From Terriglobia bacterium (GTDB lineage Bacteria; Acidobacteriota; Terriglobia; Terriglobales; Acidobacteriaceae): DNA of 64,000 nt. How positions within the stretch are numbered: position 1 is the first letter of the stretch; each line of letters opens with the position of its first letter. The stretch spans positions 1 through 64,000 of the forward strand of contig JAIQFP010000010.1 in NCBI GenBank assembly GCA_020073165.1. Reading direction: 5' to 3'. Shown here in pieces: positions 1 through 64,000 of the stretch. Below the pieces are notes generated by a model. The model searched no databases. It had not been told where the DNA came from and saw only the letters and a list, made by a program, of their open reading frames with translations. The position numbers and the translations under genes are program-made.

Positions 1-756
1 GGCTACACCGGTCCGGAACATGTGGTAGACGGCAAGGAAGGCCTTACCCACTGCTTTGGTCCCGAGTGGAAACTTAACCTCCTCACCGACGGCCTCGGCG
101 AGTCCTGGCGCATCACCCAGTGTGGCATGAAGTTTTTCCCTACCGAAGCCCTGACCCATGCCCCGATTTCCGCAGTGCTCGACCTGGTGAAGAACAACGA
201 CCTGCACCCGGAGAATGTGCAGAAAATTCAGATCCGCTCCCTGGCGCGCGCCGCCGACATCCTGTCGGACCCGAGCAAGTACGATCCGCACACTAAAGAG
301 ACCGCCGACCACTCGCTGCCCTATGTGATTGCCGCCGCCCTGGCCGAGCGCCAGGTGACCCCAGCCCAGTTCGAAATGAAGAAAATCATGGACCCGACCA
401 TCCGCGCTCAACTGAAAAAGGTCGAAGTGGTCGCCGATCCCGAGATCGAGAAGGTCTTCCCCGCGCTCCAGCGCGTAATCGTGAACATTACAACCACCGA
501 CGGACGCTCGTTTACCAAGCAACTCGATTACCCTAAAGGTGACCCGCGCAATCCGCTGAGTGATGCGGAGATTGAAGAGAAGTTCGCGGCGCTGGCGGAC
601 GGCGTGCTGTCGCCCGGTGCTCAGAAGAAATTGAAAGATGCCATCTGGAACCTGGAAAAGATCGGCTCGGTCTCGAAGCTGATGGCATTAATGAAAACCG
701 ACGTGAGGTCTAGAAAGGCTGCACCCAAAGCAAGAAAGAAGACGAGGAAAAGGTAG
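1..756 (+). CDS. MmgE/PrpD family dehydratase, C-terminal part (5' end outside window)
   Basis: The reading frame is open from the first base, so this is the last 251 residues of a longer protein; MmgE/PrpD proteins are usually about 450-500 aa. The visible part contains the typical PrpD stretch with a conserved Cys-Gly-Met-Lys-Phe-Phe-Pro segment, followed by the alpha/beta C-terminal domain, and it ends in a Lys/Arg-rich tail. Family members dehydrate 2-methylcitrate, citrate or related hydroxy acids. The next genes are an aconitase-family enzyme and an isocitrate-type dehydrogenase on the same strand, which suggests a tricarboxylic-acid or methylcitrate role. The exact substrate cannot be read from sequence. 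Confidence 0.85.
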   Translation, partial: GYTGPEHVVDGKEGLTHCFGPEWKLNLLTDGLGESWRITQCGMKFFPTEALTHAPISAVLDLVKNNDLHPENVQKIQIRSLARAADILSDPSKYDPHTKETADHSLPYVIAAALAERQVTPAQFEMKKIMDPTIRAQLKKVEVVADPEIEKVFPALQRVIVNITTTDGRSFTKQLDYPKGDPRNPLSDAEIEEKFAALADGVLSPGAQKKLKDAIWNLEKIGSVSKLMALMKTDVRSRKAAPKARKKTRKR

Positions 757-758
757 CG

Positions 759-800
759 CCGGCGTCTCGCCGGGCTGTAGCGGGGGCATCTTGCCCCCGC
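759..800. repeat. Double GC-rich palindromic element (class B)
   Basis: Two perfect hairpins sit side by side between the PrpD-family gene and the aconitase gene. The first has a 6-bp stem (759-764 with 768-773) and loop TCT. The second has a 9-bp stem (780-788 with 792-800), also with loop TCT. The two are joined by GCTGTA. There is no T tract, so this looks like a dispersed palindromic repeat rather than a classical terminator. The same architecture recurs at several other places in the window. Confidence 0.7.
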
Positions 801-816
801 AGATTGAGATCGCACC

Positions 817-2751
817 ATGCCCCAGACCATCACTGAAAAACTCGCCCAGTCCCACCTCGCGGAGGGCCCCAACCGCCCCCTCCGCACTGGCGACTTCCTC
901 TCCATCCGCCCGCACCGGGTGATGACCCACGACAACACCTCCGCGGTGATGAGCAAATTCAAGGGCATCGGCGCCAAGAAGATCCACGATCCGCATCAGC
1001 TCGTCTTCGCCCTCGACCACGACATCCAGAACCAGGACGAAGCCAACCAGAAAAAATACCGCTCCATCGAAGCCTTTGCCAAAGAGCACGGAGTGGATTT
1101 CTATCCCGCCGGTTCCGGCATCGGACACCAGATCATGGTGGAGCGGGGATATGTCGTCCCGGGCTCGTTTGTGGTCGCGTCCGACTCGCACTCCAACATG
1201 TACGGCGCGCTGGGAGCGGTGGGAACGCCCATCGTCCGCACCGATGCCGCCGCAGCCTGGGCCACGGGAGAATTCTGGTGGCAAATTCCACGCAGCATCC
1301 AGGTGGTCCTTGAGGGGAAGCTGCCCGCGGGCGCGACCGGCAAGGACGTCATCATCACCCTGTGCGGCCTCTACAACCACGACGAAGTTTTGAACGCCGC
1401 CGTCGAGTTCAGCGGCCCCGGTGTCTCTTCTCTTTCGATGGATGCTCGCTTCTCCATCTCCAATATGAGCACGGAATGGGGGCCGATCGTGGGGTGGTTT
1501 CCGGTGGACGAGATCACGATCGGCTATCTGAAGGGTGTCCACCAGCGGCTGAAGGCGCTGGGCATCGAGCGGTTCAGCGAGCGGGACATCGAAAACTGGA
1601 CCGAGAATCCGCCGCGCCCCGATGCCGACGCGACTTACGCCGCCCGCATCACGCTGGATCTCAGCCAAGTGACACCCCATGTTTCTGGACCTGACACCGT
1701 CCAAGTCATGAGCTCGCTGGCTGAGATTCAAGGTAAGAAAGTTAGAATCAACAAGGCCTATCTCATCTCCTGCGTAAACTCGCGCGTGGAAGATCTGGAA
1801 GCGGCAGCGCGCGTGCTCACAGGCAAGAAGATCGCTCCCGGCGTAAGGTTCTATCTCAGCGCGGCCAGCAAATGGGTGCAGGAGGAAGCGGCCCGCAGAG
1901 GCGCATGGCAGGTTCTTCTCGACGCCGGCGCCAATCCGTTACCCGCCGGATGTGGCCCCTGTATCGGCCTTGGAGTGGGCCTGCTCGAGCCGGGCGAAGT
2001 GGGCATCTCCTCCACCAACCGAAACTTCAAGGGACGCATGGGATCGCGGGATGCGCGGTGCTATCTGGCTAGCCCGGAAGTGGTGGCCGCTTCTGCGGTA
2101 GCTGGGTACATTAAGGGTCCGCACGAGATGCCCGACCGTGCGCCGGCCCGTATATATAAGGAGTTCGCGAGTGAGGCCGCGGCCGAGAAGGTTGAGATTC
2201 TCCCCGGCTTTCCGGCTCGGGTAAAAGGCCGTCTGGTGTTCATGCCACAGGACAACGTCAACACCGACGCGATTTACGGGAAGGACTACACCTACCGCGA
2301 CGACATGACGCCGGAGATGATGGCGAAGGTCGTGATGGAGAACTACGACCCGCAGTTTGCCGAGCGCACTCGCGCGGGCGACGTGATCGTCAGCGGCTTT
2401 AACTTCGGAACCGGGTCGAGTCGCGAGCAGGCGGTAACTTGCGTGAAGGCCAAAGGCATCCCCATGGTGATCGCCGCCAGCTTCTCGCAGACCTACTTGC
2501 GCAACGCGTATAACAATGGCTTTCTGTGCGTGGAGGTGCCGGAGCTGGTGAACCGCCTGCGCGAACAGTTCGCAGGATCGAAGGAGAAGACAATTATTCC
2601 GGGAGATGAGATTGAGGTTGACTTCACCTCTGGCGTGATCCATTGGCGCGGAGAGAAATTCACATTTCCCGCATTGGGCAGCGTGCCGCAGTCCCTGGTG
2701 ATCGCCGAGGGCGTGGAAAATCTGGTGGCGAAGCGGCTCGGCTTGGCATGA
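817..2751 (+). CDS. Aconitase-family hydro-lyase, fused large and small subunits, homoaconitase (Lys4)-like
   Basis: This 644-aa protein carries both the aconitase catalytic domain and the C-terminal swivel domain in one chain. The three [4Fe-4S] ligand cysteines are visible at about residues 319, 379 and 382 (CVNSR and GCGPC). The swivel domain has the FGTGSSREQA motif near 530-539. Segments such as PAGSGIGHQIM, VASDSHSN and GTPIVRTDAAA resemble fungal mitochondrial homoaconitase more than ordinary AcnA/AcnB or the split LeuC/LeuD, as judged from memory of the family. It should interconvert a tricarboxylic acid and its isomer through a cis-aconitate-type intermediate. Context (PrpD upstream, IDH-like enzyme downstream) leaves citrate, methylcitrate and homocitrate all possible. 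Confidence 0.85.
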   Translation: MPQTITEKLAQSHLAEGPNRPLRTGDFLSIRPHRVMTHDNTSAVMSKFKGIGAKKIHDPHQLVFALDHDIQNQDEANQKKYRSIEAFAKEHGVDFYPAGSGIGHQIMVERGYVVPGSFVVASDSHSNMYGALGAVGTPIVRTDAAAAWATGEFWWQIPRSIQVVLEGKLPAGATGKDVIITLCGLYNHDEVLNAAVEFSGPGVSSLSMDARFSISNMSTEWGPIVGWFPVDEITIGYLKGVHQRLKALGIERFSERDIENWTENPPRPDADATYAARITLDLSQVTPHVSGPDTVQVMSSLAEIQGKKVRINKAYLISCVNSRVEDLEAAARVLTGKKIAPGVRFYLSAASKWVQEEAARRGAWQVLLDAGANPLPAGCGPCIGLGVGLLEPGEVGISSTNRNFKGRMGSRDARCYLASPEVVAASAVAGYIKGPHEMPDRAPARIYKEFASEAAAEKVEILPGFPARVKGRLVFMPQDNVNTDAIYGKDYTYRDDMTPEMMAKVVMENYDPQFAERTRAGDVIVSGFNFGTGSSREQAVTCVKAKGIPMVIAASFSQTYLRNAYNNGFLCVEVPELVNRLREQFAGSKEKTIIPGDEIEVDFTSGVIHWRGEKFTFPALGSVPQSLVIAEGVENLVAKRLGLA

Positions 2752-2837
2752 CCTGTTCGGAGCGGGCGCACCTTTTAGACGCGGTGCATACCCGTATACT
2801 ACGTCGGCTTTAGCCGCCGAGGAGTTTGAGCGTCGCG

Positions 2838-2987
2838 ATGGATCAAGGCGACAGGTACCTGCTCGGAGTGCTCGCAGCCTTCTTGGCGTTGGGGCTTGTC
2901 GTCTGGACTCCAAAGACTGGACGGCAGTGGTGCTACTGGGGCGGGGCCGCCTTGTTGGTGTTTCTACTTTCGCACTTCCTTAAGTGA
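2838..2987 (+). CDS. Small two-segment membrane protein (49 aa), unknown
   Basis: A short open frame starts at ATG and encodes 49 residues with two hydrophobic stretches (about residues 8-22 and 34-47) separated by a short charged, Trp-containing loop. It lies in the gap between the aconitase and dehydrogenase genes and runs in the same direction. A GAGGAG purine run lies upstream of the ATG, somewhat far away. No family is recognised. It could be a genuine membrane microprotein or a chance frame; the clean two-helix pattern favours a real gene. Confidence 0.45.
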   Translation: MDQGDRYLLGVLAAFLALGLVVWTPKTGRQWCYWGGAALLVFLLSHFLK

Positions 2988-3073
2988 CGGTGGACATCCC
3001 GTTACTCTAAGCACAGGTAACAAAGGCCACACAGTGCGCGGTCACTGTTCAGACGATTTTCTAAGGAGCTCAT

Positions 3074-4297
3074 ATGGCCAAATACACTGTAGTTTCGATG
3101 CCCGGTGATGGCATAGGCAACCAGGTTTTACCGGAATCCATCCGCGTGCTCAAAGAAGTCGGCTTTGACGCCGAGTACATCCATGCCGACATCGGCTGGG
3201 ACTGCTGGTGCAACCAGGGGAACGCGCTGCCCGAACGCACTATTGACCTGCTCACCAAGCACAAGCTCGGCCTGTTCGGCGCCATTACCTCCAAGCCCAA
3301 CAAAGAAGCCCAGGCCGAACTCAAGCCCGAGCTGCGAGGAAAGGGTTACGTCTACTACAGCCCGATCGTCACCATGCGGCAGAAGTTCAATCTCGATATC
3401 TGCATGCGGCCCTGCATCGCGTTTGCCGGCAATCCGCTGAACTACATTCGCAAGCGTGCTGACAGCGGCTTCGACGAACCGCTAGTGGACACCACGGTTT
3501 TCCGCCAGGGCACCGAAGGCATGTACTCCGGCATCGAGTGGACCAACCCACCCGACAACGTGCGTTCGGCGCTGGCCACGCATGCCAAGTTCAAAGCCTT
3601 TACCACTGTCCCCGGCCCGGAGCTTGCGGTCAGCCTGCGCGTGATCACCAAGAATGCCGCGCGCCGCATCGTGACCGCCGCGTTCGAATACGCGAAAAAG
3701 CGCGGCTTCAAGGGCGTCACCATCTGCGAGAAGCCCAACGTGGTGCGCGAAACCTCGGGCATGATGGAAGAGACCGCCAAGGAAGTCGCGAAGAATTACC
3801 CGGGCATTGCGCTGTGGTCCACGAACATCGACGCCCAGCTGATGTGGCTCAACAAGAATCCGGAAGACTACAACGTGGTAGTCTCCTCAAACCTGTTCGG
3901 CGACATCTTGTCTGACGCTTTTGCCGGGCTGGTGGGCGGGCTGGGGTTTGCCGCTTCGGGCAACATCGGGGATGAAGTTGCGGTGTTCGAGCCCACGCAT
4001 GGATCGGCGCCGAAGTATGCGGAGCTGAATCCGCCGATTGTCAATCCGATTGCGATGATTCTGTCCGCGGCCATGATGCTCGATCACGTGGGCGAGGGCG
4101 CCAAGGCCGATCGCATACGGCAGGCGATTGCTGCGGTGGTGAAAGAAGGCAAGGTGCGCACCTATGACATGAAGCGCATTTCCGGTGGCAGCAAGTCGAT
4201 CAGCCAGGGTGCGGCCTCAACCGTGCAGATGACCGATGCCATCCTGGAGAAGCTGGCGAAGGCCGTGCCCGTGGGTGCGGGGCGGCAGTCGGCGTAG
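3074..4297 (+). CDS. Isocitrate/isopropylmalate-type decarboxylating dehydrogenase
   Basis: This 407-aa protein belongs to the beta-decarboxylating dehydrogenase family, which oxidises isocitrate, 3-isopropylmalate or homoisocitrate. The N-terminal PGDGIG signature is present, as are substrate-binding arginines in the MRQKF and MRPC region (about residues 100-112). Metal-binding aspartates are at 277 and 281 in NLFGDILSDAFAG, and the coenzyme loop GSAPKYA is near 315. A strong AAGGAG ribosome-binding site precedes the ATG. Following a homoaconitase-like gene, it could act on isocitrate (TCA cycle) or homoisocitrate. NAD preference is likely but not proven. Confidence 0.85.
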   Translation: MAKYTVVSMPGDGIGNQVLPESIRVLKEVGFDAEYIHADIGWDCWCNQGNALPERTIDLLTKHKLGLFGAITSKPNKEAQAELKPELRGKGYVYYSPIVTMRQKFNLDICMRPCIAFAGNPLNYIRKRADSGFDEPLVDTTVFRQGTEGMYSGIEWTNPPDNVRSALATHAKFKAFTTVPGPELAVSLRVITKNAARRIVTAAFEYAKKRGFKGVTICEKPNVVRETSGMMEETAKEVAKNYPGIALWSTNIDAQLMWLNKNPEDYNVVVSSNLFGDILSDAFAGLVGGLGFAASGNIGDEVAVFEPTHGSAPKYAELNPPIVNPIAMILSAAMMLDHVGEGAKADRIRQAIAAVVKEGKVRTYDMKRISGGSKSISQGAASTVQMTDAILEKLAKAVPVGAGRQSA

Positions 4298-4569
4298 CTT
4301 GCCTGCGTTGCGGGTCGTGGAAAGCAAGAGCCGGCAGGGAAAGGCGTTCTCCTACCCGAAGAACCCGCGAGGATGGGTGCACGCGTCGGCTCATCTTGGA
4401 ATCTCCTGGCTCGTCCGCCTCAATTTTTTTTGCACCACGATCCGCGTTCTGATGATCCAATTTGTGGTGACCAGGGAAAAGGCGGCTTCCCGCGTCACGC
4501 GGCTGTCGTCCAGATTCGGGGATGCTCCACACCGCCGCTCAGCAGAAAATTCCAGGGAAGGAGGCGCTC

Positions 4570-5997
4570 TTGAGGCTCAACTATGGAGCCTGTCGCAGGC
4601 TGCGCACGGTGCTCGCGGTGGTGTGCGGTGCGACCGCTTTGTTTGCCCAGTCTGCTTCCGTGCCTCGCGCGCCGACGCAAGTCCCGAGCCCGTTCGAAGG
4701 AAGTGTTCCCGCATCGCCCGTCCCCGGTACGCTGTCTATTTCCCTACAAGACGCGATCAACCGTGGCTTGCGGCAAAATTTGGGTCTGCTCCTCTCGAGT
4801 GAAGATGTAGGTTCGTCCCGCGGGGAACGATGGATACAGCTCAGTGATCTCCTGCCCCACGCGAGCGCAGCGCCCTACGTGGATGCCTCCAAGACCAATC
4901 TCAAAGAGGTTGGCTTTTCGTTCAATTTTCCAGGAGTTAATCTTCCCTCGGCGGTAGGTCCGTTTTCGTATTTTGACGCGCGTGTAGCTGTATCGCAGTC
5001 TTTGTTCGACTGGAAGGCGATCAACGAAGCCCGCTCCGCAAGCCAGAGCCTGAGGTCGGCCGAGTACACCTATCGAGACGCGCGTGATCTGGTTGTGCTC
5101 GCGGTCGGCTTCACCTACCTCCAGGCAATTGCCGACGAGGCACGCATTGACACCGCAGATGCGCAGGTCAAGACGGCGCAGGCCCTCCACGATCAAGCCT
5201 CCGACCAGGTGAAGGCGGGAGTCTCCGCCGCCATCGATGCGGTCCGCACCAAGGTTGAATTGCAGACGCGGGAGCAGCAGCTCATCCAGGCCAGAAACGA
5301 TTTTGCCATCCAGAAACTGAAGCTGGCGCGCGTGATCGGCCTGGCTCCCGGACAGGAATTTACTCTGACGGACAAGTCTCCGTACCAGCCGTTCGAAGCG
5401 ATGTCCGTGGACGAGGCGCTAAACCGTGCCTATGCTTCCCGCCCGGATTATGAGGCCGCTCTGGCAGCAGTGCGCGCTGCTGAGTTTTCCCGCAAAGCTG
5501 CGGTGGCTGGGTATTTCCCTTCCCTGTCGTTCAATGGCGATTACGGTGCCGGCGGAGCCCATCCCTCCACCGCGACCGAAGTATTCGACGTCCGGGGAAC
5601 ATTGAACATTCCTCTGTTTCAAGGCGGCAAGGTTCATGGCGAGGTCCTGCAGGCCGACGCCAGGGCGCGGCAGAGTCGGGAGCGGCTGGAGAACCTGCGC
5701 GGACAGATTGATTCTGACGTTCGCACGGCTCTCCTCAACCTGCAATCCTCTGCCGAGCAGGTCGCGGTGGCCCGCAGCAACATTGATCTGGCGGAGGAGA
5801 CCCTGGCGCAATCGCGCGACCGCTTCAACGCCGGTGTCACCGACGCGGTCGAGGTGGTGCAGTCGCAGGAACTGACCGCCAGCGCCCACGAACGGTACAT
5901 CTCCAGTCTCTACAACTACAACTACGCCAAGATCTCTCTCGCCCGCGCCTTGGGCACGGCGGAGGAGGGCGTTAAGCAGTACTTCAAAGGAAACTAA
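4570..5997 (+). CDS. TolC-family outer-membrane efflux protein
   Basis: Outer-membrane factor of a tripartite efflux pump. The chain has the TolC-type repeat of long alpha-helical, Ala/Gln/Arg-rich coiled coils and beta segments, including the SGYFPSLSFNGDYG-like strand typical of the family. I prefer the TTG at 4570, because AAGGAG lies 6-7 bases before it and translation from there gives a clean signal peptide (RLRTVLAVVCGATALFAQ); the in-frame ATG at 4522 would add 16 non-signal residues. The stop overlaps the start of the next gene by one base, so the pump genes are translationally coupled. Confidence 0.9.
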   Translation: MRLNYGACRRLRTVLAVVCGATALFAQSASVPRAPTQVPSPFEGSVPASPVPGTLSISLQDAINRGLRQNLGLLLSSEDVGSSRGERWIQLSDLLPHASAAPYVDASKTNLKEVGFSFNFPGVNLPSAVGPFSYFDARVAVSQSLFDWKAINEARSASQSLRSAEYTYRDARDLVVLAVGFTYLQAIADEARIDTADAQVKTAQALHDQASDQVKAGVSAAIDAVRTKVELQTREQQLIQARNDFAIQKLKLARVIGLAPGQEFTLTDKSPYQPFEAMSVDEALNRAYASRPDYEAALAAVRAAEFSRKAAVAGYFPSLSFNGDYGAGGAHPSTATEVFDVRGTLNIPLFQGGKVHGEVLQADARARQSRERLENLRGQIDSDVRTALLNLQSSAEQVAVARSNIDLAEETLAQSRDRFNAGVTDAVEVVQSQELTASAHERYISSLYNYNYAKISLARALGTAEEGVKQYFKGN

Positions 5998-7265
5998 TGA
6001 TGGCCGACGAAACCCCACATCCGGCGCCCGAGGCGAGCGATGAATCGTCTGCCCCTCCGCCCGAGGCTGAAATCCCACCCGTGGCAACGGCGTCGCCGCA
6101 GCGCCCCCGCTCGAAGCGACGGCGGACCATTATTGCAATCGTTGTTCTCGTGCTTCTGGCGGGCGCCGTGCTCTTGTGGAGCTATCTGAACCGCTTCGAG
6201 TCCACGGACGACGCCCAGGTGGATGCCCATCTGTATCCCGTGAGCGCCCGCGTGTCCGGCTACGTGGTGAAGGTCAATGTAGATGACAACCAATACGTGC
6301 AGGAAGGCACGGTCCTGGTGGAGATCGATCCCAAGGATTACCAGTTGGCGGTGGAGCGGGCCCGGGCGGACCTCGCCAATGCCGAAGCGACCGCTCAGTC
6401 GCTCGAGATTACCGTTCCCATCACCTCGGTGAACACCGCCAGCCAGTTGCAGTCCACGGAATCGGACGTGGAAGCAGCCAATGCCGGCATCATAGCCTCC
6501 GAGAAACAACTTTCGGCCTCCCATGCCCAGTTGGAGGAAGCAGAGGCCATCGATGCACGGGCGCAGAACGATCTTCAGCGCTACAAGGCCTTAGTGGACA
6601 AGCAGGAGGTGGCGACCCAGGTTTATGACCAGGCGTTGGCCACGGCCAAGGCCAGCGCGGCCGCGGTTGCCGCCGCTCAGGCCAATGAAGCGGCGGCCCA
6701 GCAGGCCGTACGGCAGGCCCGAAGTCGTCTGGCGCAATCGCAAGCCAGCCACCACTACGCGGAGACCGGGCCACAGCAGGTGTCGTCCACTCAGGCCCGC
6801 GCGCGTGCTGCGATCGCAGACGTGCAGCAAAAACGCGCCGCCCTGGCCCAAGCCGAGCTCAATCTCGGCTACACGAAAATCATTGCTCCGGTCAGCGGGG
6901 AGGTGAACAAAACAGTCGTCGTTGGGATGAATGTCCAGGCGGGCCAGCAGTTGCTGACTGTTGTCCCGCTGGAGCAGGTGTGGATCACCGCCAATTTCAA
7001 AGAGACCCAACTCAAGCACATGCGCGTGGGCCAGAAGGCCGAAATTGACGTGGATTCCAACGGCCGCACCTTCAAAGGTCACGTGGACAGTATCGCCGGC
7101 GCCACCGGTCCGGTGTTCAGCTTGCTTCCGCCCGAGAACGCAACCGGCAACTACGTCAAGATCGTGCAAAGGATTCCGGTCAAAATCGTCCTCGAACCCG
7201 GCGAGAACAAGGACCATCAGCTTCGCCCGGGCATGAACGTCGTGCCGCACGTCAGGCTGCAATGA
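5997..7265 (+). CDS. HlyD/EmrA-type membrane-fusion protein
   Basis: Periplasmic adaptor of 422 aa that links an inner-membrane transporter to the TolC channel. It has a Pro-rich cytoplasmic N-terminus, one membrane segment near residues 42-60, a biotinyl-lipoyl-like domain (VSARVSGYVVKV), and a long Ala/Gln-rich coiled-coil hairpin. The second lipoyl half follows (APVSGEVNKT near 300), then a C-terminal beta-barrel region. It shares one base with the preceding tolC-like gene and four bases (ATGA) with the following MFS gene, so all three form one operon. Confidence 0.93.
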   Translation: MMADETPHPAPEASDESSAPPPEAEIPPVATASPQRPRSKRRRTIIAIVVLVLLAGAVLLWSYLNRFESTDDAQVDAHLYPVSARVSGYVVKVNVDDNQYVQEGTVLVEIDPKDYQLAVERARADLANAEATAQSLEITVPITSVNTASQLQSTESDVEAANAGIIASEKQLSASHAQLEEAEAIDARAQNDLQRYKALVDKQEVATQVYDQALATAKASAAAVAAAQANEAAAQQAVRQARSRLAQSQASHHYAETGPQQVSSTQARARAAIADVQQKRAALAQAELNLGYTKIIAPVSGEVNKTVVVGMNVQAGQQLLTVVPLEQVWITANFKETQLKHMRVGQKAEIDVDSNGRTFKGHVDSIAGATGPVFSLLPPENATGNYVKIVQRIPVKIVLEPGENKDHQLRPGMNVVPHVRLQ

Positions 7266-8860
7266 GCTCCGCAGCTTCTCTCACCCTCGAACAGGAAGCC
7301 TGGCAGCCCGCGTATAATCCCTGGCTGATCGCGGTGGTTGTCGCGCTGGCCGCATTCATGGAGGTGCTGGACACCAGCATCGCCAATGTGGCGCTGCCCT
7401 ACATGGCCGGGAACCTGGGCTCTAGCAACGATGAGAGCACATGGGTACTGACTTCCTATCTGGTTTCCAACGCCATTGTCCTGCCCATGGGAGGATGGCT
7501 CGCGACCGCGCTGGACCGCAAGCGCTTCTTCATGATTTGCCTGCTCCTGTTCACGCTGAGTTCCTTCCTGTGCGGGGTCGCTCCGAATCTTGGGCTTCTG
7601 CTCTTCTTCCGCGTATTGCAAGGGGCCGGCGGCGGGGGACTGCAACCCATGGCGCAAGCGATCCTGGCGGATACCTTTCCGCCGGAGAAGCGCGGCCTGG
7701 CCTTCGCGCTTTACGGCATTACAGCGGTGACCGCGCCCACCATCGGTCCCACGCTGGGTGGGTGGATCACCTTCAATTACTCCTGGCGCTGGATTTTCTT
7801 CATCAACATCCCGGTCGGTCTAGTTACGTTGTTTCTGGTATATCGCGTGGTCCAGGATCCTCCCTACTTGAGCCGCCTGAAGGGTGCAGGAGTCCAGCTG
7901 GACTACGTTGGCATCGCGTTGCTGGCGCTGGGCGTTGGGGCCCTCCAGGTCGTGCTCGACAAGGGGCAGGAGGACGACTGGTTCGGCTCACATTTCATCG
8001 TCACCCTGGCGGTCGTGGCCGTGGTTTGCCTGGTGGGCCTGGTTTTCTGGGAATGGTCTCAGAAGGTGCCCCTGATTGACATTCGTCTGTTTAAGAACTT
8101 CAACTTCGCGAGCGCCAACCTGATGATGTTCGTCCTCGGCATCATGTTGTTCAGCAGCCTGGTCATGATGCCGCAGTTCCTGCAAACGTTGCTGGGGTAT
8201 ACGGCTCAGCTTGCGGGCTTGGCGATTTCGGCGGGGGGCGTGGCCCTGCTGATTGAGATGCCCATCATGGGCCAGCTCACCGGCAAGTTCCAGGCGCGAT
8301 ACCTGATCGCTTTTGGCTGGCTGGCCTTGTGCATTGCGATGTTCTATTCCACCCGCAATATTGATCTGCTCATTAGTTTCGACAATGCCCTATGGCTGCG
8401 CGTGGCCCAGGTGATCGGCCTGGGGTTCCTGTTCGTTCCGATTACCCTGGTGGCCTACATTGGAATTCCTGCCGAGAAGAACAATGCCGTCGCCGGCCTG
8501 GTCAACTTCATGCGGAACATGGGAAGTAGTGTGGGTACGTCGCTGGTCACGACGCTGATCGCACGCCGCTCCCAGTATCATCAGGAAATCCTCGTTGGCC
8601 ACGCTACGGCCGGAAGCCCGGCTTTCCAGGACCGTGTGACCGGCCTGGCCCAGGGCCTGGTCCACTCCGGGCTGGCCCCGCATGAGGCCCGGATGCAAGC
8701 CTATGCCCGGCTTTATCGTGCGCTGCAGGCACAGGCGGCCAGCCTCGCCTACATCGATACCTACAAGGTCCTGGCGGTTGGAGCAGCTGTAATGTTTTTC
8801 CTCGCCTTTGTTTTGAAAGGCAACCATCCCGGCGGTGGAGGAGAAATGGCGGCCGGCTAA
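7262..8860 (+). CDS. DHA2-family MFS drug-efflux permease (EmrB-like)
   Basis: Inner-membrane proton-driven exporter of 532 aa, the length expected for a 14-helix DHA2 transporter. The first helix carries the family motif LDTSIANVALP, followed by TWVLTSYLVSNAI. Motif C-like glycines and prolines occur in the GITAVTAPTIGPTLGGW segment. It overlaps the HlyD-type gene by ATGA and completes a TolC-HlyD-MFS pump. Substrates are probably amphipathic drugs or toxic lipids. No dedicated regulator is encoded next to it in this window. Confidence 0.93.
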   Translation: MSSAASLTLEQEAWQPAYNPWLIAVVVALAAFMEVLDTSIANVALPYMAGNLGSSNDESTWVLTSYLVSNAIVLPMGGWLATALDRKRFFMICLLLFTLSSFLCGVAPNLGLLLFFRVLQGAGGGGLQPMAQAILADTFPPEKRGLAFALYGITAVTAPTIGPTLGGWITFNYSWRWIFFINIPVGLVTLFLVYRVVQDPPYLSRLKGAGVQLDYVGIALLALGVGALQVVLDKGQEDDWFGSHFIVTLAVVAVVCLVGLVFWEWSQKVPLIDIRLFKNFNFASANLMMFVLGIMLFSSLVMMPQFLQTLLGYTAQLAGLAISAGGVALLIEMPIMGQLTGKFQARYLIAFGWLALCIAMFYSTRNIDLLISFDNALWLRVAQVIGLGFLFVPITLVAYIGIPAEKNNAVAGLVNFMRNMGSSVGTSLVTTLIARRSQYHQEILVGHATAGSPAFQDRVTGLAQGLVHSGLAPHEARMQAYARLYRALQAQAASLAYIDTYKVLAVGAAVMFFLAFVLKGNHPGGGGEMAAG

Positions 8861-8919
8861 AGAGGGTAGAATAATAATCTTGTGATTGAAGTTTGCTCCC
8901 GTGCACGTCGGTAGATCAG

Positions 8920-9585
8920 ATGATTAGAATCGTCACCATTGAGCGGGAATACGGCTGCGGCGGCGGTGAGATCGCTCGTCGCCTCGCTGAGCGCCTGCAA
9001 TGGAAGCTTTGGGACCAGGCCCTGACCGAGGAGATCGCCCGTCTGGCGCATTGTCCCAAAGCTGTCGTGGAGCGCCGCGAAGAACGTGATGATCCGCTCT
9101 ATTACCGCCTCTTCAAGTCGTTCCTGCGCGGCAGCTATGAAGGAAGCCTCAATGCGCACAAGCTGAACCTGGTGGACAGCGAAACCATCATGAAGACGAC
9201 CGCGCGGGTTGTCCAACACGCGGCCAGCAAGGGACACTGCGTCATCGTTGGCCGGGGCTCACAGCACTTCCTTTGCGACCGCCAGGACACGTTGCGCATT
9301 TTTCTCTATGCCCCAACCGAGCAAAAGGTGCAGCGGATCATGGCCCGAGGCAAGACAGAGGCAGAAGCGCGGGAGCGTGTCGACACCGTTGATCACGAGC
9401 GGACTGCCTTCATCCAGAAGTATTTCGGGGTCCCGTGGCCTGACCGGTCCTTGTATCATGCCCTGTTCAATACCGCGATCGGCGATGAGAGCGTGGTGCA
9501 GTCGATTGTGGATCTCATGAAAATCTTCGATGCAAGGACGGATACTGGAGTGGGGTGCATCTCCGTACCCGCTCCGTCGCGTTAG
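8920..9585 (+). CDS. Cytidylate kinase-like family protein
   Basis: A 221-aa protein of the cytidylate-kinase-like P-loop family (AAA-type nucleoside kinase fold). The N-terminus reads IRIVTIEREYGCGGGEIA, a degenerate P-loop, and the VGRGSQHFL segment near residue 115 is characteristic. The ATG at 8920 is chosen because it gives the conserved N-terminus; an upstream TTG at 8893 would add nine residues without similarity. The substrate is unknown, and these proteins are distinct from the essential Cmk. It starts 60 bases after the efflux operon and may be co-transcribed. Confidence 0.8.
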   Translation: MIRIVTIEREYGCGGGEIARRLAERLQWKLWDQALTEEIARLAHCPKAVVERREERDDPLYYRLFKSFLRGSYEGSLNAHKLNLVDSETIMKTTARVVQHAASKGHCVIVGRGSQHFLCDRQDTLRIFLYAPTEQKVQRIMARGKTEAEARERVDTVDHERTAFIQKYFGVPWPDRSLYHALFNTAIGDESVVQSIVDLMKIFDARTDTGVGCISVPAPSR

Positions 9586-9593
9586 GAGCCTTC

Positions 9594-10316
9594 ATGCGCA
9601 TTCTTTGGCTCAGCATCACTCTTGCGCTCTGCTGTTCGGCCGGCACGGCAGCCCAACTTGACGAGGTCCTCAAGAAAGCCGGCGAGACCCTCAGCCAGCG
9701 CGATATCTCCGGATTAAGCGACGACAAGATCATTGCCGGGCTGAAGCAGGCGCTTCAGGTCAGCACCGGTAAGGCTGTGGCTCTCACCGGCAAGCCCGAC
9801 GGCTTCCTGAAGAACGAAGCCACCAAGATCCTGTTGCCGCCGAAGCTTAAGACTGTCGGTCAAGGTCTGCGGATGTTGGGAATGGGCGCGAAGGTGGACG
9901 AACTTGAAGTCGGCATGAACCGCGCCGCCGAGCAGGCCGCGCCCAAGGCCAAGGAAATCTTTCTCGCGTCCCTGAAGAAGATGACCTTCGACGACGCTCG
10001 TCACATCCTCACCGGCGGGGACACCGCCGCCACCGACTACTTCAAGCGCACCGCATCCGCCGATCTCACCACCGCCTTCTCGCCGATCGTCCATAGCTCG
10101 ATGGAACGCGTCGGCGTCGTCCAGCAGTACAACCAGGTCATCAACAGCGCCCCCGGTGGCAGCGTCCTGGCCGGCCAGTTCGATCTCGACAAGTATGTGG
10201 TGGGCAAAACGCTGGACGGCCTCTTCTACATGCTCGGAGAAGAAGAAAAACAGATTCGCAAGAACCCCGCCGCCCAGACTACAGCGCTACTGAGAGAAGT
10301 TTTTGGCAGAAAATGA
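9594..10316 (+). CDS. DUF4197 secreted protein
   Basis: A 240-aa protein with a cleavable signal peptide (ILWLSITLALCCSAGTAA) and the whole DUF4197 domain. Landmarks are KQALQVSTGKAV near residue 45, the AKEIFLASLKKMTFDD segment and GGDTAATDYF near the middle. The start ATG follows a TAGGAG site at the end of the preceding gene. The domain is all-helical and widespread in Gram-negative bacteria; its function is not known. It probably resides in the periplasm. Confidence 0.85.
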   Translation: MRILWLSITLALCCSAGTAAQLDEVLKKAGETLSQRDISGLSDDKIIAGLKQALQVSTGKAVALTGKPDGFLKNEATKILLPPKLKTVGQGLRMLGMGAKVDELEVGMNRAAEQAAPKAKEIFLASLKKMTFDDARHILTGGDTAATDYFKRTASADLTTAFSPIVHSSMERVGVVQQYNQVINSAPGGSVLAGQFDLDKYVVGKTLDGLFYMLGEEEKQIRKNPAAQTTALLREVFGRK

Positions 10317-10485
10317 CGAGGAGAGATGGTCTTGGGGCACAGCTTGAGCCGTGCCGCTAAGGGCCCGGAAACGCTGGGCTCTTACCTCTGACTTCGCTCA
10401 TAGCAGGCCACTCCAGCGCATAAGTGTGCTAATATTCCGGCCCCGGAATCGCTTTGTGGGTATGGGCAATCCCAGGAGGGGCATC

Positions 10486-11088
10486 ATGAGAATTTCCAGG
10501 ATCGCAGCGGGAGCAGGCATGGCGACATGGATGGCAGTAGCGTCGCTGCTGTTGGGCAGCACAGGGCTCTCGGGTGTGGCTGCTGCCAGCAAGGGCGGAT
10601 CAGTCGAAAACACGCCGCCCGGCCAATATTGCACCGACAATGGTGGCGTGGTGGAGACTCGCCAGGCGGCTTACAACACCAACGGTGGGCCCATCCTGCG
10701 GCTGGCGGGTATTCGCAGCTTCTGCCGCTGGACCTCGAAGAGTGATGGCTCCCGAATCTATGTCGCCCTGGACACTCTGTACACCACCAATCCCAGCCTG
10801 GCCGCCCTGGCGTATTACTCCCAGACGCAACCCGGCAATTGCACCGGTAATCCGGCGTCCTGCTATTGTTCTCTCCTCGGCGGCACCGATCTGTTCGGCG
10901 GCATTAACGCCGCCGGCGGCGGTTGGATCAAGAACAACTCCGTGGACCGCGTGTTGGACGCATGCATCTTTCCGGACAATTCCACGATCGATTCGTGGGG
11001 ACTGTTTTATCACTCTGCCGGCATCGTGCGCGGCATTGATCTGGACGGAATCCTGCGCTATCCGAACCCGTACGCTAAGAAACACTGA
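10486..11088 (+). CDS. Secreted Cys-rich protein with DUF333-like segment
   Basis: The ATG at 10486 follows AGGAGG and opens with a signal peptide (about 28 residues), giving a 200-aa exported protein. The mature part is rich in Cys, Asn, Gly and Tyr. Its second half contains NPASCYC, a GG turn and CIFPDNSTIDSWGLFY, which matches the layout of the short DUF333 (putative hemolysin) module. The first half has a similar CTDNGG...FCRW arrangement, so the protein may hold two diverged copies. Disulfide bonding is likely. The function is unknown. Confidence 0.7.
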   Translation: MRISRIAAGAGMATWMAVASLLLGSTGLSGVAAASKGGSVENTPPGQYCTDNGGVVETRQAAYNTNGGPILRLAGIRSFCRWTSKSDGSRIYVALDTLYTTNPSLAALAYYSQTQPGNCTGNPASCYCSLLGGTDLFGGINAAGGGWIKNNSVDRVLDACIFPDNSTIDSWGLFYHSAGIVRGIDLDGILRYPNPYAKKH

Positions 11089-11154
11089 GGTGCGGGCATG
11101 CAGCTGCCGCCAGCGGCAATTGGCGCTCGGGAATGTGTTAGATTGGGCCCATAC

Positions 11155-11230
11155 GGGCCCGTAGCTCAGCGGTTAGAGCAGTGGACTCATAATCCATTGG
11201 TCCCAGGTTCAAATCCTGGCGGGCCCACCA
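11155..11230 (+). tRNA. tRNA-Ile (CAU anticodon, lysidine-type)
   Basis: A full cloverleaf of 76 nt with encoded CCA. The acceptor stem GGGCCCG pairs with CGGGCCC, the D arm is GCTC/GAGC, and the anticodon loop is CTCATAA with CAT as anticodon. The T arm is CCAGG-TTCAAAT-CCTGG. The ACTCATAAT context matches the minor isoleucine tRNA whose C34 is converted to lysidine by TilS to read AUA, rather than initiator or elongator methionine tRNA. That identity comes from resemblance to known ileX-type genes. Confidence 0.93.
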
Positions 11231-11307
11231 AGTTGGCGTGCATGAGTTAGCCTGCTTTTTTCTGGCGTGTTGATCAGACGGCAGCTTTTCTCCTAGCGGT
11301 GGCCGGA

Positions 11308-12435
11308 TCAGTACTTGAAGGCATGCCCACGCCGCAGCCATGGCTGTTCGAAGAATCTCCAGGAAAGTTTGGCGATCACCAGGGTTGCCGCTACCCCGAG
11401 TAATCCTCCGATGAGCTCGACGGCCCCTGGTGCCTGGCTGAAACGAGCTGCGAGCAAACGCCGGGCCACTTCCATGAGGGGCCGGTGCAGGAGGTAGGTG
11501 CAATAGGCTATTCCTCCCAGTCCCCGCAAGTATGGGTTGCACAGCAAACGCTGGGACCGCCCAGCTCCGTTGAGCGCGAGGAGCAGACAACAGCCATAGA
11601 AAAGCGCCAGCAGTGAGTATCCCACTGTCATCATTGGCATAGAGATTTGCCCATAGTTGCCGAATGTCAGCCACCCCAGCGAAGCCAGGAGCACGCCTGA
11701 GAGGCTATATAAGAGAGCACTCTTACGCTGGACCGCCTTCCATAGCGTCGCGTTGCGCAGCAGCACCGCAATCAGCACTCCGACGCACAAGGCGTCGGCA
11801 CGACATGGCATGGGGACCATATCCGCAAACGCGCCGCGGGCAGTGGAGAAGCACAGAATTGTCCGCAGCACAGGAGCGCCAACCACGATCCCGACGAGTG
11901 CAGTTGTCAGTTGCGTGCTCGTCAGCTTGCGCACTATCAACGGTGCGGTCAGGTAAAACTGCTCTTCGACGGCCAGTGACCAGGTTGGCGAAATGAGAAT
12001 GAAGCCAAAGGTGCCCAGGTAAGCCATCCACACGTTTTGAGTGAAGGTGAGGTATGAGGCCAAGGGAAGCCGGCTCGCGGAATAAGCGCCTGTTGCGCCG
12101 GCCAGCAGGTAAACCGGGAGCTGCCAGAGCATGTAAGCCGCGACGACCACCCCATAGAGCGGAAGGATCCGAAATGCCCGACGGGCATAGAACGTGGAGA
12201 AGTATCGCGGAGAGTTCTTCGCATCCAGAAGAATGCCGCCGATCAGGAATCCCGAGAGCACGAAGAAGAGATCTACACCGCTCCACGAGAGTCTCCCGGC
12301 CGCTTCCAGCTTGGAGATCAGGGTCGAACTCGTAGAGAAATGGAAAACCGAGTGCCAGAGCAGTACCAGCAGGATCGCGATTCCGCGCCATCCATCCAGG
12401 GCGGGAATCCGCCCACTGGAGGGAACGACCGACAA
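11308..12435 (-). CDS. Acyltransferase 3 family membrane protein (OafA/YrhL-like)
   Basis: A 375-aa integral membrane acyltransferase with about ten hydrophobic segments. The hallmark N-terminal motif IPALDGWRGIAILLVLLWH supplies the catalytic-type His and is followed by FFVLSGFLIGG. The R-x10-like region after it (YARRAFRILPLY) is conserved, as is SWSLAVEEQFYL-type sequence near the middle. Such proteins O-acylate surface polysaccharide or lipid. The frame opens at a TTG with only a weak upstream site, so the start is uncertain by a few residues. It stands alone, convergent with the tRNA. Confidence 0.85.
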   Translation of the reverse strand: MSVVPSSGRIPALDGWRGIAILLVLLWHSVFHFSTSSTLISKLEAAGRLSWSGVDLFFVLSGFLIGGILLDAKNSPRYFSTFYARRAFRILPLYGVVVAAYMLWQLPVYLLAGATGAYSASRLPLASYLTFTQNVWMAYLGTFGFILISPTWSLAVEEQFYLTAPLIVRKLTSTQLTTALVGIVVGAPVLRTILCFSTARGAFADMVPMPCRADALCVGVLIAVLLRNATLWKAVQRKSALLYSLSGVLLASLGWLTFGNYGQISMPMMTVGYSLLALFYGCCLLLALNGAGRSQRLLCNPYLRGLGGIAYCTYLLHRPLMEVARRLLAARFSQAPGAVELIGGLLGVAATLVIAKLSWRFFEQPWLRRGHAFKY

Positions 12436-12667
12436 CTGCGGAGACCCAGCCCGTCACGCTTTCGGGGCGGAGCGCTGGACGGGCCGCGGTGGATGGCATC
12501 AGTTGTTGTCCAGGGAGTGTTGAGAAATGATACCAACGATGGCGCGCGTGAAGTTTCCACAGGGCCCGGCAAAAAAGGGGCCCGGGTATCGAAACCGTCA
12601 CCCTGTCTCGCACACCTGTGCCCGCTGCGTTCTACCCGGACCCAGGCGCATGTAAACCGATTTCCGT
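12436..12667. other. 232-bp gap between acyltransferase and fmdB genes
   Basis: I see no convincing small gene or strong hairpin here. The left end must hold the acyltransferase promoter on the minus strand, but no clear -35/-10 pair stands out. Confidence 0.5.
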
Positions 12668-12829
12668 TCAGCTTTTCCTTGACGTCACTGCGAAGAACTC
12701 GGCGGGTTCCTGCTCGACGTGCTTGCTGCCGCAGCGCGGGCAAGTCACCGGTTCGTCGTGCTCTGTCAGGGTAAGGACCTTTTCGAAGGACTTATGGCAG
12801 TCCAGGCAGATGTAATCGTAAACCGGCAT
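12668..12829 (-). CDS. FmdB-family zinc-ribbon protein
   Basis: A 53-aa protein starting MPVYDYICLDC, the standard opening of the FmdB/CxxC regulatory-protein family. Zinc ligands are Cys8, Cys11, Cys30 and Cys33. The ATG at 12829 is preceded by GGAGGAAAAC, which fixes the start; upstream in-frame codons are not needed. The family is named after a putative regulator of an amide/formamide operon, but its biochemical role is not settled. The neighbours are stress-type genes. Confidence 0.85.
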   Translation of the reverse strand: MPVYDYICLDCHKSFEKVLTLTEHDEPVTCPRCGSKHVEQEPAEFFAVTSRKS

Positions 12830-12904
12830 GGTTTTCCTCCGGCACGCGGCCGCTAAGCACATCGTTACAGGAAACGGGGCAGTCTCGGCGTATCCCTCCC
12901 CACA

Positions 12905-13333
12905 CTATTGCATCATCAGGAGCTTGCCTTGGGGGTCGCGGAAAATGAAGCTCTCGTTGCCGCGAATGATCTCCCGCGCAATCACACCATCTTCCCCCTG
13001 AAAACGAAACTTCGCGCCCACCACTTCGATCTGGTCGCCGGGAGCGAAGGTCAGGTTTTGGCTGCGCATGATCCGGGCCGGGGCGAGGTGCACCTGCAGC
13101 AGGCCGTCACCGGTCTTCAGCATCAGGTGGGCACCCATCTCACCTTCGCTCACGGGGCAGGCAAATTCCTGGATCTGGTGTACTGCCCCTTTGACCACCA
13201 CCTCATTGGCGGGGTTGTAGAGGGCGGCGCCCTGGGCCAGCGGGCGATGGAAACTGACGCCGAAGACCATCAGCAGGACGGCGATCACCGCCACGGCGAA
13301 GATCATCCCGATAAACAAGCTGGATAGTTTCAT
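12905..13333 (-). CDS. Single-pass membrane protein with OB-like exported domain, unknown
   Basis: A 142-aa protein with one N-terminal membrane anchor (LSSLFIGMIFAVAVIAVLLMV) and a mostly beta exported domain. The text reads like an OB-fold: VVVKGAVHQIQEFACP, then LMLKTGDGLLQVHLAP, then PGDQIEVVGAKFRF. The start ATG lies behind GGAGAG. It sits immediately downstream of the Hsp20-like gene, with the frames nearly touching, so they are probably one transcript. Similarity to DNA-binding-like exported OB proteins is an inference. Confidence 0.7.
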   Translation of the reverse strand: MKLSSLFIGMIFAVAVIAVLLMVFGVSFHRPLAQGAALYNPANEVVVKGAVHQIQEFACPVSEGEMGAHLMLKTGDGLLQVHLAPARIMRSQNLTFAPGDQIEVVGAKFRFQGEDGVIAREIIRGNESFIFRDPQGKLLMMQ

Positions 13334-13392
13334 GGCCGTCTCTCCTTTTCGTGACTTGCCGGTTCCGGCCACCATTGACAAAAGCAGCCTGC

Positions 13393-13920
13393 TCAAGCGA
13401 CCTTGAGCTGGGTTTGGGTTGCGTGCCTGACGGCTTTGGGCAGTTCAAACCGCAGCATGCCTCCCTGTAATTCGATCCGAGCCGCCTCGGGGACCACCTC
13501 GCTGGCCAGCTCGACGATGCGCAAGATCGTGTCGGGATACAGGTCGATATAAACGTTCTTCGACCCCTCGATTTCAGGCGCACTCACATCCTTCTTGCCG
13601 AGAATCGTGATGCGATGAGGCTCGATGGCGACGCGCAGCTCATTGTCCGCAAAGCTCAAAACATTGGCGCGTACCCGGACCCGCCCGTGGGATTCTGAGA
13701 TGGCCACCGAAACCGGCCGGAGCAGTTCGGACTCTGCCCGCAGCCAGTCTTCCCAGTCATGGCCGTGCTTCCGGCCACGGGCTTCGAACAACTCGTAGGC
13801 GCGGCGTGCGATCGCCAGTTGAACCTGCTGCATTTCCCACTGAACCTTAGCGGGATCGCATGGGGTCAAGGTCGTAGACGTAGGCGCTGCCTGCGGTTGG
13901 GACCGCTCCCCGGACTTCAT
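13393..13920 (-). CDS. DUF2934 plus Hsp20-like domain protein
   Basis: A 175-aa protein. Residues about 30-65 form a DUF2934 module (IARRAYELFEARGRKHG...WLRAESEL), and residues about 75-170 form an alpha-crystallin-like beta sandwich (VRVRANVLSFADNELRVAIEP). Start ATG at 13920 follows GGAAGGAGGGG. The DUF2934-Hsp20 combination occurs in soil bacteria and suggests a small heat-shock or stress role. The C-terminal IxI/V motif of classical sHsps is not obvious, so chaperone oligomerisation may differ. Confidence 0.8.
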   Translation of the reverse strand: MKSGERSQPQAAPTSTTLTPCDPAKVQWEMQQVQLAIARRAYELFEARGRKHGHDWEDWLRAESELLRPVSVAISESHGRVRVRANVLSFADNELRVAIEPHRITILGKKDVSAPEIEGSKNVYIDLYPDTILRIVELASEVVPEAARIELQGGMLRFELPKAVRHATQTQLKVA

Positions 13921-14191
13921 AACCCCTCCTTCCGATACAGCCTGTGAAAGAGGTTCGCTCACGCCAGATGTCAAAATCGGCAGAGGCTACAGCGAGCCGT
14001 CGTCGGACTCTCCCTTCCCGGGAAGGGCACACGTGCACACCTCTATTGTCCGTCCCGTTGTCCGACGGTGCGGTGACGGGTATCACCAGGGGATGTGTCG
14101 GGAGGAACAAGCACTCAGTACCCGGTACCGCGTTGGGAAGCCAGGCCGTCGCCTGTGAGATAATTTTTCTTCATATCCCTGCGAGGAGAGC

Positions 14192-14470
14192 ATGGCCGAG
14201 CGCAAAGTGTTCTGCGTCAAGTTGAAAAAGGAACTTCCGGGACTGGACGAGCCTCCCTTCGATACCGAACTGGGAAAGAAGATCTACGAAAATGTCTCCC
14301 AGGAAGCGTGGAATTCATGGATGGAGTTCTGCAAGATGCTGCTCAACGAATACCGCCTGAACCCCGCGCGGCGGGAGGACCAGGAAGCCATCGTCAAGCA
14401 AATGGAGCAGTTTTTCTTTGGCCAGGGCGCGGCGCCTCCGGCGCAGTACGTGCCTCCCGCGCAGCAGTAA
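14192..14470 (+). CDS. yggX: Fe(2+)-trafficking protein YggX
   Basis: A 92-aa protein that fits the YggX family: a Cys near the N-terminus (VFCVKLKKELPGLDEPPF), the YENVSQEAWNSWM helix and the NEYRLNP segment are all characteristic. A short Ala/Pro/Gln tail extends past the usual end. The family protects iron-sulfur proteins and iron trafficking during oxidative stress. A GAGGAGAG site precedes the ATG. It is a single gene in a divergent arrangement with the Hsp20 unit. Confidence 0.9.
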   Translation: MAERKVFCVKLKKELPGLDEPPFDTELGKKIYENVSQEAWNSWMEFCKMLLNEYRLNPARREDQEAIVKQMEQFFFGQGAAPPAQYVPPAQQ

Positions 14471-14527
14471 GGCGTTCGTGTGGCGGAGATACCCTCGGCT
14501 GGCGACTCTACCTGGGGCCGGCGCGGC

Positions 14528-15030
14528 TCAAAAATGCAGCACAATGCCGGTTGAGAACCAAAATCATTTTGGGTGTTGCTGAAGAACCGGGTTTGCACGA
14601 AATCGCCCTGAAACCGCCAGCCGACCGCCGGAACCAGTTTGTAATCCACCCCGCCGCCCAGGGCCGTGGCAAAGGAAGTATCGGAAGCCGAGACGGCATT
14701 CAGGCTCTCGTGCCCGGCCCCGAACAACGCATGGGCGAAGGGAGTGAACTTGCCCACCGAAACGGACACCCGCGGACCAAACAGGAAGGTATAAACGCTG
14801 GCGTCCGTATCCGATCCGTAATGGCCGCTGACGTCGGCCACGATCCCAACCCACGGTAAGACCTTGCCTTCGAGCGAGCCCTCCCATCCGTTCAGGTTGA
14901 CACCATTATTGGACACCAGGTCTGCGCGCTGGTACGAATATCCGAAAAAGATGTTGCCCTTGGGTTCTTGGGCGGCGGCTGCGGACGCGAACAGGAAAAG
15001 GGTTAACGCAATCGCGGAGATTCTGGGCAC
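14528..15030 (-). CDS. Outer-membrane beta-barrel protein, frameshifted near its 3' end
   Basis: The N-terminal signal peptide (MPRISAIALTLFLFASAAAA) is followed by alternating beta strands typical of an OmpA/OmpW-type 8-strand barrel. The straight reading frame runs on into the yggX gene on the other strand as an unlikely Cys/Ser/Arg-rich tail. Reading one frame over from about 14558-14563 gives FSTGIVLHF and a stop at 14528-14530, which is a perfect C-terminal barrel-insertion signal. A missing base in the A4 run (T4 on this strand) explains this, either a recent mutation or a sequencing error. The boundaries given assume the corrected frame. Confidence 0.75.
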
Positions 15031-15259
15031 AGAGATATCCCCCCTCTACGCATGGCGTGTCACGATTGTGGCGGCGAAATGTTTAGATGCGCGGTCGGGA
15101 CGAAACGGTCGCGAAAAAATTGCCGCTCTGGCGCCGGAACCAAAGACTTCGTTCGATTTCTACGACGCTGAAACCATCCCCAGACGTCGAACCCTTAGGA
15201 TGAAACTCGCCTGACGAACGACAGCCTGCAAAGACAGGCGTGGAGGCTACCCTTCTAGC

Positions 15260-15634
15260 ATGAACCGCACGGAGTTGAACTTGAAGTTGAATCTGGAAAT
15301 CTGTGCCAACGATGGTGTGACCGTAGTTTATTGCAGAGGCCGTCTCGCCTATCGCGAGGAAGCCACCGCGCTCTCCGAAGCCGTGGCGGAACTCTTACTG
15401 CACTCGCGCCACGTGGTGCTCGAACTCAGCGCAGTGGAGATGATCGACAGCGCCTGCCTGGGGGAGTTGGTGGTCATCCTGATGTGGGCCCGCGCCAGCC
15501 GGTGTTCGATCAAGCTGGCTGCTCCTCCCAGGCACATTCGCGCCTTGCTGGAACTCACGAACCTGGATTCCGTATTCGAGATTTACCCCACCCTGGACGA
15601 TGCTGCCCTAGCATGCAGGGAGCAGGCCGCTTGA
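15260..15634 (+). CDS. STAS-domain anti-sigma-factor antagonist
   Basis: A 124-aa single STAS domain. It has the beta-alpha layout of SpoIIAA/RsbV, and the phosphorylatable Ser sits in EMIDSACLGELV near residue 68. The partner kinase is not in this window. Such proteins control a sigma factor or a signalling phosphatase by partner switching. The nearest good GGAGG lies about 14 bases upstream of the ATG, so the start may be off by a few codons. Confidence 0.85.
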   Translation: MNRTELNLKLNLEICANDGVTVVYCRGRLAYREEATALSEAVAELLLHSRHVVLELSAVEMIDSACLGELVVILMWARASRCSIKLAAPPRHIRALLELTNLDSVFEIYPTLDDAALACREQAA

Positions 15635-15762
15635 AGCAGCACAGGGAGGGGACAGCGGACAAATTGTTTTTCCACAAATCCCACAATTCGTTGATTCGCA
15701 TCTTTTCACTCGTAGTAAAATCAAACTTCCACAAATGTCTGCCCCCGCAACGGGAGTCCGAA

Positions 15763-16014
15763 ATGGTCTCGAAGTGCGCCAACCCGGGCTGCTCGACCCC
15801 CTTCCTTTACTTGCATGAGGGCAAACTGTTTCGCTTCGAAAAGGGAGCGGGAAACGGCTCGGCATTCGGGACCGATCCCAACCTGCGACAGCCCATGCGG
15901 CGGATTGAATTCTTCTGGTTGTGCGATCGCTGTGCCGGTCGGATGACCGTGGTCTTTGAAGAGGGTGTGGGAGTCACGGTGCTACCGCTGACCCGTGGCC
16001 GGCCGGCGGCCTGA
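15763..16014 (+). CDS. Small zinc-binding hypothetical protein
   Basis: An 83-aa protein beginning MVSKCANPGC, with paired cysteines (C-x4-C near the N-terminus and C-x2-C in WLCDRCAG near residue 60) that could hold one zinc. The FLYLHEGKLFRFE core lies between them. I recognise this as a recurrent acidobacterial-type protein but know no function. The conserved frame starts at this ATG; longer upstream starts have no support. Confidence 0.65.
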   Translation: MVSKCANPGCSTPFLYLHEGKLFRFEKGAGNGSAFGTDPNLRQPMRRIEFFWLCDRCAGRMTVVFEEGVGVTVLPLTRGRPAA

Positions 16015-16025
16015 AGGCCCGCCTT

Positions 16026-16829
16026 TCAGCGCGGTGTGGGCGCGTATTTTCCCCTCAAGGCGTTCCATCGAATCTTCAGCATCTCGCCAAACATCCGCGC
16101 GCCATCGCGCAGAGGGCTGATGCGGGTGCCTTCGCGGTGGGCCCAGGCTACCGGCACCTCAGCCACCTTGAACCCAAACCGCTTGGCCAGGTAGAGCAAT
16201 TCGGGATCGAATCCCCAGCGCTCGATCTTTTGTGCCGGAAAAACTGCCTGGCCGGCACGCCGCGTAAAGGCCTTGAAGCCGCACTGCGTGTCCTTGAACT
16301 CGAGCCCCAGCGTGATGCGCAGCATCGCATTGAAGATGCGCCCGAAAAGTTGGCGATAGAGGGGTTGCCTCCGGGTCTGCAGTTGGCTTTGCAGCCAGCG
16401 CGATCCGATGGCGATGTCGGCGCCGTTGGCGATGGCCGTAAACAGCTTGTCAGCTTCCTCGATCGGAGAAGAAAGATCCGCATCGCTGAACAGCAGGATG
16501 TCGCCGCTGGCGTGCAGCATGCCATTGCGCACGCTGTACCCCTTGCCGCGATTGCCGGGATTTTCCAGCAACCGCAGCAGGGGAGTTTTCGCCAGATATT
16601 CTTGGATGATTTCCGCGGTGTTATCGCTCGAGCCGTCGTTGACCACGATGACCTCTGCATCAGCGCCGCGCTGGGCGATGTAGGTCAGCACTTTTTCCAG
16701 TGAGCCCGCGATGCGCGCGCTTTCGTTGTAGGCAGGAATGACGATGCTGTAAGTCAGTCGCCGGTTGTCAGTCGTCAGTCGTCCGTCGTTAGGCACGGGT
16801 TTCTGCGGAAGCTCCCCCACTTTGGACAA
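16026..16829 (-). CDS. Glycosyltransferase family 2 (dolichyl/polyprenyl-phosphate sugar synthase-like)
   Basis: A 267-aa GT-A enzyme. The fold starts at YSIVIPAYNESARI (about residue 27), the nucleotide-binding VNDGSSDNT follows, and the DxD-like acidic motif is in LLFSDADLSSP. GFKAFTRRAG and a C-terminal Arg-rich region follow. It resembles dolichyl-phosphate glucosyltransferases, which charge a lipid carrier with sugar on the cytoplasmic face. The first about 26 residues are encoded by one arm of a repeat element and may not be translated. The annotated TTG start is uncertain. Confidence 0.85.
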   Translation of the reverse strand: MSKVGELPQKPVPNDGRLTTDNRRLTYSIVIPAYNESARIAGSLEKVLTYIAQRGADAEVIVVNDGSSDNTAEIIQEYLAKTPLLRLLENPGNRGKGYSVRNGMLHASGDILLFSDADLSSPIEEADKLFTAIANGADIAIGSRWLQSQLQTRRQPLYRQLFGRIFNAMLRITLGLEFKDTQCGFKAFTRRAGQAVFPAQKIERWGFDPELLYLAKRFGFKVAEVPVAWAHREGTRISPLRDGARMFGEMLKIRWNALRGKYAPTPR

Positions 16830-16891
16830 ACAGTTTCAGAGTAAGTGTGCAGCAAGTCAAAAGGAGCTGACGACTGCGGACCGACGGCTGC
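16753..16891. repeat. Inverted tandem-unit repeat, class A (CAGTCGT type)
   Basis: The left arm (16753-16792) is built of imperfect 7-8-bp units of the type GTCAGTC/GTCGTCAGTC. The right arm (16865-16891) carries their reverse complement (GCTGACGACTG, GACCGACGGC). The two arms are 72 bp apart and could pair. The left arm lies inside the 5' end of the glycosyltransferase frame. Similar elements with different unit sequences recur in the window. Confidence 0.65.
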
Positions 16892-16893
16892 TT

Positions 16894-17952
16894 TTACGCC
16901 ACCTGCCTCAGCCTCTCCAGCATGGACAGAAATTCCAGCACCAGTTCCTCGTCCCAAAGGCCGTTGCCGGCTTCGTTGCGCATGGTGAGCGCCGCCTGCT
17001 CATGGCTGATCGCAGGCTTGTATGGACGGGCCGTGCGCAGGGCGTCATAGACGTCCACCACCTGCAGGATCCGCGGCAGTAAGGGAATCTCCCCTTTGCG
17101 CAGGCCATCGGGATAGCCGCTGCCGTCGGAGTGTTCGTGATGGTTGCGGATGATCGGCAGCACCAGGCGCAGCGACTTGAGCGGCTTGCAGATGTTTTCT
17201 CCAGTAATGGGATGCTGCTTCATGACGATCCACTCTTCCGGAGTCAGGTTTGATCCCTTCTTCAAAACCTCGTCCGGCACCGCGATCTTGCCCAGGTCGT
17301 GCAGGTAGCCGCCGCGCCGCAAGGCCACGATGGATTCTTCCTCCAGCCCGAGGTGACGGCCCAGGTTGCTGGCATTCCGCGCCAGGCGCTCGCAGTGACC
17401 CTCGGTGTAAGGATCGCGGCTTTCCACGCTCCGGCCCAGACTGCAGATTACCGACTCCGCAGTCTCCAGTTCGTCGGTAAATTCCTTGAGCTTGAGCAAC
17501 GACCGGACGCGGGCAAACAATTCTTCCGCAAAGATTGGCTTGTTGAGGAAGTCGTCGGCTCCGGCTTCAATACCCCGCAGCTTGTCTTCGCGATCGCTTA
17601 AGCCGGTGATCAGCACGAAGGGAATGAGCCGGGTGGCAGGATTCTCCTTCAGTTCGCGGCACAGTTCGTACCCCGACTTGCCGGGCATGACTACGTCAGA
17701 GAGGATCACGTCCGGGGGCTGGCGGCGAATCTCGGCCTCGGCGCTGGCTGCATCCTGCACCGCCACCACCTCGTACCCTTGGGTGGAAAGCAGTTCCCGC
17801 ATCAGCACCATGGTGTCCGGGTTGTCGTCGACCACCAGTACCCGCGGCGCGGGCCGGCGCAGCGAAATCTCCCCCATCTCTTTGTAAGACTGGAAAAGCG
17901 AGCCAGAAGTTGTCCGGGATTTCTGGAAAGGGCTCATGCCAGCAGTCAACAC
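16894..17952 (-). CDS. Response regulator with HD-GYP c-di-GMP phosphodiesterase domain
   Basis: An N-terminal receiver domain (VLVVDDN, phospho-Asp in DVILSDVVMPGKSGYEL) is joined to a C-terminal HD-GYP domain with HCERLA, HDLGK and HHEHSDGSGYPDGL. HD-GYP proteins hydrolyse cyclic di-GMP, and the signature residues appear intact. Starts at GTG 17952, ATG 17937 or ATG 17877 are all possible. The ATG at 17877 is preceded by AAAGAG and best fits the receiver domain. No cognate kinase is adjacent. Confidence 0.88.
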   Translation of the reverse strand: MLTAGMSPFQKSRTTSGSLFQSYKEMGEISLRRPAPRVLVVDDNPDTMVLMRELLSTQGYEVVAVQDAASAEAEIRRQPPDVILSDVVMPGKSGYELCRELKENPATRLIPFVLITGLSDREDKLRGIEAGADDFLNKPIFAEELFARVRSLLKLKEFTDELETAESVICSLGRSVESRDPYTEGHCERLARNASNLGRHLGLEEESIVALRRGGYLHDLGKIAVPDEVLKKGSNLTPEEWIVMKQHPITGENICKPLKSLRLVLPIIRNHHEHSDGSGYPDGLRKGEIPLLPRILQVVDVYDALRTARPYKPAISHEQAALTMRNEAGNGLWDEELVLEFLSMLERLRQVA

Positions 17953-18119
17953 CTATTGTAAAGGATTCTTGCCGGGGCAACAGGTTACAGCGCATAGGCA
18001 GTCCCTTTTTCCTACTTGGGGACTGCAAGCCGGGGATATGTCATCTGATCTTGACCCCGGCCGGCAACTCCCGCTCACGCCCCCTGCGCTGGTGTAGTGC
18101 ATTGCGCCTTGGGCAAGTT

Positions 18120-18602
18120 TCAGTGCTGCGGTGTAGCTCCGAACTGCGCGAAGGTGACGATGTGTCCGCCCGGGTCTTTTACCCCGATTTCTCTTGCGCC
18201 GTAGAAGGTCGTCCGCACCGGCATGACGACCTCGACGCCCTTCATCGCGGTTATGATGTCGTCGAGGTTCTCCACCTCGAGGTAAAGAAAGGTTGTGCCT
18301 TTCCGGTAGGCCTGCGCGTTGAAGGCAGCATCCTTCTCCACGCTGGCGAGGCTTTGATACATCACTTCGGTGCCGCCTTTCTGCAAAATCACGAAGGCAA
18401 GCTTGTTTCCGTCCGGCACCCCAGCGGTCTTCTCGAAACCCAGTCGTTCCACCCAGAACTTCACGCAGGGCTCGACTTCATCCACGACCAGCACGGGCGT
18501 GATCTTCTTAACCGTTATAGGTTTCATCTTTTCCTCTCCTTGGGTCCCGGCCAGCGGCCAGAGCAATGTGAGCAGCAGCAGAGCCATAGTTGTGGTTCGC
18601 AT
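18120..18602 (-). CDS. VOC-family (glyoxalase-like) protein with signal-like N-terminus
   Basis: One vicinal-oxygen-chelate domain covers residues about 30-155: ITPVLVVDEVEPCVKFWVERLGF, then FLYLEVENLDD and GVKDPGGHIVTFAQ. From ATG 18602 the protein (160 aa) starts with a signal-peptide-like stretch (ALLLLTLLWPLAG). A second ATG at 18527 is preceded by AAGGAGAGG and would give a 135-aa cytosolic protein starting at the VOC domain. The gene is divergent from the Cdd1-PadR pair and shares a palindromic operator region with it. Confidence 0.8.
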   Translation of the reverse strand: MRTTTMALLLLTLLWPLAGTQGEEKMKPITVKKITPVLVVDEVEPCVKFWVERLGFEKTAGVPDGNKLAFVILQKGGTEVMYQSLASVEKDAAFNAQAYRKGTTFLYLEVENLDDIITAMKGVEVVMPVRTTFYGAREIGVKDPGGHIVTFAQFGATPQH

Positions 18603-18628
18603 GGTGCAATTTCCCCTTGCATCCTTAG

Positions 18629-18647
18629 CTAGTCTGAATTAGACTAG
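18629..18647. promoter_or_regulatory. Perfect 19-bp palindrome, likely PadR operator
   Basis: CTAGTCT-GAATT-AGACTAG is an exact inverted repeat with 7-bp arms. It lies in the 88-bp divergent gap between the VOC gene and the Cdd1-PadR operon. It is positioned where both promoters must lie, and the adjacent operon encodes a PadR repressor, so autoregulation and control of the VOC gene are likely. The binding itself is inferred. Confidence 0.6.
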
Positions 18648-18690
18648 TGCAAGATAAAAGATCGGCGAGGCTTTGTCAAGGAGGATTTTT

Positions 18691-18987
18691 ATGGCAACCG
18701 ATGAACGCCAGTTGCAGGACCTGGTTTCCATAGGGCCGGCCATGCTGCACGATTTCAAACTGCTGGGCATTCAGACGGTGGGGCAGCTCGCCCGCCGCAA
18801 CCCGGAGAAGCTTTACGAGCGGTTGTGCGCCATCACCGGGCAGGCGCAGGACATTTGTTGTCTGGATGCTTTTCGCGCGGCGGTGGCGCAGGCGAGAGAT
18901 CCGTTGCTGCCGGTTGAGCAATGCAGCTGGTGGTATTGGAGCCGGAAGCGGAAGCATACCCTGGGTGAAGAAAAAGGGGCACGATGA
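18691..18987 (+). CDS. Cdd1-like helix-hairpin-helix protein
   Basis: A 98-aa protein of the 'pathogenicity locus' Cdd1 family. It has a helix-hairpin-helix-like core (LVSIGPAMLHDFKLLGIQTVGQLA) and the conserved CCLDAFRAAVAQAR and QCSWWYWSRKRK end. The ATG follows AAGGAGG. Its last four bases (ATGA) overlap the padR start, so the two are coupled. The biochemical role of the family is unknown; nucleic-acid binding is suggested by the fold. Confidence 0.8.
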   Translation: MATDERQLQDLVSIGPAMLHDFKLLGIQTVGQLARRNPEKLYERLCAITGQAQDICCLDAFRAAVAQARDPLLPVEQCSWWYWSRKRKHTLGEEKGAR

Positions 18988-19583
18988 CCACCGTCAGGAA
19001 GCGAGACCTGACCACTCCCGACCTGGTGCTGCTCAGCCTGCTGGCGGAGCGGCCCATGCACGGCTACGAGGCCAATGCTGAACTGGAGCGCCGCCAGGTA
19101 CGGGATTGGGCAGGCATCTCGCGGCCCCAGGTGTATTACTCGCTGGAAAAGCTGGCGCGTCTGGGACTGGTTCGTGCGGCCGAAAGCGGAGAGCCGGCCG
19201 CCGGGCCGGAACGCAGCGTGTTCGCCACCACCGCCAAGGGGCGCACAGCCCTCGCCGACGCCTTGGAGCGCGAGAACTGGACGACACAGCGCGAGCGGCC
19301 GCCCTTTCTCACCTGGATTGCGCTCTCCTGGCAGGCTCGCCCTGGTGTGTTCCAGCAGCAGCTTCGTCGCCGCCAGAAATTTCTGGAGGAAGAACTCGCC
19401 CGCGAACAAGCGACCTTGCGCGCTATTCGCCAGGAGGTGGGCCACCGTTTCCACGAGGCGGTGTGGGTCGTCAGCCTGACGATTCAGCAATTCCGCGGCG
19501 AGTTGCGCTGGTTGCGCAAGTTGTCTGCAGAAATACATCGCCGCGCTCCAGCCCGGCATCCGGACTACTTCGCGAAGGAATGA
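18984..19583 (+). CDS. PadR-family transcriptional regulator
   Basis: A 199-aa PadR protein. The winged helix occupies residues about 8-85 (LVLLSLLAERPMHGYE...ISRPQVYYSLEKLARLGLV), and a helical C-terminal dimerisation domain (vir_C-like) follows. PadR proteins repress detoxification or transport genes and often their own operon. Candidate targets are its own operon and the divergent VOC gene through the palindrome at 18629-18647, plus the convergent EamA exporter downstream. Confidence 0.9.
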   Translation: MTTVRKRDLTTPDLVLLSLLAERPMHGYEANAELERRQVRDWAGISRPQVYYSLEKLARLGLVRAAESGEPAAGPERSVFATTAKGRTALADALERENWTTQRERPPFLTWIALSWQARPGVFQQQLRRRQKFLEEELAREQATLRAIRQEVGHRFHEAVWVVSLTIQQFRGELRWLRKLSAEIHRRAPARHPDYFAKE

Positions 19584-19591
19584 AGGTGCGT

Positions 19592-20548
19592 TCAGTCTCC
19601 GGCGGCCTCGACTGCGGGCATCTCTTCAGCCACCGTCTTGGTCTTGATCTTGGCGCTCGAGACCAGCGCCACCGAGGCCACCACGATGGCGCTACCCGCC
19701 AGGATGTAGCGGTCCACAGTTTCATTCACAAATAGCCAGCCTAGGAAGACCGCGACCACGGGGTTCACGTAGGCGTAGGTGGCAACCTTCGAGGTGGGCA
19801 CATGTCCCAGCAGCCAGATGTAGGCGGTGTAGCCGATCCACGACCCGCAGACCACCAGGTACAACACTGCCCCGACACCGCGCGCCGTCCAGGTCACGTG
19901 GGAGACGTCCTCGAAACACACGGCAAAAATCAGGTTAGCCAACCCCGCGAACGTCACTTGCCAGGCGGTGGCGCTGAAGGGATCGACTTCAGAAGACTGC
20001 CAACGCTTGGACAGCACCGATCCCAGCGCCCAACTGAACGACCCTCCCAGCAGGCTGAGCGACCACCACAGTTCCCTGAGGCCCAGAGCGCCGGTGGCAG
20101 TGAGCTTGGGCCAGATCAGCACCGAGATGCCCACGATGCCCAGCGCCAGGCCCGCCATGCCACGCGCCGAGATGTGATGATCGCCCAGCAGCAGCGAGTC
20201 GAGCACCAGGAACCAGAGCGGAGTGCTGGCCACCATCAGCGCAGCCAAGCCCGACGGAACGATCTGCTCGGCATAAGAGAGCGTGAGGTTTCCGCCCATG
20301 AGCAGAAGTGTGCCGACCACAGCCATGTGCCAGAGTTGGGTCAGACTGGAGCGGACGCGGCGGCCACGGAAGGCCAAATAGGCGAGCATTAGGACGCCGG
20401 CAACCAGAAAGCGCGTGCCGCACATCAGCGCCGGCGGAATATGTTCGACGGCGATACGAATGCCGAGGTATGTCGATCCCCAGAACAGGTACACCAGTCC
20501 AAAGCAGAGGATCACGAAGAAACGGTGCTGGCGCTGGGCCTCGGTCAT
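19592..20548 (-). CDS. EamA/DMT-superfamily transporter (RhaT/YedA-like)
   Basis: A 318-aa inner-membrane protein with ten predicted hydrophobic segments arranged as two EamA repeats. The first repeat begins FGLVYLFWGSTYLGIRIAVE. The second contains WIGYTAYIWLLGHVPTSKVATYAYVNPVVA, a hallmark of the family. It probably exports amino acids or other metabolites. It is convergent with padR, with only eight bases between them. No substrate can be assigned. Confidence 0.9.
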   Translation of the reverse strand: MTEAQRQHRFFVILCFGLVYLFWGSTYLGIRIAVEHIPPALMCGTRFLVAGVLMLAYLAFRGRRVRSSLTQLWHMAVVGTLLLMGGNLTLSYAEQIVPSGLAALMVASTPLWFLVLDSLLLGDHHISARGMAGLALGIVGISVLIWPKLTATGALGLRELWWSLSLLGGSFSWALGSVLSKRWQSSEVDPFSATAWQVTFAGLANLIFAVCFEDVSHVTWTARGVGAVLYLVVCGSWIGYTAYIWLLGHVPTSKVATYAYVNPVVAVFLGWLFVNETVDRYILAGSAIVVASVALVSSAKIKTKTVAEEMPAVEAAGD

Positions 20549-20677
20549 GGCAAGCTGGGAGCTAAAAGATATCAGACGCTGAATAACTGGCTGAAGATTC
20601 GATTTCTGAGGCGCTACTTTCTTTCGGGGTGGGATGTCGGCTCAGGCCCCGGATACCCATTCTTCGGTGCCTGCAAA

Positions 20678-22906
20678 TCAAGTGGTGCCCGCGGCGCTGG
20701 CCAATTTCCCATCCAGTACCTCGCGGACCTTCGTCAACAACGATTCGACACCGAAGGGTTTCTCCAGAAGTGCGGTCCCGGGGTCAAGCGCACCATGGTG
20801 AGTCACCAGGTCGTGAGTGTACCCAGACATGAAGAGCACTCTGATTGTAGGCCGTAGCTTCACCAGACTGTCTGCCAGCTCACGGCCGCTGATGCCTGGC
20901 ATGATCACATCGGTCAACAGCAAGTCAATAGCTCCGTGGTGCTGTTGTGCGACCTCCATTGCTGCCGTGCCATCACGTGCCTCTAGTACGGTGTATCCCC
21001 CGCTCCGCAGAGAGCTGAACGTGAGTCTACGCAGAGAATCCTCGTCTTCGACCAGCAGGATAGTCTCGGTTCCGCGAGCCAGCACTCTGGGGGTGTTTTC
21101 ATATTCAGGCGAATCCGCCTTGGTTTCCACTTGCGGCAAATAAATCCTGAAAGTCGTGCCCTTGCCCACCTCGCTGTAAACGGAGATGCAGCCTTCACTT
21201 TGCTTCACAATGCCGTACACCGTCGACAATCCCAGTCCCGTACCTTTTCCCAGTTCCTTGGTGCTAAAGAATGGTTCGAAGATATGGGATTGGGTTTCCT
21301 GGTCCATGCCGCAGCCACTGTCGCTGACGCTCAGCATCACATAGTGGCCCGCTTTGGCATAGGGATGCTGGTGTAAGTAGATCTCGTCGAGTTCAACATT
21401 GGCCGTCTCGATCAGTAGCTTCCCGCCATGCTGCATCGCGTCACGGGCATTGACGGCCAGATTCATCAGGACCTGCTCGATCTGGCCTCGGTCGGCCTTT
21501 ACTCTTTTCAAGCTGGAGTCGCGATGAATTTCAAGATCGATGTCCTCGCCGATGAGGCGACGCAGCATCTTGTCAACATCCGCCACCACCGAATTCAGGT
21601 CGAGGACAGTGGGCTGGATAGGCTGCTTGCGGCTGAATGCCAGCAACTGCCGGGTAAGAGATGCCGCTCGACGCCCCGCCTTCAGAATTTCGTCTGCATG
21701 TTTACGCTGCGGGGCCTCCGGGGGGAAAGTAAGCTGCAGAAGTTCACTGTAACCCGTGATCACGCCGAGAGCATTGTTGAAATCATGCGCCACCCCACCC
21801 GCCAGCCGGCCCACAGCCTCCATTTTCTGTGCCTGCCGGAATTGTTGTTCCAGAAGCTCACGCTCGGTGACATCGTACTTAATGGCCACAAAGTGAGTAA
21901 TGTCTCCGCTCTCCGACCGTACGGGAGTGATAGTCTGTTCCTCAGTGTAAAGAGTCCCATTCTTGCGGCGGTTGATAATCTTGCCGCACCAGGTTTTCCC
22001 AGCGGTGATGGTCTGCCACAGATCCGTGTAGAAGGTCTGGTCATGTTTGCTGGAAGATAGCAGGCGGGGATTTGCGCCCCAGGCTTCCTCGGCCGAATAA
22101 CCGGTTAGTTCCGAAAAAGCCCGATTCGTCCACAGAATCGTTCCCCTCGTGTCGGTGATTACGATGGAATTGGCAGCCGCTTCCAGGGCTGCGGCCTGCA
22201 GGTGCAGGCGTTCTTCGGCAAGCTTGGGCTTGTCAATGTCCATTACGACGCCGATCATGCGCGTCGTGCATCCTCCGTCATCATAGAAAGCGCGTCCCCT
22301 GGCGGCGTGCCAATGTACCCCGCCGTCCGGCCCCATCACGCGGAATTCAAGAACATACTCTCTCTTTTCGCGGATGGCTACGTCGATCGCGCTTCTCATC
22401 CTCTCGCGGTCGTCGGGGTGCACGCTGTTCATCAATACTTCAAGATTTGCCGGGCTGTCTGGGGGCAGACCAAGCAACGCTTTGCAGGTGTCTGACCAGC
22501 CGTGTTCGTCCCTAATACAATCCCAGTCCCAAAATCCGATCCCGGCTGCATCCATGGCGATTCGTCTGCGCTCCTCGCCGCAGTACAAATCTGCCCCCGA
22601 ATTCTCTCCTGCCGCTGCCTGCTGGGAGAACATATGCTCAGCCGGTTGCCGCTCGGTTGCCTCGGCAAGCAGGTTCGAGCGGAAGTGTCGTTCCTTCTTG
22701 ACAATAGTGAAATTCAGAGCCGCGGCGACACAGATTGCCAACATGATCCTAAGAACGCGAATCAGCCAGACTTCGATCGTGCCGTGGATTACCCAGGTGG
22801 AGATCTCAAGAAAGATCAGCAGCGTGGTGGCTGCCAGTGTGAAGCCCAGTAATGTCGTCCACTGGGTGGCAGTTATCGGCAAGTACGACTTACTAAGTCG
22901 GCTCAC
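20678..22906 (-). CDS. PAS-containing hybrid histidine kinase with C-terminal receiver
   Basis: A 742-aa protein: two membrane helices near the N-terminus (about residues 15-65), two PAS/PAC domains (about 110-235 and 240-360), and a HisKA-type H-box (GRLAGGVAHDFNNALGVI). A HATPase domain (NLAVNARDAM, GCGMD, GTGLGLSTVYGIV) and a C-terminal receiver (DLLLTDVIMPGISG) follow. This is the layout of hybrid kinases that need a further phospho-acceptor or use the receiver as a brake. The GTG start is tentative. No partner regulator is adjacent. Confidence 0.92.
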   Translation of the reverse strand: MSRLSKSYLPITATQWTTLLGFTLAATTLLIFLEISTWVIHGTIEVWLIRVLRIMLAICVAAALNFTIVKKERHFRSNLLAEATERQPAEHMFSQQAAAGENSGADLYCGEERRRIAMDAAGIGFWDWDCIRDEHGWSDTCKALLGLPPDSPANLEVLMNSVHPDDRERMRSAIDVAIREKREYVLEFRVMGPDGGVHWHAARGRAFYDDGGCTTRMIGVVMDIDKPKLAEERLHLQAAALEAAANSIVITDTRGTILWTNRAFSELTGYSAEEAWGANPRLLSSSKHDQTFYTDLWQTITAGKTWCGKIINRRKNGTLYTEEQTITPVRSESGDITHFVAIKYDVTERELLEQQFRQAQKMEAVGRLAGGVAHDFNNALGVITGYSELLQLTFPPEAPQRKHADEILKAGRRAASLTRQLLAFSRKQPIQPTVLDLNSVVADVDKMLRRLIGEDIDLEIHRDSSLKRVKADRGQIEQVLMNLAVNARDAMQHGGKLLIETANVELDEIYLHQHPYAKAGHYVMLSVSDSGCGMDQETQSHIFEPFFSTKELGKGTGLGLSTVYGIVKQSEGCISVYSEVGKGTTFRIYLPQVETKADSPEYENTPRVLARGTETILLVEDEDSLRRLTFSSLRSGGYTVLEARDGTAAMEVAQQHHGAIDLLLTDVIMPGISGRELADSLVKLRPTIRVLFMSGYTHDLVTHHGALDPGTALLEKPFGVESLLTKVREVLDGKLASAAGTT

Positions 22907-23148
22907 AACTACTCGCTAAGAAGATTCTGGAGAGGCTTGTGCCGGACGTAGAACTCTGCGAGTCCGCCCACACAGATTCTCGCTCGCCCCATGTTCTCGC
23001 GGTGAAGCGCGGACACCAAGTTACCCTGGTAATGATGCTTGCGGTCGATTTGGGAAAGTAGCAAGACGGCGTCCAGCACTCCGCTCCGGCGGAAACTTGC
23101 TTGCGGCGGATATCAGAGTGCGATCGAACCCAGATTGTGGCTGGCTGC

Positions 23149-23181
23149 AATGTTACGCTTTCAAAACACCTAAGTAACATT
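23149..23181. promoter_or_regulatory. Inverted repeat AATGTTAC-N17-GTAACATT
   Basis: Exact 8-bp arms are separated by 17 bp, about 30 bp before the PilZ-like gene, in a 307-bp gap that otherwise shows nothing. Arm centres 25 bp apart would place two protein subunits on the same face of the helix after roughly two and a half turns, so a dimer of dimers or a looped operator is possible. No regulator is assigned. Confidence 0.45.
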
Positions 23182-23213
23182 GACCATGACCAGTCCAGTT
23201 GTCATGCTTTCCT

Positions 23214-23693
23214 ATGCCGCAAAAGGGGAACAAGCCTCGTCAGCGTACCCGGCCGCCGCGCATCCGTGTCCCCAATTCTGAGCGGGCATTATTTGTGGTG
23301 GACGATAGCAAGTTTGTTGGCGTCATTCAGCGCCTTTCCCTGACCGGTGGTTCTGCCATCCTCGCCAGGAGTCCTATTCCGCAAGGAACACTCGCCAAAA
23401 TGGGTCTGAACACTGTGTTCGGGCAGGTGACGGCGCAGATCGAATTCTTGCAGATGGGAGCGGATGGCATCCCCTTGGCCCAGGCATTCCGCTTCGTTGC
23501 CATGAGCGACATCAGTTCCGAACGATTCACAGCTGCCGTGAAGCAGATGGAAAGCGCAGGTTTCAGCGATTTCACAGCGACAGGAAGCCCTCTGGGCGAC
23601 TTGGCCTCGCACAGCGTCAATAAGCTCCGGGACAGCATCCGGCGCCTTTCCTCTGTCATGACCCCAGGCCGGCAGACTGGCCCGAAGAGGTAA
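23214..23693 (+). CDS. PilZ-like domain protein
   Basis: A 159-aa protein with an Arg-rich N-terminus (RQRTRPPRIRVP) followed by a beta-barrel-like pattern (VGVIQRLSLTGGSAIL...GQVTAQIEFLQ). This matches the PilZ arrangement of arginines plus a Ser-x-x-Gly-Gly turn that binds cyclic di-GMP. The similarity is partial, so c-di-GMP binding is an inference. ATG 23214 is chosen over an upstream TTG. An HD-GYP phosphodiesterase is encoded 5 kb away. Confidence 0.55.
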   Translation: MPQKGNKPRQRTRPPRIRVPNSERALFVVDDSKFVGVIQRLSLTGGSAILARSPIPQGTLAKMGLNTVFGQVTAQIEFLQMGADGIPLAQAFRFVAMSDISSERFTAAVKQMESAGFSDFTATGSPLGDLASHSVNKLRDSIRRLSSVMTPGRQTGPKR

Positions 23694-24090
23694 GAACCTC
23701 AAACGCCAGAACCAATTCAGAAGCCCACCCCGAGCCCCAAGGCAGGCTTTAGGGGGTTACGCGGGCGTCCGTGGCAGGCTATAATAAGCATGGATTTAGA
23801 CATGCGCTTGCAGAATCCCAATTCGCACCTGCCCGTGTGCTGGCTGCACTCTTTGGTGTGCCCGCGCCGCTACCTGGCAGTGTTACCTTCGCAAGCGCGC
23901 CCCAACCTCTTCGGCAGCGACTAGTTTTCCGATCCTCCCTGTTGCGGGCTTACCCCAAGGCTAAATTTCCATCTTGGGGGACCTGACCGGCACGGCTAAA
24001 GTGCCCCTCCCAAACCCGCCCTCCGCAACCCGTTGCCCAGCCGGTTTCTGACTGGCCACTGGCAACCGACAACTGAATTTGGAGGATCCC
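23694..24090. other. 397-bp gap upstream of the aminotransferase gene
   Basis: A TATAAT box occurs at 23780-23785 (GGCTATAATAAGC), without a convincing -35. The short frame after it (from 23790) has no coding character. A half-copy of a class A repeat (units ACTGGCC, ACTGGCA, ACCGACA) lies at 24043-24075, directly before the GGAGG of the next gene. Nothing else is evident. Confidence 0.5.
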
Positions 24091-25446
24091 ATGACCACCA
24101 AGACTCTGACCGGTCCCAAGCTCAAGACCGCGCTGCCCGGCCCCAATGCCAAGCGCATTGTCGGGGGCGATGACCAGTACATTTCGCCGTCCTATACCCG
24201 GTCCTATCCGCTGGTCGCGAAGTCCGGCCGGGGCATCGTTGTTACTGATGTGGACGGAAACGAGTTTTTCGACTTTTCCGCCGGCATCGCGGTGACCTCG
24301 ACCGGCCACTGCCATCCCCACGTGGTGGCTGCCATCCAGAAGCAGGCAGCTGAACTCATCCACATGTCGGGCACCGACTTCTACTACGAGAACATGGTGA
24401 CGCTCGGCCAGCGGCTGTCGAAGATCGCGCCCATGCCCGGCCCGCACAAGATTTATTACGGCAACTCGGGAACGGAGGCCGTGGAGGCCGCCTTTAAGCT
24501 GGCCCGCTACCACACCAAGCGGCAGAACGTGATCGCGTTTTTCGGCGCGTTCCATGGACGCACCATGGGATCGCTGTCGCTGACCGCGTCCAAGCCGCAG
24601 CAGAAGCGTCGTTTCGCCCCGCTGGTTCCGGGCGTTACGCACGTTCGCTATCCGGACGTGTATCGCGGCTGTGCAGGCGGCGCGCAGGAAGCGGAAGCCT
24701 TCGCGCTGGGCTGTGCGCGCTTCCTCGAAGACAAGCTGTTCAAGACGATGCTGCCTCCCGAAGAAGTGGCAGCGGTTTTCGTCGAACCCATTCAGGGCGA
24801 GGGCGGATACGTGATCGCTCCCAACATCTTCATGCAGGAACTGCGGCGGATTTGTGACCGGCACGGCATCCTGCTGGTGTCGGACGAAGTGCAGAGCGGC
24901 GCCGGCCGCACCGGTAAGTGGTGGGCGATTGAGCACACCGGGGTGCAGCCCGACATCATCTGTAGCGCCAAGGGCATTGCTTCCGGGATGCCGCTGGGCG
25001 TGATGATCAGCCGGGCCGACATCATGGACTGGGTGCCGGGCTCGCACGCGTCCACGTTCGGTGGCAACCCGGTTTGCATCGCAGCCGCGCTGGCCACGCT
25101 CGACGTCATCGAGCGCGAGAACTTGATGCAGAACGCCACCGAGGTCGGCAATCACATGCTGAAGCGCATGGCGGACTGGCCCAAGAAGTATCGCGTAGTC
25201 GGCGACGTCCGCGGGCGCGGTCTCATGGTGGGCGTGGAGATCGTAAAAGACAAGCAGACCAAGGAGTACGGCCCCGATCTGCGCGACCGCATCGTGGAAC
25301 TCGCCTTCGAACGCGGCATCCTCTTCCTGGGTTGTGGCCCGAGCACGGTACGCATCGCGCCGCCGCTGGTCGTCACTAAAGACGAAGCCGACGTGGCCAT
25401 CGACGCTCTTGAAGAGTCGGTCGCTATCGTAAGCAAAGGCGCCTAA
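24091..25446 (+). CDS. Class III aminotransferase (4-aminobutyrate/acetylornithine type)
   Basis: A 451-aa PLP enzyme. Landmarks include GNSGTEAVEAAFKLAR, FHGRTMGSLSLTASK, the cofactor-binding DEVQSGAGRTG and the Schiff-base lysine at about residue 294 (CSAKGIASGMPLG). Length and motifs fit GABA or other omega-amino-acid transaminases, which move an amino group to 2-oxoglutarate. The start ATG follows GGAGGATCCC. No succinate-semialdehyde dehydrogenase is adjacent, so the substrate is left open. Confidence 0.88.
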   Translation: MTTKTLTGPKLKTALPGPNAKRIVGGDDQYISPSYTRSYPLVAKSGRGIVVTDVDGNEFFDFSAGIAVTSTGHCHPHVVAAIQKQAAELIHMSGTDFYYENMVTLGQRLSKIAPMPGPHKIYYGNSGTEAVEAAFKLARYHTKRQNVIAFFGAFHGRTMGSLSLTASKPQQKRRFAPLVPGVTHVRYPDVYRGCAGGAQEAEAFALGCARFLEDKLFKTMLPPEEVAAVFVEPIQGEGGYVIAPNIFMQELRRICDRHGILLVSDEVQSGAGRTGKWWAIEHTGVQPDIICSAKGIASGMPLGVMISRADIMDWVPGSHASTFGGNPVCIAAALATLDVIERENLMQNATEVGNHMLKRMADWPKKYRVVGDVRGRGLMVGVEIVKDKQTKEYGPDLRDRIVELAFERGILFLGCGPSTVRIAPPLVVTKDEADVAIDALEESVAIVSKGA

Positions 25447-25463
25447 CTGACAATGCTTGTGCA

Positions 25464-25486
25464 GGGGCGGGTCTCTGACCCGCCCC
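25464..25486. repeat. GC-rich palindrome (class B)
   Basis: GGGGCGGGTC and GACCCGCCCC form a perfect 10-bp stem with loop TCT. The element is flanked by TGCA and TACACA and lies between two convergent genes, so it could act as a shared transcription stop. It lacks a T tract and resembles the other class B elements in the window. Confidence 0.65.
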
Positions 25487-25509
25487 TACACAACCGGGAC
25501 AATCGTCGG

Positions 25510-26865
25510 TTACTTCCCGTGTGCTTTCTCCGGAATCTTCTCTCCGAGTTCGAACCGCATGTTCACGAAATCCATGGTGAAGCTGCGGTACGGATCGGTC
25601 AGGTCACGTCCAAGATTGCCAAACAGCTTGTCGCTATCGGTTCCAAGCTTTGGCAGCACGGGCACATGAGTCAGTGTGGCCGTGGTCGAACCGATGCCGA
25701 GTGACGCCTGCGGCAAATAAGGCACCAGCATCTTCTTGAAGCCGCCCGCACCGCCCATCCCATAGGGCCTCTCTTGCACACCACGCAGTTGCGACGCGAA
25801 CTCCCGGCTATACCGAACCGAGAAGAACGAAGTGTTCGCGCCGCTATCGAACGAGAACACTACATCTCGGCCCTCGACTTTGCACTGCAGCAGCGGCATC
25901 AGCAGGTTCATATAGAGACGAGCGCCGCTGCCTGGACCAGGCGCACCCGGACTGGCCAGGAAATGGCCGTCCTTGGTGAAGGTTACGCGTTCCAGTGCCC
26001 GTAACACCGGATACCCAAGTATGGCCTGAATCTGGTACCGCGACTTCTCGCCGGAGGGTACGTTCAGGCTGCTGTCCTCGAGCACCAGCAGCACCACGTT
26101 GCGTACGGTTGCGCCCCCGAGTTTGAGTTCCGGCAGAACGGCCACGTGCATCTTGTTCTCGGCGCCGGTGATGCCCTGGGTCTGGGCCGTGCCTTTCGCC
26201 AGGCGCACGCCAAGACGTTGCGCAAAGCTCGCGGAAACGGTCGAGAAGTTGGCGCCGGTGTCGAGTACCCATGACGCGGTGACCCCATCGACTGTCAGGT
26301 CGGTGTCGATCGTGCCGAGAACAGAATTCCGGTGAGTCGTGAGATCGACCGGTCCCTCAAACGAGATCGTCTGCGGAGGAATATCTTTCAGCAGAAGCGC
26401 CGCGCCGTAATCATCGGTGGTGCTTTGGCGTTCGGCCTTGTCGAGTTGCCCCGCGAAGTTGTCCAGCAAGTCCTGGTATGCGTGAATCGCGTCGTTGTAA
26501 CGAAATGACTTTACGTAGCCGTCCGCGAGCAAGTGAAGCGCAACTGCGGCATGCATCGGGTTCGACGCCCTGATCTGAGGGACCACTTTCTCCAGCAGGG
26601 TAATCGATTCGTCCAGGCGCCCTTCCCGGTTGGCAAGCACGCCCTCGAAGTAGTCGCGTTCAGCCGACGGTTTCATCGACGCAACGGCTCGTGCCAACTC
26701 CACGAATTGAAAGTTCTTTACGTAGCTGTCTGACTCTGTCGGCCGCTGCGGCCGGACCGGCGGGGTAATAGTCTTCGTCCCCGTTGCCTGCTGGGCCAAG
26801 GCGCTGAAACAAAAAGTCAGTGCGACAACCAGGACAAGCGGCGCACTCCGCCATTGTTTCGACAT
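25510..26865 (-). CDS. Secreted retropepsin-like aspartyl protease with TPR-like N-terminus
   Basis: A 451-aa protein with a signal peptide (WRSAPLVLVVALTFCFSALA), a helical TPR-like region (about residues 45-145), and two retropepsin-like folds. Catalytic-type motifs are LDTGANFS (Asp about 202) and FDSGANTSF (Asp about 340). Two half-sites in one chain could form a complete pepsin-like active site, or two separate single-domain folds. Members of this aspartyl-protease family are common in Acidobacteria; their substrates are unknown. Divergent from the following EamA gene. Confidence 0.85.
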   Translation of the reverse strand: MSKQWRSAPLVLVVALTFCFSALAQQATGTKTITPPVRPQRPTESDSYVKNFQFVELARAVASMKPSAERDYFEGVLANREGRLDESITLLEKVVPQIRASNPMHAAVALHLLADGYVKSFRYNDAIHAYQDLLDNFAGQLDKAERQSTTDDYGAALLLKDIPPQTISFEGPVDLTTHRNSVLGTIDTDLTVDGVTASWVLDTGANFSTVSASFAQRLGVRLAKGTAQTQGITGAENKMHVAVLPELKLGGATVRNVVLLVLEDSSLNVPSGEKSRYQIQAILGYPVLRALERVTFTKDGHFLASPGAPGPGSGARLYMNLLMPLLQCKVEGRDVVFSFDSGANTSFFSVRYSREFASQLRGVQERPYGMGGAGGFKKMLVPYLPQASLGIGSTTATLTHVPVLPKLGTDSDKLFGNLGRDLTDPYRSFTMDFVNMRFELGEKIPEKAHGK

Positions 26866-26930
26866 GCGAGTAGTGTAATTTAGAACCTGACTCTGATTTG
26901 CAATCAAGAATCAGGAATTGCCTATTAACA

Positions 26931-27860
26931 ATGCCTATCGAGATGCGGTCGCACCTGACAACTCGCGCCCTGCTGGCCTTGGCGGCAACGCTGTTGCTGT
27001 GGGCTTCGGCGTTCGCCGGCATTCGCGCCGGTCTGCGCGCCTACTCCCCGGCGCACCTGGCGGTGCTGCGCTTCCTGGTGGCTTCGCTGGTGCTGGCGAT
27101 TTACGCCGGACTGGCGCACTTCCGCCGTCCGCAAGCCCGCGACATTCCCGGGCTCATTCTGACTGGGGCGATCGGCATCACCTTCTACAACCTGGCGTTG
27201 AATTACGGAGAAACCAGGGTGACTGCGGGAGCGGCCAGCCTGCTGATCGCTTCCACTCCGATCTGGACCGCGTTACTGGCGACCATCGCGTTGCATGAGC
27301 GGCTTACGTTGCGCGGATGGTGTGGCGTGTTCCTGAGCTTTGCCGGAGTGGCGCTGATCGTCAGCGCAGAAGGCGAGGGGATTCGGCTCTCACCGCAGGC
27401 GCTCATCATTCTCGCCGCTGCGATTACTTCCGCCATCTACATGGTGCTGCAGAAGCATTTTCTCGGACGCTACAGCGCTCTGGAGTTCACCGCCTACTCC
27501 ATCTGGTCGGGCACGCTGCTGATGCTGCCGTTTGCGGGCGGCTTGTTCAGCGCGGTGCGGACAGCCGCATTGAATGGCACCGCCGCCGTCATCTATCTGG
27601 GTATCTTCCCCGGCGCGTTGGCCTATGTCGCCTGGGCGTATGTGATGTCGCACGGCCCAGCCGGCCGCACAACCAGTTTCCTCTACCTCATTCCCGTGCT
27701 GGCCATTGGGATTGCCTGGGTCTGGCTTGGAGAGATGCCGCACCTGCTGTCGCTGCTTGGGGGTGGGATTGCCCTGGCAGGGGTCGTGATGGTCAACCTG
27801 TGGGGAAAGGCGCCCGCCACGGCGGCGCCATCGCTGCTCTCCACACAAGCGGGGAGCTGA
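26931..27860 (+). CDS. EamA-family transporter (second copy)
   Basis: A 309-aa membrane protein with ten hydrophobic segments in two EamA repeats. Landmarks are LLLWASAFAGIRAGLRAYSP in helix 1 and FPGALAYVAWAYVMSHGP in the second repeat. It is only distantly similar to the EamA protein at about 20 kb. It likely exports a metabolite. The gene is divergent from the aspartyl protease, and the two start codons are 66 bp apart. Confidence 0.9.
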   Translation: MPIEMRSHLTTRALLALAATLLLWASAFAGIRAGLRAYSPAHLAVLRFLVASLVLAIYAGLAHFRRPQARDIPGLILTGAIGITFYNLALNYGETRVTAGAASLLIASTPIWTALLATIALHERLTLRGWCGVFLSFAGVALIVSAEGEGIRLSPQALIILAAAITSAIYMVLQKHFLGRYSALEFTAYSIWSGTLLMLPFAGGLFSAVRTAALNGTAAVIYLGIFPGALAYVAWAYVMSHGPAGRTTSFLYLIPVLAIGIAWVWLGEMPHLLSLLGGGIALAGVVMVNLWGKAPATAAPSLLSTQAGS

Positions 27861-27889
27861 CTTCCAGTCCAGCCGGTTGCTTCAGGGTA

Positions 27890-28291
27890 TCAGTGGGACC
27901 GCTTGCGCACCGCGGAATTGGCCAACCGGTTGGCCTCCGCGTTGTGCTCGCGGTCAATGTGCGAAATGGTGAACTGGAGCGAGCGGGCTAGCTTGCGGCA
28001 CACCCAATTGAGGGAGTAGAGGCGAGGGCTGCGGCAGACATATTCCCCGTTCATCTGACGCACTACGACTTGCGAATCAGAGTACACATGCAGCGTCTTG
28101 GCCTTCAGCACCAATGCGCATTGCAGGGCTTCCAGCAGGGCCACGTACTCGGCCACATTGTTGTCCTGGCGGCCGATCCACTTGGCAATCTTGATGCGGG
28201 CTCCGGCGTTACCCTCAATAACTACGCCAATCCCGGATGGTCCCGGGTTCCCCAGCGAGCCGCCGTCCACGTAAGCTACCAACTCTGACAT
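27890..28291 (-). CDS. RNase H-like (RNase HI family) protein
   Basis: A 133-aa protein with the RNase H fold: YVDGGSLGNPGPSG supplies the first catalytic Asp, AEYVALLEAL the Glu, VYSDSQVVV the second Asp, and HNAEANRLAN the last acidic position. The shape is that of the 'reverse transcriptase-like' RNase HI family (RnhA/YpdQ type), which cuts RNA in RNA-DNA hybrids. There is no basic handle as in E. coli RNase HI. It is convergent with the EamA gene. Confidence 0.88.
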   Translation of the reverse strand: MSELVAYVDGGSLGNPGPSGIGVVIEGNAGARIKIAKWIGRQDNNVAEYVALLEALQCALVLKAKTLHVYSDSQVVVRQMNGEYVCRSPRLYSLNWVCRKLARSLQFTISHIDREHNAEANRLANSAVRKRSH

Positions 28292-28510
28292 TGCGTCCGG
28301 TGTCTGGCTCCACCATGCTTTAGAAGATTTCGAACGTCAAGTTAATAATTTGTTTCATCCACTCTTTCGTAAGTTTTCTGGGCACGGTGGAAGATACTGT
28401 GGAAAAAGCCTCCGGAGATTTGTTCGTGGTCTGGAAGAGTCGCTGGTTCAATGGCTTGCATTTTTCGAAATGCACAGAAAAAGATTCACAGGCTGCACCG
28501 AAAAGCGGCG

Positions 28511-28538
28511 TTGACATTTTTTATCAGAATGTTAGGGT
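28511..28538 (+). promoter_or_regulatory. Sigma70-type promoter for the structured RNA
   Basis: A consensus -35 hexamer TTGACA (28511-28516), a 16-bp spacer and TAGGGT (28533-28538) preceded by TG one base upstream (extended -10). The predicted start is about 28545, just before the structured region. It points at no nearby open frame. Confidence 0.6.
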
Positions 28539-28544
28539 AGCTCC

Positions 28545-28800
28545 CGTCGACGGCTGAAAGGGTTGGCTTAAATAAAATTTTGCCGATCCGAAGTAAGCTG
28601 GGTGATCCGGTTCGGTGGGGCAACCCGCTGAACGGCCAGACCCGAAAAAACCGGCTTGATCTGCGAGGATGGGCCGGGGTTTGGAACTGCGAAAGCAGTG
28701 ATCGCATCAGGGGCTGTGACGGTGCATGTCTCCACGCTGTTGGCTCCCTCGCAGGAGCTAGTGGCTAGAGCATAACCAATGTCACGGCCCTTCCTATTTT
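28545..28800 (+). ncRNA. Candidate structured RNA, about 250 nt, class not recognised
   Basis: Hairpin 1 is a 10-bp stem (28610-28619 with 28624-28633) capped by GCAA. Hairpin 2 pairs 28636-28642 with 28678-28684 and, inside it, 28651-28655 with 28673-28677. Hairpin 3 is a 5-bp stem (28686-28690 with 28695-28699) capped by GAAA. An 80-nt composite hairpin (28711-28790) holds about 34 pairs: 28711-28720 with 28781-28790, then 28721-28723, 28726-28731 and 28732-28735, then 28741-28747 with 28754-28760. All non-canonical pairs are G.U on this strand. A T-rich run (TTCCTATTTTT) follows the last stem like a terminator. It could be a free-standing RNA or a leader of yraN-galT. It shows none of the hallmarks of tmRNA, RNase P, SRP, 6S or the riboswitches I know. 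Confidence 0.6.
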
Positions 28801-28960
28801 TCCCCCGAGTTTCCTTTTGTAATGCTGCCTTGGCGCAAGTTCTGCGGCCATGCCCACCGCGCAAATCGTTGACCTAAAGCTCCGGTCAGTCGTCACAGAC
28901 TTGCCGTGCGACAACTGTGATGCTGGAACTGCCCTATTGCGTACGGTTGGACCTGAATCC

Positions 28961-29410
28961 ATGTCTTCCGGCCGCTTCACTCACTCCGCCGTCCGGTTGC
29001 TCGACCGATTGGCGGAGAAGATCCTCGTTCCCGGGCCCGATCCCACCCACTTGCGCACCGGCCGCCGCGGGGAAGAGGCCGCTTACTTTTATCTCCGCAG
29101 ACTTGGCTACGTGATGGTAGCGCGCAACTTCCGGTCGCCACGGCGGAGGGGCGAGATCGATCTCATTGGCTGGGACAGGGATGTGCTGTGTTTCGTCGAG
29201 GTGAAGACCCGCACCTCGCATGAGGTAAAGCCCGCAGAAGCGGCTGTGGATCGCGATAAGCAACGCGAACTGGCGGGCGTGGCACGAGAGTACCTGCGGC
29301 GCATTCCACCTTCGTGCCAGTGGCGTTTCGATGTGGTGAGCGTATATTATGAGGGTCATTCCAGCCAGCCAGAGTTCGAAGTCTTTCAGAACGCCTTCCG
29401 GGTGGCGTAA
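28961..29410 (+). CDS. yraN: YraN/UPF0102 family nuclease-fold protein
   Basis: A 149-aa protein of the UPF0102 family, with a restriction-endonuclease-like fold. It has GRRGEEAAYFYLRRLGY, ARNFRSPRRRGEIDLIGWD and FVEVKTR, supplying the E...D...E-x-K catalytic-type residues. ATG 28961 is preferred; an in-frame ATG at 28850 would add 37 residues unlike the family. It lies downstream of the structured RNA and 40 bp before galT, so transcription could be shared. The function is not established. Confidence 0.85.
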   Translation: MSSGRFTHSAVRLLDRLAEKILVPGPDPTHLRTGRRGEEAAYFYLRRLGYVMVARNFRSPRRRGEIDLIGWDRDVLCFVEVKTRTSHEVKPAEAAVDRDKQRELAGVAREYLRRIPPSCQWRFDVVSVYYEGHSSQPEFEVFQNAFRVA

Positions 29411-29450
29411 GATGAGGGTCTGACTTCGGCCCATTGAAAGGATTTAGTGC

Positions 29451-30491
29451 TTGCCCGAGCTTAGAAAAGACCCTATCGTCGGCCGGTGGGTCATTATTTC
29501 GACCGACCGCGCCAAACGTCCTTCTGATTTTGTACGGGAGGGAGTCAAGATCAAGGGCGGTTTTTGCCCCTTCTGCTACGGGAACGAGAATAAGACCCCG
29601 CCCGAGATCCAAGCCTATCGCCCCAATCTGAACGGCGGACCCCAGCCGCAGCGCGACACCCCGGGCTGGACCGTCCGCGTGGTTCCCAACAAGTTTCCTG
29701 CGCTGGGTATTGAGGGCAACCTCAACCGCCAGGCCGAGGGCATGTTTGACAAGATGAACGGGATCGGCGCGCATGAGGTCATCATCGAGACCCCCGACCA
29801 CAATGCCAGCCTGGCCACGCTCGCCCCCAAGCGCATTGAAGATGTGCTGTGGACCTTCCGCGACCGCATTCTGGACCTGAAGAAGGACCGGCGGTTCAAG
29901 TACATCCTGATCTTCAAGAACCATGGCGAGGCGGCGGGCGCGTCGCTGGAGCATGCGCACTCGCAATTGATTGCGCTGCCGATTCTGCCCATTTACGTGG
30001 TGGAAGAGTTGGAAGGGGCGAAGCAATATTACCGTTATAAAGAACGCTGCGTGTTCTGCGACATCATCCGCCAGGAGATCGAGACCTCAATCCGCGTGGT
30101 GGCAGAAAACGAAGATTTCCTCACTCTTGCGCCGTACGCGCCGCGCTTCCCGTTTGAGACTTGGATCCTGCCCAAGCAGCACGAGTCGGCCTTCGAGAAC
30201 TCGTCTTCGCACATGTTCGAGAACCTGGCCAAGGCGTTGAAGAACCTGCTGCTGAAAGCCGACCGGGTGCTGGACAATCCTCCGTACAACCTGGTGATCC
30301 ACAGTTCGCCAGTGCAGGACCCCACCAACGACCACTACCACTGGCACATCGAGTTCATGCCCAAGCTGACCAAGACGGCAGGATTCGAGTGGGGCACCGG
30401 CTTCTACATCAACCCCACCCCGCCCGAAGAAGCGGCCCGCTTCCTGCGCGAAGCCAGCGTGGAAGAGCCGGCGCCGGTAGCGGTGGGATAG
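29451..30491 (+). CDS. galT: Galactose-1-phosphate uridylyltransferase
   Basis: A 346-aa enzyme of the Leloir pathway, exchanging UMP between UDP-glucose and galactose-1-phosphate. The active-site HAHSQ motif (His nucleophile) is at about residue 167, and an N-terminal C-x2-C (FCPFCYGNE) supplies part of the zinc site. The N-terminus ELRKDPIVGRWVIIS is typical. The start appears to be TTG, with GAAAGG nine bases upstream. No galK or galE is adjacent. A good terminator follows. Confidence 0.92.
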   Translation: MPELRKDPIVGRWVIISTDRAKRPSDFVREGVKIKGGFCPFCYGNENKTPPEIQAYRPNLNGGPQPQRDTPGWTVRVVPNKFPALGIEGNLNRQAEGMFDKMNGIGAHEVIIETPDHNASLATLAPKRIEDVLWTFRDRILDLKKDRRFKYILIFKNHGEAAGASLEHAHSQLIALPILPIYVVEELEGAKQYYRYKERCVFCDIIRQEIETSIRVVAENEDFLTLAPYAPRFPFETWILPKQHESAFENSSSHMFENLAKALKNLLLKADRVLDNPPYNLVIHSSPVQDPTNDHYHWHIEFMPKLTKTAGFEWGTGFYINPTPPEEAARFLREASVEEPAPVAVG

Positions 30492-30510
30492 CAGCCCTTG
30501 GGAATCCGGA

Positions 30511-30540
30511 GGGCACGGCGAAAGCCGTGCCCTTTTTGTT
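30511..30540 (+). terminator. Rho-independent terminator after galT
   Basis: A perfect 9-bp stem GGGCACGGC/GCCGTGCCC with loop GAAA is followed by TTTTTGTTTT. It sits 20 bp after the galT stop and ends the operon. Confidence 0.9.
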
Positions 30541-30567
30541 TTGGGCTTGTCCATCCCAGCTCATGTG

Positions 30568-30590
30568 GGGACGGCCGCCTCGGCCGTCCC
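30568..30590. repeat. GC-rich palindrome (class B)
   Basis: GGGACGGCCG and CGGCCGTCCC form a 10-bp perfect stem with loop CCT, just downstream of the galT terminator and preceded by TGTG. There is no T tract. The rest of the gap to 30779 shows no gene. Confidence 0.6.
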
Positions 30591-30779
30591 ACCGAGCGAA
30601 GCGAGGAAGCCTCCGGAGCTATCGCCCCCGCCTCGCAGCGGCGACATAGGAGAACCTGCCGGGAACACGCATCCAGCGCGGCCGAGTCCGCTAGGTGATA
30701 GAATCAGCGACCCGAGGAAAAGCGAAACAATGAGCGCAACGGGAGCCGTGCCCTTTGCGATTGGCAAGGAGAGAGAAGA

Positions 30780-31805
30780 TCACTTGGAAACGGGGGTGAG
30801 CAGGAATCCCCGGGTCTTTTTGTTCAACTCGCCGTAGCCGGTGATCTGGCCGGCGTCATTGATGCTGTACGCTTCGTCCAGAATCCAGCCGGAGCCGGAC
30901 GGAATCAGTTGGTTCAGGTCGGTCATCTTGCCGCTCACGGTGACGAAGGCGTGGAAGTTGACGAATCCGCCGCCGCCCTTCACCTGCATCTTGCCCACCA
31001 CCACTCCCGCGCTGTTGATGCCAAAACCCCAGCTCTGCACCACTCCCGAGCGCTTGTCGAGATCGGTCATTTTTCCGTTGCGGAACAGGAAAGCGTGTGG
31101 GCCATTCAAGGTGCCATTGAGGTAGGCGGTGCCGGTGATCTGCCCGGTGCTGTTGATGCCGTAAGCCTGGCTCCAGGGCCCGCCCAGCGTACCGAGGCTC
31201 TTCATGTGGCCGTTCTGCCAGACGAAGGCAAGGAAATCGCCGTTCGTGTTGTAGGAGTAGCCGACGATCTGGCCACGATTGTTGATGGCGCTGGCGGTGG
31301 TGCCGTCCTCGCCACCGAGGTTGCCCAGATCGGTGAGAGTCCCATTGCTGAACAGGAATCCAGCCGGAATACCGCGGCTATTCACCGAATTGCCGGCGAC
31401 CTGGCCGAAATCGTTAATGCCATAGGCCGTGCTGTAGTCTCCGCTCAGGGGAGGAATCGCCGTCATCACTCCGTTGCTGAAGACGAAGCCGCGGTAGGAA
31501 CCGTTGGCCTGGGTGGAGTATCCCGTGACTTGGCCAGAGGCATTGATTCCCAGTCCGAGGGCGCTGCTGCCGCCCAGCGAGCCGATGTCGGTGATGCTCC
31601 CGTTCTGATAGAGGAACGCGTGGGCAACACTGGAAGTCAGGTTGGACGAGCCCGTGACCTGCCCCAGGCTGTTGATCGCATGGGCGACGGTGGCGTTGCC
31701 CCCGAGTGTGCCCAGGTCGGTGACGGTGTAGGTCTGGGCGAAAGCAACTGTGGTCGCGGCGAGGACGGTCAGAGAAAGGAGTACGGACCAGAGTTTGCGC
31801 TGCAT
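30780..31805 (-). CDS. Secreted HAF-repeat protein
   Basis: A 341-aa exported protein with signal peptide (LWSVLLSLTVLAATTVAFA) and about seven HAF-family repeats of roughly 40 residues. Each repeat carries a variant of DLGTLGG...A.GINxxGQVTGYS. The repeats fold as a beta-structure resembling a propeller. HAF proteins are frequent in Acidobacteria and Planctomycetes, and their role is unknown. Single gene, with no clear operon partner. Confidence 0.9.
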   Translation of the reverse strand: MQRKLWSVLLSLTVLAATTVAFAQTYTVTDLGTLGGNATVAHAINSLGQVTGSSNLTSSVAHAFLYQNGSITDIGSLGGSSALGLGINASGQVTGYSTQANGSYRGFVFSNGVMTAIPPLSGDYSTAYGINDFGQVAGNSVNSRGIPAGFLFSNGTLTDLGNLGGEDGTTASAINNRGQIVGYSYNTNGDFLAFVWQNGHMKSLGTLGGPWSQAYGINSTGQITGTAYLNGTLNGPHAFLFRNGKMTDLDKRSGVVQSWGFGINSAGVVVGKMQVKGGGGFVNFHAFVTVSGKMTDLNQLIPSGSGWILDEAYSINDAGQITGYGELNKKTRGFLLTPVSK

Positions 31806-31918
31806 GGGTATCTCCTGCTGATATCAGGGCCGACGAGGAGGACAGCGTAAGACGAGGGGCGACAACGATTGTCAAGAATATGTAAAAAGATGCTTAGTTC
31901 CGGGGTGCTGTGGGGTGT

Positions 31919-32137
31919 CTAGTCCTGGGTGCGGTCGAGGAATTCCTCATGCCACGCCATCTGGATAGCTTCCAGCTTGCCCTCGTTCGACTTCTTGGGA
32001 TCATCCTTGAACTCGGGCAACTCGGTCACGTAGCGGTGCAGGTCGGTGAAGCGCACGCTGAGCGGATCGACGGTAGGATGCTTCTCGGCCAAGAGGATTC
32101 CGATGTCTGCGGCGTTATCCCAAGTGAGGTCGGGCAT
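31919..32137 (-). CDS. iscX: IscX iron-sulfur assembly protein
   Basis: A 72-aa protein, all helical, with the IscX signature LTWDNAADIGILLAE near the N-terminus and WHEEFLDR near the C-terminus. IscX binds IscS and iron and tunes the rate of cluster assembly. It is the last gene of the isc operon, as in gammaproteobacteria. The gap to the preceding fdx gene is filled by an inverted repeat. Confidence 0.93.
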   Translation of the reverse strand: MPDLTWDNAADIGILLAEKHPTVDPLSVRFTDLHRYVTELPEFKDDPKKSNEGKLEAIQMAWHEEFLDRTQD

Positions 32138-32144
32138 GCGGGCT

Positions 32145-32230
32145 CCAGTTTCAAGTTTCGGGTTTCAGGTTTCAAGTTAAACCACGAGTGCCCATATTCG
32201 CAGCAGACTGGAAACTCGAAACTTGAAACC
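32145..32230. repeat. Inverted tandem-unit repeat between fdx and iscX (class A, GTTTCAA type)
   Basis: The left arm (32145-32180) consists of imperfect units GTTTCAA, GTTTCGG, GTTTCAG. The right arm (32206-32230) is their reverse complement (GAAACTCGAAACTTGAAACC). The arms are about 25 bp apart and would form a long hairpin. The element occupies almost the entire gap between the two coding regions. Confidence 0.7.
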
Positions 32231-32233
32231 GCT

Positions 32234-32647
32234 TTAGTGTTCTTCCGATACGTAATTGCGGTTCCAGGCGGGGATCTCGACGACAACCTTACCGGGCCTC
32301 GTGATCACTGCCTGACATCCGAGACGGGAGTTTAACTGGAGGTCGGCAGCCATGTCCAGACGGTCGGCTTCGTCGTCTTCCATGTCGGAGAGATTCTCGG
32401 TGCCTTCCTTCACCCAGACGTGGCAGGTGGTGCAGGCACAATTGCCGCCGCAGGCGTGGTCGAGGCGAATGCCGTTGTTCAGGGCGACGTCGAGGATCGA
32501 CTCTTCTTTGCCGTGGTCCTTGTAAGGGAGCTTGCCGTGCTCGAATTGCACAGTCTTGCCTTCAGGCAGGAAGGTGACTTCGACGGTGTTCTCGCCGGGG
32601 GTGTCGGCAGTGGCGGTGCCGGTCGATTGCGTCTTGTCGTCTGACAT
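32234..32647 (-). CDS. fdx: 2Fe-2S ferredoxin of the isc operon
   Basis: A 137-aa protein with an adrenodoxin/Fdx-type [2Fe-2S] domain. Ligand cysteines are in CGGNCACTTC, with the fourth in LGCQAVI. The first about 25 residues are a Thr/Asp-rich extension that E. coli Fdx lacks. It supplies electrons to IscS/IscU assembly. It is located between hscA and iscX, with class A hairpins on both sides. Confidence 0.93.
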   Translation of the reverse strand: MSDDKTQSTGTATADTPGENTVEVTFLPEGKTVQFEHGKLPYKDHGKEESILDVALNNGIRLDHACGGNCACTTCHVWVKEGTENLSDMEDDEADRLDMAADLQLNSRLGCQAVITRPGKVVVEIPAWNRNYVSEEH

Positions 32648-32660
32648 AAATTGCCTTTTC

Positions 32661-32727
32661 GGGTCTCGGGTCTCGGGTCTCAGGATCGGCGCATAAATCC
32701 AAACTCTGAGACCTGATACCTGAGACC
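32661..32727. repeat. Inverted tandem-unit repeat between hscA and fdx (class A, GGTCTCG type)
   Basis: Three near-identical units GGGTCTC(G/A) form the left arm (32661-32684). The right arm (32704-32727) reads CTGAGACCTGATACCTGAGACC, the inverted partner with one variation per unit. Loop about 20 nt. This unit sequence differs from that of the other isc-operon hairpins. Confidence 0.7.
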
Positions 32728-32731
32728 GGCT

Positions 32732-34642
32732 TTACTCAAAATCCGCCTTGGCCACCGGATGGCCGGCTTGCGGCCGCTCGCCGAGGTCGGCCTGGTCCAT
32801 GGTTTTGCCCTTCAGCGCAGTGGCGACGGCTGAGTCCATCATCAGTTCGGCCAGGCGCATGGTGCCCTGGTTCAGGGCGTCGATGGCTCTGCGGATGGCC
32901 TCGTAGTCGTCTTCGGCTTTGACTTGATTCAGCGCCTTTTGCAGCTTGGCAATCTGCTTGCGCTCGTCGCTGGTGAGCTGCTCCCAGGCGGGGCTCTTCT
33001 TGCCCTTGTCGAGCGCGGCCAGGATGGTTTCGGCTTCGTTACAAGCTTCGATCACCTGGCGCTGACGGAAATCTTCTTCGGCGTAATCGAAAGAGTCGAG
33101 AATCATGCTCTCGACCTGGTCGTCGGTCAAACCGTAGCTGGGCTGGACTTCAATTTCCGCTTCCTTGCCGCTGCGCTGCTCGCGGGCGGAAACATGCAGG
33201 ATGCCGTTGGCGTCAATCAGAAATTTCACTTCAATGCGGGGCATGCCGGCGGGCATGGGCGGAACACCGCGCAGATCGAAGCGGGCCAGGGAGCGGCAGT
33301 CTTTGGCCAGTTCGCGCTCGCCTTGGAGCACATGGATGGCAACGTTCGCCTGCCCGTCTACCTGCGTGGTGTAGTACTGCGTGGCCGAGGCAGGGATGGT
33401 CGAATTGCGCAGAATGATCTTGTCGGTGACGCCGCCTGCGACTTCAATGCCCAGCGACAGCGGGGTGACGTCAAGCAGCAGCATGTTCTCGGTGGCTGTG
33501 GAGCCTCCGGAGAGGATATTCGCCTGCACGGCAGCGCCCAGGGCAACGACTTCATCGGGGTTGAGGTCGGTGTGCGGCGTGCGCTGAAACATGTCTTCGA
33601 CCAGGGCGCGGACTTTTGGGATGCGGGTGGAGCCTCCGACCAGGACCGCTTCGCCAATCTGCTCGGGTTTGAGCTTCGCATCCTTAAGCGCCTGTTTGCA
33701 GGGGCCGATGGTGCGCTCGATGATGGGTTGGGCCAACTGTTCGAACTGCTCGCGGGTAATCTCACGCTGGTAGCGCTTGCCTCCAGAGAGTTCGATATCC
33801 AGCTTGGTCGACGGCTGGGCGGATAGCGCGATCTTGGCTTCGATGACGGCCTTGCGGATGGTGGCAACGGCCTCCCCATTGCGGGAAACATCGAGGCCCA
33901 TGTCGCCTTTGATGTCGTCGAGCGCGATGCGGATGAGCAGGTTGTCAATGTCGTCGCCGCCGAGGTGGGTGTCACCGTTGGTCGAGATCACCTCGAAGAT
34001 GCCATCGTGCAGCTTGAGGATGGAGATATCGAATGTGCCGCCGCCCAGGTCGTATACCGCGACGACGCCATTCTGCTTCTTGTCGAGGCCGTAGGCGAGA
34101 GAGGCCGCGGTGGGTTCATTGACCAGGCGTAGGACCTCCAGTCCGGCGATGCGGCCTGCATCTTTCGTGGCTTGCCGCTGGGCATCGTTGAAGTATGCGG
34201 GGACGGTGATGACCGCTTTGGTGACCGGGGCGTTGAAGAAGCGCTCGGCATTGCGTTTGAGTTGGCGCAGGATGAAGGCGGAGATTTCCGGCGGGGTGAA
34301 AGTTTTGTCGCCGAGTTTGATGCGCAACACTTCTCCGGCTTGCATGTCTGCGGCCAGACGGAAGGGGAACAGCTTGAGTTCTTCCTGGATGTCCTCGATG
34401 CCGCGTCCCATGAGCCGCTTGATGGAATAAACCGCGCGCTCCGGAGTCTCAATCAAATATTTGCGGGCGGAGTTGCCGACGATGATCTGGTCGCGCTCGT
34501 CGAGGGCCACGACCGAGGGCACCAGGTTCAACCCGTCGTCGCCCGGGATGACGACAGGGGTGTCCCCTTCCATGAAGGCCACCAGGGAGTTGGTGGTGCC
34601 GAGATCGATTCCGACGATGCGTTCAGAAGGCAAACTACTCAA
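32732..34642 (-). CDS. hscA: HscA Hsp70-type chaperone
   Basis: A 636-aa Hsp70 homologue, matching the length of HscA. The ATPase domain starts [18 protein letters not shown], has [12 protein letters not shown] and [14 protein letters not shown], and the substrate domain begins about residue 390. HscA and HscB move the cluster from IscU to target proteins by recognising LPPVK on IscU, which is present here. The start is probably TTG 34642, whose first bases overlap the hscB stop (TTGA), so the pair is coupled. Confidence 0.93.
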
Positions 34643-35379
34643 TTCTCCAGAGCTTCATTCACATCCCGAACAAGATTCCGGATGTAGTTGCGGCGGTTCA
34701 GCAGGTCGAGCATCTGGTTGCGAACCTTGATGCGGTCATCTTCGCTGCCGCTGTCTACCAACTTGTCCCACTGATTCCAGTGGCCTTTCAGTTCGGCCAA
34801 CAGGGCTTCGTACTTCTCTTCGAGATTTGATTTATGCTTGCGCAACTCTTCGACCAGGGCGGGATCGTCCTCGCCCATTTTCTTCTGCATGCGCAACTCT
34901 TCGAGTTGCATATTGAGTTCGAAGACTTCTTCCAGCAGATCGGGAGGCACGACCTGCTTCTTGACCTCGCCCGTGGCGCGGGCTTTTTCCGTGGCGGTCT
35001 TGGACTGTTCTTCGAGTTCCACGCCTTCCAGTCGCAGCAGATATTCGGTCCGCTTGATCGGATCCTTGAGGGTTCGATACGCGTCGTTCAGCAGGGAACT
35101 CTGCTCCATGCTCCACTCCTGCTCCTGTGGCTGGGATTGGGCATACACATCGGGATGGAGTTTCCGGCTGAGGACGTAGAACTCCCGCTCCAGGAGGGCG
35201 GTGTCCAGACTCAGTTTGCGGGGCAGGGCGAAAAAAGTGAAATAATCCGCCGGGACCGGGGGCTGGACCTTGCCGCAGGCGCTGCAGAAGTGCACGGCGC
35301 GCATGGTGCCGCAGGACCAGCAGGTGGAAGTGGCCTCGCCGGGCATGATGAGACTCGACTTGGATTCTGGATTCGCCAT
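34639..35379 (-). CDS. hscB: HscB J-domain co-chaperone with N-terminal Cys4 motif
   Basis: A 246-aa J-protein; E. coli HscB is about 170 aa. The J domain carries the invariant HPD ([11 protein letters not shown]), and the C-terminal helical domain binds IscU. The extra N-terminus contains CWSC...CSAC, a four-cysteine motif like that of human HSC20 and plant HscB rather than the enterobacterial protein. The C-terminal domain is also longer, with a charged insertion (about residues 125-190). Translation starts at ATG 35379. It stimulates HscA ATPase. Confidence 0.9.
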
Positions 35380-35386
35380 AAACAAA

Positions 35387-35498
35387 TTCACCACGGAGGC
35401 TCACCGCTTGCGCCGCCCGGTGCCCGGCGCGGCTCATGGTGGCGCCGTGGTGATCAAACATCAGGTCAAGGGCGGCGGACAAGAGTGCCCGCCCCACA
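35387..35498. repeat. Composite repeat between iscA and hscB (class A arm pair plus class B palindrome)
   Basis: The left arm CACCACGGAGGCTCACC (about 35389-35405) can pair with GGTGGCGCCGTGGTG (35438-35452), a class A inverted repeat. It is followed at 35472-35498 by a GC-rich palindrome (GGCGGACA...TGCCCGCC on this strand, CACAC flank) of class B type. A second copy of that palindrome lies at about 62301-62326. Confidence 0.6.
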
Positions 35499-35503
35499 CA
35501 CGC

Positions 35504-35881
35504 TCAACCCGAGAAAGAGGTTCCACAGCCGCACGACTTCGACGCATTCGGATTCACGAAGACGAAGCCCTGCTGCATTAGGGTCTCCTGGTAATCGAGC
35601 GTCATGCCATGCAGGTAGATGAACGACTTTGGATCGACAAACACCCGCACGTCGCCGAACTGGAAGATGCGGTCGCGCTCGCGGGGTTGGGTGTCGAAGC
35701 GGATGTTGTAACTCAATCCCGAGCAGCCACCCCCCTGCACGCCCAGACGCAACCCGCCCTGTTCGGACGAAATGCCTTCCTTGGTCATCGCAGTGCGAAT
35801 CCTGGCGATGGCCCGGTCGGTCACCTGGACGCCCTTGGCGGGGGCGGCCGGTGTCGCTGTGTTGGCCGTTGTTTCTGTCAT
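35504..35881 (-). CDS. iscA: IscA-type (A-type carrier) iron-sulfur protein
   Basis: A 125-aa A-type carrier. The three cluster-binding cysteines are present in GGGCSGLSY and SCGCGTSF. It has an N-terminal Ala/Thr-rich extension of about 18 residues and then the HesB-like domain. The protein carries iron or clusters between IscU and [4Fe-4S] apoproteins. Gene order iscU-iscA is conserved, with a 16-bp gap. Confidence 0.93.
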   Translation of the reverse strand: MTETTANTATPAAPAKGVQVTDRAIARIRTAMTKEGISSEQGGLRLGVQGGGCSGLSYNIRFDTQPRERDRIFQFGDVRVFVDPKSFIYLHGMTLDYQETLMQQGFVFVNPNASKSCGCGTSFSG

Positions 35882-35897
35882 GGGTTCCCCAACAGCC

Positions 35898-36320
35898 TTA
35901 CTGATGCGCCTCGGCCGTCGCGGGAGCTTTTGCCTCCACGCCGTTCTTCTTCTTCCAGTCGTGGATAGCCGCGCGGATGGCGTCCTCGGCCAGCACGGAG
36001 CAATGGATCTTCACCGGCGGAAGGGACAGTTCCTTCACGATCTCGGTGTTTTTGATCTGCAGGGCTTCCTCGACGGTCTTGCCCTTTACCCACTCGGTGG
36101 CAAGCGAGGATGAGGCGATAGCCGAGCCGCAACCAAAGGTCTTGAACTTGGCATCTTCGATGACGCTGGTCTGCGGATTGACCTTGATCTGCAGCTTCAT
36201 CACGTCGCCGCACTCGGGCGCGCCGACGAGACCTGTGCCCACGTCCTGGCTGCTCTTGTCCATCGAGCCCACGTTGCGGGGGTTGGAGTAATGGTCGAGA
36301 ACCTTATCGCTGTATGACAT
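35898..36320 (-). CDS. iscU: IscU scaffold protein
   Basis: A 140-aa NifU-N/IscU scaffold. The three conserved cysteines are seen in GAPECGDVMKL, FGCGSAIASSS and IHCSVLAEDA. The HscA recognition motif LPPVK is intact (ELSLPPVKIHCS). A short C-terminal tail (KAPATAEAHQ) extends past the usual end. IscU receives sulfur from IscS and assembles the cluster. Confidence 0.95.
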   Translation of the reverse strand: MSYSDKVLDHYSNPRNVGSMDKSSQDVGTGLVGAPECGDVMKLQIKVNPQTSVIEDAKFKTFGCGSAIASSSLATEWVKGKTVEEALQIKNTEIVKELSLPPVKIHCSVLAEDAIRAAIHDWKKKNGVEAKAPATAEAHQ

Positions 36321-36330
36321 GCGTAATCTC

Positions 36331-36433
36331 CAGGTTTCAAAGTTTCAAAAGTTTCAAGGTTTCAAAGACCTCAGCAGTCGCTGCGAATGGCAAGGAAAAC
36401 CCTGAAACTCTGAAACCTTGCCACCTTGAAACC
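36331..36433. repeat. Inverted tandem-unit repeat between iscS and iscU (class A, GTTTCAA type)
   Basis: The left arm (36331-36366) has four units of GTTTCAA(A/G). The right arm (36401-36433) reads CTGAAACTCTGAAACCTTG...CTTGAAACC, complementary to it. The loop is about 34 nt. The element fills the iscS-iscU gap and ends at the iscS stop codon. Confidence 0.7.
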
Positions 36434-37702
36434 TTATTCCGCTGCCCACTTCACGCTCTTCAAATCCACGCCTTCTTTCGCCATCTCGTAGAGCGGCGAC
36501 AGTTCGCGCAGACGTTGTACCGTGTCCACTACCCGGTCGGCTACGTAATCCACTTCGGCTTCGGTATTGAAGCGGCCCAGGCCGAAACGGATGGAACTGT
36601 GCGCCAAATCGTCGCCGGTGCCGAGAGCTTTCAATACATACGACGGTTCCAGCGTCGCCGAGGTGCAGGCCGAACCGCTCGAGACGGCAATATCGTTGAT
36701 GCCCATCAGCAACGACTCGCCTTCCACGTAGGCGAAGCTGATGTTCAGGTTGCCAGGCAGACGATGCTCCATGGTGCCGTTGATATAGACCTCATCCAGT
36801 CGGCCCATAATCTTGTCGCGAAGCCGATTGCGCAGTCCGGCCAGATGGCAGCTCTCCTTGGGCATCTCCTCGGTCGCGATCGCGCAGGCCTTGCCCAGGC
36901 CCACGATGCCGGGCACATTGAGGGTTCCGGAACGCATGCCGCGCTCGTGGCCGCCGCCATCAATGATGGGGGAAATCTGCACACGGGGGTTCTTGCGACG
37001 CACGTACAACGCGCCCACACCCTTGGGACCGTACATCTTGTGGGCGGAGATCGACATCACGTCGATGTTCTGCTTGTTGACGTCTACGGGGACTTTGCCG
37101 ACCGCCTGCGTCGCATCGGTGTGGAAAATGATGCCGCGCTCGCGACAGAGCTTGCCAATTTCAGCCCAGGGCTGCAGCACGCCAATCTCATTGTTGGCCG
37201 CCATGATCGTAACCAGGATGGTCTTGTCGTCCATGGCGCGCTTCAGGTCGTCGAGATCAACCAGTCCGTCCTTCTGCACCGGCAGGTAGGTGACGCGGTA
37301 GCCGTACTTCTCCAGCCGCTTGCAGGTGTCGAGCACGGCCTTGTGCTCGGTGACGGCGGTGATGATGTGGTTGCCCTTCTCCTTGTACATCTCGGCCACG
37401 CCCTTGATGGCCAGGTTGTCGCTTTCGGTCGCACCCGAGGTGAAGATGATTTCTTTGGTCGTGGCGCCGACCAGCCTGGCAATGCGCTCGCGCGCGGTCT
37501 CGACACCTTCCTCGGCAGCCCAGCCGAAGGAGTGATTCCGGCTGGCCGCGTTGCCGAACTTTTCCATGAAGTAGGGCAGCATTTCCTCGAGGACCCGGGG
37601 GTCCATCGGCGTGGTGGCATGGTTGTCCATGTAGATGGGCAACTTGATTCCGTTGGGGGCGATGTGCTGCTCCTGGGGGATCGTCTTTACATCCGTGCTC
37701 AT
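36434..37702 (-). CDS. iscS: IscS cysteine desulfurase
   Basis: A 422-aa PLP enzyme that takes sulfur from cysteine for cluster assembly. The PLP lysine is in [12 protein letters not shown], the active-site Cys loop is [17 protein letters not shown], and the N-terminus reads [14 protein letters not shown]. It is longer by about 20 residues at the N-terminus than E. coli IscS. The ATG follows GGAGAACC. It is the second gene of the isc operon. Confidence 0.95.
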
Positions 37703-37721
37703 GATGGTTCTCCTGAAAAAT

Positions 37722-37755
37722 CCAGGCTCCAGGCTTTGGGCTCTAGGCTCTGGTC
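37722..37755. repeat. Tandem-unit repeat between iscR and iscS (class A half, AGGCTCC type)
   Basis: Imperfect 7-bp units CCAGGCTC, CAGGCTT, GGGCTCT, AGGCTCT. No complementary arm was found nearby, so this is a half-element. The reverse-complement version of the same unit occurs at 48171-48206 around the miaA stop codon. Confidence 0.6.
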
Positions 37756-37762
37756 CGACGCA

Positions 37763-38230
37763 TTATGTGATCGTCACCAGCTCGGCGATCTTCTTCTCCA
37801 CGCTGCCGGCTTCGCTCTCGGCGGCTGGCTCTTCTTTCATTTGCGAAATCGTGATGCGCCGCAGTACCTCTTCGATGCTCTGGTTCACCCGCCGCAGCGG
37901 CTCGCGGATATTGCAGCGATCGGTCTGGTCGCACTCCCCGCGCACCGTGACACACGAAGTGATGAACAACGGCCCATCGATGGCGCGAATCACTTCAAAA
38001 GCGCTGATCTTGGTGGCATCGCGGGCCAGGGTATAGCCACCGTTAATGCCGTGCTGAGAGTGCAGCAACCCGGCCTTCACCAGCCGCTGCAGAATCTTGG
38101 CCAGCGCCTCTTGCGGAATGCCGTAGGCGTCTGCCACATCTTTGGCGCTACATGAACCTTCAGGTGCATGCTCCGCCAGATGCTTCATGGCCATCAGGCC
38201 ATAGTCGGCTTTCTTGGTCAGCTTGAGCAT
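37763..38230 (-). CDS. iscR: IscR, Rrf2-family iron-sulfur regulator
   Basis: A 155-aa Rrf2 protein. The winged helix covers residues 1-75 (KADYGLMAMKHLAEHA). The [2Fe-2S] cysteines fit C-x6-C-x5-C in CVTVRGECDQTDRC near residue 90-105. IscR senses cluster status and represses the isc operon when holo. A GACT-A5-GGTC box overlaps the predicted start of its own transcript. Confidence 0.93.
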   Translation of the reverse strand: MLKLTKKADYGLMAMKHLAEHAPEGSCSAKDVADAYGIPQEALAKILQRLVKAGLLHSQHGINGGYTLARDATKISAFEVIRAIDGPLFITSCVTVRGECDQTDRCNIREPLRRVNQSIEEVLRRITISQMKEEPAAESEAGSVEKKIAELVTIT

Positions 38231-38247
38231 GGCTCGATTTCGCTAAA

Positions 38248-38266
38248 TCCGACCTTTTTAGTCGGA
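38248..38266 (-). promoter_or_regulatory. IscR/Rrf2 operator upstream of iscR
   Basis: TCCGAC-N7-GTCGGA is a perfect palindrome. On the minus strand it reads GTCCGACTAAAAAGGTCGGA and agrees well with the type 1 IscR consensus (GACT-R-W3-Y-AGTC core). It lies immediately downstream of the -10 box, where a repressor would block transcription of the isc operon. Confidence 0.75.
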
Positions 38267-38273
38267 CATCACT

Positions 38274-38302
38274 ATTCTAAGGCCAAGACGCCTTGAACGC
38301 AA
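38274..38302 (-). promoter_or_regulatory. Promoter of the isc operon
   Basis: On the minus strand: TTGCGT (-35), a 17-bp spacer and TAGAAT (-10), with the start expected about 38266. Spacing is ideal, and the Rrf2 box covers the start. Confidence 0.65.
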
Positions 38303-38373
38303 CCCTCCGCAGGCAGCGGTATCAAACCATAGTTGGACGGTAAGAATATGAAGGTAAGTGGGTTAGGTGACTA

Positions 38374-38388
38374 CGACTCTTTTGGTCG
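38374..38388 (+). promoter_or_regulatory. Second Rrf2-like box, CGAC-N7-GTCG
   Basis: The sequence CGACTCTTTTGGTCG has the same half-sites and the same 7-bp spacing as the isc operator, 110 bp away. It faces the small zinc-ribbon gene on the plus strand. No strong promoter is seen beside it. Confidence 0.5.
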
Positions 38389-38610
38389 CATTTTTGGATA
38401 GGATTTGCTATGGCAAACTGGCTCAAAGCGAACCATGGCACTCAAGGGCATGTGCACAAAGATGACCCGCGGGGACTTGACAAGCCCGGGGGTGGGTCTA
38501 AAATACCGCCAATTTCCGGCGATTTATCCCAAGCCCGCTCGGGTGGGGGAACGCAGCCCGGATTTATGACTCCAATCCCGCCGTCGCCAGTCCCCGAGAA
38601 GAGAAGCAAC

Positions 38611-38760
38611 ATGGAAGCGTGTAAGCACCCGCGCGTGCAGATCGTGGCCCGTGAAGAAGACGCCGAATTTGTGGAGTGCATGGAATGCGGCGATATCTTC
38701 GAGGCTAGCGAATTCAAAGACATGAACATCGAAGAAAGCAAACTGGGCGACGAAGCCTGA
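38611..38760 (+). CDS. Small zinc-ribbon protein (49 aa)
   Basis: A very short protein with possible zinc ligands Cys4, His6, Cys23 and Cys26, followed by an acidic C-terminus. ATG 38611 follows GAGAAG. An in-frame ATG at 38410 (with AGGA before it) could extend the protein to 116 aa, but the added stretch uses ATA and TTA codons and Gly/Pro-rich sequence and looks non-coding. The gene lies behind the second Rrf2-like box, so iron-sulfur-linked control is possible. Confidence 0.6.
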   Translation: MEACKHPRVQIVAREEDAEFVECMECGDIFEASEFKDMNIEESKLGDEA

Positions 38761-38919
38761 ACCATCCGCCAGCCGATACCCAACCTCCACTCGCGGTGCT
38801 GCGCCCGGAATGGGGCGCGCAGTGACAAAAGTAATCTGAGCGACCGGCTTTGCGCTTGTCCCTGGTCTGCACACTTTGTTAGCGTCGGCTGGGGGTATAC
38901 CTCTGCCCCGGAGAGGTCT

Positions 38920-39312
38920 ATGTCACTGGTAGCCTTGGTAGTGGACGATTCCATGCTCATTCGCCACACCGTGTGCCGTTTTCTGGAAGAACGCGGCTTT
39001 GTCGTGGAGTCGGCGACCAACGGCCAGGACGCCCTGGAAACCCTGAAGCAGATTCAGCCTGACCTCATCATTACCGACATGCAGATGCCGAAGATGGGCG
39101 GGAGCGAATTCATCACTGCCTTGAAGGGTCAGCCCGCCACGGCGAAGACACCCATCGTCATAGTGGCGGGGCGCCAGAGCGCCTTCCACAAGAGTGAAAA
39201 GCGGGCCGATTTCACCATCTTCAAGGACATTGATATCGAAGACCAGTTGGCAAAAGCGCTGGATGCGGTGCTGGGGGCGCGCGCGGCCAAGGGGCAGGCC
39301 GCTGGAAACTAG
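38920..39312 (+). CDS. CheY-like single-domain response regulator
   Basis: A 130-aa receiver domain: VVDDSMLIRHTV acidic pocket, phospho-Asp at about residue 53 (IITDMQMPKMGG), and a conserved Lys late in the domain (FTIFKDIDIED). There is no output domain, so it must act by protein contact or phosphotransfer. No kinase or chemotaxis gene is adjacent. Confidence 0.85.
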   Translation: MSLVALVVDDSMLIRHTVCRFLEERGFVVESATNGQDALETLKQIQPDLIITDMQMPKMGGSEFITALKGQPATAKTPIVIVAGRQSAFHKSEKRADFTIFKDIDIEDQLAKALDAVLGARAAKGQAAGN

Positions 39313-39315
39313 GAG

Positions 39316-39429
39316 CAAGCACTTAGCACTTGGCCTTTAGCACTTAGCCACGTAGGTTCCAGCCAGGATTCGCAAACCTCCCAAACTGAACACGGAACAA
39401 CTCCGTTCAGGGGCCAAGTGCCCATTGCC
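39316..39429. repeat. Inverted tandem-unit repeat (class A, AGCACTT type)
   Basis: The left arm has units AGCACTT, AGCACTT, GGCCTTT, AGCACTT (39316-39349). The right arm GGCCAAGTGCCCATTGCC (39412-39429) is partly complementary (GCACTTGGCC against GGCCAAGTGC). It lies between the response-regulator gene and tsaD, which are convergent. Confidence 0.5.
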
Positions 39430-39446
39430 AGTTGTTGAATGCTGTA

Positions 39447-40598
39447 TTACCGCAGCGCCATACCTGCTTCCGCGGAGAAATCCATGGGCGCGAAATCTCC
39501 GGCCAGGAGCTTGGGATAGGCCGCAGCTGCGATCATGGCCGCGTTGTCGGTGGAGAGCGGGCGGGAGGGGAAGTACACGGGCAGTCCTTGCATGGCAGCG
39601 TCGCGCTCGAAGCGCTGGCGCAGCTCGTGGTTGGCGGCCACGCCTCCGGTCACGAACAGCGTTGCAATGTCGTAAGCCTGGGCGGCCGCTAAGGTTTTGC
39701 CGACAAGATCCTCCACCATCGCCCGCTGAAAAGAGGCAACCAAGTCCTGGACTTGCTTGTCCGTGTGCGCGAGGTAGTCTTCCGTTTTCGGCTTTGGACT
39801 TGCCGCCAGGGCTCTGCGCCGCGCTTCAATTGCGGCTTGCAGGTTGTGCGTCTCGACGTAGCGCAAGACTGCGGTCTTGATTCCGCTGTAGGAGAAATCA
39901 AAGCGGGGGCGGTCTTCCGGTTCCGACACTTTACCCTTCTTGCGGCGGTCAGGATGCTTGATCTGGGATGGCGGAAACTTCACCGCGGTGGGATCGCCGT
40001 GAGGGGAAAGCTGGTCGATGACGGGGCCGCCCGGATAGCCCAGGCCGAGCAGTTTAGCGACTTTGTCGAACGCCTCTCCGGCAGCATCGTCGCGGGTGTG
40101 GCCGATATTCTCGTAGGACCAGGCGTCGGCGCGCTGCTCCGCCAGGTAAAGGTGCGTGTGGCCGCCGGAAACCACCAGCGCCAGCACCGGAAAATTGACC
40201 TCGTGATTGCCCTTCTGGCGCTCCTCGAGCAGCACCGCGTGAATGTGGCCTTCGAGGTGGTTCACCGCAATCAAAGGCTTGTCGAGGGCAAACGCAAGCG
40301 CCTTGGCATAGCTGATGCCAACCAGCAGCGCGCCGGCCAGCCCCGGTCCCTGGGTGACAGCGAGCGCGTCAACGGATTGGTAGGATTGTCCGGCGTCGGC
40401 AAGCGCCTTGCGCACCACCGGCACGATGGCTCGCAGATGCTCGCGTGACGCCAATTCGGGTACCACTCCACCGTAGGGCTGGTGGGTGGCGATCTGCGAG
40501 AACACCACGTTGGAGACAATCTTCTCGCCTGCGCGGACTACCGCCGCGGCGGTCTCGTCGCAGGAGGTCTCGATGCCGAGGATGTGGGCGAGGGGCAT
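39447..40598 (-). CDS. tsaD: tRNA N6-adenosine threonylcarbamoyltransferase TsaD
   Basis: A 383-aa ASKHA-fold enzyme that, with TsaB and TsaE, makes t6A37 in tRNAs reading ANN codons. Landmarks are ETSCDETAAAVV, GPGLAGALLVG, the metal-binding HLEGHIHA and GGHTHL, and GGVAANHELR. A basic insertion (about residues 215-235, KHPDRRKKGKVSEPEDR) is longer than in E. coli. The gene is divergent from cca, with 23 bp between the starts. The two act on tRNA. Confidence 0.93.
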   Translation of the reverse strand: MPLAHILGIETSCDETAAAVVRAGEKIVSNVVFSQIATHQPYGGVVPELASREHLRAIVPVVRKALADAGQSYQSVDALAVTQGPGLAGALLVGISYAKALAFALDKPLIAVNHLEGHIHAVLLEERQKGNHEVNFPVLALVVSGGHTHLYLAEQRADAWSYENIGHTRDDAAGEAFDKVAKLLGLGYPGGPVIDQLSPHGDPTAVKFPPSQIKHPDRRKKGKVSEPEDRPRFDFSYSGIKTAVLRYVETHNLQAAIEARRRALAASPKPKTEDYLAHTDKQVQDLVASFQRAMVEDLVGKTLAAAQAYDIATLFVTGGVAANHELRQRFERDAAMQGLPVYFPSRPLSTDNAAMIAAAAYPKLLAGDFAPMDFSAEAGMALR

Positions 40599-40621
40599 AG
40601 ACCTTATATTATCTGACAGTA

Positions 40622-42007
40622 GTGCGATGCCGGACGGCCCACGCTTTGCTGAAAGACTTTGCCATTTCGATTGTTCGCACGCTGCGGGAGCGCGGCCATC
40701 AGGCCTATCTGGTGGGTGGATGTGTGCGCGACCTCGTGCTGGGACGCGAGCCTGCGGACTACGATGTCACTACCGACGCCACCCCGGACGAGGTGATGCG
40801 GATTTTTCCGGAGACTTATGCTGTCGGGGCGCAGTTCGGGGTGGTGCTGGTGCCTCTGCCGGCGGGAGACGCAGCAAGCTGCGTCTCTACGGAGGCTTCG
40901 GAGCATCCGAAGACCAACGCCGTCGAGGTCGCTACCTTCCGCAGCGATGTTGGATACAGTGACGGGCGGCATCCGGACCAGGTGCGCTATAGCAAGGACC
41001 CGCGGGAAGATGTTGAGCGGCGCGATTTCACCATCAATGGCCTGCTTTTCGATCCTATCAAGGACGAGGTGCTGGATTTTGTTGGCGGGCGTGCGGACCT
41101 GGACGCGGGCGTCGTTCGCACTATCGGCGACGCGGAACGCCGCTTCGCGGAAGACAAGCTGCGCATGTTGCGGGCGGTGCGATTTGCGGCGCGCTTTGAA
41201 TACCAGATCGAACCGAAGACTTCCGCCGCTATTCCAAAGATGGCGGCTCAAATTCACCAGGTTTCGCGCGAGCGGGTGCGGGACGAACTCACTCGAATGC
41301 TCACTGAAGGCCACGCCCGTCGTGCTTTTCTGCTGCTCGACGAGAGCGGGCTGCTGAATGAGATTTTGCCGGAGATTACCGCCATGAAGGGCGTGGAGCA
41401 GCCACCCCAGTTTCATCCTGAGGGTGACGTGTTCGTGCACACCCTGCTTCTGCTCGACAAACTGCCGCATCCTTGCCCGCTCACGCTGGCCTGGGGCGCG
41501 CTGCTGCACGATGTGGGCAAGCCGCCGACGTTTCGTGTGGCTCCGGACCGCATCCGCTTCGACGGGCATGTGGAAGTGGGGATGAAGATGGCACAGGAAA
41601 TTCTTCACCGCCTGCGTTTTTCGAATGACGACACCGAGCAGATTCTAGCGCTGGTGGCCAACCACATGCGTTTTGCCGACGTACAAAAGATGAAAGAGTC
41701 CACCTTCAAGAAATTCATCCGCATGCCGGAATTTGCCGAGCACCTGGAACTGCATCGCATAGACTGCCAGGCCAGTCATGGCGACCTGGCGTCCTACCAG
41801 TACACACGGGAGAGGATGGCTTCCATCCCGCCCGAGGCCATTCGCCCCACGCCGCTCATCACGGGCGACGATCTGATCGCCGCCGGCTACGAACCCGGGC
41901 CGCGTTTCAAGGAAATTCTGGGCGCCGTGGAGGATGGACAACTGGAGGGAAGGCTAACCACCAGAACGGACGCGCTGGCGCTGGTTCAGCAGCAGTTCCC
42001 GCGTTAA
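40622..42007 (+). CDS. cca: CCA tRNA nucleotidyltransferase with HD domain
   Basis: A 461-aa class II nucleotidyltransferase. The head has LVGGCVRDLVLG and the catalytic DYDVTTDA (Asp-x-Asp), followed by RRDFTINGL. A C-terminal HD domain carries LLHDVGKPP. It adds or repairs the tRNA 3' CCA. An in-frame class B palindrome sits in the loop after GVVLVPLPAG (about residues 80-92), an insertion that most homologues lack. The GTG start lies 23 bp from divergent tsaD. Confidence 0.9.
   Translation: MRCRTAHALLKDFAISIVRTLRERGHQAYLVGGCVRDLVLGREPADYDVTTDATPDEVMRIFPETYAVGAQFGVVLVPLPAGDAASCVSTEASEHPKTNAVEVATFRSDVGYSDGRHPDQVRYSKDPREDVERRDFTINGLLFDPIKDEVLDFVGGRADLDAGVVRTIGDAERRFAEDKLRMLRAVRFAARFEYQIEPKTSAAIPKMAAQIHQVSRERVRDELTRMLTEGHARRAFLLLDESGLLNEILPEITAMKGVEQPPQFHPEGDVFVHTLLLLDKLPHPCPLTLAWGALLHDVGKPPTFRVAPDRIRFDGHVEVGMKMAQEILHRLRFSNDDTEQILALVANHMRFADVQKMKESTFKKFIRMPEFAEHLELHRIDCQASHGDLASYQYTRERMASIPPEAIRPTPLITGDDLIAAGYEPGPRFKEILGAVEDGQLEGRLTTRTDALALVQQQFPR
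40866..40887. repeat. Palindrome in frame inside cca (class B)
   Basis: GAGACGCAGC-AA-GCTGCGTCTC is a perfect 10-bp stem with a 2-nt loop, followed by TAC. An identical 25-bp copy lies inside another gene at 46581-46605. Here it encodes part of the segment after PLPAG, read through without a stop. Confidence 0.8.
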
Positions 42008-42010
42008 CGC

Positions 42011-43801
42011 TCACTGATCGTTCCCGTGCTTGGCCAGGAATTCCTGGGCGCCGGCCGCCCCGGGATATTTGGGATCGACCTCCAGAGCTTTCCTGTAATT
42101 GGCAACTGCCTTGGCCACATCCCCGGAGTCGAAGAGCGCCTCGGCGTAGCTGTCGTAGGTGTTGGCGGATTGCGGAAAATCCTCTGTGTTCATGCGGAAG
42201 ACAGCAATCGCTTCGGGATACTTCTTCAGGTTAAGCAGGGTGTAGCCGAGGCCGTTGATTTTCTCCTCCGACACCAGGGCGGACTTGGGGTCGCTCCGCC
42301 GGATGTTGAGCACCACCAGCCGCAATTTGGTCGCTCCTTGTTCAGCAGCCAGACCAGACAACGCAGTTGCCGACAGGTTGTCGAGGGGGTCGTTGTCATC
42401 GAGGTAGCGTTGCGCCTGCGCCGGGTTGGCTTCCAGTTCGTGTTGCAGTTGCTTGATCTGCCGCGGGTAGGCTGCGGGGACATCCTCCATCAACGCGGCC
42501 AGTTCGTTGTGATCCAGCCAGCGTCCGCGAACTGAGACCCCTGCAATCTTTCGAGTGTTGGAGATGTCGGCCAGGGGGTTCTGTTCGAGCAGCACCAGGT
42601 CCGCACGCTTGCCCGGCTCGATGGTCCCAAATTCCTGGGAACGCCGGAAATACCTGGCTGGATTCACGGTCGCGGTCTGCAGTGCCTGGAACGGTGTGAA
42701 GCCGTCGTTGACGTATTCCTGCAGTTCGTCGTGGAGTCCGAATCCGGCCACTGGTCCGACGTCGCTGGCGTCGGTGCCGGCCATGATGGGGACCCCGGCA
42801 TCTTCAAGCGCTTTCAGCAGTTTTCGCTGAAGCGCCAGTGAGCTGCGAATGCGCGGATAGAACTCGGGCTTGAATCCGTTCTTGTAGCGATTGGCAGCGG
42901 GCTGAAGGCTGGCGAAAATCCAGGGTGGGTCGTACTTGAGATCGGGCCGCTTCAGGTAGTTATCGAGGCTCGTTGCCTGCTCGACGATCGTGGCATAGGT
43001 AGAAAGGGTAGGAATCACCGAAACGCCGGACTGCGCGGTCAGCTGAACCGCGCCGGGAATGCGGGCTTCGTCGTAAACGATGTGGGAGTTGATGGCATCG
43101 TGCTGCGGATTGAAATAGGTGTAAGTGAATTCCTCCAGATGAGCAATGGACTGTCCCGATGCGAGGGTCAGCTCGAAATCGGGCTCCCGGGCGATGTGGC
43201 CCATCAGCAGCATGCCTTTGCGTTTGGCTTCGGCGATCAGGGAGGAATACTCGGCCTTCGACACCTGGTTGTAGATCTTCACGCCGTCGTATCCCAGCGA
43301 GGCTTGTTCATCCACCATGTGGACCGCTTGCTCCCCAGTGTGCGCCTGACCAAAGATCGGACCGGTGGTAAAAATGGTTGGGCCCAACAGGTCGCCGTCT
43401 GCGATCTGCTTTCGCCAAAGCAGGTGCGCGGGGCGGCCATCCAGGTTGAAGACAGTCGTGACCCCGTTCGCCAGAAACAGTGGGAACTCGGTGGGTGTTT
43501 GCAGGTGCACGTGGGCGTCGGTCAGCCCGGGGATCAGGTATTTCCCCTTGCTTTCGATGTGCCGTGTGCCGCGTGGAACATGCACGGTGGCCGAGGGTCC
43601 GATTTCGGCGATCTTGCCATCTCGGACGATGACGGTCTGGTCTTCCAGCACTTCGTCGTGGTTCATGGGAATGACGTTCACGTGCACGAAGGCCAGCGGT
43701 GGGTTCGTGGCTGCAACCGATGCCTGATTCAGGGGAATCCAGACACACGCGGACAGCACGAAGACAACAATTTGCTGAAACAGGTTTGTGGGTGCTCGCA
43801 T
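42011..43801 (-). CDS. Secreted amidohydrolase with C-terminal TPR repeats
   Basis: A 596-aa exported protein. The N-terminal signal is followed by an imidazolonepropionase-like metal-dependent hydrolase: DAHVHLQTPTEFP supplies the H-x-H pair, a metal Asp is in GTDASDVGPVAG, and the PGKRADLVLLEQNPLADI barrel closure is typical. From about residue 470 to the end come two or three TPR-like helices (LNLKKYPEAIAVFRMN, SGDVAKAVANYRKALEVDP). This combination is common in Acidobacteria; substrates are unknown. Confidence 0.88.
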   Translation of the reverse strand: MRAPTNLFQQIVVFVLSACVWIPLNQASVAATNPPLAFVHVNVIPMNHDEVLEDQTVIVRDGKIAEIGPSATVHVPRGTRHIESKGKYLIPGLTDAHVHLQTPTEFPLFLANGVTTVFNLDGRPAHLLWRKQIADGDLLGPTIFTTGPIFGQAHTGEQAVHMVDEQASLGYDGVKIYNQVSKAEYSSLIAEAKRKGMLLMGHIAREPDFELTLASGQSIAHLEEFTYTYFNPQHDAINSHIVYDEARIPGAVQLTAQSGVSVIPTLSTYATIVEQATSLDNYLKRPDLKYDPPWIFASLQPAANRYKNGFKPEFYPRIRSSLALQRKLLKALEDAGVPIMAGTDASDVGPVAGFGLHDELQEYVNDGFTPFQALQTATVNPARYFRRSQEFGTIEPGKRADLVLLEQNPLADISNTRKIAGVSVRGRWLDHNELAALMEDVPAAYPRQIKQLQHELEANPAQAQRYLDDNDPLDNLSATALSGLAAEQGATKLRLVVLNIRRSDPKSALVSEEKINGLGYTLLNLKKYPEAIAVFRMNTEDFPQSANTYDSYAEALFDSGDVAKAVANYRKALEVDPKYPGAAGAQEFLAKHGNDQ

Positions 43802-43913
43802 ACGAGGCGCTCGGTAGAGAGACGGGGCTGCCCGGGAAATGTCACCGGCTCGGCCCCCAGTCTAGCTGGAATGTTAGAATCAGGTTCTCGTTCAGAAAAC
43901 CTGGGATTTCCTA

Positions 43914-44207
43914 ATGAGCCGATCCATGGAACATGCCGGAGCAGCGCTGGAGAAGATCGTGGTGGGCGCTGTGCGCCGGGCTCCGTCCCAGGAAGGGCCG
44001 GTGTTGGCATGGCCGCTGGCGTGCGGGGCGAAAGTTGCGGAGCGGACGCGGGCCCTGGGTTTTGCTGCGGGGATTCTGCGGGTTGAAGTGCCGGATGCAG
44101 GCTGGCGGGCGGAGTTGCGGGAACTGGCGCCGCGGTATCTGGCGTTGATCAATCGCTATGTAGTCGAGAGAGTGGATCGGATTGAATTTGTGATTCGGTC
44201 CAGTTAG
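43914..44207 (+). CDS. DUF721 (DciA-like) protein
   Basis: A 97-aa protein with the DUF721 pattern: LAWPLACGAKVAERTRALGFAAGILRVEV, then WRAELRELAPRYLALINRYV. The domain is that of DciA, the helicase-loading ancestor of DnaC; this short version contains only the KH-like core. It is divergent from the amidohydrolase and upstream of gatCA. Its role here may be in replication, but a short DUF721 could also have been co-opted. Confidence 0.7.
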   Translation: MSRSMEHAGAALEKIVVGAVRRAPSQEGPVLAWPLACGAKVAERTRALGFAAGILRVEVPDAGWRAELRELAPRYLALINRYVVERVDRIEFVIRSS

Positions 44208-44249
44208 GCGCAATCTCGACTGCGCTGCACGCGATGCCGGGCTCGGCTC

Positions 44250-44270
44250 GGCCGGGTCAGAGACCCGGCC
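44250..44270. repeat. GC-rich palindrome (class B)
   Basis: GGCCGGGTC-AGA-GACCCGGCC, a 9-bp perfect stem, is followed by CCACAC. It lies in the short gap between the DUF721 gene and gatC. Confidence 0.65.
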
Positions 44271-44313
44271 CCACACTAGCATCCCAAGGGCCGGCGAGAC
44301 GAGGGCGCTCCTT

Positions 44314-44652
44314 ATGAAAGTCACCGAAAAGGACGTGAGTTACGTGGCTGATCTGGCCAACCTGGAACTCACCTCGGAAGAGCGTACCCGCATGGTGCGT
44401 GATCTTAACTCCATTCTCGGATACATCGACCGGCTCAACGAGTTGGATACCGCCAATGTGCCGCCCATGGCGCAGGTTTCGGACCGTTACGGCGTGGATC
44501 AATCGAAACAGGGAAGCGAGCGCTTCGCTTACGCCAGCCGGGAAGACGTTCACGAGGGCTTGCGGAAATCCTTGCCGCATGAGGAGGCGCTGCAAAATGC
44601 GCCCGAAGCGGACGGGATTTTTTTCAAAGTTCCCAAAGTTATTGAACGGTAA
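44314..44652 (+). CDS. gatC: Glutamyl-tRNA(Gln)/Asp-tRNA(Asn) amidotransferase subunit C
   Basis: A 112-aa Gat[22 protein letters not shown] and [14 protein letters not shown] are the defining segments. A C-terminal tail has [13 protein letters not shown], the expected end. The subunit stabilises GatA on GatB. gatA starts 13 bp downstream; gatB is not in this window. Confidence 0.92.
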
Positions 44653-44665
44653 CCTCAGTTTGGAC

Positions 44666-46093
44666 ATGAATCTCCTCACGATCGACGCCGCGCGTTCCGC
44701 CATTCAGGAACGCACGACCGCCGCCACGTCACTGGCGGAGTGGTTCTACACCATGATCGAGAAAAGTGATCCGCAGATTGGCGCGTACCTGACGCTTGCG
44801 AAGGAGCGGGCGCTGGCGAAGGCTGCGGAAATGGACGCGTTGGCGGCGAAGGGCGAGGAGTTGCCGCCGCTCGGTGGCGTGCCGGTTGCTGTCAAGGATG
44901 TCATGGTCACGCGCGGAGTGCGTAGCACAGCGGGCTCGAAGATCCTTGGCGATTACGTTCCACCGTATGACTGCACGGCGGTGGCGCGCATGGAAGCAGC
45001 GGGCGCAGTGGTGCTGGGAAAGACCAACTGCGACGAGTTTGCCATGGGGTCGTCGAACGAGAACTCGGCGTGGTGTCCGGTGCGCAATCCTCGCGATCTC
45101 AGCCGGGTGCCGGGCGGCTCGTCGGGAGGATCGGCGGCGGCGGTCGCAGCGGGTATGGCGGTCGCGGCACTCGGGTCGGATACCGGCGGCTCGATTCGCC
45201 AGCCAGCTTCGTTTTGCGGCGTGGTCGGGCTGATGCCTACCTATGGACGAGTCTCGCGGTATGGGTTGATTGCGTTTGCTTCGTCGCTCGACCACATTGG
45301 CCCGCTGACCAAGACGGTGAAGGATGCCGCCCTGGTGCTGCGTACGATTGCCGGCCGTGATCCCATGGATTCCACTTCTGCGGAGGTTCCGGTACCGGAT
45401 TACGTGGCCGAACTGCAGAAGCCGGTGCGCGGGCTGAAACTGGGCATGGCCAAGGAATACTTCGGCGAGGGGCTGGACGGGGAAGTTCGGAGCTCTGTCG
45501 AGGCCGCGATCCAGAAGCTAGCCGGACTCGGCTGCGAGATCGTGCCGGTCTCCCTGCCACATACCCAGTACGCGATTCCGACTTACTACATTGTCGCGAC
45601 GGCGGAAGCCTCGGCGAACCTCGCGCGTTTTGACGGTGTGCGTTACGGCCATCGGGCTCGCGACGCGCGCACGCTTTCCGACATGTACCGGCGCAGCCGT
45701 GATGAGGGCTTTGGTCCAGAGGTGAAGCGCCGCATCATGTTGGGGACGTACGCGTTGAGCGCGGGATATTACGATGCGTACTACCTGAAGGCGCAGCGCG
45801 TACGCACGCTGCTGACGCGCGATTTCGAAGAGGCATTCAAGAAGGTGGACGCGATCGTGACCCCGACGAGTCCGACTGCGGCGTTCAAGTTGGGAGAGAA
45901 AGTGGACGATCCTTTGGCCATGTATCTGGCCGACATCTATACCGTGACCGCCGATCTGGCGGGCATTCCGGGAATCTCGGTGCCCTGCGGCGAGACGAAA
46001 GAGAAGCTACCCATCGGGCTGCAGATTCTTGGACGGCATTTCGATGAGGCGACGATCCTGCGGCTGGCGCACGCGTACGAGCAGGCGAGTTGA
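44666..46093 (+). CDS. gatA: Aspartyl/glutamyl-tRNA amidotransferase subunit A
   Basis: A 475-aa amidase that frees ammonia from glutamine. The Ser-cisSer-Lys triad is readable: Lys in PVAVKDVM, Ser in [12 protein letters not shown], and the second Ser in [12 protein letters not shown]. It starts at ATG 44666, 13 bp after gatC. Full length compared with E. faecalis/A. aeolicus GatA. The enzyme makes Gln-tRNA or Asn-tRNA from misacylated forms. Confidence 0.95.
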
Positions 46094-46107
46094 GCAGGTC
46101 TCGGGTG

Positions 46108-46968
46108 TCAGGTCTCGGGTCGCAGGTCCACCGGGACGGGTTGCCTCACGTACGCCATCCGGAGCAGAGTTCTTTCCGAGAAGGGAACGTAAAGTAGTCC
46201 CGCGGTCGCCGCGAAGGCCGCGCCGAAGCCGATCTTCTCGGTGAGGAGGAAGGGCGCCACTGCCCAGAGCTGGTCGAGCGGCAGAATCAGCAGAAACAGG
46301 CGCTCGAATTTCTCCCGCAGGCGCCGGTAGTCGAAGCCCACCGCCGACATTAGGTAACAGCGGACGATGATTCCCACCCCCGCGGTCACGATCACGCCGG
46401 TGACAATGGCGAACGAGCCCCAGCCGGGCAGAAAGGCGTCGGTGATACGATCGACGTCTTGCAGGTGGAACAGCGCCACCAGATAGAAGATCAGGTACAT
46501 GAGCTGAATCAGGGCGAAGAGGCCGCGCGTGAGCCCGCGATGGGGCGGGGGAACATCGAGGTCGGGATGAAGGGCGGCCGGAGACGCAGCAAGCTGCGTC
46601 TCTACAGGGGAGACATGCACGTCAGCGCGTTCAACCGCGGCGAGGAACCGGTATCCGCGGCGGGCCAGAGTCTCGATGTAGCGCGAGCTGGAGGCGGAAT
46701 CGCCCAGCGCCTCGCGCAATTTGTTCACCGCGGTGTTCAGGCTGTGATCGAAATCCACGAAGGTGTCCGCCGGCCAGAGTTTCTGGCGAAGCTCTTCGCG
46801 GGTGACCACGTCTCCAGGCCGTTCCAGCAGCAAGGCGAGCACCTGGAAAGGCTGTTCCTGCAAGCGGATGCGAATGCCGCTTTTGCGGAGCTCGCCCGCC
46901 GCGAGATCCACCTCGAACACTCCGAAGCGGAGAATCCGCCCAGCGGGGCTGGCTTGCGGTGTCGGCAT
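46108..46968 (-). CDS. Winged-helix (OmpR/CadC-type) DNA-binding protein with four membrane helices
   Basis: A 286-aa protein. Residues about 5-110 form an OmpR/CadC-like winged helix (FGVFEVDLAAGELRKSG...NTAVNKLREALGDS...IETLARRGYRF). Instead of CadC's single helix and periplasmic sensor, the rest holds about four hydrophobic segments. A class B palindrome encodes part of the linker, and the last residues are encoded by a class A half-repeat (46096-46129). It likely senses a membrane signal; the target is unknown. Confidence 0.78.
   Translation of the reverse strand: MPTPQASPAGRILRFGVFEVDLAAGELRKSGIRIRLQEQPFQVLALLLERPGDVVTREELRQKLWPADTFVDFDHSLNTAVNKLREALGDSASSSRYIETLARRGYRFLAAVERADVHVSPVETQLAASPAALHPDLDVPPPHRGLTRGLFALIQLMYLIFYLVALFHLQDVDRITDAFLPGWGSFAIVTGVIVTAGVGIIVRCYLMSAVGFDYRRLREKFERLFLLILPLDQLWAVAPFLLTEKIGFGAAFAATAGLLYVPFSERTLLRMAYVRQPVPVDLRPET
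46581..46602. repeat. Palindrome in frame inside the winged-helix gene (class B)
   Basis: The same GAGACGCAGC-AA-GCTGCGTCTC hairpin as at 40866-40887, with the following TAC also shared. It encodes part of the linker between the DNA-binding domain and the first membrane helix. Confidence 0.8.
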
Positions 46969-47081
46969 AGGACAAGAGGCGTAGTTTAGCACCCGGGAAA
47001 ACCGGCCGCCGGGAAGCGCTGCGCCGGGGCTGGCTCTGGGGCCTTGTCGTTTGGCTTCGGATTCGGCGTTACAATGGGGCC

Positions 47082-47249
47082 GTGTCCGGAGCCCAGCCAC
47101 AACCGAAGCTGGAACCGACGCCGCCTGAACGGCACCCCAAGCCGCACGTGTACACGCTGGAAGCCACCGGGCTGCTGATCATCGCCATCGTGATTCTGAT
47201 TCTTACCCTGGCCCGCTACTGGCACCACATTCCCTGGGGTGCACGCTGA
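47082..47249 (+). CDS. Small single-pass membrane protein (55 aa), unknown
   Basis: The GTG start leads to a Pro/Gln-rich N-terminus and then one hydrophobic helix (TGLLIIAIVILILTLAR, about residues 29-45). The stop lies 2 bp before the miaA start, so the pair is probably co-translated. No known family. The tight spacing and clear membrane helix support a real gene. Confidence 0.5.
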   Translation: MSGAQPQPKLEPTPPERHPKPHVYTLEATGLLIIAIVILILTLARYWHHIPWGAR

Positions 47250-47251
47250 AC

Positions 47252-48187
47252 GTGGCCCGTGAGCCGTTGCTGGTGGTTGTGCTGGGGCCAACCGCGAGCG
47301 GTAAAACCGCGCTGTCGCTGGCGTTAGCTGAGCGCTTCGGCGGCGAAATCGTGAACTGCGATTCCGTCGCCATGTACCGCGAGTTCGAGATCGGCACCGC
47401 GAAACCCAGCGCCGCCGAGCGAGTTCGGGCTCCCCAACATCTGCTCGATATCATTGATCCCCTCGCGTACATCACGGCTGGGGAGTACGCGCGGCGGGCG
47501 CGGCCAGTGCTGCGAGAGATCGCGAAGCGGAAAAAGCTCCCCATTGTGGTGGGTGGGACAGGGCTGTACCTGCGTGCCCTGTTGGAGGGCCTTTTCCCCG
47601 GCCCGGAGCGTTCGGAAGAGCTGCGCGAACGTATGCGGCAGCGGGCACGGCAGAAAGGATCCGGCTATCTGCACCGCCTTCTGCGCCGGCTCGATCCACC
47701 CGCCGCGGCGAGAGTCCACGCCAACGACGCGCCCAAGCTAATTCGTGCCATAGAAGTTTGCATCGCGTCACGACAGAGGATAACGGAGATGTGGAAACAC
47801 GGTCGCGACTCTTTGACCGGGTTCCGCATTCTGCGGCTGGGATTGAATCCGGACCGCGACCAGCTCTACCGGCGGATCAATGCCCGCGCGCAGCGCATGT
47901 TCGAGTCTGGGCTGGTGGAAGAGACCCAGCGGTTGCTGGAAAAGTACGGCGAGGCGGCCCGGCCGTTTTACTCTCTGGGCTACAAGCAAGCCGTGCAGTT
48001 GCTGCGACGCGAGATTGACCGCGATGCGGCCGTGGCCGCCGCGCAGCAAGCGCATCGCAACTATGCCAAGCGGCAGATGACATGGTTCCGCCGGGAGCCG
48101 GAGGTGCGATGGCTGGCGGGATTTGGAGATGATCCTGAGATCCAGCAAGAGGCCATGGCCTGCCTGGCCGCTGAGCCCAGAGCCTAA
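47252..48187 (+). CDS. miaA: tRNA dimethylallyltransferase MiaA
   Basis: A 311-aa enzyme that isopentenylates A37 of tRNAs reading UNN codons. The P-loop GPTASGKTALSLALA and DSVAMYREFEIGTAKP are diagnostic, as is the tRNA-binding RRLDPPAAARVHANDAP region. It starts at GTG 47252. Its last six residues (AAEPRA) are encoded by a class A repeat spanning the stop codon. Confidence 0.95.
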   Translation: MAREPLLVVVLGPTASGKTALSLALAERFGGEIVNCDSVAMYREFEIGTAKPSAAERVRAPQHLLDIIDPLAYITAGEYARRARPVLREIAKRKKLPIVVGGTGLYLRALLEGLFPGPERSEELRERMRQRARQKGSGYLHRLLRRLDPPAAARVHANDAPKLIRAIEVCIASRQRITEMWKHGRDSLTGFRILRLGLNPDRDQLYRRINARAQRMFESGLVEETQRLLEKYGEAARPFYSLGYKQAVQLLRREIDRDAAVAAAQQAHRNYAKRQMTWFRREPEVRWLAGFGDDPEIQQEAMACLAAEPRA

Positions 48188-48206
48188 AGCCCAGCGCCTG
48201 AGCCCG
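48171..48206. repeat. Tandem-unit repeat across the miaA stop (class A half)
   Basis: Imperfect units GAGCCCA, GAGCCTA, AAGCCCA, GCGCCTG, the reverse complement of the repeat between iscR and iscS. No partner arm is seen. It provides the miaA C-terminus. Confidence 0.55.
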
Positions 48207-48233
48207 ATGCCCACTTCGTGCTATCGTCTGCTC

Positions 48234-50141
48234 ATGAGTCCCCGCGCCCTTTTCCTGGTCGCCCTGGTGTGCCTGCTGGGCGCGCCCGCCTTTCCGAAGG
48301 AAAAGTACCAGCAACCCGGCCCGGTTCATCTCGGTCGCGATGGCGACAAATGGGCGGAGAAGACGCTGCGCAAGCTCTCCCTGGAAGAAAAAGTCGGACA
48401 GCTCTTCATGGTCTGGGTACGCGCGCAATTCTTGAATGTGGACAGTCCCGAGTATCTGCAGCTGCGCGACACCATTCAGAAATATCATCTCGGTTTGCTG
48501 GGGATGACGGTGCAAGCCGACGGTCCGTTCCTCTACCGCAATCAGCCCTTGGAAGCGGCCGTGCTGCTCAACCGGCTGCAGCAGGATTCCAAGCTGCCGC
48601 TCTTGATTGCTGCGGATTTTGAGCGCGGCGTATCCATGCGTCTGTACGGGGCGACGGTGTTTCCACATGCCATGGCATTTGGCGCCGCCGGCAAGCGGGA
48701 GTACGCCGAAGCCTTCGGGCGCATCACCGCGCAGGAAGCCCGTGCCATCGGCGTGCAGTGGAATTTCTTTCCGGTGGCGGACGTGAACTCGAATCCGTCG
48801 AATCCCATCATCAACACGCGTGCGTTCGGCGAAGATCCGCAGCAGGTGGGGGACCTGGTGGCTGCTTACATCCAAGGGGCACGGGCCCACGGAATGCTGA
48901 CTACGGCCAAGCACTTTCCCGGGCACGGCGACACCGGCACCGACTCGCATCTGGGAGTGGCACAGGTGACCGGCGACCTGGCGCGGTTGCAAGCAGTGGA
49001 ACTAGCTCCCTTCCGCAAGGCGATTGCCGCCGGCGTGGATTCCGTGATGGTGACCCACGTCTCTGTGCCGGCGCTCGAGCCTGACCCAAACCGAGTGGCC
49101 ACGACCTCGCCCGCCATCACGACCGGGTTGCTGAAGAACCAACTGGGTTTCAAGGGAATTGTGGTCACGGATGCACTCGACATGGCAGGCCTCACCCGTC
49201 TTTATGCGGCGGACATCGGCCGCGCCGCGGTGGATGCATTCAAGGCGGGCAATGACGTGCTGATTATCCCGGTTGACCTGGATGCTTCGTATCAGGCTGT
49301 CCTCGAAGCTGCGCGCAACGGCGAGATCCCCCGGGCGCAACTCGACGCGTCCGTGCTCAAGATCTTGAAAGCAAAGGCGTCGGTGGGCCTCCAGAAGACA
49401 CGATTGGTGAACGTGGAGGCGCTCTCCACCCAGGTCGGCAAACCCGCGAACCTGGCGATGGGCCAGCAGATCTCCGACGATGCCATCACCCTGGTGCGCG
49501 ACAACGGTAAGCTCCTGCCGCTGAAACAATCGGGAACTGTGAAGGCCGGGCTTCCGTATCAAAGAGTAGAGGAAGTGGGCGGTCGGCTGGTAGTCGTCAT
49601 TTTCCTGGACGACGTGCGCATGGACTCTGGCCGCGGGCTGGAACACGAGATTCGCACGCGCGTGCCCGATGCGCGCGTGGTGTACGTGGATCCGCGCATT
49701 GCGGCTGCGATGTCGCACGATGTGGCAAACGCTGTGGACCAAGCGCAGAAGGTGGTCGCTGCCGTGTATGTGGTACCCACCGCCGGGAAGGCGATGAGGG
49801 TGGACGGACGCTTAAAGAACTCGGTATCGTTGCCCGACGCCAGCGGCGAGCTGTTGCAGTCCATCCTGGATCGAGCCGCAGGGAGAACCGTGGTGCTGGC
49901 CATGGGAAACCCCTACTTGGCGGACGATTTTCCCGCAATTCAAAACTATGTTTGTGCGTATTCCAACGCAACCGTTTCGGAGGTCAGCGCGGCCAAGGCG
50001 TTGTTCGGTGAAATCGCCATCCGCGGTCACCTGCCCGTCACCATCCCGAACTTCGCCGCACGAGGCGCGGGAATCGAGCGGCCGCCCCAGGTCGCACATG
50101 GAGGTTTTCAAGATGCGCATCCTAAGTCTCCAGAACGCTAG
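48234..50141 (+). CDS. Secreted GH3 beta-N-acetylhexosaminidase-like enzyme
   Basis: A 635-aa exported protein. ATG 48234 opens a signal peptide (RALFLVALVCLLGAPAFP). The GH3 catalytic domain has the NagZ-type KHFPGHGDTGTDSH motif (His/Asp acid-base dyad) and the nucleophile Asp in IVVTDALDM. A second alpha/beta domain follows (about residues 405-620), absent from short NagZ enzymes. It probably hydrolyses N-acetylglucosamine linkages in peptidoglycan or chitin-like glycans outside the cytoplasm. Confidence 0.9.
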   Translation: MSPRALFLVALVCLLGAPAFPKEKYQQPGPVHLGRDGDKWAEKTLRKLSLEEKVGQLFMVWVRAQFLNVDSPEYLQLRDTIQKYHLGLLGMTVQADGPFLYRNQPLEAAVLLNRLQQDSKLPLLIAADFERGVSMRLYGATVFPHAMAFGAAGKREYAEAFGRITAQEARAIGVQWNFFPVADVNSNPSNPIINTRAFGEDPQQVGDLVAAYIQGARAHGMLTTAKHFPGHGDTGTDSHLGVAQVTGDLARLQAVELAPFRKAIAAGVDSVMVTHVSVPALEPDPNRVATTSPAITTGLLKNQLGFKGIVVTDALDMAGLTRLYAADIGRAAVDAFKAGNDVLIIPVDLDASYQAVLEAARNGEIPRAQLDASVLKILKAKASVGLQKTRLVNVEALSTQVGKPANLAMGQQISDDAITLVRDNGKLLPLKQSGTVKAGLPYQRVEEVGGRLVVVIFLDDVRMDSGRGLEHEIRTRVPDARVVYVDPRIAAAMSHDVANAVDQAQKVVAAVYVVPTAGKAMRVDGRLKNSVSLPDASGELLQSILDRAAGRTVVLAMGNPYLADDFPAIQNYVCAYSNATVSEVSAAKALFGEIAIRGHLPVTIPNFAARGAGIERPPQVAHGGFQDAHPKSPER

Positions 50142-50718
50142 TTCGCGGCTCGTCCTGGTACTGGCGTTCTCTGCCCTGCTGGTTCTGGCGGCCTGCAGCA
50201 TCAACGTGAAGAAGGACAAGACCGGGACGGAGAAGAAAGTCGACATCGAAACCCCGGTGGGTGGAATTCATGTCAGCAAAGATGCCGACGTGCGTGACGT
50301 GGGCCTGCCGGTGTATCCCGGGGCGCGAGTGAAAGAGAAAGCCGAGAACGGCGAGGAGAAGAGCGCCAATGTCAACATTTCCAGCGGCCTGTTTGGCCTG
50401 AAGGTGGTGGCGATTGAGTACCAGTCGGATGATCCACCGGAAAAGCTCATCGCGTTTTACAAAGATCAATTGAAGAAGTACGGCAACGTGCTGGAATGCC
50501 ACACCAACAAGCACGGCGGCGATGTCGAAATCAATAAGACAGGCCACGATTCCGAAGGTCCCAAAGACGTCAAGTGTCCGAGTGACAACACCGGCAACAC
50601 CGTGGAACTCAAGGTGGGGACCGAGGATAACCAGCACATTGTGGCCATTGAACCACGCGGCAAGGGAGCCGACTTCGCGCTGGTATTTGTGCAGACCCGC
50701 GGCAAAGAGACAATCTGA
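50113..50718 (+). CDS. Lipoprotein, unknown
   Basis: A 201-aa exported lipoprotein. ATG 50113 is preceded by GGAGG within the end of the GH3 gene, and a lipobox (LLVLAACS) is clear at about residues 19-26. The mature part is charged, with Lys/Glu-rich segments, and no known domain was recognised. It overlaps the GH3 gene by 29 bp, so it is probably translated with it. Confidence 0.75.
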   Translation: MRILSLQNASSRLVLVLAFSALLVLAACSINVKKDKTGTEKKVDIETPVGGIHVSKDADVRDVGLPVYPGARVKEKAENGEEKSANVNISSGLFGLKVVAIEYQSDDPPEKLIAFYKDQLKKYGNVLECHTNKHGGDVEINKTGHDSEGPKDVKCPSDNTGNTVELKVGTEDNQHIVAIEPRGKGADFALVFVQTRGKETI

Positions 50719-50733
50719 GCAGAACCAGACTTG

Positions 50734-50803
50734 CCACAGAGTCACAGTGACAACAGAGAAACAAGTCATTGCATTTCTTCTCTGTGCCTCTGTGCTTCTG
50801 TGG
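50734..50803. repeat. Inverted tandem-unit repeat (class A, CTCTGTG type)
   Basis: The left arm CCACAGAGTCACAGTGACAA (50734-50753) continues with CAGAGAAA. The right arm (50774-50803) reads TTTCTTCTCTGTGCCTCTGTG and so on to TTCTGTGG. The arms are about 12 bp apart. Units resembling CTCTGTG are common in many bacterial intergenic repeats. Confidence 0.65.
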
Positions 50804-50851
50804 TTAAGGCTTCCTTGTTTCCTTCCTGAGGCTGCGGTACCTTGAAAGGTA

Positions 50852-51502
50852 GTGGAACATCCCTGCCATCGCTGTGGCGCTGCCGTCGATGACGGGGTCG
50901 CGTTCTGCAAGCAATGCAACGCCCCGCAGATCCGGGTTGCAGGGGCGGATGCGGCGGCTCATACTGGCCCGGAAGCCGCACCTTCCCCCTCGGCTTTACT
51001 TGCCGGTACACCCCAGCCCGGCGCGATCCAGTGGTCGCAGGCCTTGCCGGCCACGGCCCTGGGCGGACTGATCGCGGCGGTGGCCATGGCCACTCCCCTC
51101 GGAGTATTTGGACTGGGAATGCTCGCCGCCGGTGCTCTCTCCGTGGTCTTTTATCGCCGCCGCAACCCCGCCGCCAACGTGACTCCCGCCATGGGCGCGC
51201 GCCTGGGAGCGGCCAGCGGAGCACTCGGTTTCGGAATGTTCGCCATCCTCACCTCGATCGAGATGATGGTCTTTCGCTCCGGCGGGGAACTGCGCGCGGC
51301 CTTATTGGATGCGGTGCGGCAGTCCGCAGCCCGCAGCTCCGACCCGCAAGCCCAGCAAATGCTCGAATACCTGAAGACTCCGCAGGGCCTCGCCCTCGTT
51401 ATGGTCCTGGGATTGATCTTCATTTTTGTAGTCTTCCTCATCTTTTCGGGCTTGGGCGGCGCCATCGGTGCGGCGTTGCTGCGCAGGAAAGAGCGGCGGT
51501 AA
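50852..51502 (+). CDS. Zinc-ribbon membrane protein, unknown
   Basis: A 216-aa protein with an N-terminal zinc ribbon (CHRCGAAVDDGVAFCKQC), a Pro/Ala linker and three hydrophobic regions (about residues 68-100, 120-138 and 180-208). This is a common acidobacterial layout. It starts at GTG 50852. It lies between the lipoprotein and pyrR genes, with no clear tie to either. Confidence 0.8.
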   Translation: MEHPCHRCGAAVDDGVAFCKQCNAPQIRVAGADAAAHTGPEAAPSPSALLAGTPQPGAIQWSQALPATALGGLIAAVAMATPLGVFGLGMLAAGALSVVFYRRRNPAANVTPAMGARLGAASGALGFGMFAILTSIEMMVFRSGGELRAALLDAVRQSAARSSDPQAQQMLEYLKTPQGLALVMVLGLIFIFVVFLIFSGLGGAIGAALLRRKERR

Positions 51503-51570
51503 AGGGCCAATTCCGGCCTCTTCTCCCCTCCTTGCCCCGCTATGCTTGGCCCGCGTATGATTCAGCGTTC

Positions 51571-52143
51571 ATGACTGCTAGATTGCAACGCCAGGGGAAC
51601 CAACGCGAGAAGGCGCAGCTGATGTCCGCGTCGGAGATCGAGCGCACACTGGTGCGGCTGGCGCATGAGATCGTGGAGAAAAATGACGGCGCGGCTGACT
51701 TGGGGCTGGTGGGAATTCGCCGCCGCGGCGTACCCCTGGCACAGCGGTTGGGACAGATGATCCAGCGCATGGAAAAGAGCCCGGTGCCCGTGGGCACGCT
51801 GGACATCACTCTGTATCGCGACGATCTCTCCACCCTGGGCCCGAAGCCGCAGGTGCAGAAAACCGAGATCGGCTTCCCCATCACGGGAAAGAACATCATC
51901 CTGGTGGACGATGTGCTGTTTACCGGGAGGACCTCGCGGGCCGCCATGGACGCGCTCTTCAGCCAGGGACGGCCCAGGCAGGTGCAGATCTGCGTGCTCA
52001 TTGACCGTGGCCACCGTGAACTGCCGGTGGAAGCCACGTTTGTGGGCCGGAAGGTGGAGACTACAACGCAGGAGATTGTCGAAGTAAGGTTGCGCGAAGT
52101 GGATGATGCCGAAAAAGTGCTGTTGATGGAAAAGCCAAGCTGA
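51571..52143 (+). CDS. pyrR: PyrR bifunctional pyr operon regulator/uracil phosphoribosyltransferase
   Basis: A 190-aa PyrR. The PRPP-binding loop is IILVDDVLFTGRTSRAAMD, and GIRRRGVPLAQRL near residue 48 is characteristic. PyrR binds the leader of pyr mRNAs when UMP is high. No antiterminator-terminator pair is evident before it. pyrB follows 57 bp downstream on the same strand. Confidence 0.92.
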   Translation: MTARLQRQGNQREKAQLMSASEIERTLVRLAHEIVEKNDGAADLGLVGIRRRGVPLAQRLGQMIQRMEKSPVPVGTLDITLYRDDLSTLGPKPQVQKTEIGFPITGKNIILVDDVLFTGRTSRAAMDALFSQGRPRQVQICVLIDRGHRELPVEATFVGRKVETTTQEIVEVRLREVDDAEKVLLMEKPS

Positions 52144-52200
52144 ACGGAGGTCTGGGATGAGGCTGCGGCGAAGTGAGCCAGGCCATCATCCGGGCAAGCG

Positions 52201-53115
52201 ATGACCAAAGCGGCGCGTGGTTCCCTGCTCGGCATTGAACACATGGAGGCGGCGGAAATCCTGGGCTTGCTCAAGCTGGCCCGGCACATGAACCCGCTGA
52301 AGCCTCGCCCGCTGCTGCGCGGCAAGCGCGTATTGCTGTTGTTCTACGAGCCTTCCACCCGCACCCGCAGTTCCTTTGAAATCGCTGCCAAGTCGATGGG
52401 CGCGATGACCACGCTGGTGCTCTCCAGCGGGTCGAGCATCGAAAAAGGCGAGTCGCTGCTGGATACCGCTTACACTCTGCGGGCGGTAGGGGCGGATGTC
52501 ATCGTGATCCGTCATCCCCATGCCGGCGCGCCTCTGCTGATGGCGAACAACCTGGATATTCCGGTGGTGAATGCCGGAGACGGCATGCACGAGCACCCCT
52601 CGCAGGCGCTGCTCGACGCTTACACCATTTTGCGCCACAAGAAAACGCTCAAGGGATTGCAGGTGGCGATTGTGGGGGATATCTTTCACAGCCGCGTGGC
52701 GCGGTCCGCAGTGCACCTGCTTAGCAAGTTCGGCGCGCGCGTTACCCTGTGCGGTCCCTCGGAATTCTTACCGGAGATGGCGACCAGCCTGGCGCCGGGA
52801 CTGCGGATTTCGCGTCACACCGAAGAGGCCGTGCGAGGCGCCGACGTGATCATGGTGCTACGAGTGCAGAAGGAACGGCTGGCAGGAACCAAGATCAGCC
52901 TGCAGGACTACATCTCCCGCTACCAGATGACCATGGCCCGGCTGAAGCTGGCCAAGCGCGATGCCATGGTGATGCATCCCGGGCCCATTATTCGCGGGCT
53001 GGAACTCACTTGGGAAGTGGCCGACTGCCCGCAGTCAGCGATCGTGGAGGAAGTGCGCAATGGCGTGCCGGTGAGGATGGCGATTTTGGCGAAAGCGTTG
53101 GGGAAGGCGAGGTAG
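52201..53115 (+). CDS. pyrB: Aspartate carbamoyltransferase catalytic subunit
   Basis: A 304-aa enzyme that joins carbamoyl phosphate and aspartate in pyrimidine synthesis. The carbamoyl-phosphate site STRTRSSFEIAAKSMGA and the DGMHEHPSQALLD segment are intact. Its length is that of the catalytic chain, with no regulatory PyrI nearby. pyrC starts 22 bp after its stop. Confidence 0.95.
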   Translation: MTKAARGSLLGIEHMEAAEILGLLKLARHMNPLKPRPLLRGKRVLLLFYEPSTRTRSSFEIAAKSMGAMTTLVLSSGSSIEKGESLLDTAYTLRAVGADVIVIRHPHAGAPLLMANNLDIPVVNAGDGMHEHPSQALLDAYTILRHKKTLKGLQVAIVGDIFHSRVARSAVHLLSKFGARVTLCGPSEFLPEMATSLAPGLRISRHTEEAVRGADVIMVLRVQKERLAGTKISLQDYISRYQMTMARLKLAKRDAMVMHPGPIIRGLELTWEVADCPQSAIVEEVRNGVPVRMAILAKALGKAR

Positions 53116-53137
53116 GCTCGGAACGTCACGCTAACGA

Positions 53138-54448
53138 ATGGCACACGGCAAATCCAAGTCGGATTCTCTCTTAATCAAGGGTGGGCACGTCATCGATCCC
53201 GCCGCTAAGATCGATGCCCCGATGGACGTCCTGTTGCGCGAGGGACGGATCGCGGAGATCGCTCCGCCGAACAAGATCCGAGGCGGGGCGGACGGGAAAC
53301 TCGATGCCCGCGGCTTGATCGTAGCTCCCGGCTTCATTGATCTGCACGTTCACCTGCGCGAGCCCGGCCAGAGCTATAAGGAGACGATTGCCAGCGGTAC
53401 GGCCGCCGCGGCGGCCGGCGGATTCACTTCCGTCTGCTGCATGCCGAACACGCAACCGGTATTGGATTCGCCCGAGTGGGTCACCTGGATTCAGCAACCC
53501 GAGCGGGGCGCGGTGGTCAATGTGTTTCCCATTGCGGCCGCCACCCATGCCAGCAAAGGCGCTGTGCTCACGGATTTCCGCGGTCTGCAGCGAGCGGGCG
53601 CTGTAGCTATCACCGATGATGGCAGGCCCATCCTGAATGATGCCGTGATGCGGGAGACGCTGCGCGTGGCCTCCGAGATCAACCTTCTGGTGATCCAGCA
53701 CGCCGAAGACACGCGCATGACGGAGAACTGCTCAATGAATGATGGCGCGACCTCATTCCGTCTGGGGCTACGCGGTATGAAGACTGCTGCGGAAGCGTCG
53801 ATTGTCGAACGCGATGTCCAACTCGCCCAGCAGTTCACCGGCGCCCGCCTGCACGTGGCGCATCTCTCGACCGCCGACGCCCTGAAAGCGGTGCGCCGCG
53901 GCAAGCGCAGCCGGGCGCGAGTGACCTGCGAAGTGACGCCGCATCACTTCACCCTGACCGATGCGGACGTGGGCGACTACAACACGAATTGCAAAATGAA
54001 CCCGCCGCTGCGTTCGGCTTCCGATCGCGAAGCCCTGCTGGTGGCACTGGCCGACGGCACGGTGGACGCCATCGCCACTGACCACGCGCCCCACGCCATC
54101 CACGAAAAAGTGATGGAATTCGAGCGCGCCATGTTCGGGGTCACCGGACTGGAGACCGCGCTGGGGCTTGCCATCACCCGCCTGCATCGCGAGCAGAAGG
54201 TTCCACTCACCCGCATCGTGGAGCTGTTTACCGCGGGTCCGGCACGCGTCATGACCCTGCGCGGACGGGGCACGCTGGCCCGCGGCAGTTACGCCGATGT
54301 GACCATCTTCGATCCCAAGAAACGCTGGACCTTCGAGGCGGCGAAATCGCGATCCAAGTCGCACAACACGCCGTTTGATGGATGGCAGCTTACCGGGAAA
54401 GTTGTAGCGACGGTGGTGGGCGCCAACATCGTCTATCGTGCGGATTGA
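53138..54448 (+). CDS. pyrC: Dihydroorotase
   Basis: A 436-aa type I dihydroorotase. Metal ligands are in DLHVHLREPG, with His further on in HAEDTRM and HLSTADAL, and the catalytic Asp is in ATDHAPHA. It cyclises carbamoyl aspartate to dihydroorotate. As in many bacteria it may need PyrB for stability. It ends the pyrR-pyrB-pyrC cluster; pyrE and pyrD are not in the window. Confidence 0.95.
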   Translation: MAHGKSKSDSLLIKGGHVIDPAAKIDAPMDVLLREGRIAEIAPPNKIRGGADGKLDARGLIVAPGFIDLHVHLREPGQSYKETIASGTAAAAAGGFTSVCCMPNTQPVLDSPEWVTWIQQPERGAVVNVFPIAAATHASKGAVLTDFRGLQRAGAVAITDDGRPILNDAVMRETLRVASEINLLVIQHAEDTRMTENCSMNDGATSFRLGLRGMKTAAEASIVERDVQLAQQFTGARLHVAHLSTADALKAVRRGKRSRARVTCEVTPHHFTLTDADVGDYNTNCKMNPPLRSASDREALLVALADGTVDAIATDHAPHAIHEKVMEFERAMFGVTGLETALGLAITRLHREQKVPLTRIVELFTAGPARVMTLRGRGTLARGSYADVTIFDPKKRWTFEAAKSRSKSHNTPFDGWQLTGKVVATVVGANIVYRAD

Positions 54449-54480
54449 TTGTCCATTGTCGATTCTTGAATGAAGCCCCA

Positions 54481-54939
54481 TCAATGAGGCGCGGGACGCA
54501 CGACCGTTCGGTAATCGAGTTTACCTTGGATTTCAAATTCTCCTAGGTATGTGCATAGACCGCTGAAATCGCCGTCAGGTTCAATGTCGACTGCATACAT
54601 TCGGCCATTTGCGTTCTCATAGCTCGCTTTCCGAGACTTTAGGCCCCCGAGAATCTCCCCCTTCTGCACCTCGGTGGTCTCCTTGAAGAAGAAGATGTGG
54701 ATCGTCCGGTGACCACTCCGGCGGACAATGTCGACGATCGTAGGCCACTCATTCTCGTTTTCCGAGACCGCCTTCACTATGTCACCCCAGTTGATATCAC
54801 ACGTGTGCCAAGGAGTGTTGCGGATTTCGTACAAGTCATCGCCAAGTGGCTTGGCCCACACGCGTTCGGTTCCCATAGCTTCGAACGTATCGTCATTCAC
54901 CTGGAAAAGGACCTTCACGAGCTCGTCGGTTTCGGGCAT
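54481..54939 (-). CDS. DUF4265 domain protein
   Basis: A 152-aa cytosolic protein with the DUF4265 pattern: VKVLFQVNDDTFEAMGTERVWA, then YEIRNTPWHTCDINWGD and RRSGHRTIHIFFF. ATG 54939 is the first good start. It lies convergent with pyrC and just downstream of kbl, possibly in one transcript with it. The function is unknown. Confidence 0.7.
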   Translation of the reverse strand: MPETDELVKVLFQVNDDTFEAMGTERVWAKPLGDDLYEIRNTPWHTCDINWGDIVKAVSENENEWPTIVDIVRRSGHRTIHIFFFKETTEVQKGEILGGLKSRKASYENANGRMYAVDIEPDGDFSGLCTYLGEFEIQGKLDYRTVVRPAPH

Positions 54940-54965
54940 TTCAATCAACAATCGCAAATCAACAA

Positions 54966-56180
54966 CTAGGAAAGAATCCCCATCCTCTTCCCCACTCTCT
55001 TCAGCACCTCCAGCGCCTGCTGCAGTTCCTCCTTCGTGTGCGTCGCGGTCATGATCGTCCGGATACGCGCCTTGCCCTCCGGCACCGTGGGAAATGCAAT
55101 CCCTGTGCCTAACACGCCTTCTTTGAACAACTCCCGCGAGAAGTCCATAGTGAGCTTGCCGTCGCCGATGATGATGGGCGTGATCGGCGTCTCGCTGGCG
55201 GGAGTGGTGCGGCCACCGATGTCGAACCCGAGCAATCCCAGCTCTTTTTTCCAGAAGCGGGTGTTCTCCCACAACTTCTCGATGCGCTCGGGTTCCTGCT
55301 CCAGTACGTCGAAAGCTGCGATACATGTGGCCGCCACCGATGGCGGATGCGACGTCGAGAACAGGAACGGCCGGGCGCGGTGATACAGGAAGTCGATCAG
55401 GTCGCGAGTTCCGCAGACGTATCCGCCGAGTGCACCGATGGCCTTTGACAGCGTTCCCACCTGGATATCCACGCGCCCGTGCACCTTGAAATGATCGACC
55501 GTGCCGCGCCCGTTGCGGCCCAGCACACCTGAGGCGTGAGCGTCGTCCACCATCATGATGGCGCCGTACTTCTCAGCCAAATCGCACAGCGCGGGCAGCG
55601 GGCCGACGTCGCCATCCATGGAGAACACGCCGTCGGTGATGAGCAGCTTGCGTCCGGGATGGTCCTTCACGCTGGCCAGTTGCTCCTCGGCGTGCGCCAT
55701 GTCTTTGTGGTTGAAGACCAAAATCTTGGCTCGCGACAAGCGGGCGCCGTCGATGATGGAGGCGTGGTTCAGTTGATCGGAGATAATGAAATCTTCTTTG
55801 CCCAGTACAGCGGATACCGTCCCCGCATTGGCCGCAAATCCCGACTGGAAGACCACGCATGCTTCCACGTTCTTGAAGCGGGCAATCTTTTCCTCCAGCT
55901 CCATGTGAATCTTCATGGTGCCGGCGATGGTGCGCACCGCGCCCGACCCCACACCATACTTGCGGGTAGCCTCGAGCGCCGCCCCGCGCAGCTTGGGATG
56001 CGTGGTCAGGCCGAGGTAATTGTTCGAGGCCAGGTTGATGACCTTCTTGCCGTCGAAGGTGCAGACCGGCGCCTGTTCGTCATCGAGTACCCGCAACCGG
56101 AAATGTGTCCCTTTGGTTTTCAGATCATCGAGTTGCTCGGTGAGATAGGAGAGAGGATTGGTGCGGGTCAGCGTAGCCAT
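54966..56180 (-). CDS. kbl: Glycine C-acetyltransferase (2-amino-3-ketobutyrate CoA ligase)
   Basis: A 404-aa PLP enzyme of the alpha-oxoamine synthase family. The PLP lysine is in VGTLSKAIGALGGYVCG, with NNYLGLTTHPKL near the N-terminus and DDAHASGVLGRNGRG at the cofactor pocket. Kbl splits 2-amino-3-oxobutyrate to glycine and acetyl-CoA. No threonine dehydrogenase (tdh) is adjacent, so the source of the substrate is not visible. A class A half-repeat (56203-56235) lies just upstream. Confidence 0.88.
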   Translation of the reverse strand: MATLTRTNPLSYLTEQLDDLKTKGTHFRLRVLDDEQAPVCTFDGKKVINLASNNYLGLTTHPKLRGAALEATRKYGVGSGAVRTIAGTMKIHMELEEKIARFKNVEACVVFQSGFAANAGTVSAVLGKEDFIISDQLNHASIIDGARLSRAKILVFNHKDMAHAEEQLASVKDHPGRKLLITDGVFSMDGDVGPLPALCDLAEKYGAIMMVDDAHASGVLGRNGRGTVDHFKVHGRVDIQVGTLSKAIGALGGYVCGTRDLIDFLYHRARPFLFSTSHPPSVAATCIAAFDVLEQEPERIEKLWENTRFWKKELGLLGFDIGGRTTPASETPITPIIIGDGKLTMDFSRELFKEGVLGTGIAFPTVPEGKARIRTIMTATHTKEELQQALEVLKRVGKRMGILS

Positions 56181-56202
56181 AGCGCAGATAGTGTAATACC
56201 AC

Positions 56203-56235
56203 AGGTTTCAAGGCTTCAAAGTTTCAAGGTTTCCA
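56203..56235. repeat. Tandem-unit repeat upstream of kbl (class A half, GTTTCAA type)
   Basis: Units GGTTTCAAG, GCTTCAAA, GTTTCAAG, GTTTCCAG, with no complementary arm nearby. These are the same units as the element between iscS and iscU. Confidence 0.6.
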
Positions 56236-56257
56236 GTGGAGTGTGAAAACAGAGGGC

Positions 56258-56836
56258 CTACAGTACCTCGTAGTACCGTTCTCCGGCACAGGCCCGGCAG
56301 AGGATTTTGCCGTCCCGGGGAACTTCGCGGCGGAAGTTGATGCCTTCGCCGCAGGCTTCACAAACGATGCGCTCTCCTCTGAATCCTGGGAATTCCTCCG
56401 CAGGTAGCTCGACCTTCACCCACTGGGTCATAAACAGGTCGTCATCCGACATTTCGCGATAGGCAAGCATCTGCTGCTGATTCTTTTCCAATTCCGGATG
56501 CATCTGGCGGGCGAGCGCCTTGGAACTTTCCCGGGCGGCAATGCGAATGGCCTTGCCGTTGGTGAGATCGACAAATGTGGCAGCAACCTTGCCCCAGTCC
56601 CGGAATTTCAGGGCTCGCTTGCCCAATCGGCAGCCGGTGACCAGCGCGACCGCATCGGTGGCGCAGCGGTCGATCTCGACGAACGTGACCAGGCGCTTGC
56701 GGTCTTTGCCACGGGGATCGTCGATGCCCAGCTTGGCCAGGCCCAGCATCGCTAGGCGCACACCCAGGACCTGCCCGGCGCAAAGATGGCCATGGGCTTG
56801 CTCGGCATCGCCCAGATATTCGTCGAGTGATTTCAC
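56258..56836 (-). CDS. FmdE-like protein with C-terminal zinc finger
   Basis: A 192-aa protein. The N-terminal FmdE fold carries HGHLCAGQVLGVRLAMLGL and FVEIDRCATDAVALVTGCRLGKR, and the C-terminal Cys4 zinc finger reads CEACGEGI and CRACAGE. FmdE is named for a formylmethanofuran-dehydrogenase subunit, but it is widespread in bacteria without that enzyme. It starts at GTG 56836. It probably acts on a one-carbon or metal cofactor; this is uncertain. Confidence 0.8.
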   Translation of the reverse strand: MKSLDEYLGDAEQAHGHLCAGQVLGVRLAMLGLAKLGIDDPRGKDRKRLVTFVEIDRCATDAVALVTGCRLGKRALKFRDWGKVAATFVDLTNGKAIRIAARESSKALARQMHPELEKNQQQMLAYREMSDDDLFMTQWVKVELPAEEFPGFRGERIVCEACGEGINFRREVPRDGKILCRACAGERYYEVL

Positions 56837-56898
56837 GCTCTACAAGATACCGCGAATCGGCGTACCTCGGCCTGCGAACCGTGGCGAGGGCAAGCCGC

Positions 56899-58176
56899 CT
56901 AAGGCACGATCTGGTAGACAGTCCCGCGGCTCGAAGATCCTCCGGAAGCCGTCACACCAAATAGCTCGCCGTGCTTGCCGGGGGTCAGGCCTCCACTCGG
57001 TCCGGCCCCATCGCTCCCCCCGCGGAACGCGTGCAGCGTGGTGAGCGTCCAGTCGCCCTGTCCCTGAGGAGGAGTGAGGCGAAACGCGGTGCCGGCATGA
57101 CCTTGACCGCCACCTTGGGTAACGCCATAGAGATTGCCGGACTGGTCGGCAACCAGGCCGGCCAGGGGAAAGATGCCGTCCCCGCGCGCGAAGGTGTGGA
57201 GTGTGGTTTCCGTCCACGCGCCACCCTGGGTGCCGGGCGGTGTCACACTGAAGACGGTGCCAGAGTTGAGTGAGCCGCCCAGGTTAGCCGCGCCGTACAG
57301 TGTGCCGTTTCTGCCTGCGAGCAAGGCGCCGGCACTGAGTTGGTCCCCGTCCCGCTGGCCGTTGAACCCATAAAGGACCTTCTCCGTCCAGCCGCCGCCT
57401 CCGGCTGGAGGCTTCAACTTGAACACCACTCCGCCGCCGGGCACGCCGCCAATGAACGTCGACCCGTAGAGTGCGCCATGGGGGTCGAGCAGGAGCGCAG
57501 ATTGCGGATCTCCTCCATCCTGGTCAAAGTGGAAAGTGTGAAGCACCGTCTCGGTCCACAGGTCGCCCTGGGTTGGCGGCGTCAGCTGAAAGACGATGCC
57601 CGCGCCGGAGGATCCGCCGAAGAACGTGGTGCCGTAAAGATTTCCGGCTTGATCAAACACCAGCTCGGCGCGCGGATATTCGCCGTCGTTTCCACCCTGG
57701 AAGCGATAAATGATCGTCTCAGTCCAGGCTCCTCCCTGGGTGGTTGGAGGGCTGAGCTCAAAGACAGTGCCATCGAAAGATGCGTCGCCTCCCACCAGGG
57801 TTGGGCCATAGAGATTTCCCGCCTGGTCGAAGATCATTCCGGCGCTAGGTCCGGCGCCATCGGTGCCTCCGGTGAAGCGGTAAAGCACGGTCTCGGTCCA
57901 GGAACCGCCCGGTTGCTGCGGCGGCGACAACTGGAAGATCGTGCCGCAACCTCCGGCACAGTTTGTCACACCGCCGGCGGACGTCACGCCATAAAGATTG
58001 CCGGCTGCATCCGCAATGAGTTTCCCAATCGGACCTGCCCCGTCGGCGCCGCCCTGAAAGCTGTAGAGCACTTTCTCCGCTGGGCTCGCGGCAAAAGCAC
58101 TTGCAGCCAAAACCACTAGTGTGATGACAATCTCCAGCGGTAGGAAAGGGGGTCGAGCGGATTCTTGATGTTTCAC
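56899..58176 (-). CDS. Secreted GloVer-repeat (choice-of-anchor) protein
   Basis: A 425-aa exported protein. GTG 58176 is preceded by GGAGGT and opens with a signal segment (IVITLVVLAASAFAASPA). Eight or nine repeats of about 45-50 residues follow, each with L-Y-x-F-x-G-G-x-D-G, D-x-x-G-N-L-Y-G and GTVFxLxPP. These are TIGR03803 'GloVer' repeats, which are predicted to form a beta-propeller. Function unknown. Frequent in Acidobacteria. Confidence 0.88.
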   Translation of the reverse strand: MKHQESARPPFLPLEIVITLVVLAASAFAASPAEKVLYSFQGGADGAGPIGKLIADAAGNLYGVTSAGGVTNCAGGCGTIFQLSPPQQPGGSWTETVLYRFTGGTDGAGPSAGMIFDQAGNLYGPTLVGGDASFDGTVFELSPPTTQGGAWTETIIYRFQGGNDGEYPRAELVFDQAGNLYGTTFFGGSSGAGIVFQLTPPTQGDLWTETVLHTFHFDQDGGDPQSALLLDPHGALYGSTFIGGVPGGGVVFKLKPPAGGGGWTEKVLYGFNGQRDGDQLSAGALLAGRNGTLYGAANLGGSLNSGTVFSVTPPGTQGGAWTETTLHTFARGDGIFPLAGLVADQSGNLYGVTQGGGQGHAGTAFRLTPPQGQGDWTLTTLHAFRGGSDGAGPSGGLTPGKHGELFGVTASGGSSSRGTVYQIVP

Positions 58177-58313
58177 GCAGCACCTCCGGCAAAAGTTGAG
58201 GCTTGCGACGTTAGCGGACAGGGGCCGAGGGCCGGTCGGCAAAAGCAGGAGGTAGCTTACACCGCTTTTGTGTCTATTGTCTGCCCGGCAGAGGGCCTAA
58301 GAATCCTGGGTAG

Positions 58314-59798
<1,485 letters not shown>

Positions 59799-59857
59799 AG
59801 GAAAATCCCGCAGCTTGAGACAGAATCCTCAATTCTAGGGGGCAGAAAGAAAACGGG

Positions 59858-60448
59858 TCAAATCCGGTCACCGGTTGGTGCCGCGGGGGGCTGGTTCAGG
59901 GCGCGCAGCCGATGACCAACCAGAAGAACGTAGTGCAGAGCTGAGATAATGGTGAAGGCGAAAGTCGCACGCAGGAACGTGAGACGCGAGATCCAAACCC
60001 AGCGGGAGTGATTTACCTCTAACAGAATGACAAAGAACACCGCTGCGACCTGGGCGAAGGTGTTGGCTTTGCCGAAGATGCTGGGCCGGAAATCGCGCAG
60101 GCCGGCGATGGCGTACAGCACCGCGCTGGCGAACAGGATCGTAATGTCGCGGCTGAAGACCAGCACGGTGAATTTCCAGGGGATTTTGTGCAGGATGGAC
60201 AGCACCAGGAACATGGTGCTGAGCAGGAGTTTGTCGGCGATCGGGTCGAGGTACTGTCCCAGCAGGGTTTGCTGCTTGAGGGTGCGCGCCAGCAAGCCGT
60301 CCAGCCCGTCGCTCAGTCCAGCCAGCACAAACAAAGTCAGCGCCCAGGAGTAGTGGCGGTTTACCAGGTGGATGACGATGAAGGGCAGGAACATCATGCG
60401 CAGCAGCGTGAGCTGGTTGGGAGCGGTGAGCAGTTGCGAGAGCTTCAC
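59858..60448 (-). CDS. pgsA: CDP-diacylglycerol-glycerol-3-phosphate 3-phosphatidyltransferase
   Basis: A 196-aa CDP-alcohol phosphatidyltransferase with four to six membrane helices. The catalytic motif D-x2-D-G-x2-A-R...G-x3-D-x3-D is complete in SDGLDGLLARTLKQQTLLG and YLDPIADK. Length and motif fit PgsA, which makes phosphatidylglycerol phosphate; PgsA cannot be told from related synthases by motif alone. The GTG start overlaps the stop of the upstream gene (GTGA). Confidence 0.88.
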   Translation of the reverse strand: MKLSQLLTAPNQLTLLRMMFLPFIVIHLVNRHYSWALTLFVLAGLSDGLDGLLARTLKQQTLLGQYLDPIADKLLLSTMFLVLSILHKIPWKFTVLVFSRDITILFASAVLYAIAGLRDFRPSIFGKANTFAQVAAVFFVILLEVNHSRWVWISRLTFLRATFAFTIISALHYVLLVGHRLRALNQPPAAPTGDRI

Positions 60449-60858
60449 GCCCGTTCCTCGGAACGCGCGGCGCGGGAGCGGGTGAGGACGCCGGCGGCGT
60501 CGAGGCCCGTCTTGGCGGTGAAACGTTGCGCCAATGAAGGGATGCTGCCATCGGGCAGGTCGAGTTCCATGCGCTCCACGCGGTGCATGGGAAAGAAGAC
60601 TACGCCCGGGGAAAAGGTCTCGCCTTCCTTCACCAGCGAAACCAGGTCCTCAAAGGAGGCCAACTCGATGCCGCACAGGCTGAGGCCTTCGGGGGTCAGC
60701 GAAAGAAGAGCGCCCCAGAGCTTTTCCCGCGGACTGCCCAGCGTGATCACGACCAGGGTACCGGGCCGAAAGGGGTCGCCAGCGCTGGCGGCACCCGTGC
60801 CGGGTTGGTCAGCATTGCGCACGCATTCGATTGTCGCCGCTAAATGGTTAGTTTGCAA
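60445..60858 (-). CDS. Hypothetical protein coupled to pgsA
   Basis: A 137-aa protein with a possible beta-rich centre (RPGTLVVITLGSPREKLWGALLSL...FFPMHRVERMELD) that recalls an Sm-like or PilZ-like small barrel. I do not recognise a family. Start TTG 60858 or GTG 60822. It overlaps pgsA by four bases, so the two are translationally coupled and may share a lipid or membrane function. Confidence 0.6.
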   Translation of the reverse strand: MQTNHLAATIECVRNADQPGTGAASAGDPFRPGTLVVITLGSPREKLWGALLSLTPEGLSLCGIELASFEDLVSLVKEGETFSPGVVFFPMHRVERMELDLPDGSIPSLAQRFTAKTGLDAAGVLTRSRAARSEERA

Positions 60859-61090
60859 CTGGCTACAGACCGTCCAGCAAGGGCAGCCTGGTTCTGTTAT
60901 ACTCTTCGGGACGCTATTGCCACGGTTTGCTCGTCACGCGGTGGTCCCTCGTTGGATCAGATTCATCTCCGCCTTTCCTGCCCGCCGTTTCGTTCAGCGT
61001 TAAATCTGAAATCAATGTGAGCGGCGTGAAAGTTCTGCACGTGTATCTGAGTGTGTGACGACCAGCCCCTCCAGAAAGAACAATTCGAAA

Positions 61091-62284
61091 ATGACAACTT
61101 TTGCGGAACTGCCGCTGTCTTCTGCTTTGCAGCAGAAGCTGGCAGCAGCTCAATTCACCATTCCAACCCCTATCCAAACGCAGGCCATTCCGCCTGCTCT
61201 CGAGGGCAAAGACGTCCTCGCCACGGCGCAGACCGGCACCGGTAAAACGCTGGCGTTTCTCATCCCGCTCATCGAACAGTTGAGCCGCGAGCCGTTGCGC
61301 CAGGTGACCGCGCTGGTGCTGCTGCCTACGCGCGAGCTGGCCATGCAGGTCAACGAGGAGTACGAGAAGCTGCGCACCAAAGCTCTGCCCAAAGCCGCGC
61401 TGGTGATGGGCGGCGTGTCGGAGGTGGGCCAGATTCGGTCCCTCCGCCAAGCTCGGCTCATCATCGCCACGCCCGGGCGGCTGCAAGACTTTATGGATCG
61501 AAAGCTGGCCAGCCTCGGTCAGGTCAAGCTGCTGGTGCTCGACGAAGCGGACCGCATGCTGGACATGGGCTTTCTGCCTGCCATCCGGCGCATTGTGTCG
61601 GTGCTGCCTGTGCGCCGGCAGACTCTTTGCTTCTCGGCTACCTTGGAGCAGTCTGTCGCCAGCCTGGTGCATGAGTACATGCGCCAGCCGGTGCGGGTGG
61701 CGCTGGGCTCGGTCCTCAAGCCGGCGGAGAGTGTTCAGCTCAAGGCGTACGAGGTGCGTCCGGGAGAGAAGATGGACGTGCTGCGGCAATTGCTCTATGC
61801 GGAAAAGGGACAGACGCTGGTTTTCGCGCGTACCAAGCGCGGCACGCAGCGGCTTGCAAACGAACTGGTGCGGGACGGCTTCAATGCTGCGATGATTCAC
61901 GGCGACCGCACCCAGTCGCAGCGTAATGGGGCCTTGAACGGATTTCAGGAAGGCCGCTTCCAGGTGCTGGTGGCGACCGACATCGCGGCGCGTGGCTTGC
62001 ACGTGGACGATGTGGCCCACGTCATCAACTATGACCTGCCCAAGATGGCCGAAGACTTCATCCACCGGGTCGGGCGTACGGGACGTGCTGGATCCCAGGG
62101 CCGCGCCTCCTCGCTCGTAGCAGGGGCGGAGGTTCTGGAGCTTCGCAATATCGAGCGCACATTGAAGTTGCGCATCGAGCGCGAGCAGGTGGACCCATCC
62201 ACCGCCGGCCGGCCGAAGCGGTTTGTGCAAAACACCCTCGCTTCCCGGACGCTGACCGCGTTGCCCGGCGAGGTTTTTGTCTAG
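61091..62284 (+). CDS. DEAD-box RNA helicase (RhlE-like)
   Basis: A 397-aa helicase core with all motifs: ATAQTGTGKT, PTRELA, TPGR, LDEADRMLDMG, SAT, and in domain 2 HGDRTQSQRN, ATDIAARGLHVDDV and HRVGRTGRAG. The C-terminal tail is short, unlike long RhlE/CsdA proteins. ATG 61091 is chosen over GTG/ATG upstream. It likely unwinds mRNA or rRNA during assembly or cold adaptation. A leader of more than 100 bp precedes it. Confidence 0.92.
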   Translation: MTTFAELPLSSALQQKLAAAQFTIPTPIQTQAIPPALEGKDVLATAQTGTGKTLAFLIPLIEQLSREPLRQVTALVLLPTRELAMQVNEEYEKLRTKALPKAALVMGGVSEVGQIRSLRQARLIIATPGRLQDFMDRKLASLGQVKLLVLDEADRMLDMGFLPAIRRIVSVLPVRRQTLCFSATLEQSVASLVHEYMRQPVRVALGSVLKPAESVQLKAYEVRPGEKMDVLRQLLYAEKGQTLVFARTKRGTQRLANELVRDGFNAAMIHGDRTQSQRNGALNGFQEGRFQVLVATDIAARGLHVDDVAHVINYDLPKMAEDFIHRVGRTGRAGSQGRASSLVAGAEVLELRNIERTLKLRIEREQVDPSTAGRPKRFVQNTLASRTLTALPGEVFV

Positions 62285-62300
62285 AAGGAGATCAACCCGT

Positions 62301-62329
62301 GTGGCGCGGGCACCCTTGTCCGCGCCGCC
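62301..62329. repeat. GC-rich palindrome (class B)
   Basis: GGCGCGGGCA and TGTCCGCGCC pair with one G.T, loop CCCT, preceded by GTGT. The same element, in opposite orientation, is in the iscA-hscB gap. It lies in a 209-bp gap before the TPR-like gene, which shows no other feature. Confidence 0.6.
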
Positions 62330-62493
62330 TTTCTGGGCTTGGCCCCGCGGTGCCCTCCGCAATTTTGCCCCACTTTCCTGGATGGTTCGCCGTCCAAAGT
62401 CCCAGTTTCGCGATATCTTTTGTTTCGCGGTTGCGTCTCTCCCCATATTGGCACTCTGCGGCAGGGAGCTTGTGCCTTGGCAGGAGGAAATAT

Positions 62494-63390
62494 ATGGAGC
62501 AATGCATCGGAGCAGCGGTGGCGCCATCGAGGCTGGCCAGGCTTCCCAGCCCACACTCGGAGCCGGCGAGACGTAGCCGGAGAAAAACAGCGATCCTCCT
62601 GGCTGTTTTGTTTGCCTCAGCGTGGGTCCCGTTGGGGACGGCAGCGCCCGGCGCGGCGCGTCAACCGGTGATCAAGATCGTTACCCAGATTCAGCGGGCC
62701 GACTATGAAGGCGACCGCACCGCCCTCAAGCGCCTTTACGACGAGTTGACCCCCTTCACGAAGGACAACGAGCTTGCCTCGCGGGTGCGATATTGGCGCG
62801 GGTTTGCCCTGTGGCGCAGAGCCATCAACGGATTCAACGACTCGGTCGACTCCAAGGAGCAGGAACAGGATCTGACGCAAGCGCTGGACGAATTCAACCA
62901 GTCGGCGGCACTTGACCCTGGGTTTGTGGATGCAAAAATCGGGGCAGGGTCGTGTCTGGGCTATCTCATGTACCTGAACCAGAAAAACCCCGTACGCATT
63001 CAGGAGCTGGTGGCCCAGGTTGTACCGGTGCTGAAGCAGGCCCAGGCGGCCTCCCCCGATAATCCCCGCCTGCTTTGGGTGTTAGGTCCAAGCCGCTGGA
63101 ATACTCCCCCGGAGCGAGGAGGCGGCCAGGACAAAGCTATGGAAGGTTACCAAAAGGGACTGGAAGCGGTGCGGAAGCAGAAGGGCACCGTGAGCGATCC
63201 ATTGGAACCGTCGTGGGGAGAGCCGGAGTTGCTGATGAATTTGGCTTGGTCCAACTTGAACCGGACTACGCCGGACCTGAATGCCGCGGAACAGTATGCC
63301 CGTTCCGCACTGGAGCTGGTTCCATACTGGCATTACGTGCGGGACATTCTGCTGCCGCAGATACGTGACGCCAAGGCAAAACACAACTGA
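62494..63390 (+). CDS. Secreted TPR-like protein
   Basis: A 298-aa protein. ATG 62494 follows AGGAGG. A hydrophobic signal/anchor is at about residues 32-50 (TAILLAVLFASAWVPLG), after an unusually long basic N-terminus. The mature part is helical with TPR-like pairs: LTQALDEFNQSAALDPGFVDAK and AEQYARSALELVPYWHYV. Function unknown; such proteins typically scaffold periplasmic complexes. Confidence 0.75.
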   Translation: MEQCIGAAVAPSRLARLPSPHSEPARRSRRKTAILLAVLFASAWVPLGTAAPGAARQPVIKIVTQIQRADYEGDRTALKRLYDELTPFTKDNELASRVRYWRGFALWRRAINGFNDSVDSKEQEQDLTQALDEFNQSAALDPGFVDAKIGAGSCLGYLMYLNQKNPVRIQELVAQVVPVLKQAQAASPDNPRLLWVLGPSRWNTPPERGGGQDKAMEGYQKGLEAVRKQKGTVSDPLEPSWGEPELLMNLAWSNLNRTTPDLNAAEQYARSALELVPYWHYVRDILLPQIRDAKAKHN

Positions 63391-63443
63391 CACTGGGGCA
63401 CGTCTTCACCCGCAGATGGGCTGGCCTGTGAAGGCGCAGGATG

Positions 63444-63698
63444 TCATTGCTTAGTTAGCCGCTCGATTTCCTTGCTGTCGTCGGCTGGGGATGGCTCGGC
63501 AGAAGTGGGTTCGTCGGAGCCGATGCGGAACAGGGCGGCCTGGGCTTCGGCGTGCTCGCGCAGTTCGCGCATCTCGTCAACGCTGTCTTCGGGTTTGTCC
63601 TGTTTACGCTGGTTCCGGCGCTCGGCTTTATCGCGTTGTTTCTGCTGCCGGGCTTGTTCTTTCTGACGCTTGGTAAATGTTGATCGGCCTCTTGGCAT
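63444..63698 (-). CDS. Small Lys/Arg/Glu-rich protein
   Basis: An 84-aa, highly charged protein. The N-terminal half is basic and Gln/Lys-rich (FTKRQKEQARQQKQRDKAE) and the C-terminal half acidic. It probably forms a long helix. It has the composition of RNA-binding or ribosome-linked small proteins. It lies next to the RRM gene on the same strand, which may be relevant. Confidence 0.6.
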   Translation of the reverse strand: MPRGRSTFTKRQKEQARQQKQRDKAERRNQRKQDKPEDSVDEMRELREHAEAQAALFRIGSDEPTSAEPSPADDSKEIERLTKQ

Positions 63699-63777
63699 TC
63701 ACAATCCCCCCTGTCTCTTATGGCGTTAACGGGCCAGCCCGATGCCGGCTCCGGCGAATTCCAGAGAATCGGAAAAG

Positions 63778-64000
63778 CTACCAGCGGGGCTCGCGGGGCT
63801 GACGGGCGTGGCCACGATAGTCATCGCGTCCTCCTCCACCGCCGCCGAAGCGCTGTCCACCGCCGCTGCGTGGCCGGTCGGCCTTGGGCTTGGCTTCGTT
63901 GATGGTCAACGCGCGTCCTCCCAGTTCTGTTCCGTTCAAGGCGGCAATGGCTTTCTCGGCTTCACCGGCATCGGTCATTTCCACAAACGCAAAGCCACGG
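63778..64000 (-). CDS. RRM RNA-binding protein (5' end outside window)
   Basis: The last part of an RNA-recognition-motif protein. RNP1 (RGFAFVEM) is right at the window edge and is followed by [25 protein letters not shown], the standard end of the domain. A Gly/Arg-rich tail of about 30 residues ([17 protein letters not shown]) follows. Such proteins are found in cyanobacteria and Acidobacteria, often in cold-shock or RNA-processing roles. RNP2 and the start are outside. Confidence 0.9.

Follow-up and report, generated by a model that had tools for sequence, protein, structure and literature searches.

A structured RNA of soil Acidobacteria and a divergent RNase HI paralogue form a candidate RNA–protein unit

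A contig of a Terriglobia bacterium (Acidobacteriaceae; assembly GCA_020073165.1, contig JAIQFP010000010.1) carries, just upstream of yraN-galT, some 250 nucleotides that a first-pass annotation had proposed to be a structured non-coding RNA with its own promoter. The locus therefore raises two questions: whether such an RNA gene is real and, if it is, what the RNA works with. We analysed the first 64,000 nucleotides of the contig, referred to below as the window, together with homologous loci in other genomes.

The two strands of the region differ in their folding. The plus strand folds with an energy of -119.6 kcal/mol (z -4.1), a value that none of 200 shuffles equalled, whereas the minus strand folds no better than its shuffles (z -0.2). 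This supports the plus-strand assignment, which had been made from five G.U pairs (28614-28629, 28616-28627, 28639-28681, 28715-28786 and 28742-28759), and all five recur at these exact coordinates in the predicted structure.

The predicted fold consists of a 5' hairpin, a multibranch domain and a long 3' arm (Table 1). The 5' hairpin has a conserved internal loop, in which GAAA (28556-28559) faces GAAGUA (28590-28595). This loop resembles a bulged-G motif, a likeness only. Three hairpins lie within the multibranch domain: one with a GNRA loop (28620-28623), one with an 8-nt A-rich bulge (CGAAAAAA, 28643-28650) and one with a GAAA loop (28691-28694). Both tetraloops had been described before and are confirmed by the homologues, the L5 loop being GNRA in 41 out of 41 and the L9 loop GAAA in 39 out of 41. 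The 3' arm, previously put at 80 nt and about 34 pairs, has 33 pairs and runs into the T run. All of the hairpins described and the arm are present, and what the description had left unlisted is the helix that closes the multibranch domain, the bulge and the GAAA/GAAGUA loop. Likewise unlisted is a candidate contact between two loops, GCGA and UCGC, which is paired in 90.8% of alignment cells and is nearly invariant, with one compensatory change. Because it is mostly invariant and some RNA copies have lost it, we consider this contact plausible, short of proven.

Table 1. Positions of the features of the RNA/RNase HI locus in the window.
Feature	Position	Strand	Details
RNase HI-family gene	27890-28291	-	133 aa; RVT_3/RNase_H (Pfam); RNA-linked subfamily, subgroup A, N121
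DnaA-box-like 9-mer	28398-28406	-	TTTTCCACA; between RNase HI gene and RNA
TTGCAC-type element	28493-28498	+	CTGCAC in this locus; separated from the -35 box by 12 nt
-35 box	28511-28516	+	TTGACA; from sequence, kept across copies
Extended -10 element	28530-28538	+	TG-n-TAGGGT; TAGGGT at 28533-28538; spacer to -35 box 16 nt
Structured non-coding RNA	28545-28801	+	about 256 nt; fold z, covariation, covariance-model matches; T run 28797-28801 taken as the end
5' hairpin	28551-28600	+	28551-28555/28596-28600 and 28560-28567/28582-28589; helices 1 and 2 of the model
Multibranch domain	28602-28705	+	closing helix 28602-28607/28700-28705; helices 3-8 and 10 of the model
Candidate loop-loop contact	28663-28752	+	GCGA 28663-28666 with UCGC 28749-28752
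Long 3' arm	28709-28792	+	84 nt; 33 pairs in the window; helices 11-13 of the model

A comparison of homologous copies shows that this structure has been maintained. Alignment A3 contains 20 copies that were oriented and trimmed, and it was not fitted to a model. RNAalifold predicts 80 pairs in it, 35 of which have compensatory changes. None of 500 shuffled controls reached the real alignment in any measure, and every structure slid along it did far worse than the real one. A larger alignment, of 41 full copies and four short reverse-strand matches, was fitted to the model and is therefore biased in its favour. In it 95.2% of cells pair under the 84-pair model, slid structures pairing at just 32–43%, and two-sided (compensatory) changes occur at 55 of the 84 pairs; in the long 3' arm they occur at 25 of the 33 model pairs. 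Conservation and covariation in relatives, which the first-pass annotation had named as a check, are thus found in both alignments. A protein-coding gene is unlikely and was rejected as an explanation: the lengths of the homologues cover all three values modulo 3, and the plus frame is open in no more than 3 of the 41, in support of the earlier statement that no coding frame explains the region.

Nearly all homologues retain TTGACA-N16/17-TAnnnT and the sequence from GUCGACGG onward. The promoter described earlier is in place with its TTGACA, its 16-nt spacer and the TG before TAGGGT. TAGGGT agrees with TATAAT at 3 of 6 positions only. For this reason a strict consensus scan leaves the promoter unscored, and the evidence for it is its conservation across homologues. 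The same scan found no textbook terminator. In summary, the covariation in two alignments and the conserved promoter and start region bear out the proposal of a structured non-coding RNA, and 28545-28801 is almost certainly a real structured RNA gene, which would be expressed from this promoter.

The RNA has no match in Rfam 15 at either the gathering or a relaxed threshold, in agreement with the view that no known RNA class explains it. At E values up to 10, the only match was a spurious one of 15 bits to a snoRNA on the opposite strand, and there were no Rfam matches at the RNA copies in L181, L186, L194, L196, L212 and L217. A tRNA gene at 11155-11227 is the only Rfam match at the gathering threshold in the window. 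6S RNA (RF00013), also a stand-alone bacterial structural RNA, was considered and rejected, as the genome has a separate 6S RNA (G000:C23:112773-112961); each of the six genomes searched, whether it carries the RNA described here or not, has such a separate 6S RNA. The Acido-1 and Acido-Lenti-1 motifs (RF01686, RF01687) are structured RNAs reported from Acidobacteria (PMC2864571), and neither matches the RNA region even at a relaxed threshold.

Of 61 close genomes, 13 gave a match to the RNA in a DNA search. The covariance model R1 located it in 16 of the 299 genomes of a class sample, and a 396-genome sample of the phylum added nothing new apart from a single weak and partial match over 46 positions (E 0.009). 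Among the named public contigs, nearly all of those in which a copy was confirmed are Acidobacteria MAGs (Acidobacteriaceae, Candidatus Sulfotelmatobacter, Terriglobales and others). A plasmid collection gave no match, and none of 15 pattern matches on viral contigs was confirmed by the covariance model. The matches in family f7 (G190 and G242), which are on contigs of 5.5-5.9 kb, may be binning errors.

As to what the RNA may work with, its conserved neighbour lies on the upstream side. There, a gene for an RNase HI paralogue, absent from the first-pass annotation, is divergent from the RNA. The earlier placement upstream of yraN-galT is true of this locus, yet it is misleading as a framing, since the conserved neighbour is the RNase HI gene. 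Of the 299 genomes in the class sample, 13 have the linked RNase H subfamily and every one of these has the RNA; the subfamily is missing from all of the RNA-negative ones. A protein search of the 61 relatives found two to three RNase HI genes per genome in each of the 13 RNA-positive ones and no more than one in the 48 RNA-negative ones. Fisher p-values for the co-occurrence are tiny, but they ignore the relatedness of the genomes and are descriptive only. In whole genomes and named contigs the gene pair is nearly always divergent and usually 190-400 bp apart, typically about 250 bp, and on public contigs each RNase H match in the vicinity of the RNA is divergent. Among the other families that flank the RNA within 6 kb, none is common to more than 4 of 15 genera.

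There are exceptions to this arrangement. In G004:C38, the RNase HI gene is about 4 kb from the RNA and points in the same direction. G179 and G199, which have diverged RNA copies, and G242, where the RNA is on a 5.9-kb contig, are RNA-positive without a linked RNase H; G191 has the linked gene but, at the threshold used, lacks a second RNase HI. Genomes contain one to four RNA copies, and the genome of the window has two, the second being at G000:C10:36907-37162. The extra copies stand alone, without RNase H. In the RNA tree, many branches of which are weakly supported, copies that stand alone are interspersed with linked ones, which suggests that the gene has duplicated repeatedly and on its own. 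Tandem copies occur in G124, G094, L109 and L078; in the last of these (L078:2883-3381) two copies stand head to tail with zero spacing, the second scoring 170.6 bits versus 226.9. Two copies are shortened to about 200 nt. One (L117:4668-4871) adjoins an RNase H match of only 47 residues, and the other (L082:2345-2541) is on a 3.4-kb contig that carries the label Verrucomicrobia, which may be a binning error.

Elements between the two genes are conserved as well. TTGCAC-N12-TTGAC is strongly over-represented, being present in 31 of 35 RNase H-linked loci. A wider regulon of this promoter was considered and rejected, as all five exact matches to the full pattern in eight genomes precede RNA copies. 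TTWTNCACA, a DnaA-box-like pattern, has 44 matches in 31 of the 35 linked loci, with 0.6 expected from the neighbourhood; most of these 9-mers lie around -147 relative to the start of the RNA, in many cases at one fixed position. Several diverged stand-alone copies (L205, L207, L215, L217 and L218) are preceded by CRP-like sites of the TGTGA-N6-TCACA type, which stand about where the main RNA copies have TTGACA. This suggests that these copies are under different control.

The RNA is paired with one clade of RNase HI. The linked proteins (n=23) form a single clade against 31 housekeeping RNase HI sequences, with support of 100/96. A structure predicted with a pLDDT of 94 has a TM of about 0.9 to type 1 RNases H, and the protein agrees with the RNase HI family in its fold and its Pfam match. 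The family's four acidic residues are all present in subgroup B; in subgroup A the fourth is replaced by Asn. Three catalytic positions (D9, E48 and D72) are conserved, and the fourth has changed from Asp to Asn in all 44 readable subgroup A proteins. Because the three proteins of subgroup B retain Asp there, Asn at this position is not necessary for the link to the RNA. Both linked subgroups share D43, C86 and C98, where all 31 housekeeping rows have T, V and A. A higher charge of the linked protein was dropped as evidence, as its median pI is 8.7 versus 8.2 and the ranges overlap widely.

RNase HI of Sulfolobus tokodaii (PDB 2EHG/3ALY) has the same type 1 RNase H fold, with a TM of 0.87-0.88 to the linked protein, and N121 aligns with its D125. 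According to a review (PMC9719913), it cleaves double-stranded RNA as well as hybrids, and D125 matters much more for the former activity than for the latter. In contrast to subgroup A, the S. tokodaii enzyme has Asp at this position, and it has no known RNA partner.

Conserved linkage to and co-occurrence with one protein family, both of which are seen here, are what is expected of an RNA with a dedicated protein partner. One RNA copy is in nearly all cases adjacent to an additional RNase H gene, and this suggests an undescribed RNA–protein pair. The explanation that we tentatively prefer is that 28545-28801 is a stand-alone RNA gene that works with the divergent RNase HI paralogue, likeliest as a ribonucleoprotein. 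The RNase HI-fold protein would bind double-stranded parts of its RNA, and the RNA would store, target or restrain the enzyme. The Asp-to-Asn change may let the protein hold its RNA without cutting it. A bolder version, which we think unlikely, is that the paralogue is the first known RNA-dependent RNase H, working only as a ribonucleoprotein with its own RNA; its Asp-to-Asn site would hold duplex RNA uncut and still act on RNA-DNA hybrids.

The linkage could instead reflect only a shared control region or co-inheritance. The main rival, a possibility to be taken seriously, is a trans-acting regulatory RNA that acts on mRNAs or a general protein and is tied to RNase HI by the shared divergent control region, with no complex being formed. 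The RNA's own promoter and T run would fit such a role, as would the conserved elements between the two genes, the RNA copies elsewhere without RNase H and the CRP-like sites before some diverged copies. However, this leaves unexplained why the linked RNase H subfamily is found only in RNA-positive genomes, and the fold, which is compact, heavily paired and equipped with GNRA loops, does not resemble a simple antisense sRNA.

A type III-like toxin-antitoxin system, in which the RNase H would be a toxin restrained by the RNA, is improbable. That the protein subfamily is never found without the RNA, while the RNA is found without the protein, is expected if the protein needs the RNA. However, the two genes are divergent and do not form one transcript, and the protein has an RNase HI fold, which is not a known type III toxin fold. 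Type III antitoxins have short tandem repeats; these are absent from the RNA, which is one folded unit. With regard to retrons and RNA-guided nucleases, no second neighbour family is conserved across genera, and the 5' end of the RNA is conserved and not variable.

A cis-acting leader or riboswitch of yraN-galT can be practically dismissed. It would suit the position of the RNA here, and yraN is downstream in the sister genome too. However, of the homologous loci examined, just the one in G001, of the same genus, has yraN in its vicinity, which makes the proximity accidental. Furthermore, flanking families are not conserved across genera, the genes downstream vary, and the first downstream ORFs, from rough gene calls, are on either strand. 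Equally remote is an RNA linked to the chromosomal replication origin, where it and RNase H would act on primers or R-loops. The DnaA-box-like 9-mers in the intergenic region might suggest this, as might a weak minimum of the cumulative GC skew at about 28 kb of the window. The idea found no support: in four genomes the 134-400 kb surrounding the locus show no consistent switch of skew; of six genomes, five have dnaA on another contig than the locus and the sixth has it some 4 Mb off; no cluster of TTWTNCACA-like boxes adjoins dnaA; and each genome has several dispersed copies of the RNA.

The preferred ribonucleoprotein would not be without parallels. OLE RNA with the Oap proteins and bacterial Y RNA with Ro (Rsr) are stand-alone structured RNAs with a partner encoded nearby, and the RNA described here likewise stands alone with a candidate partner gene close to it. 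Unlike in those systems, the candidate partner is an RNase HI paralogue, and the RNA matches no Rfam family in sequence or structure. We found no paper on the RNA or on its pairing with RNase H, and the main texts of two large surveys of non-coding RNA mention neither Acidobacteria nor RNase H.

These findings strongly support a new class of structured RNA, which has so far been seen in a single family of uncultured soil Acidobacteria and, possibly, in a few outliers. As the RNA has a candidate protein partner, its function is directly testable. If the pair is indeed a ribonucleoprotein, it would represent a new role for the RNase HI fold, for which the Asp-to-Asn change provides a concrete biochemical prediction.
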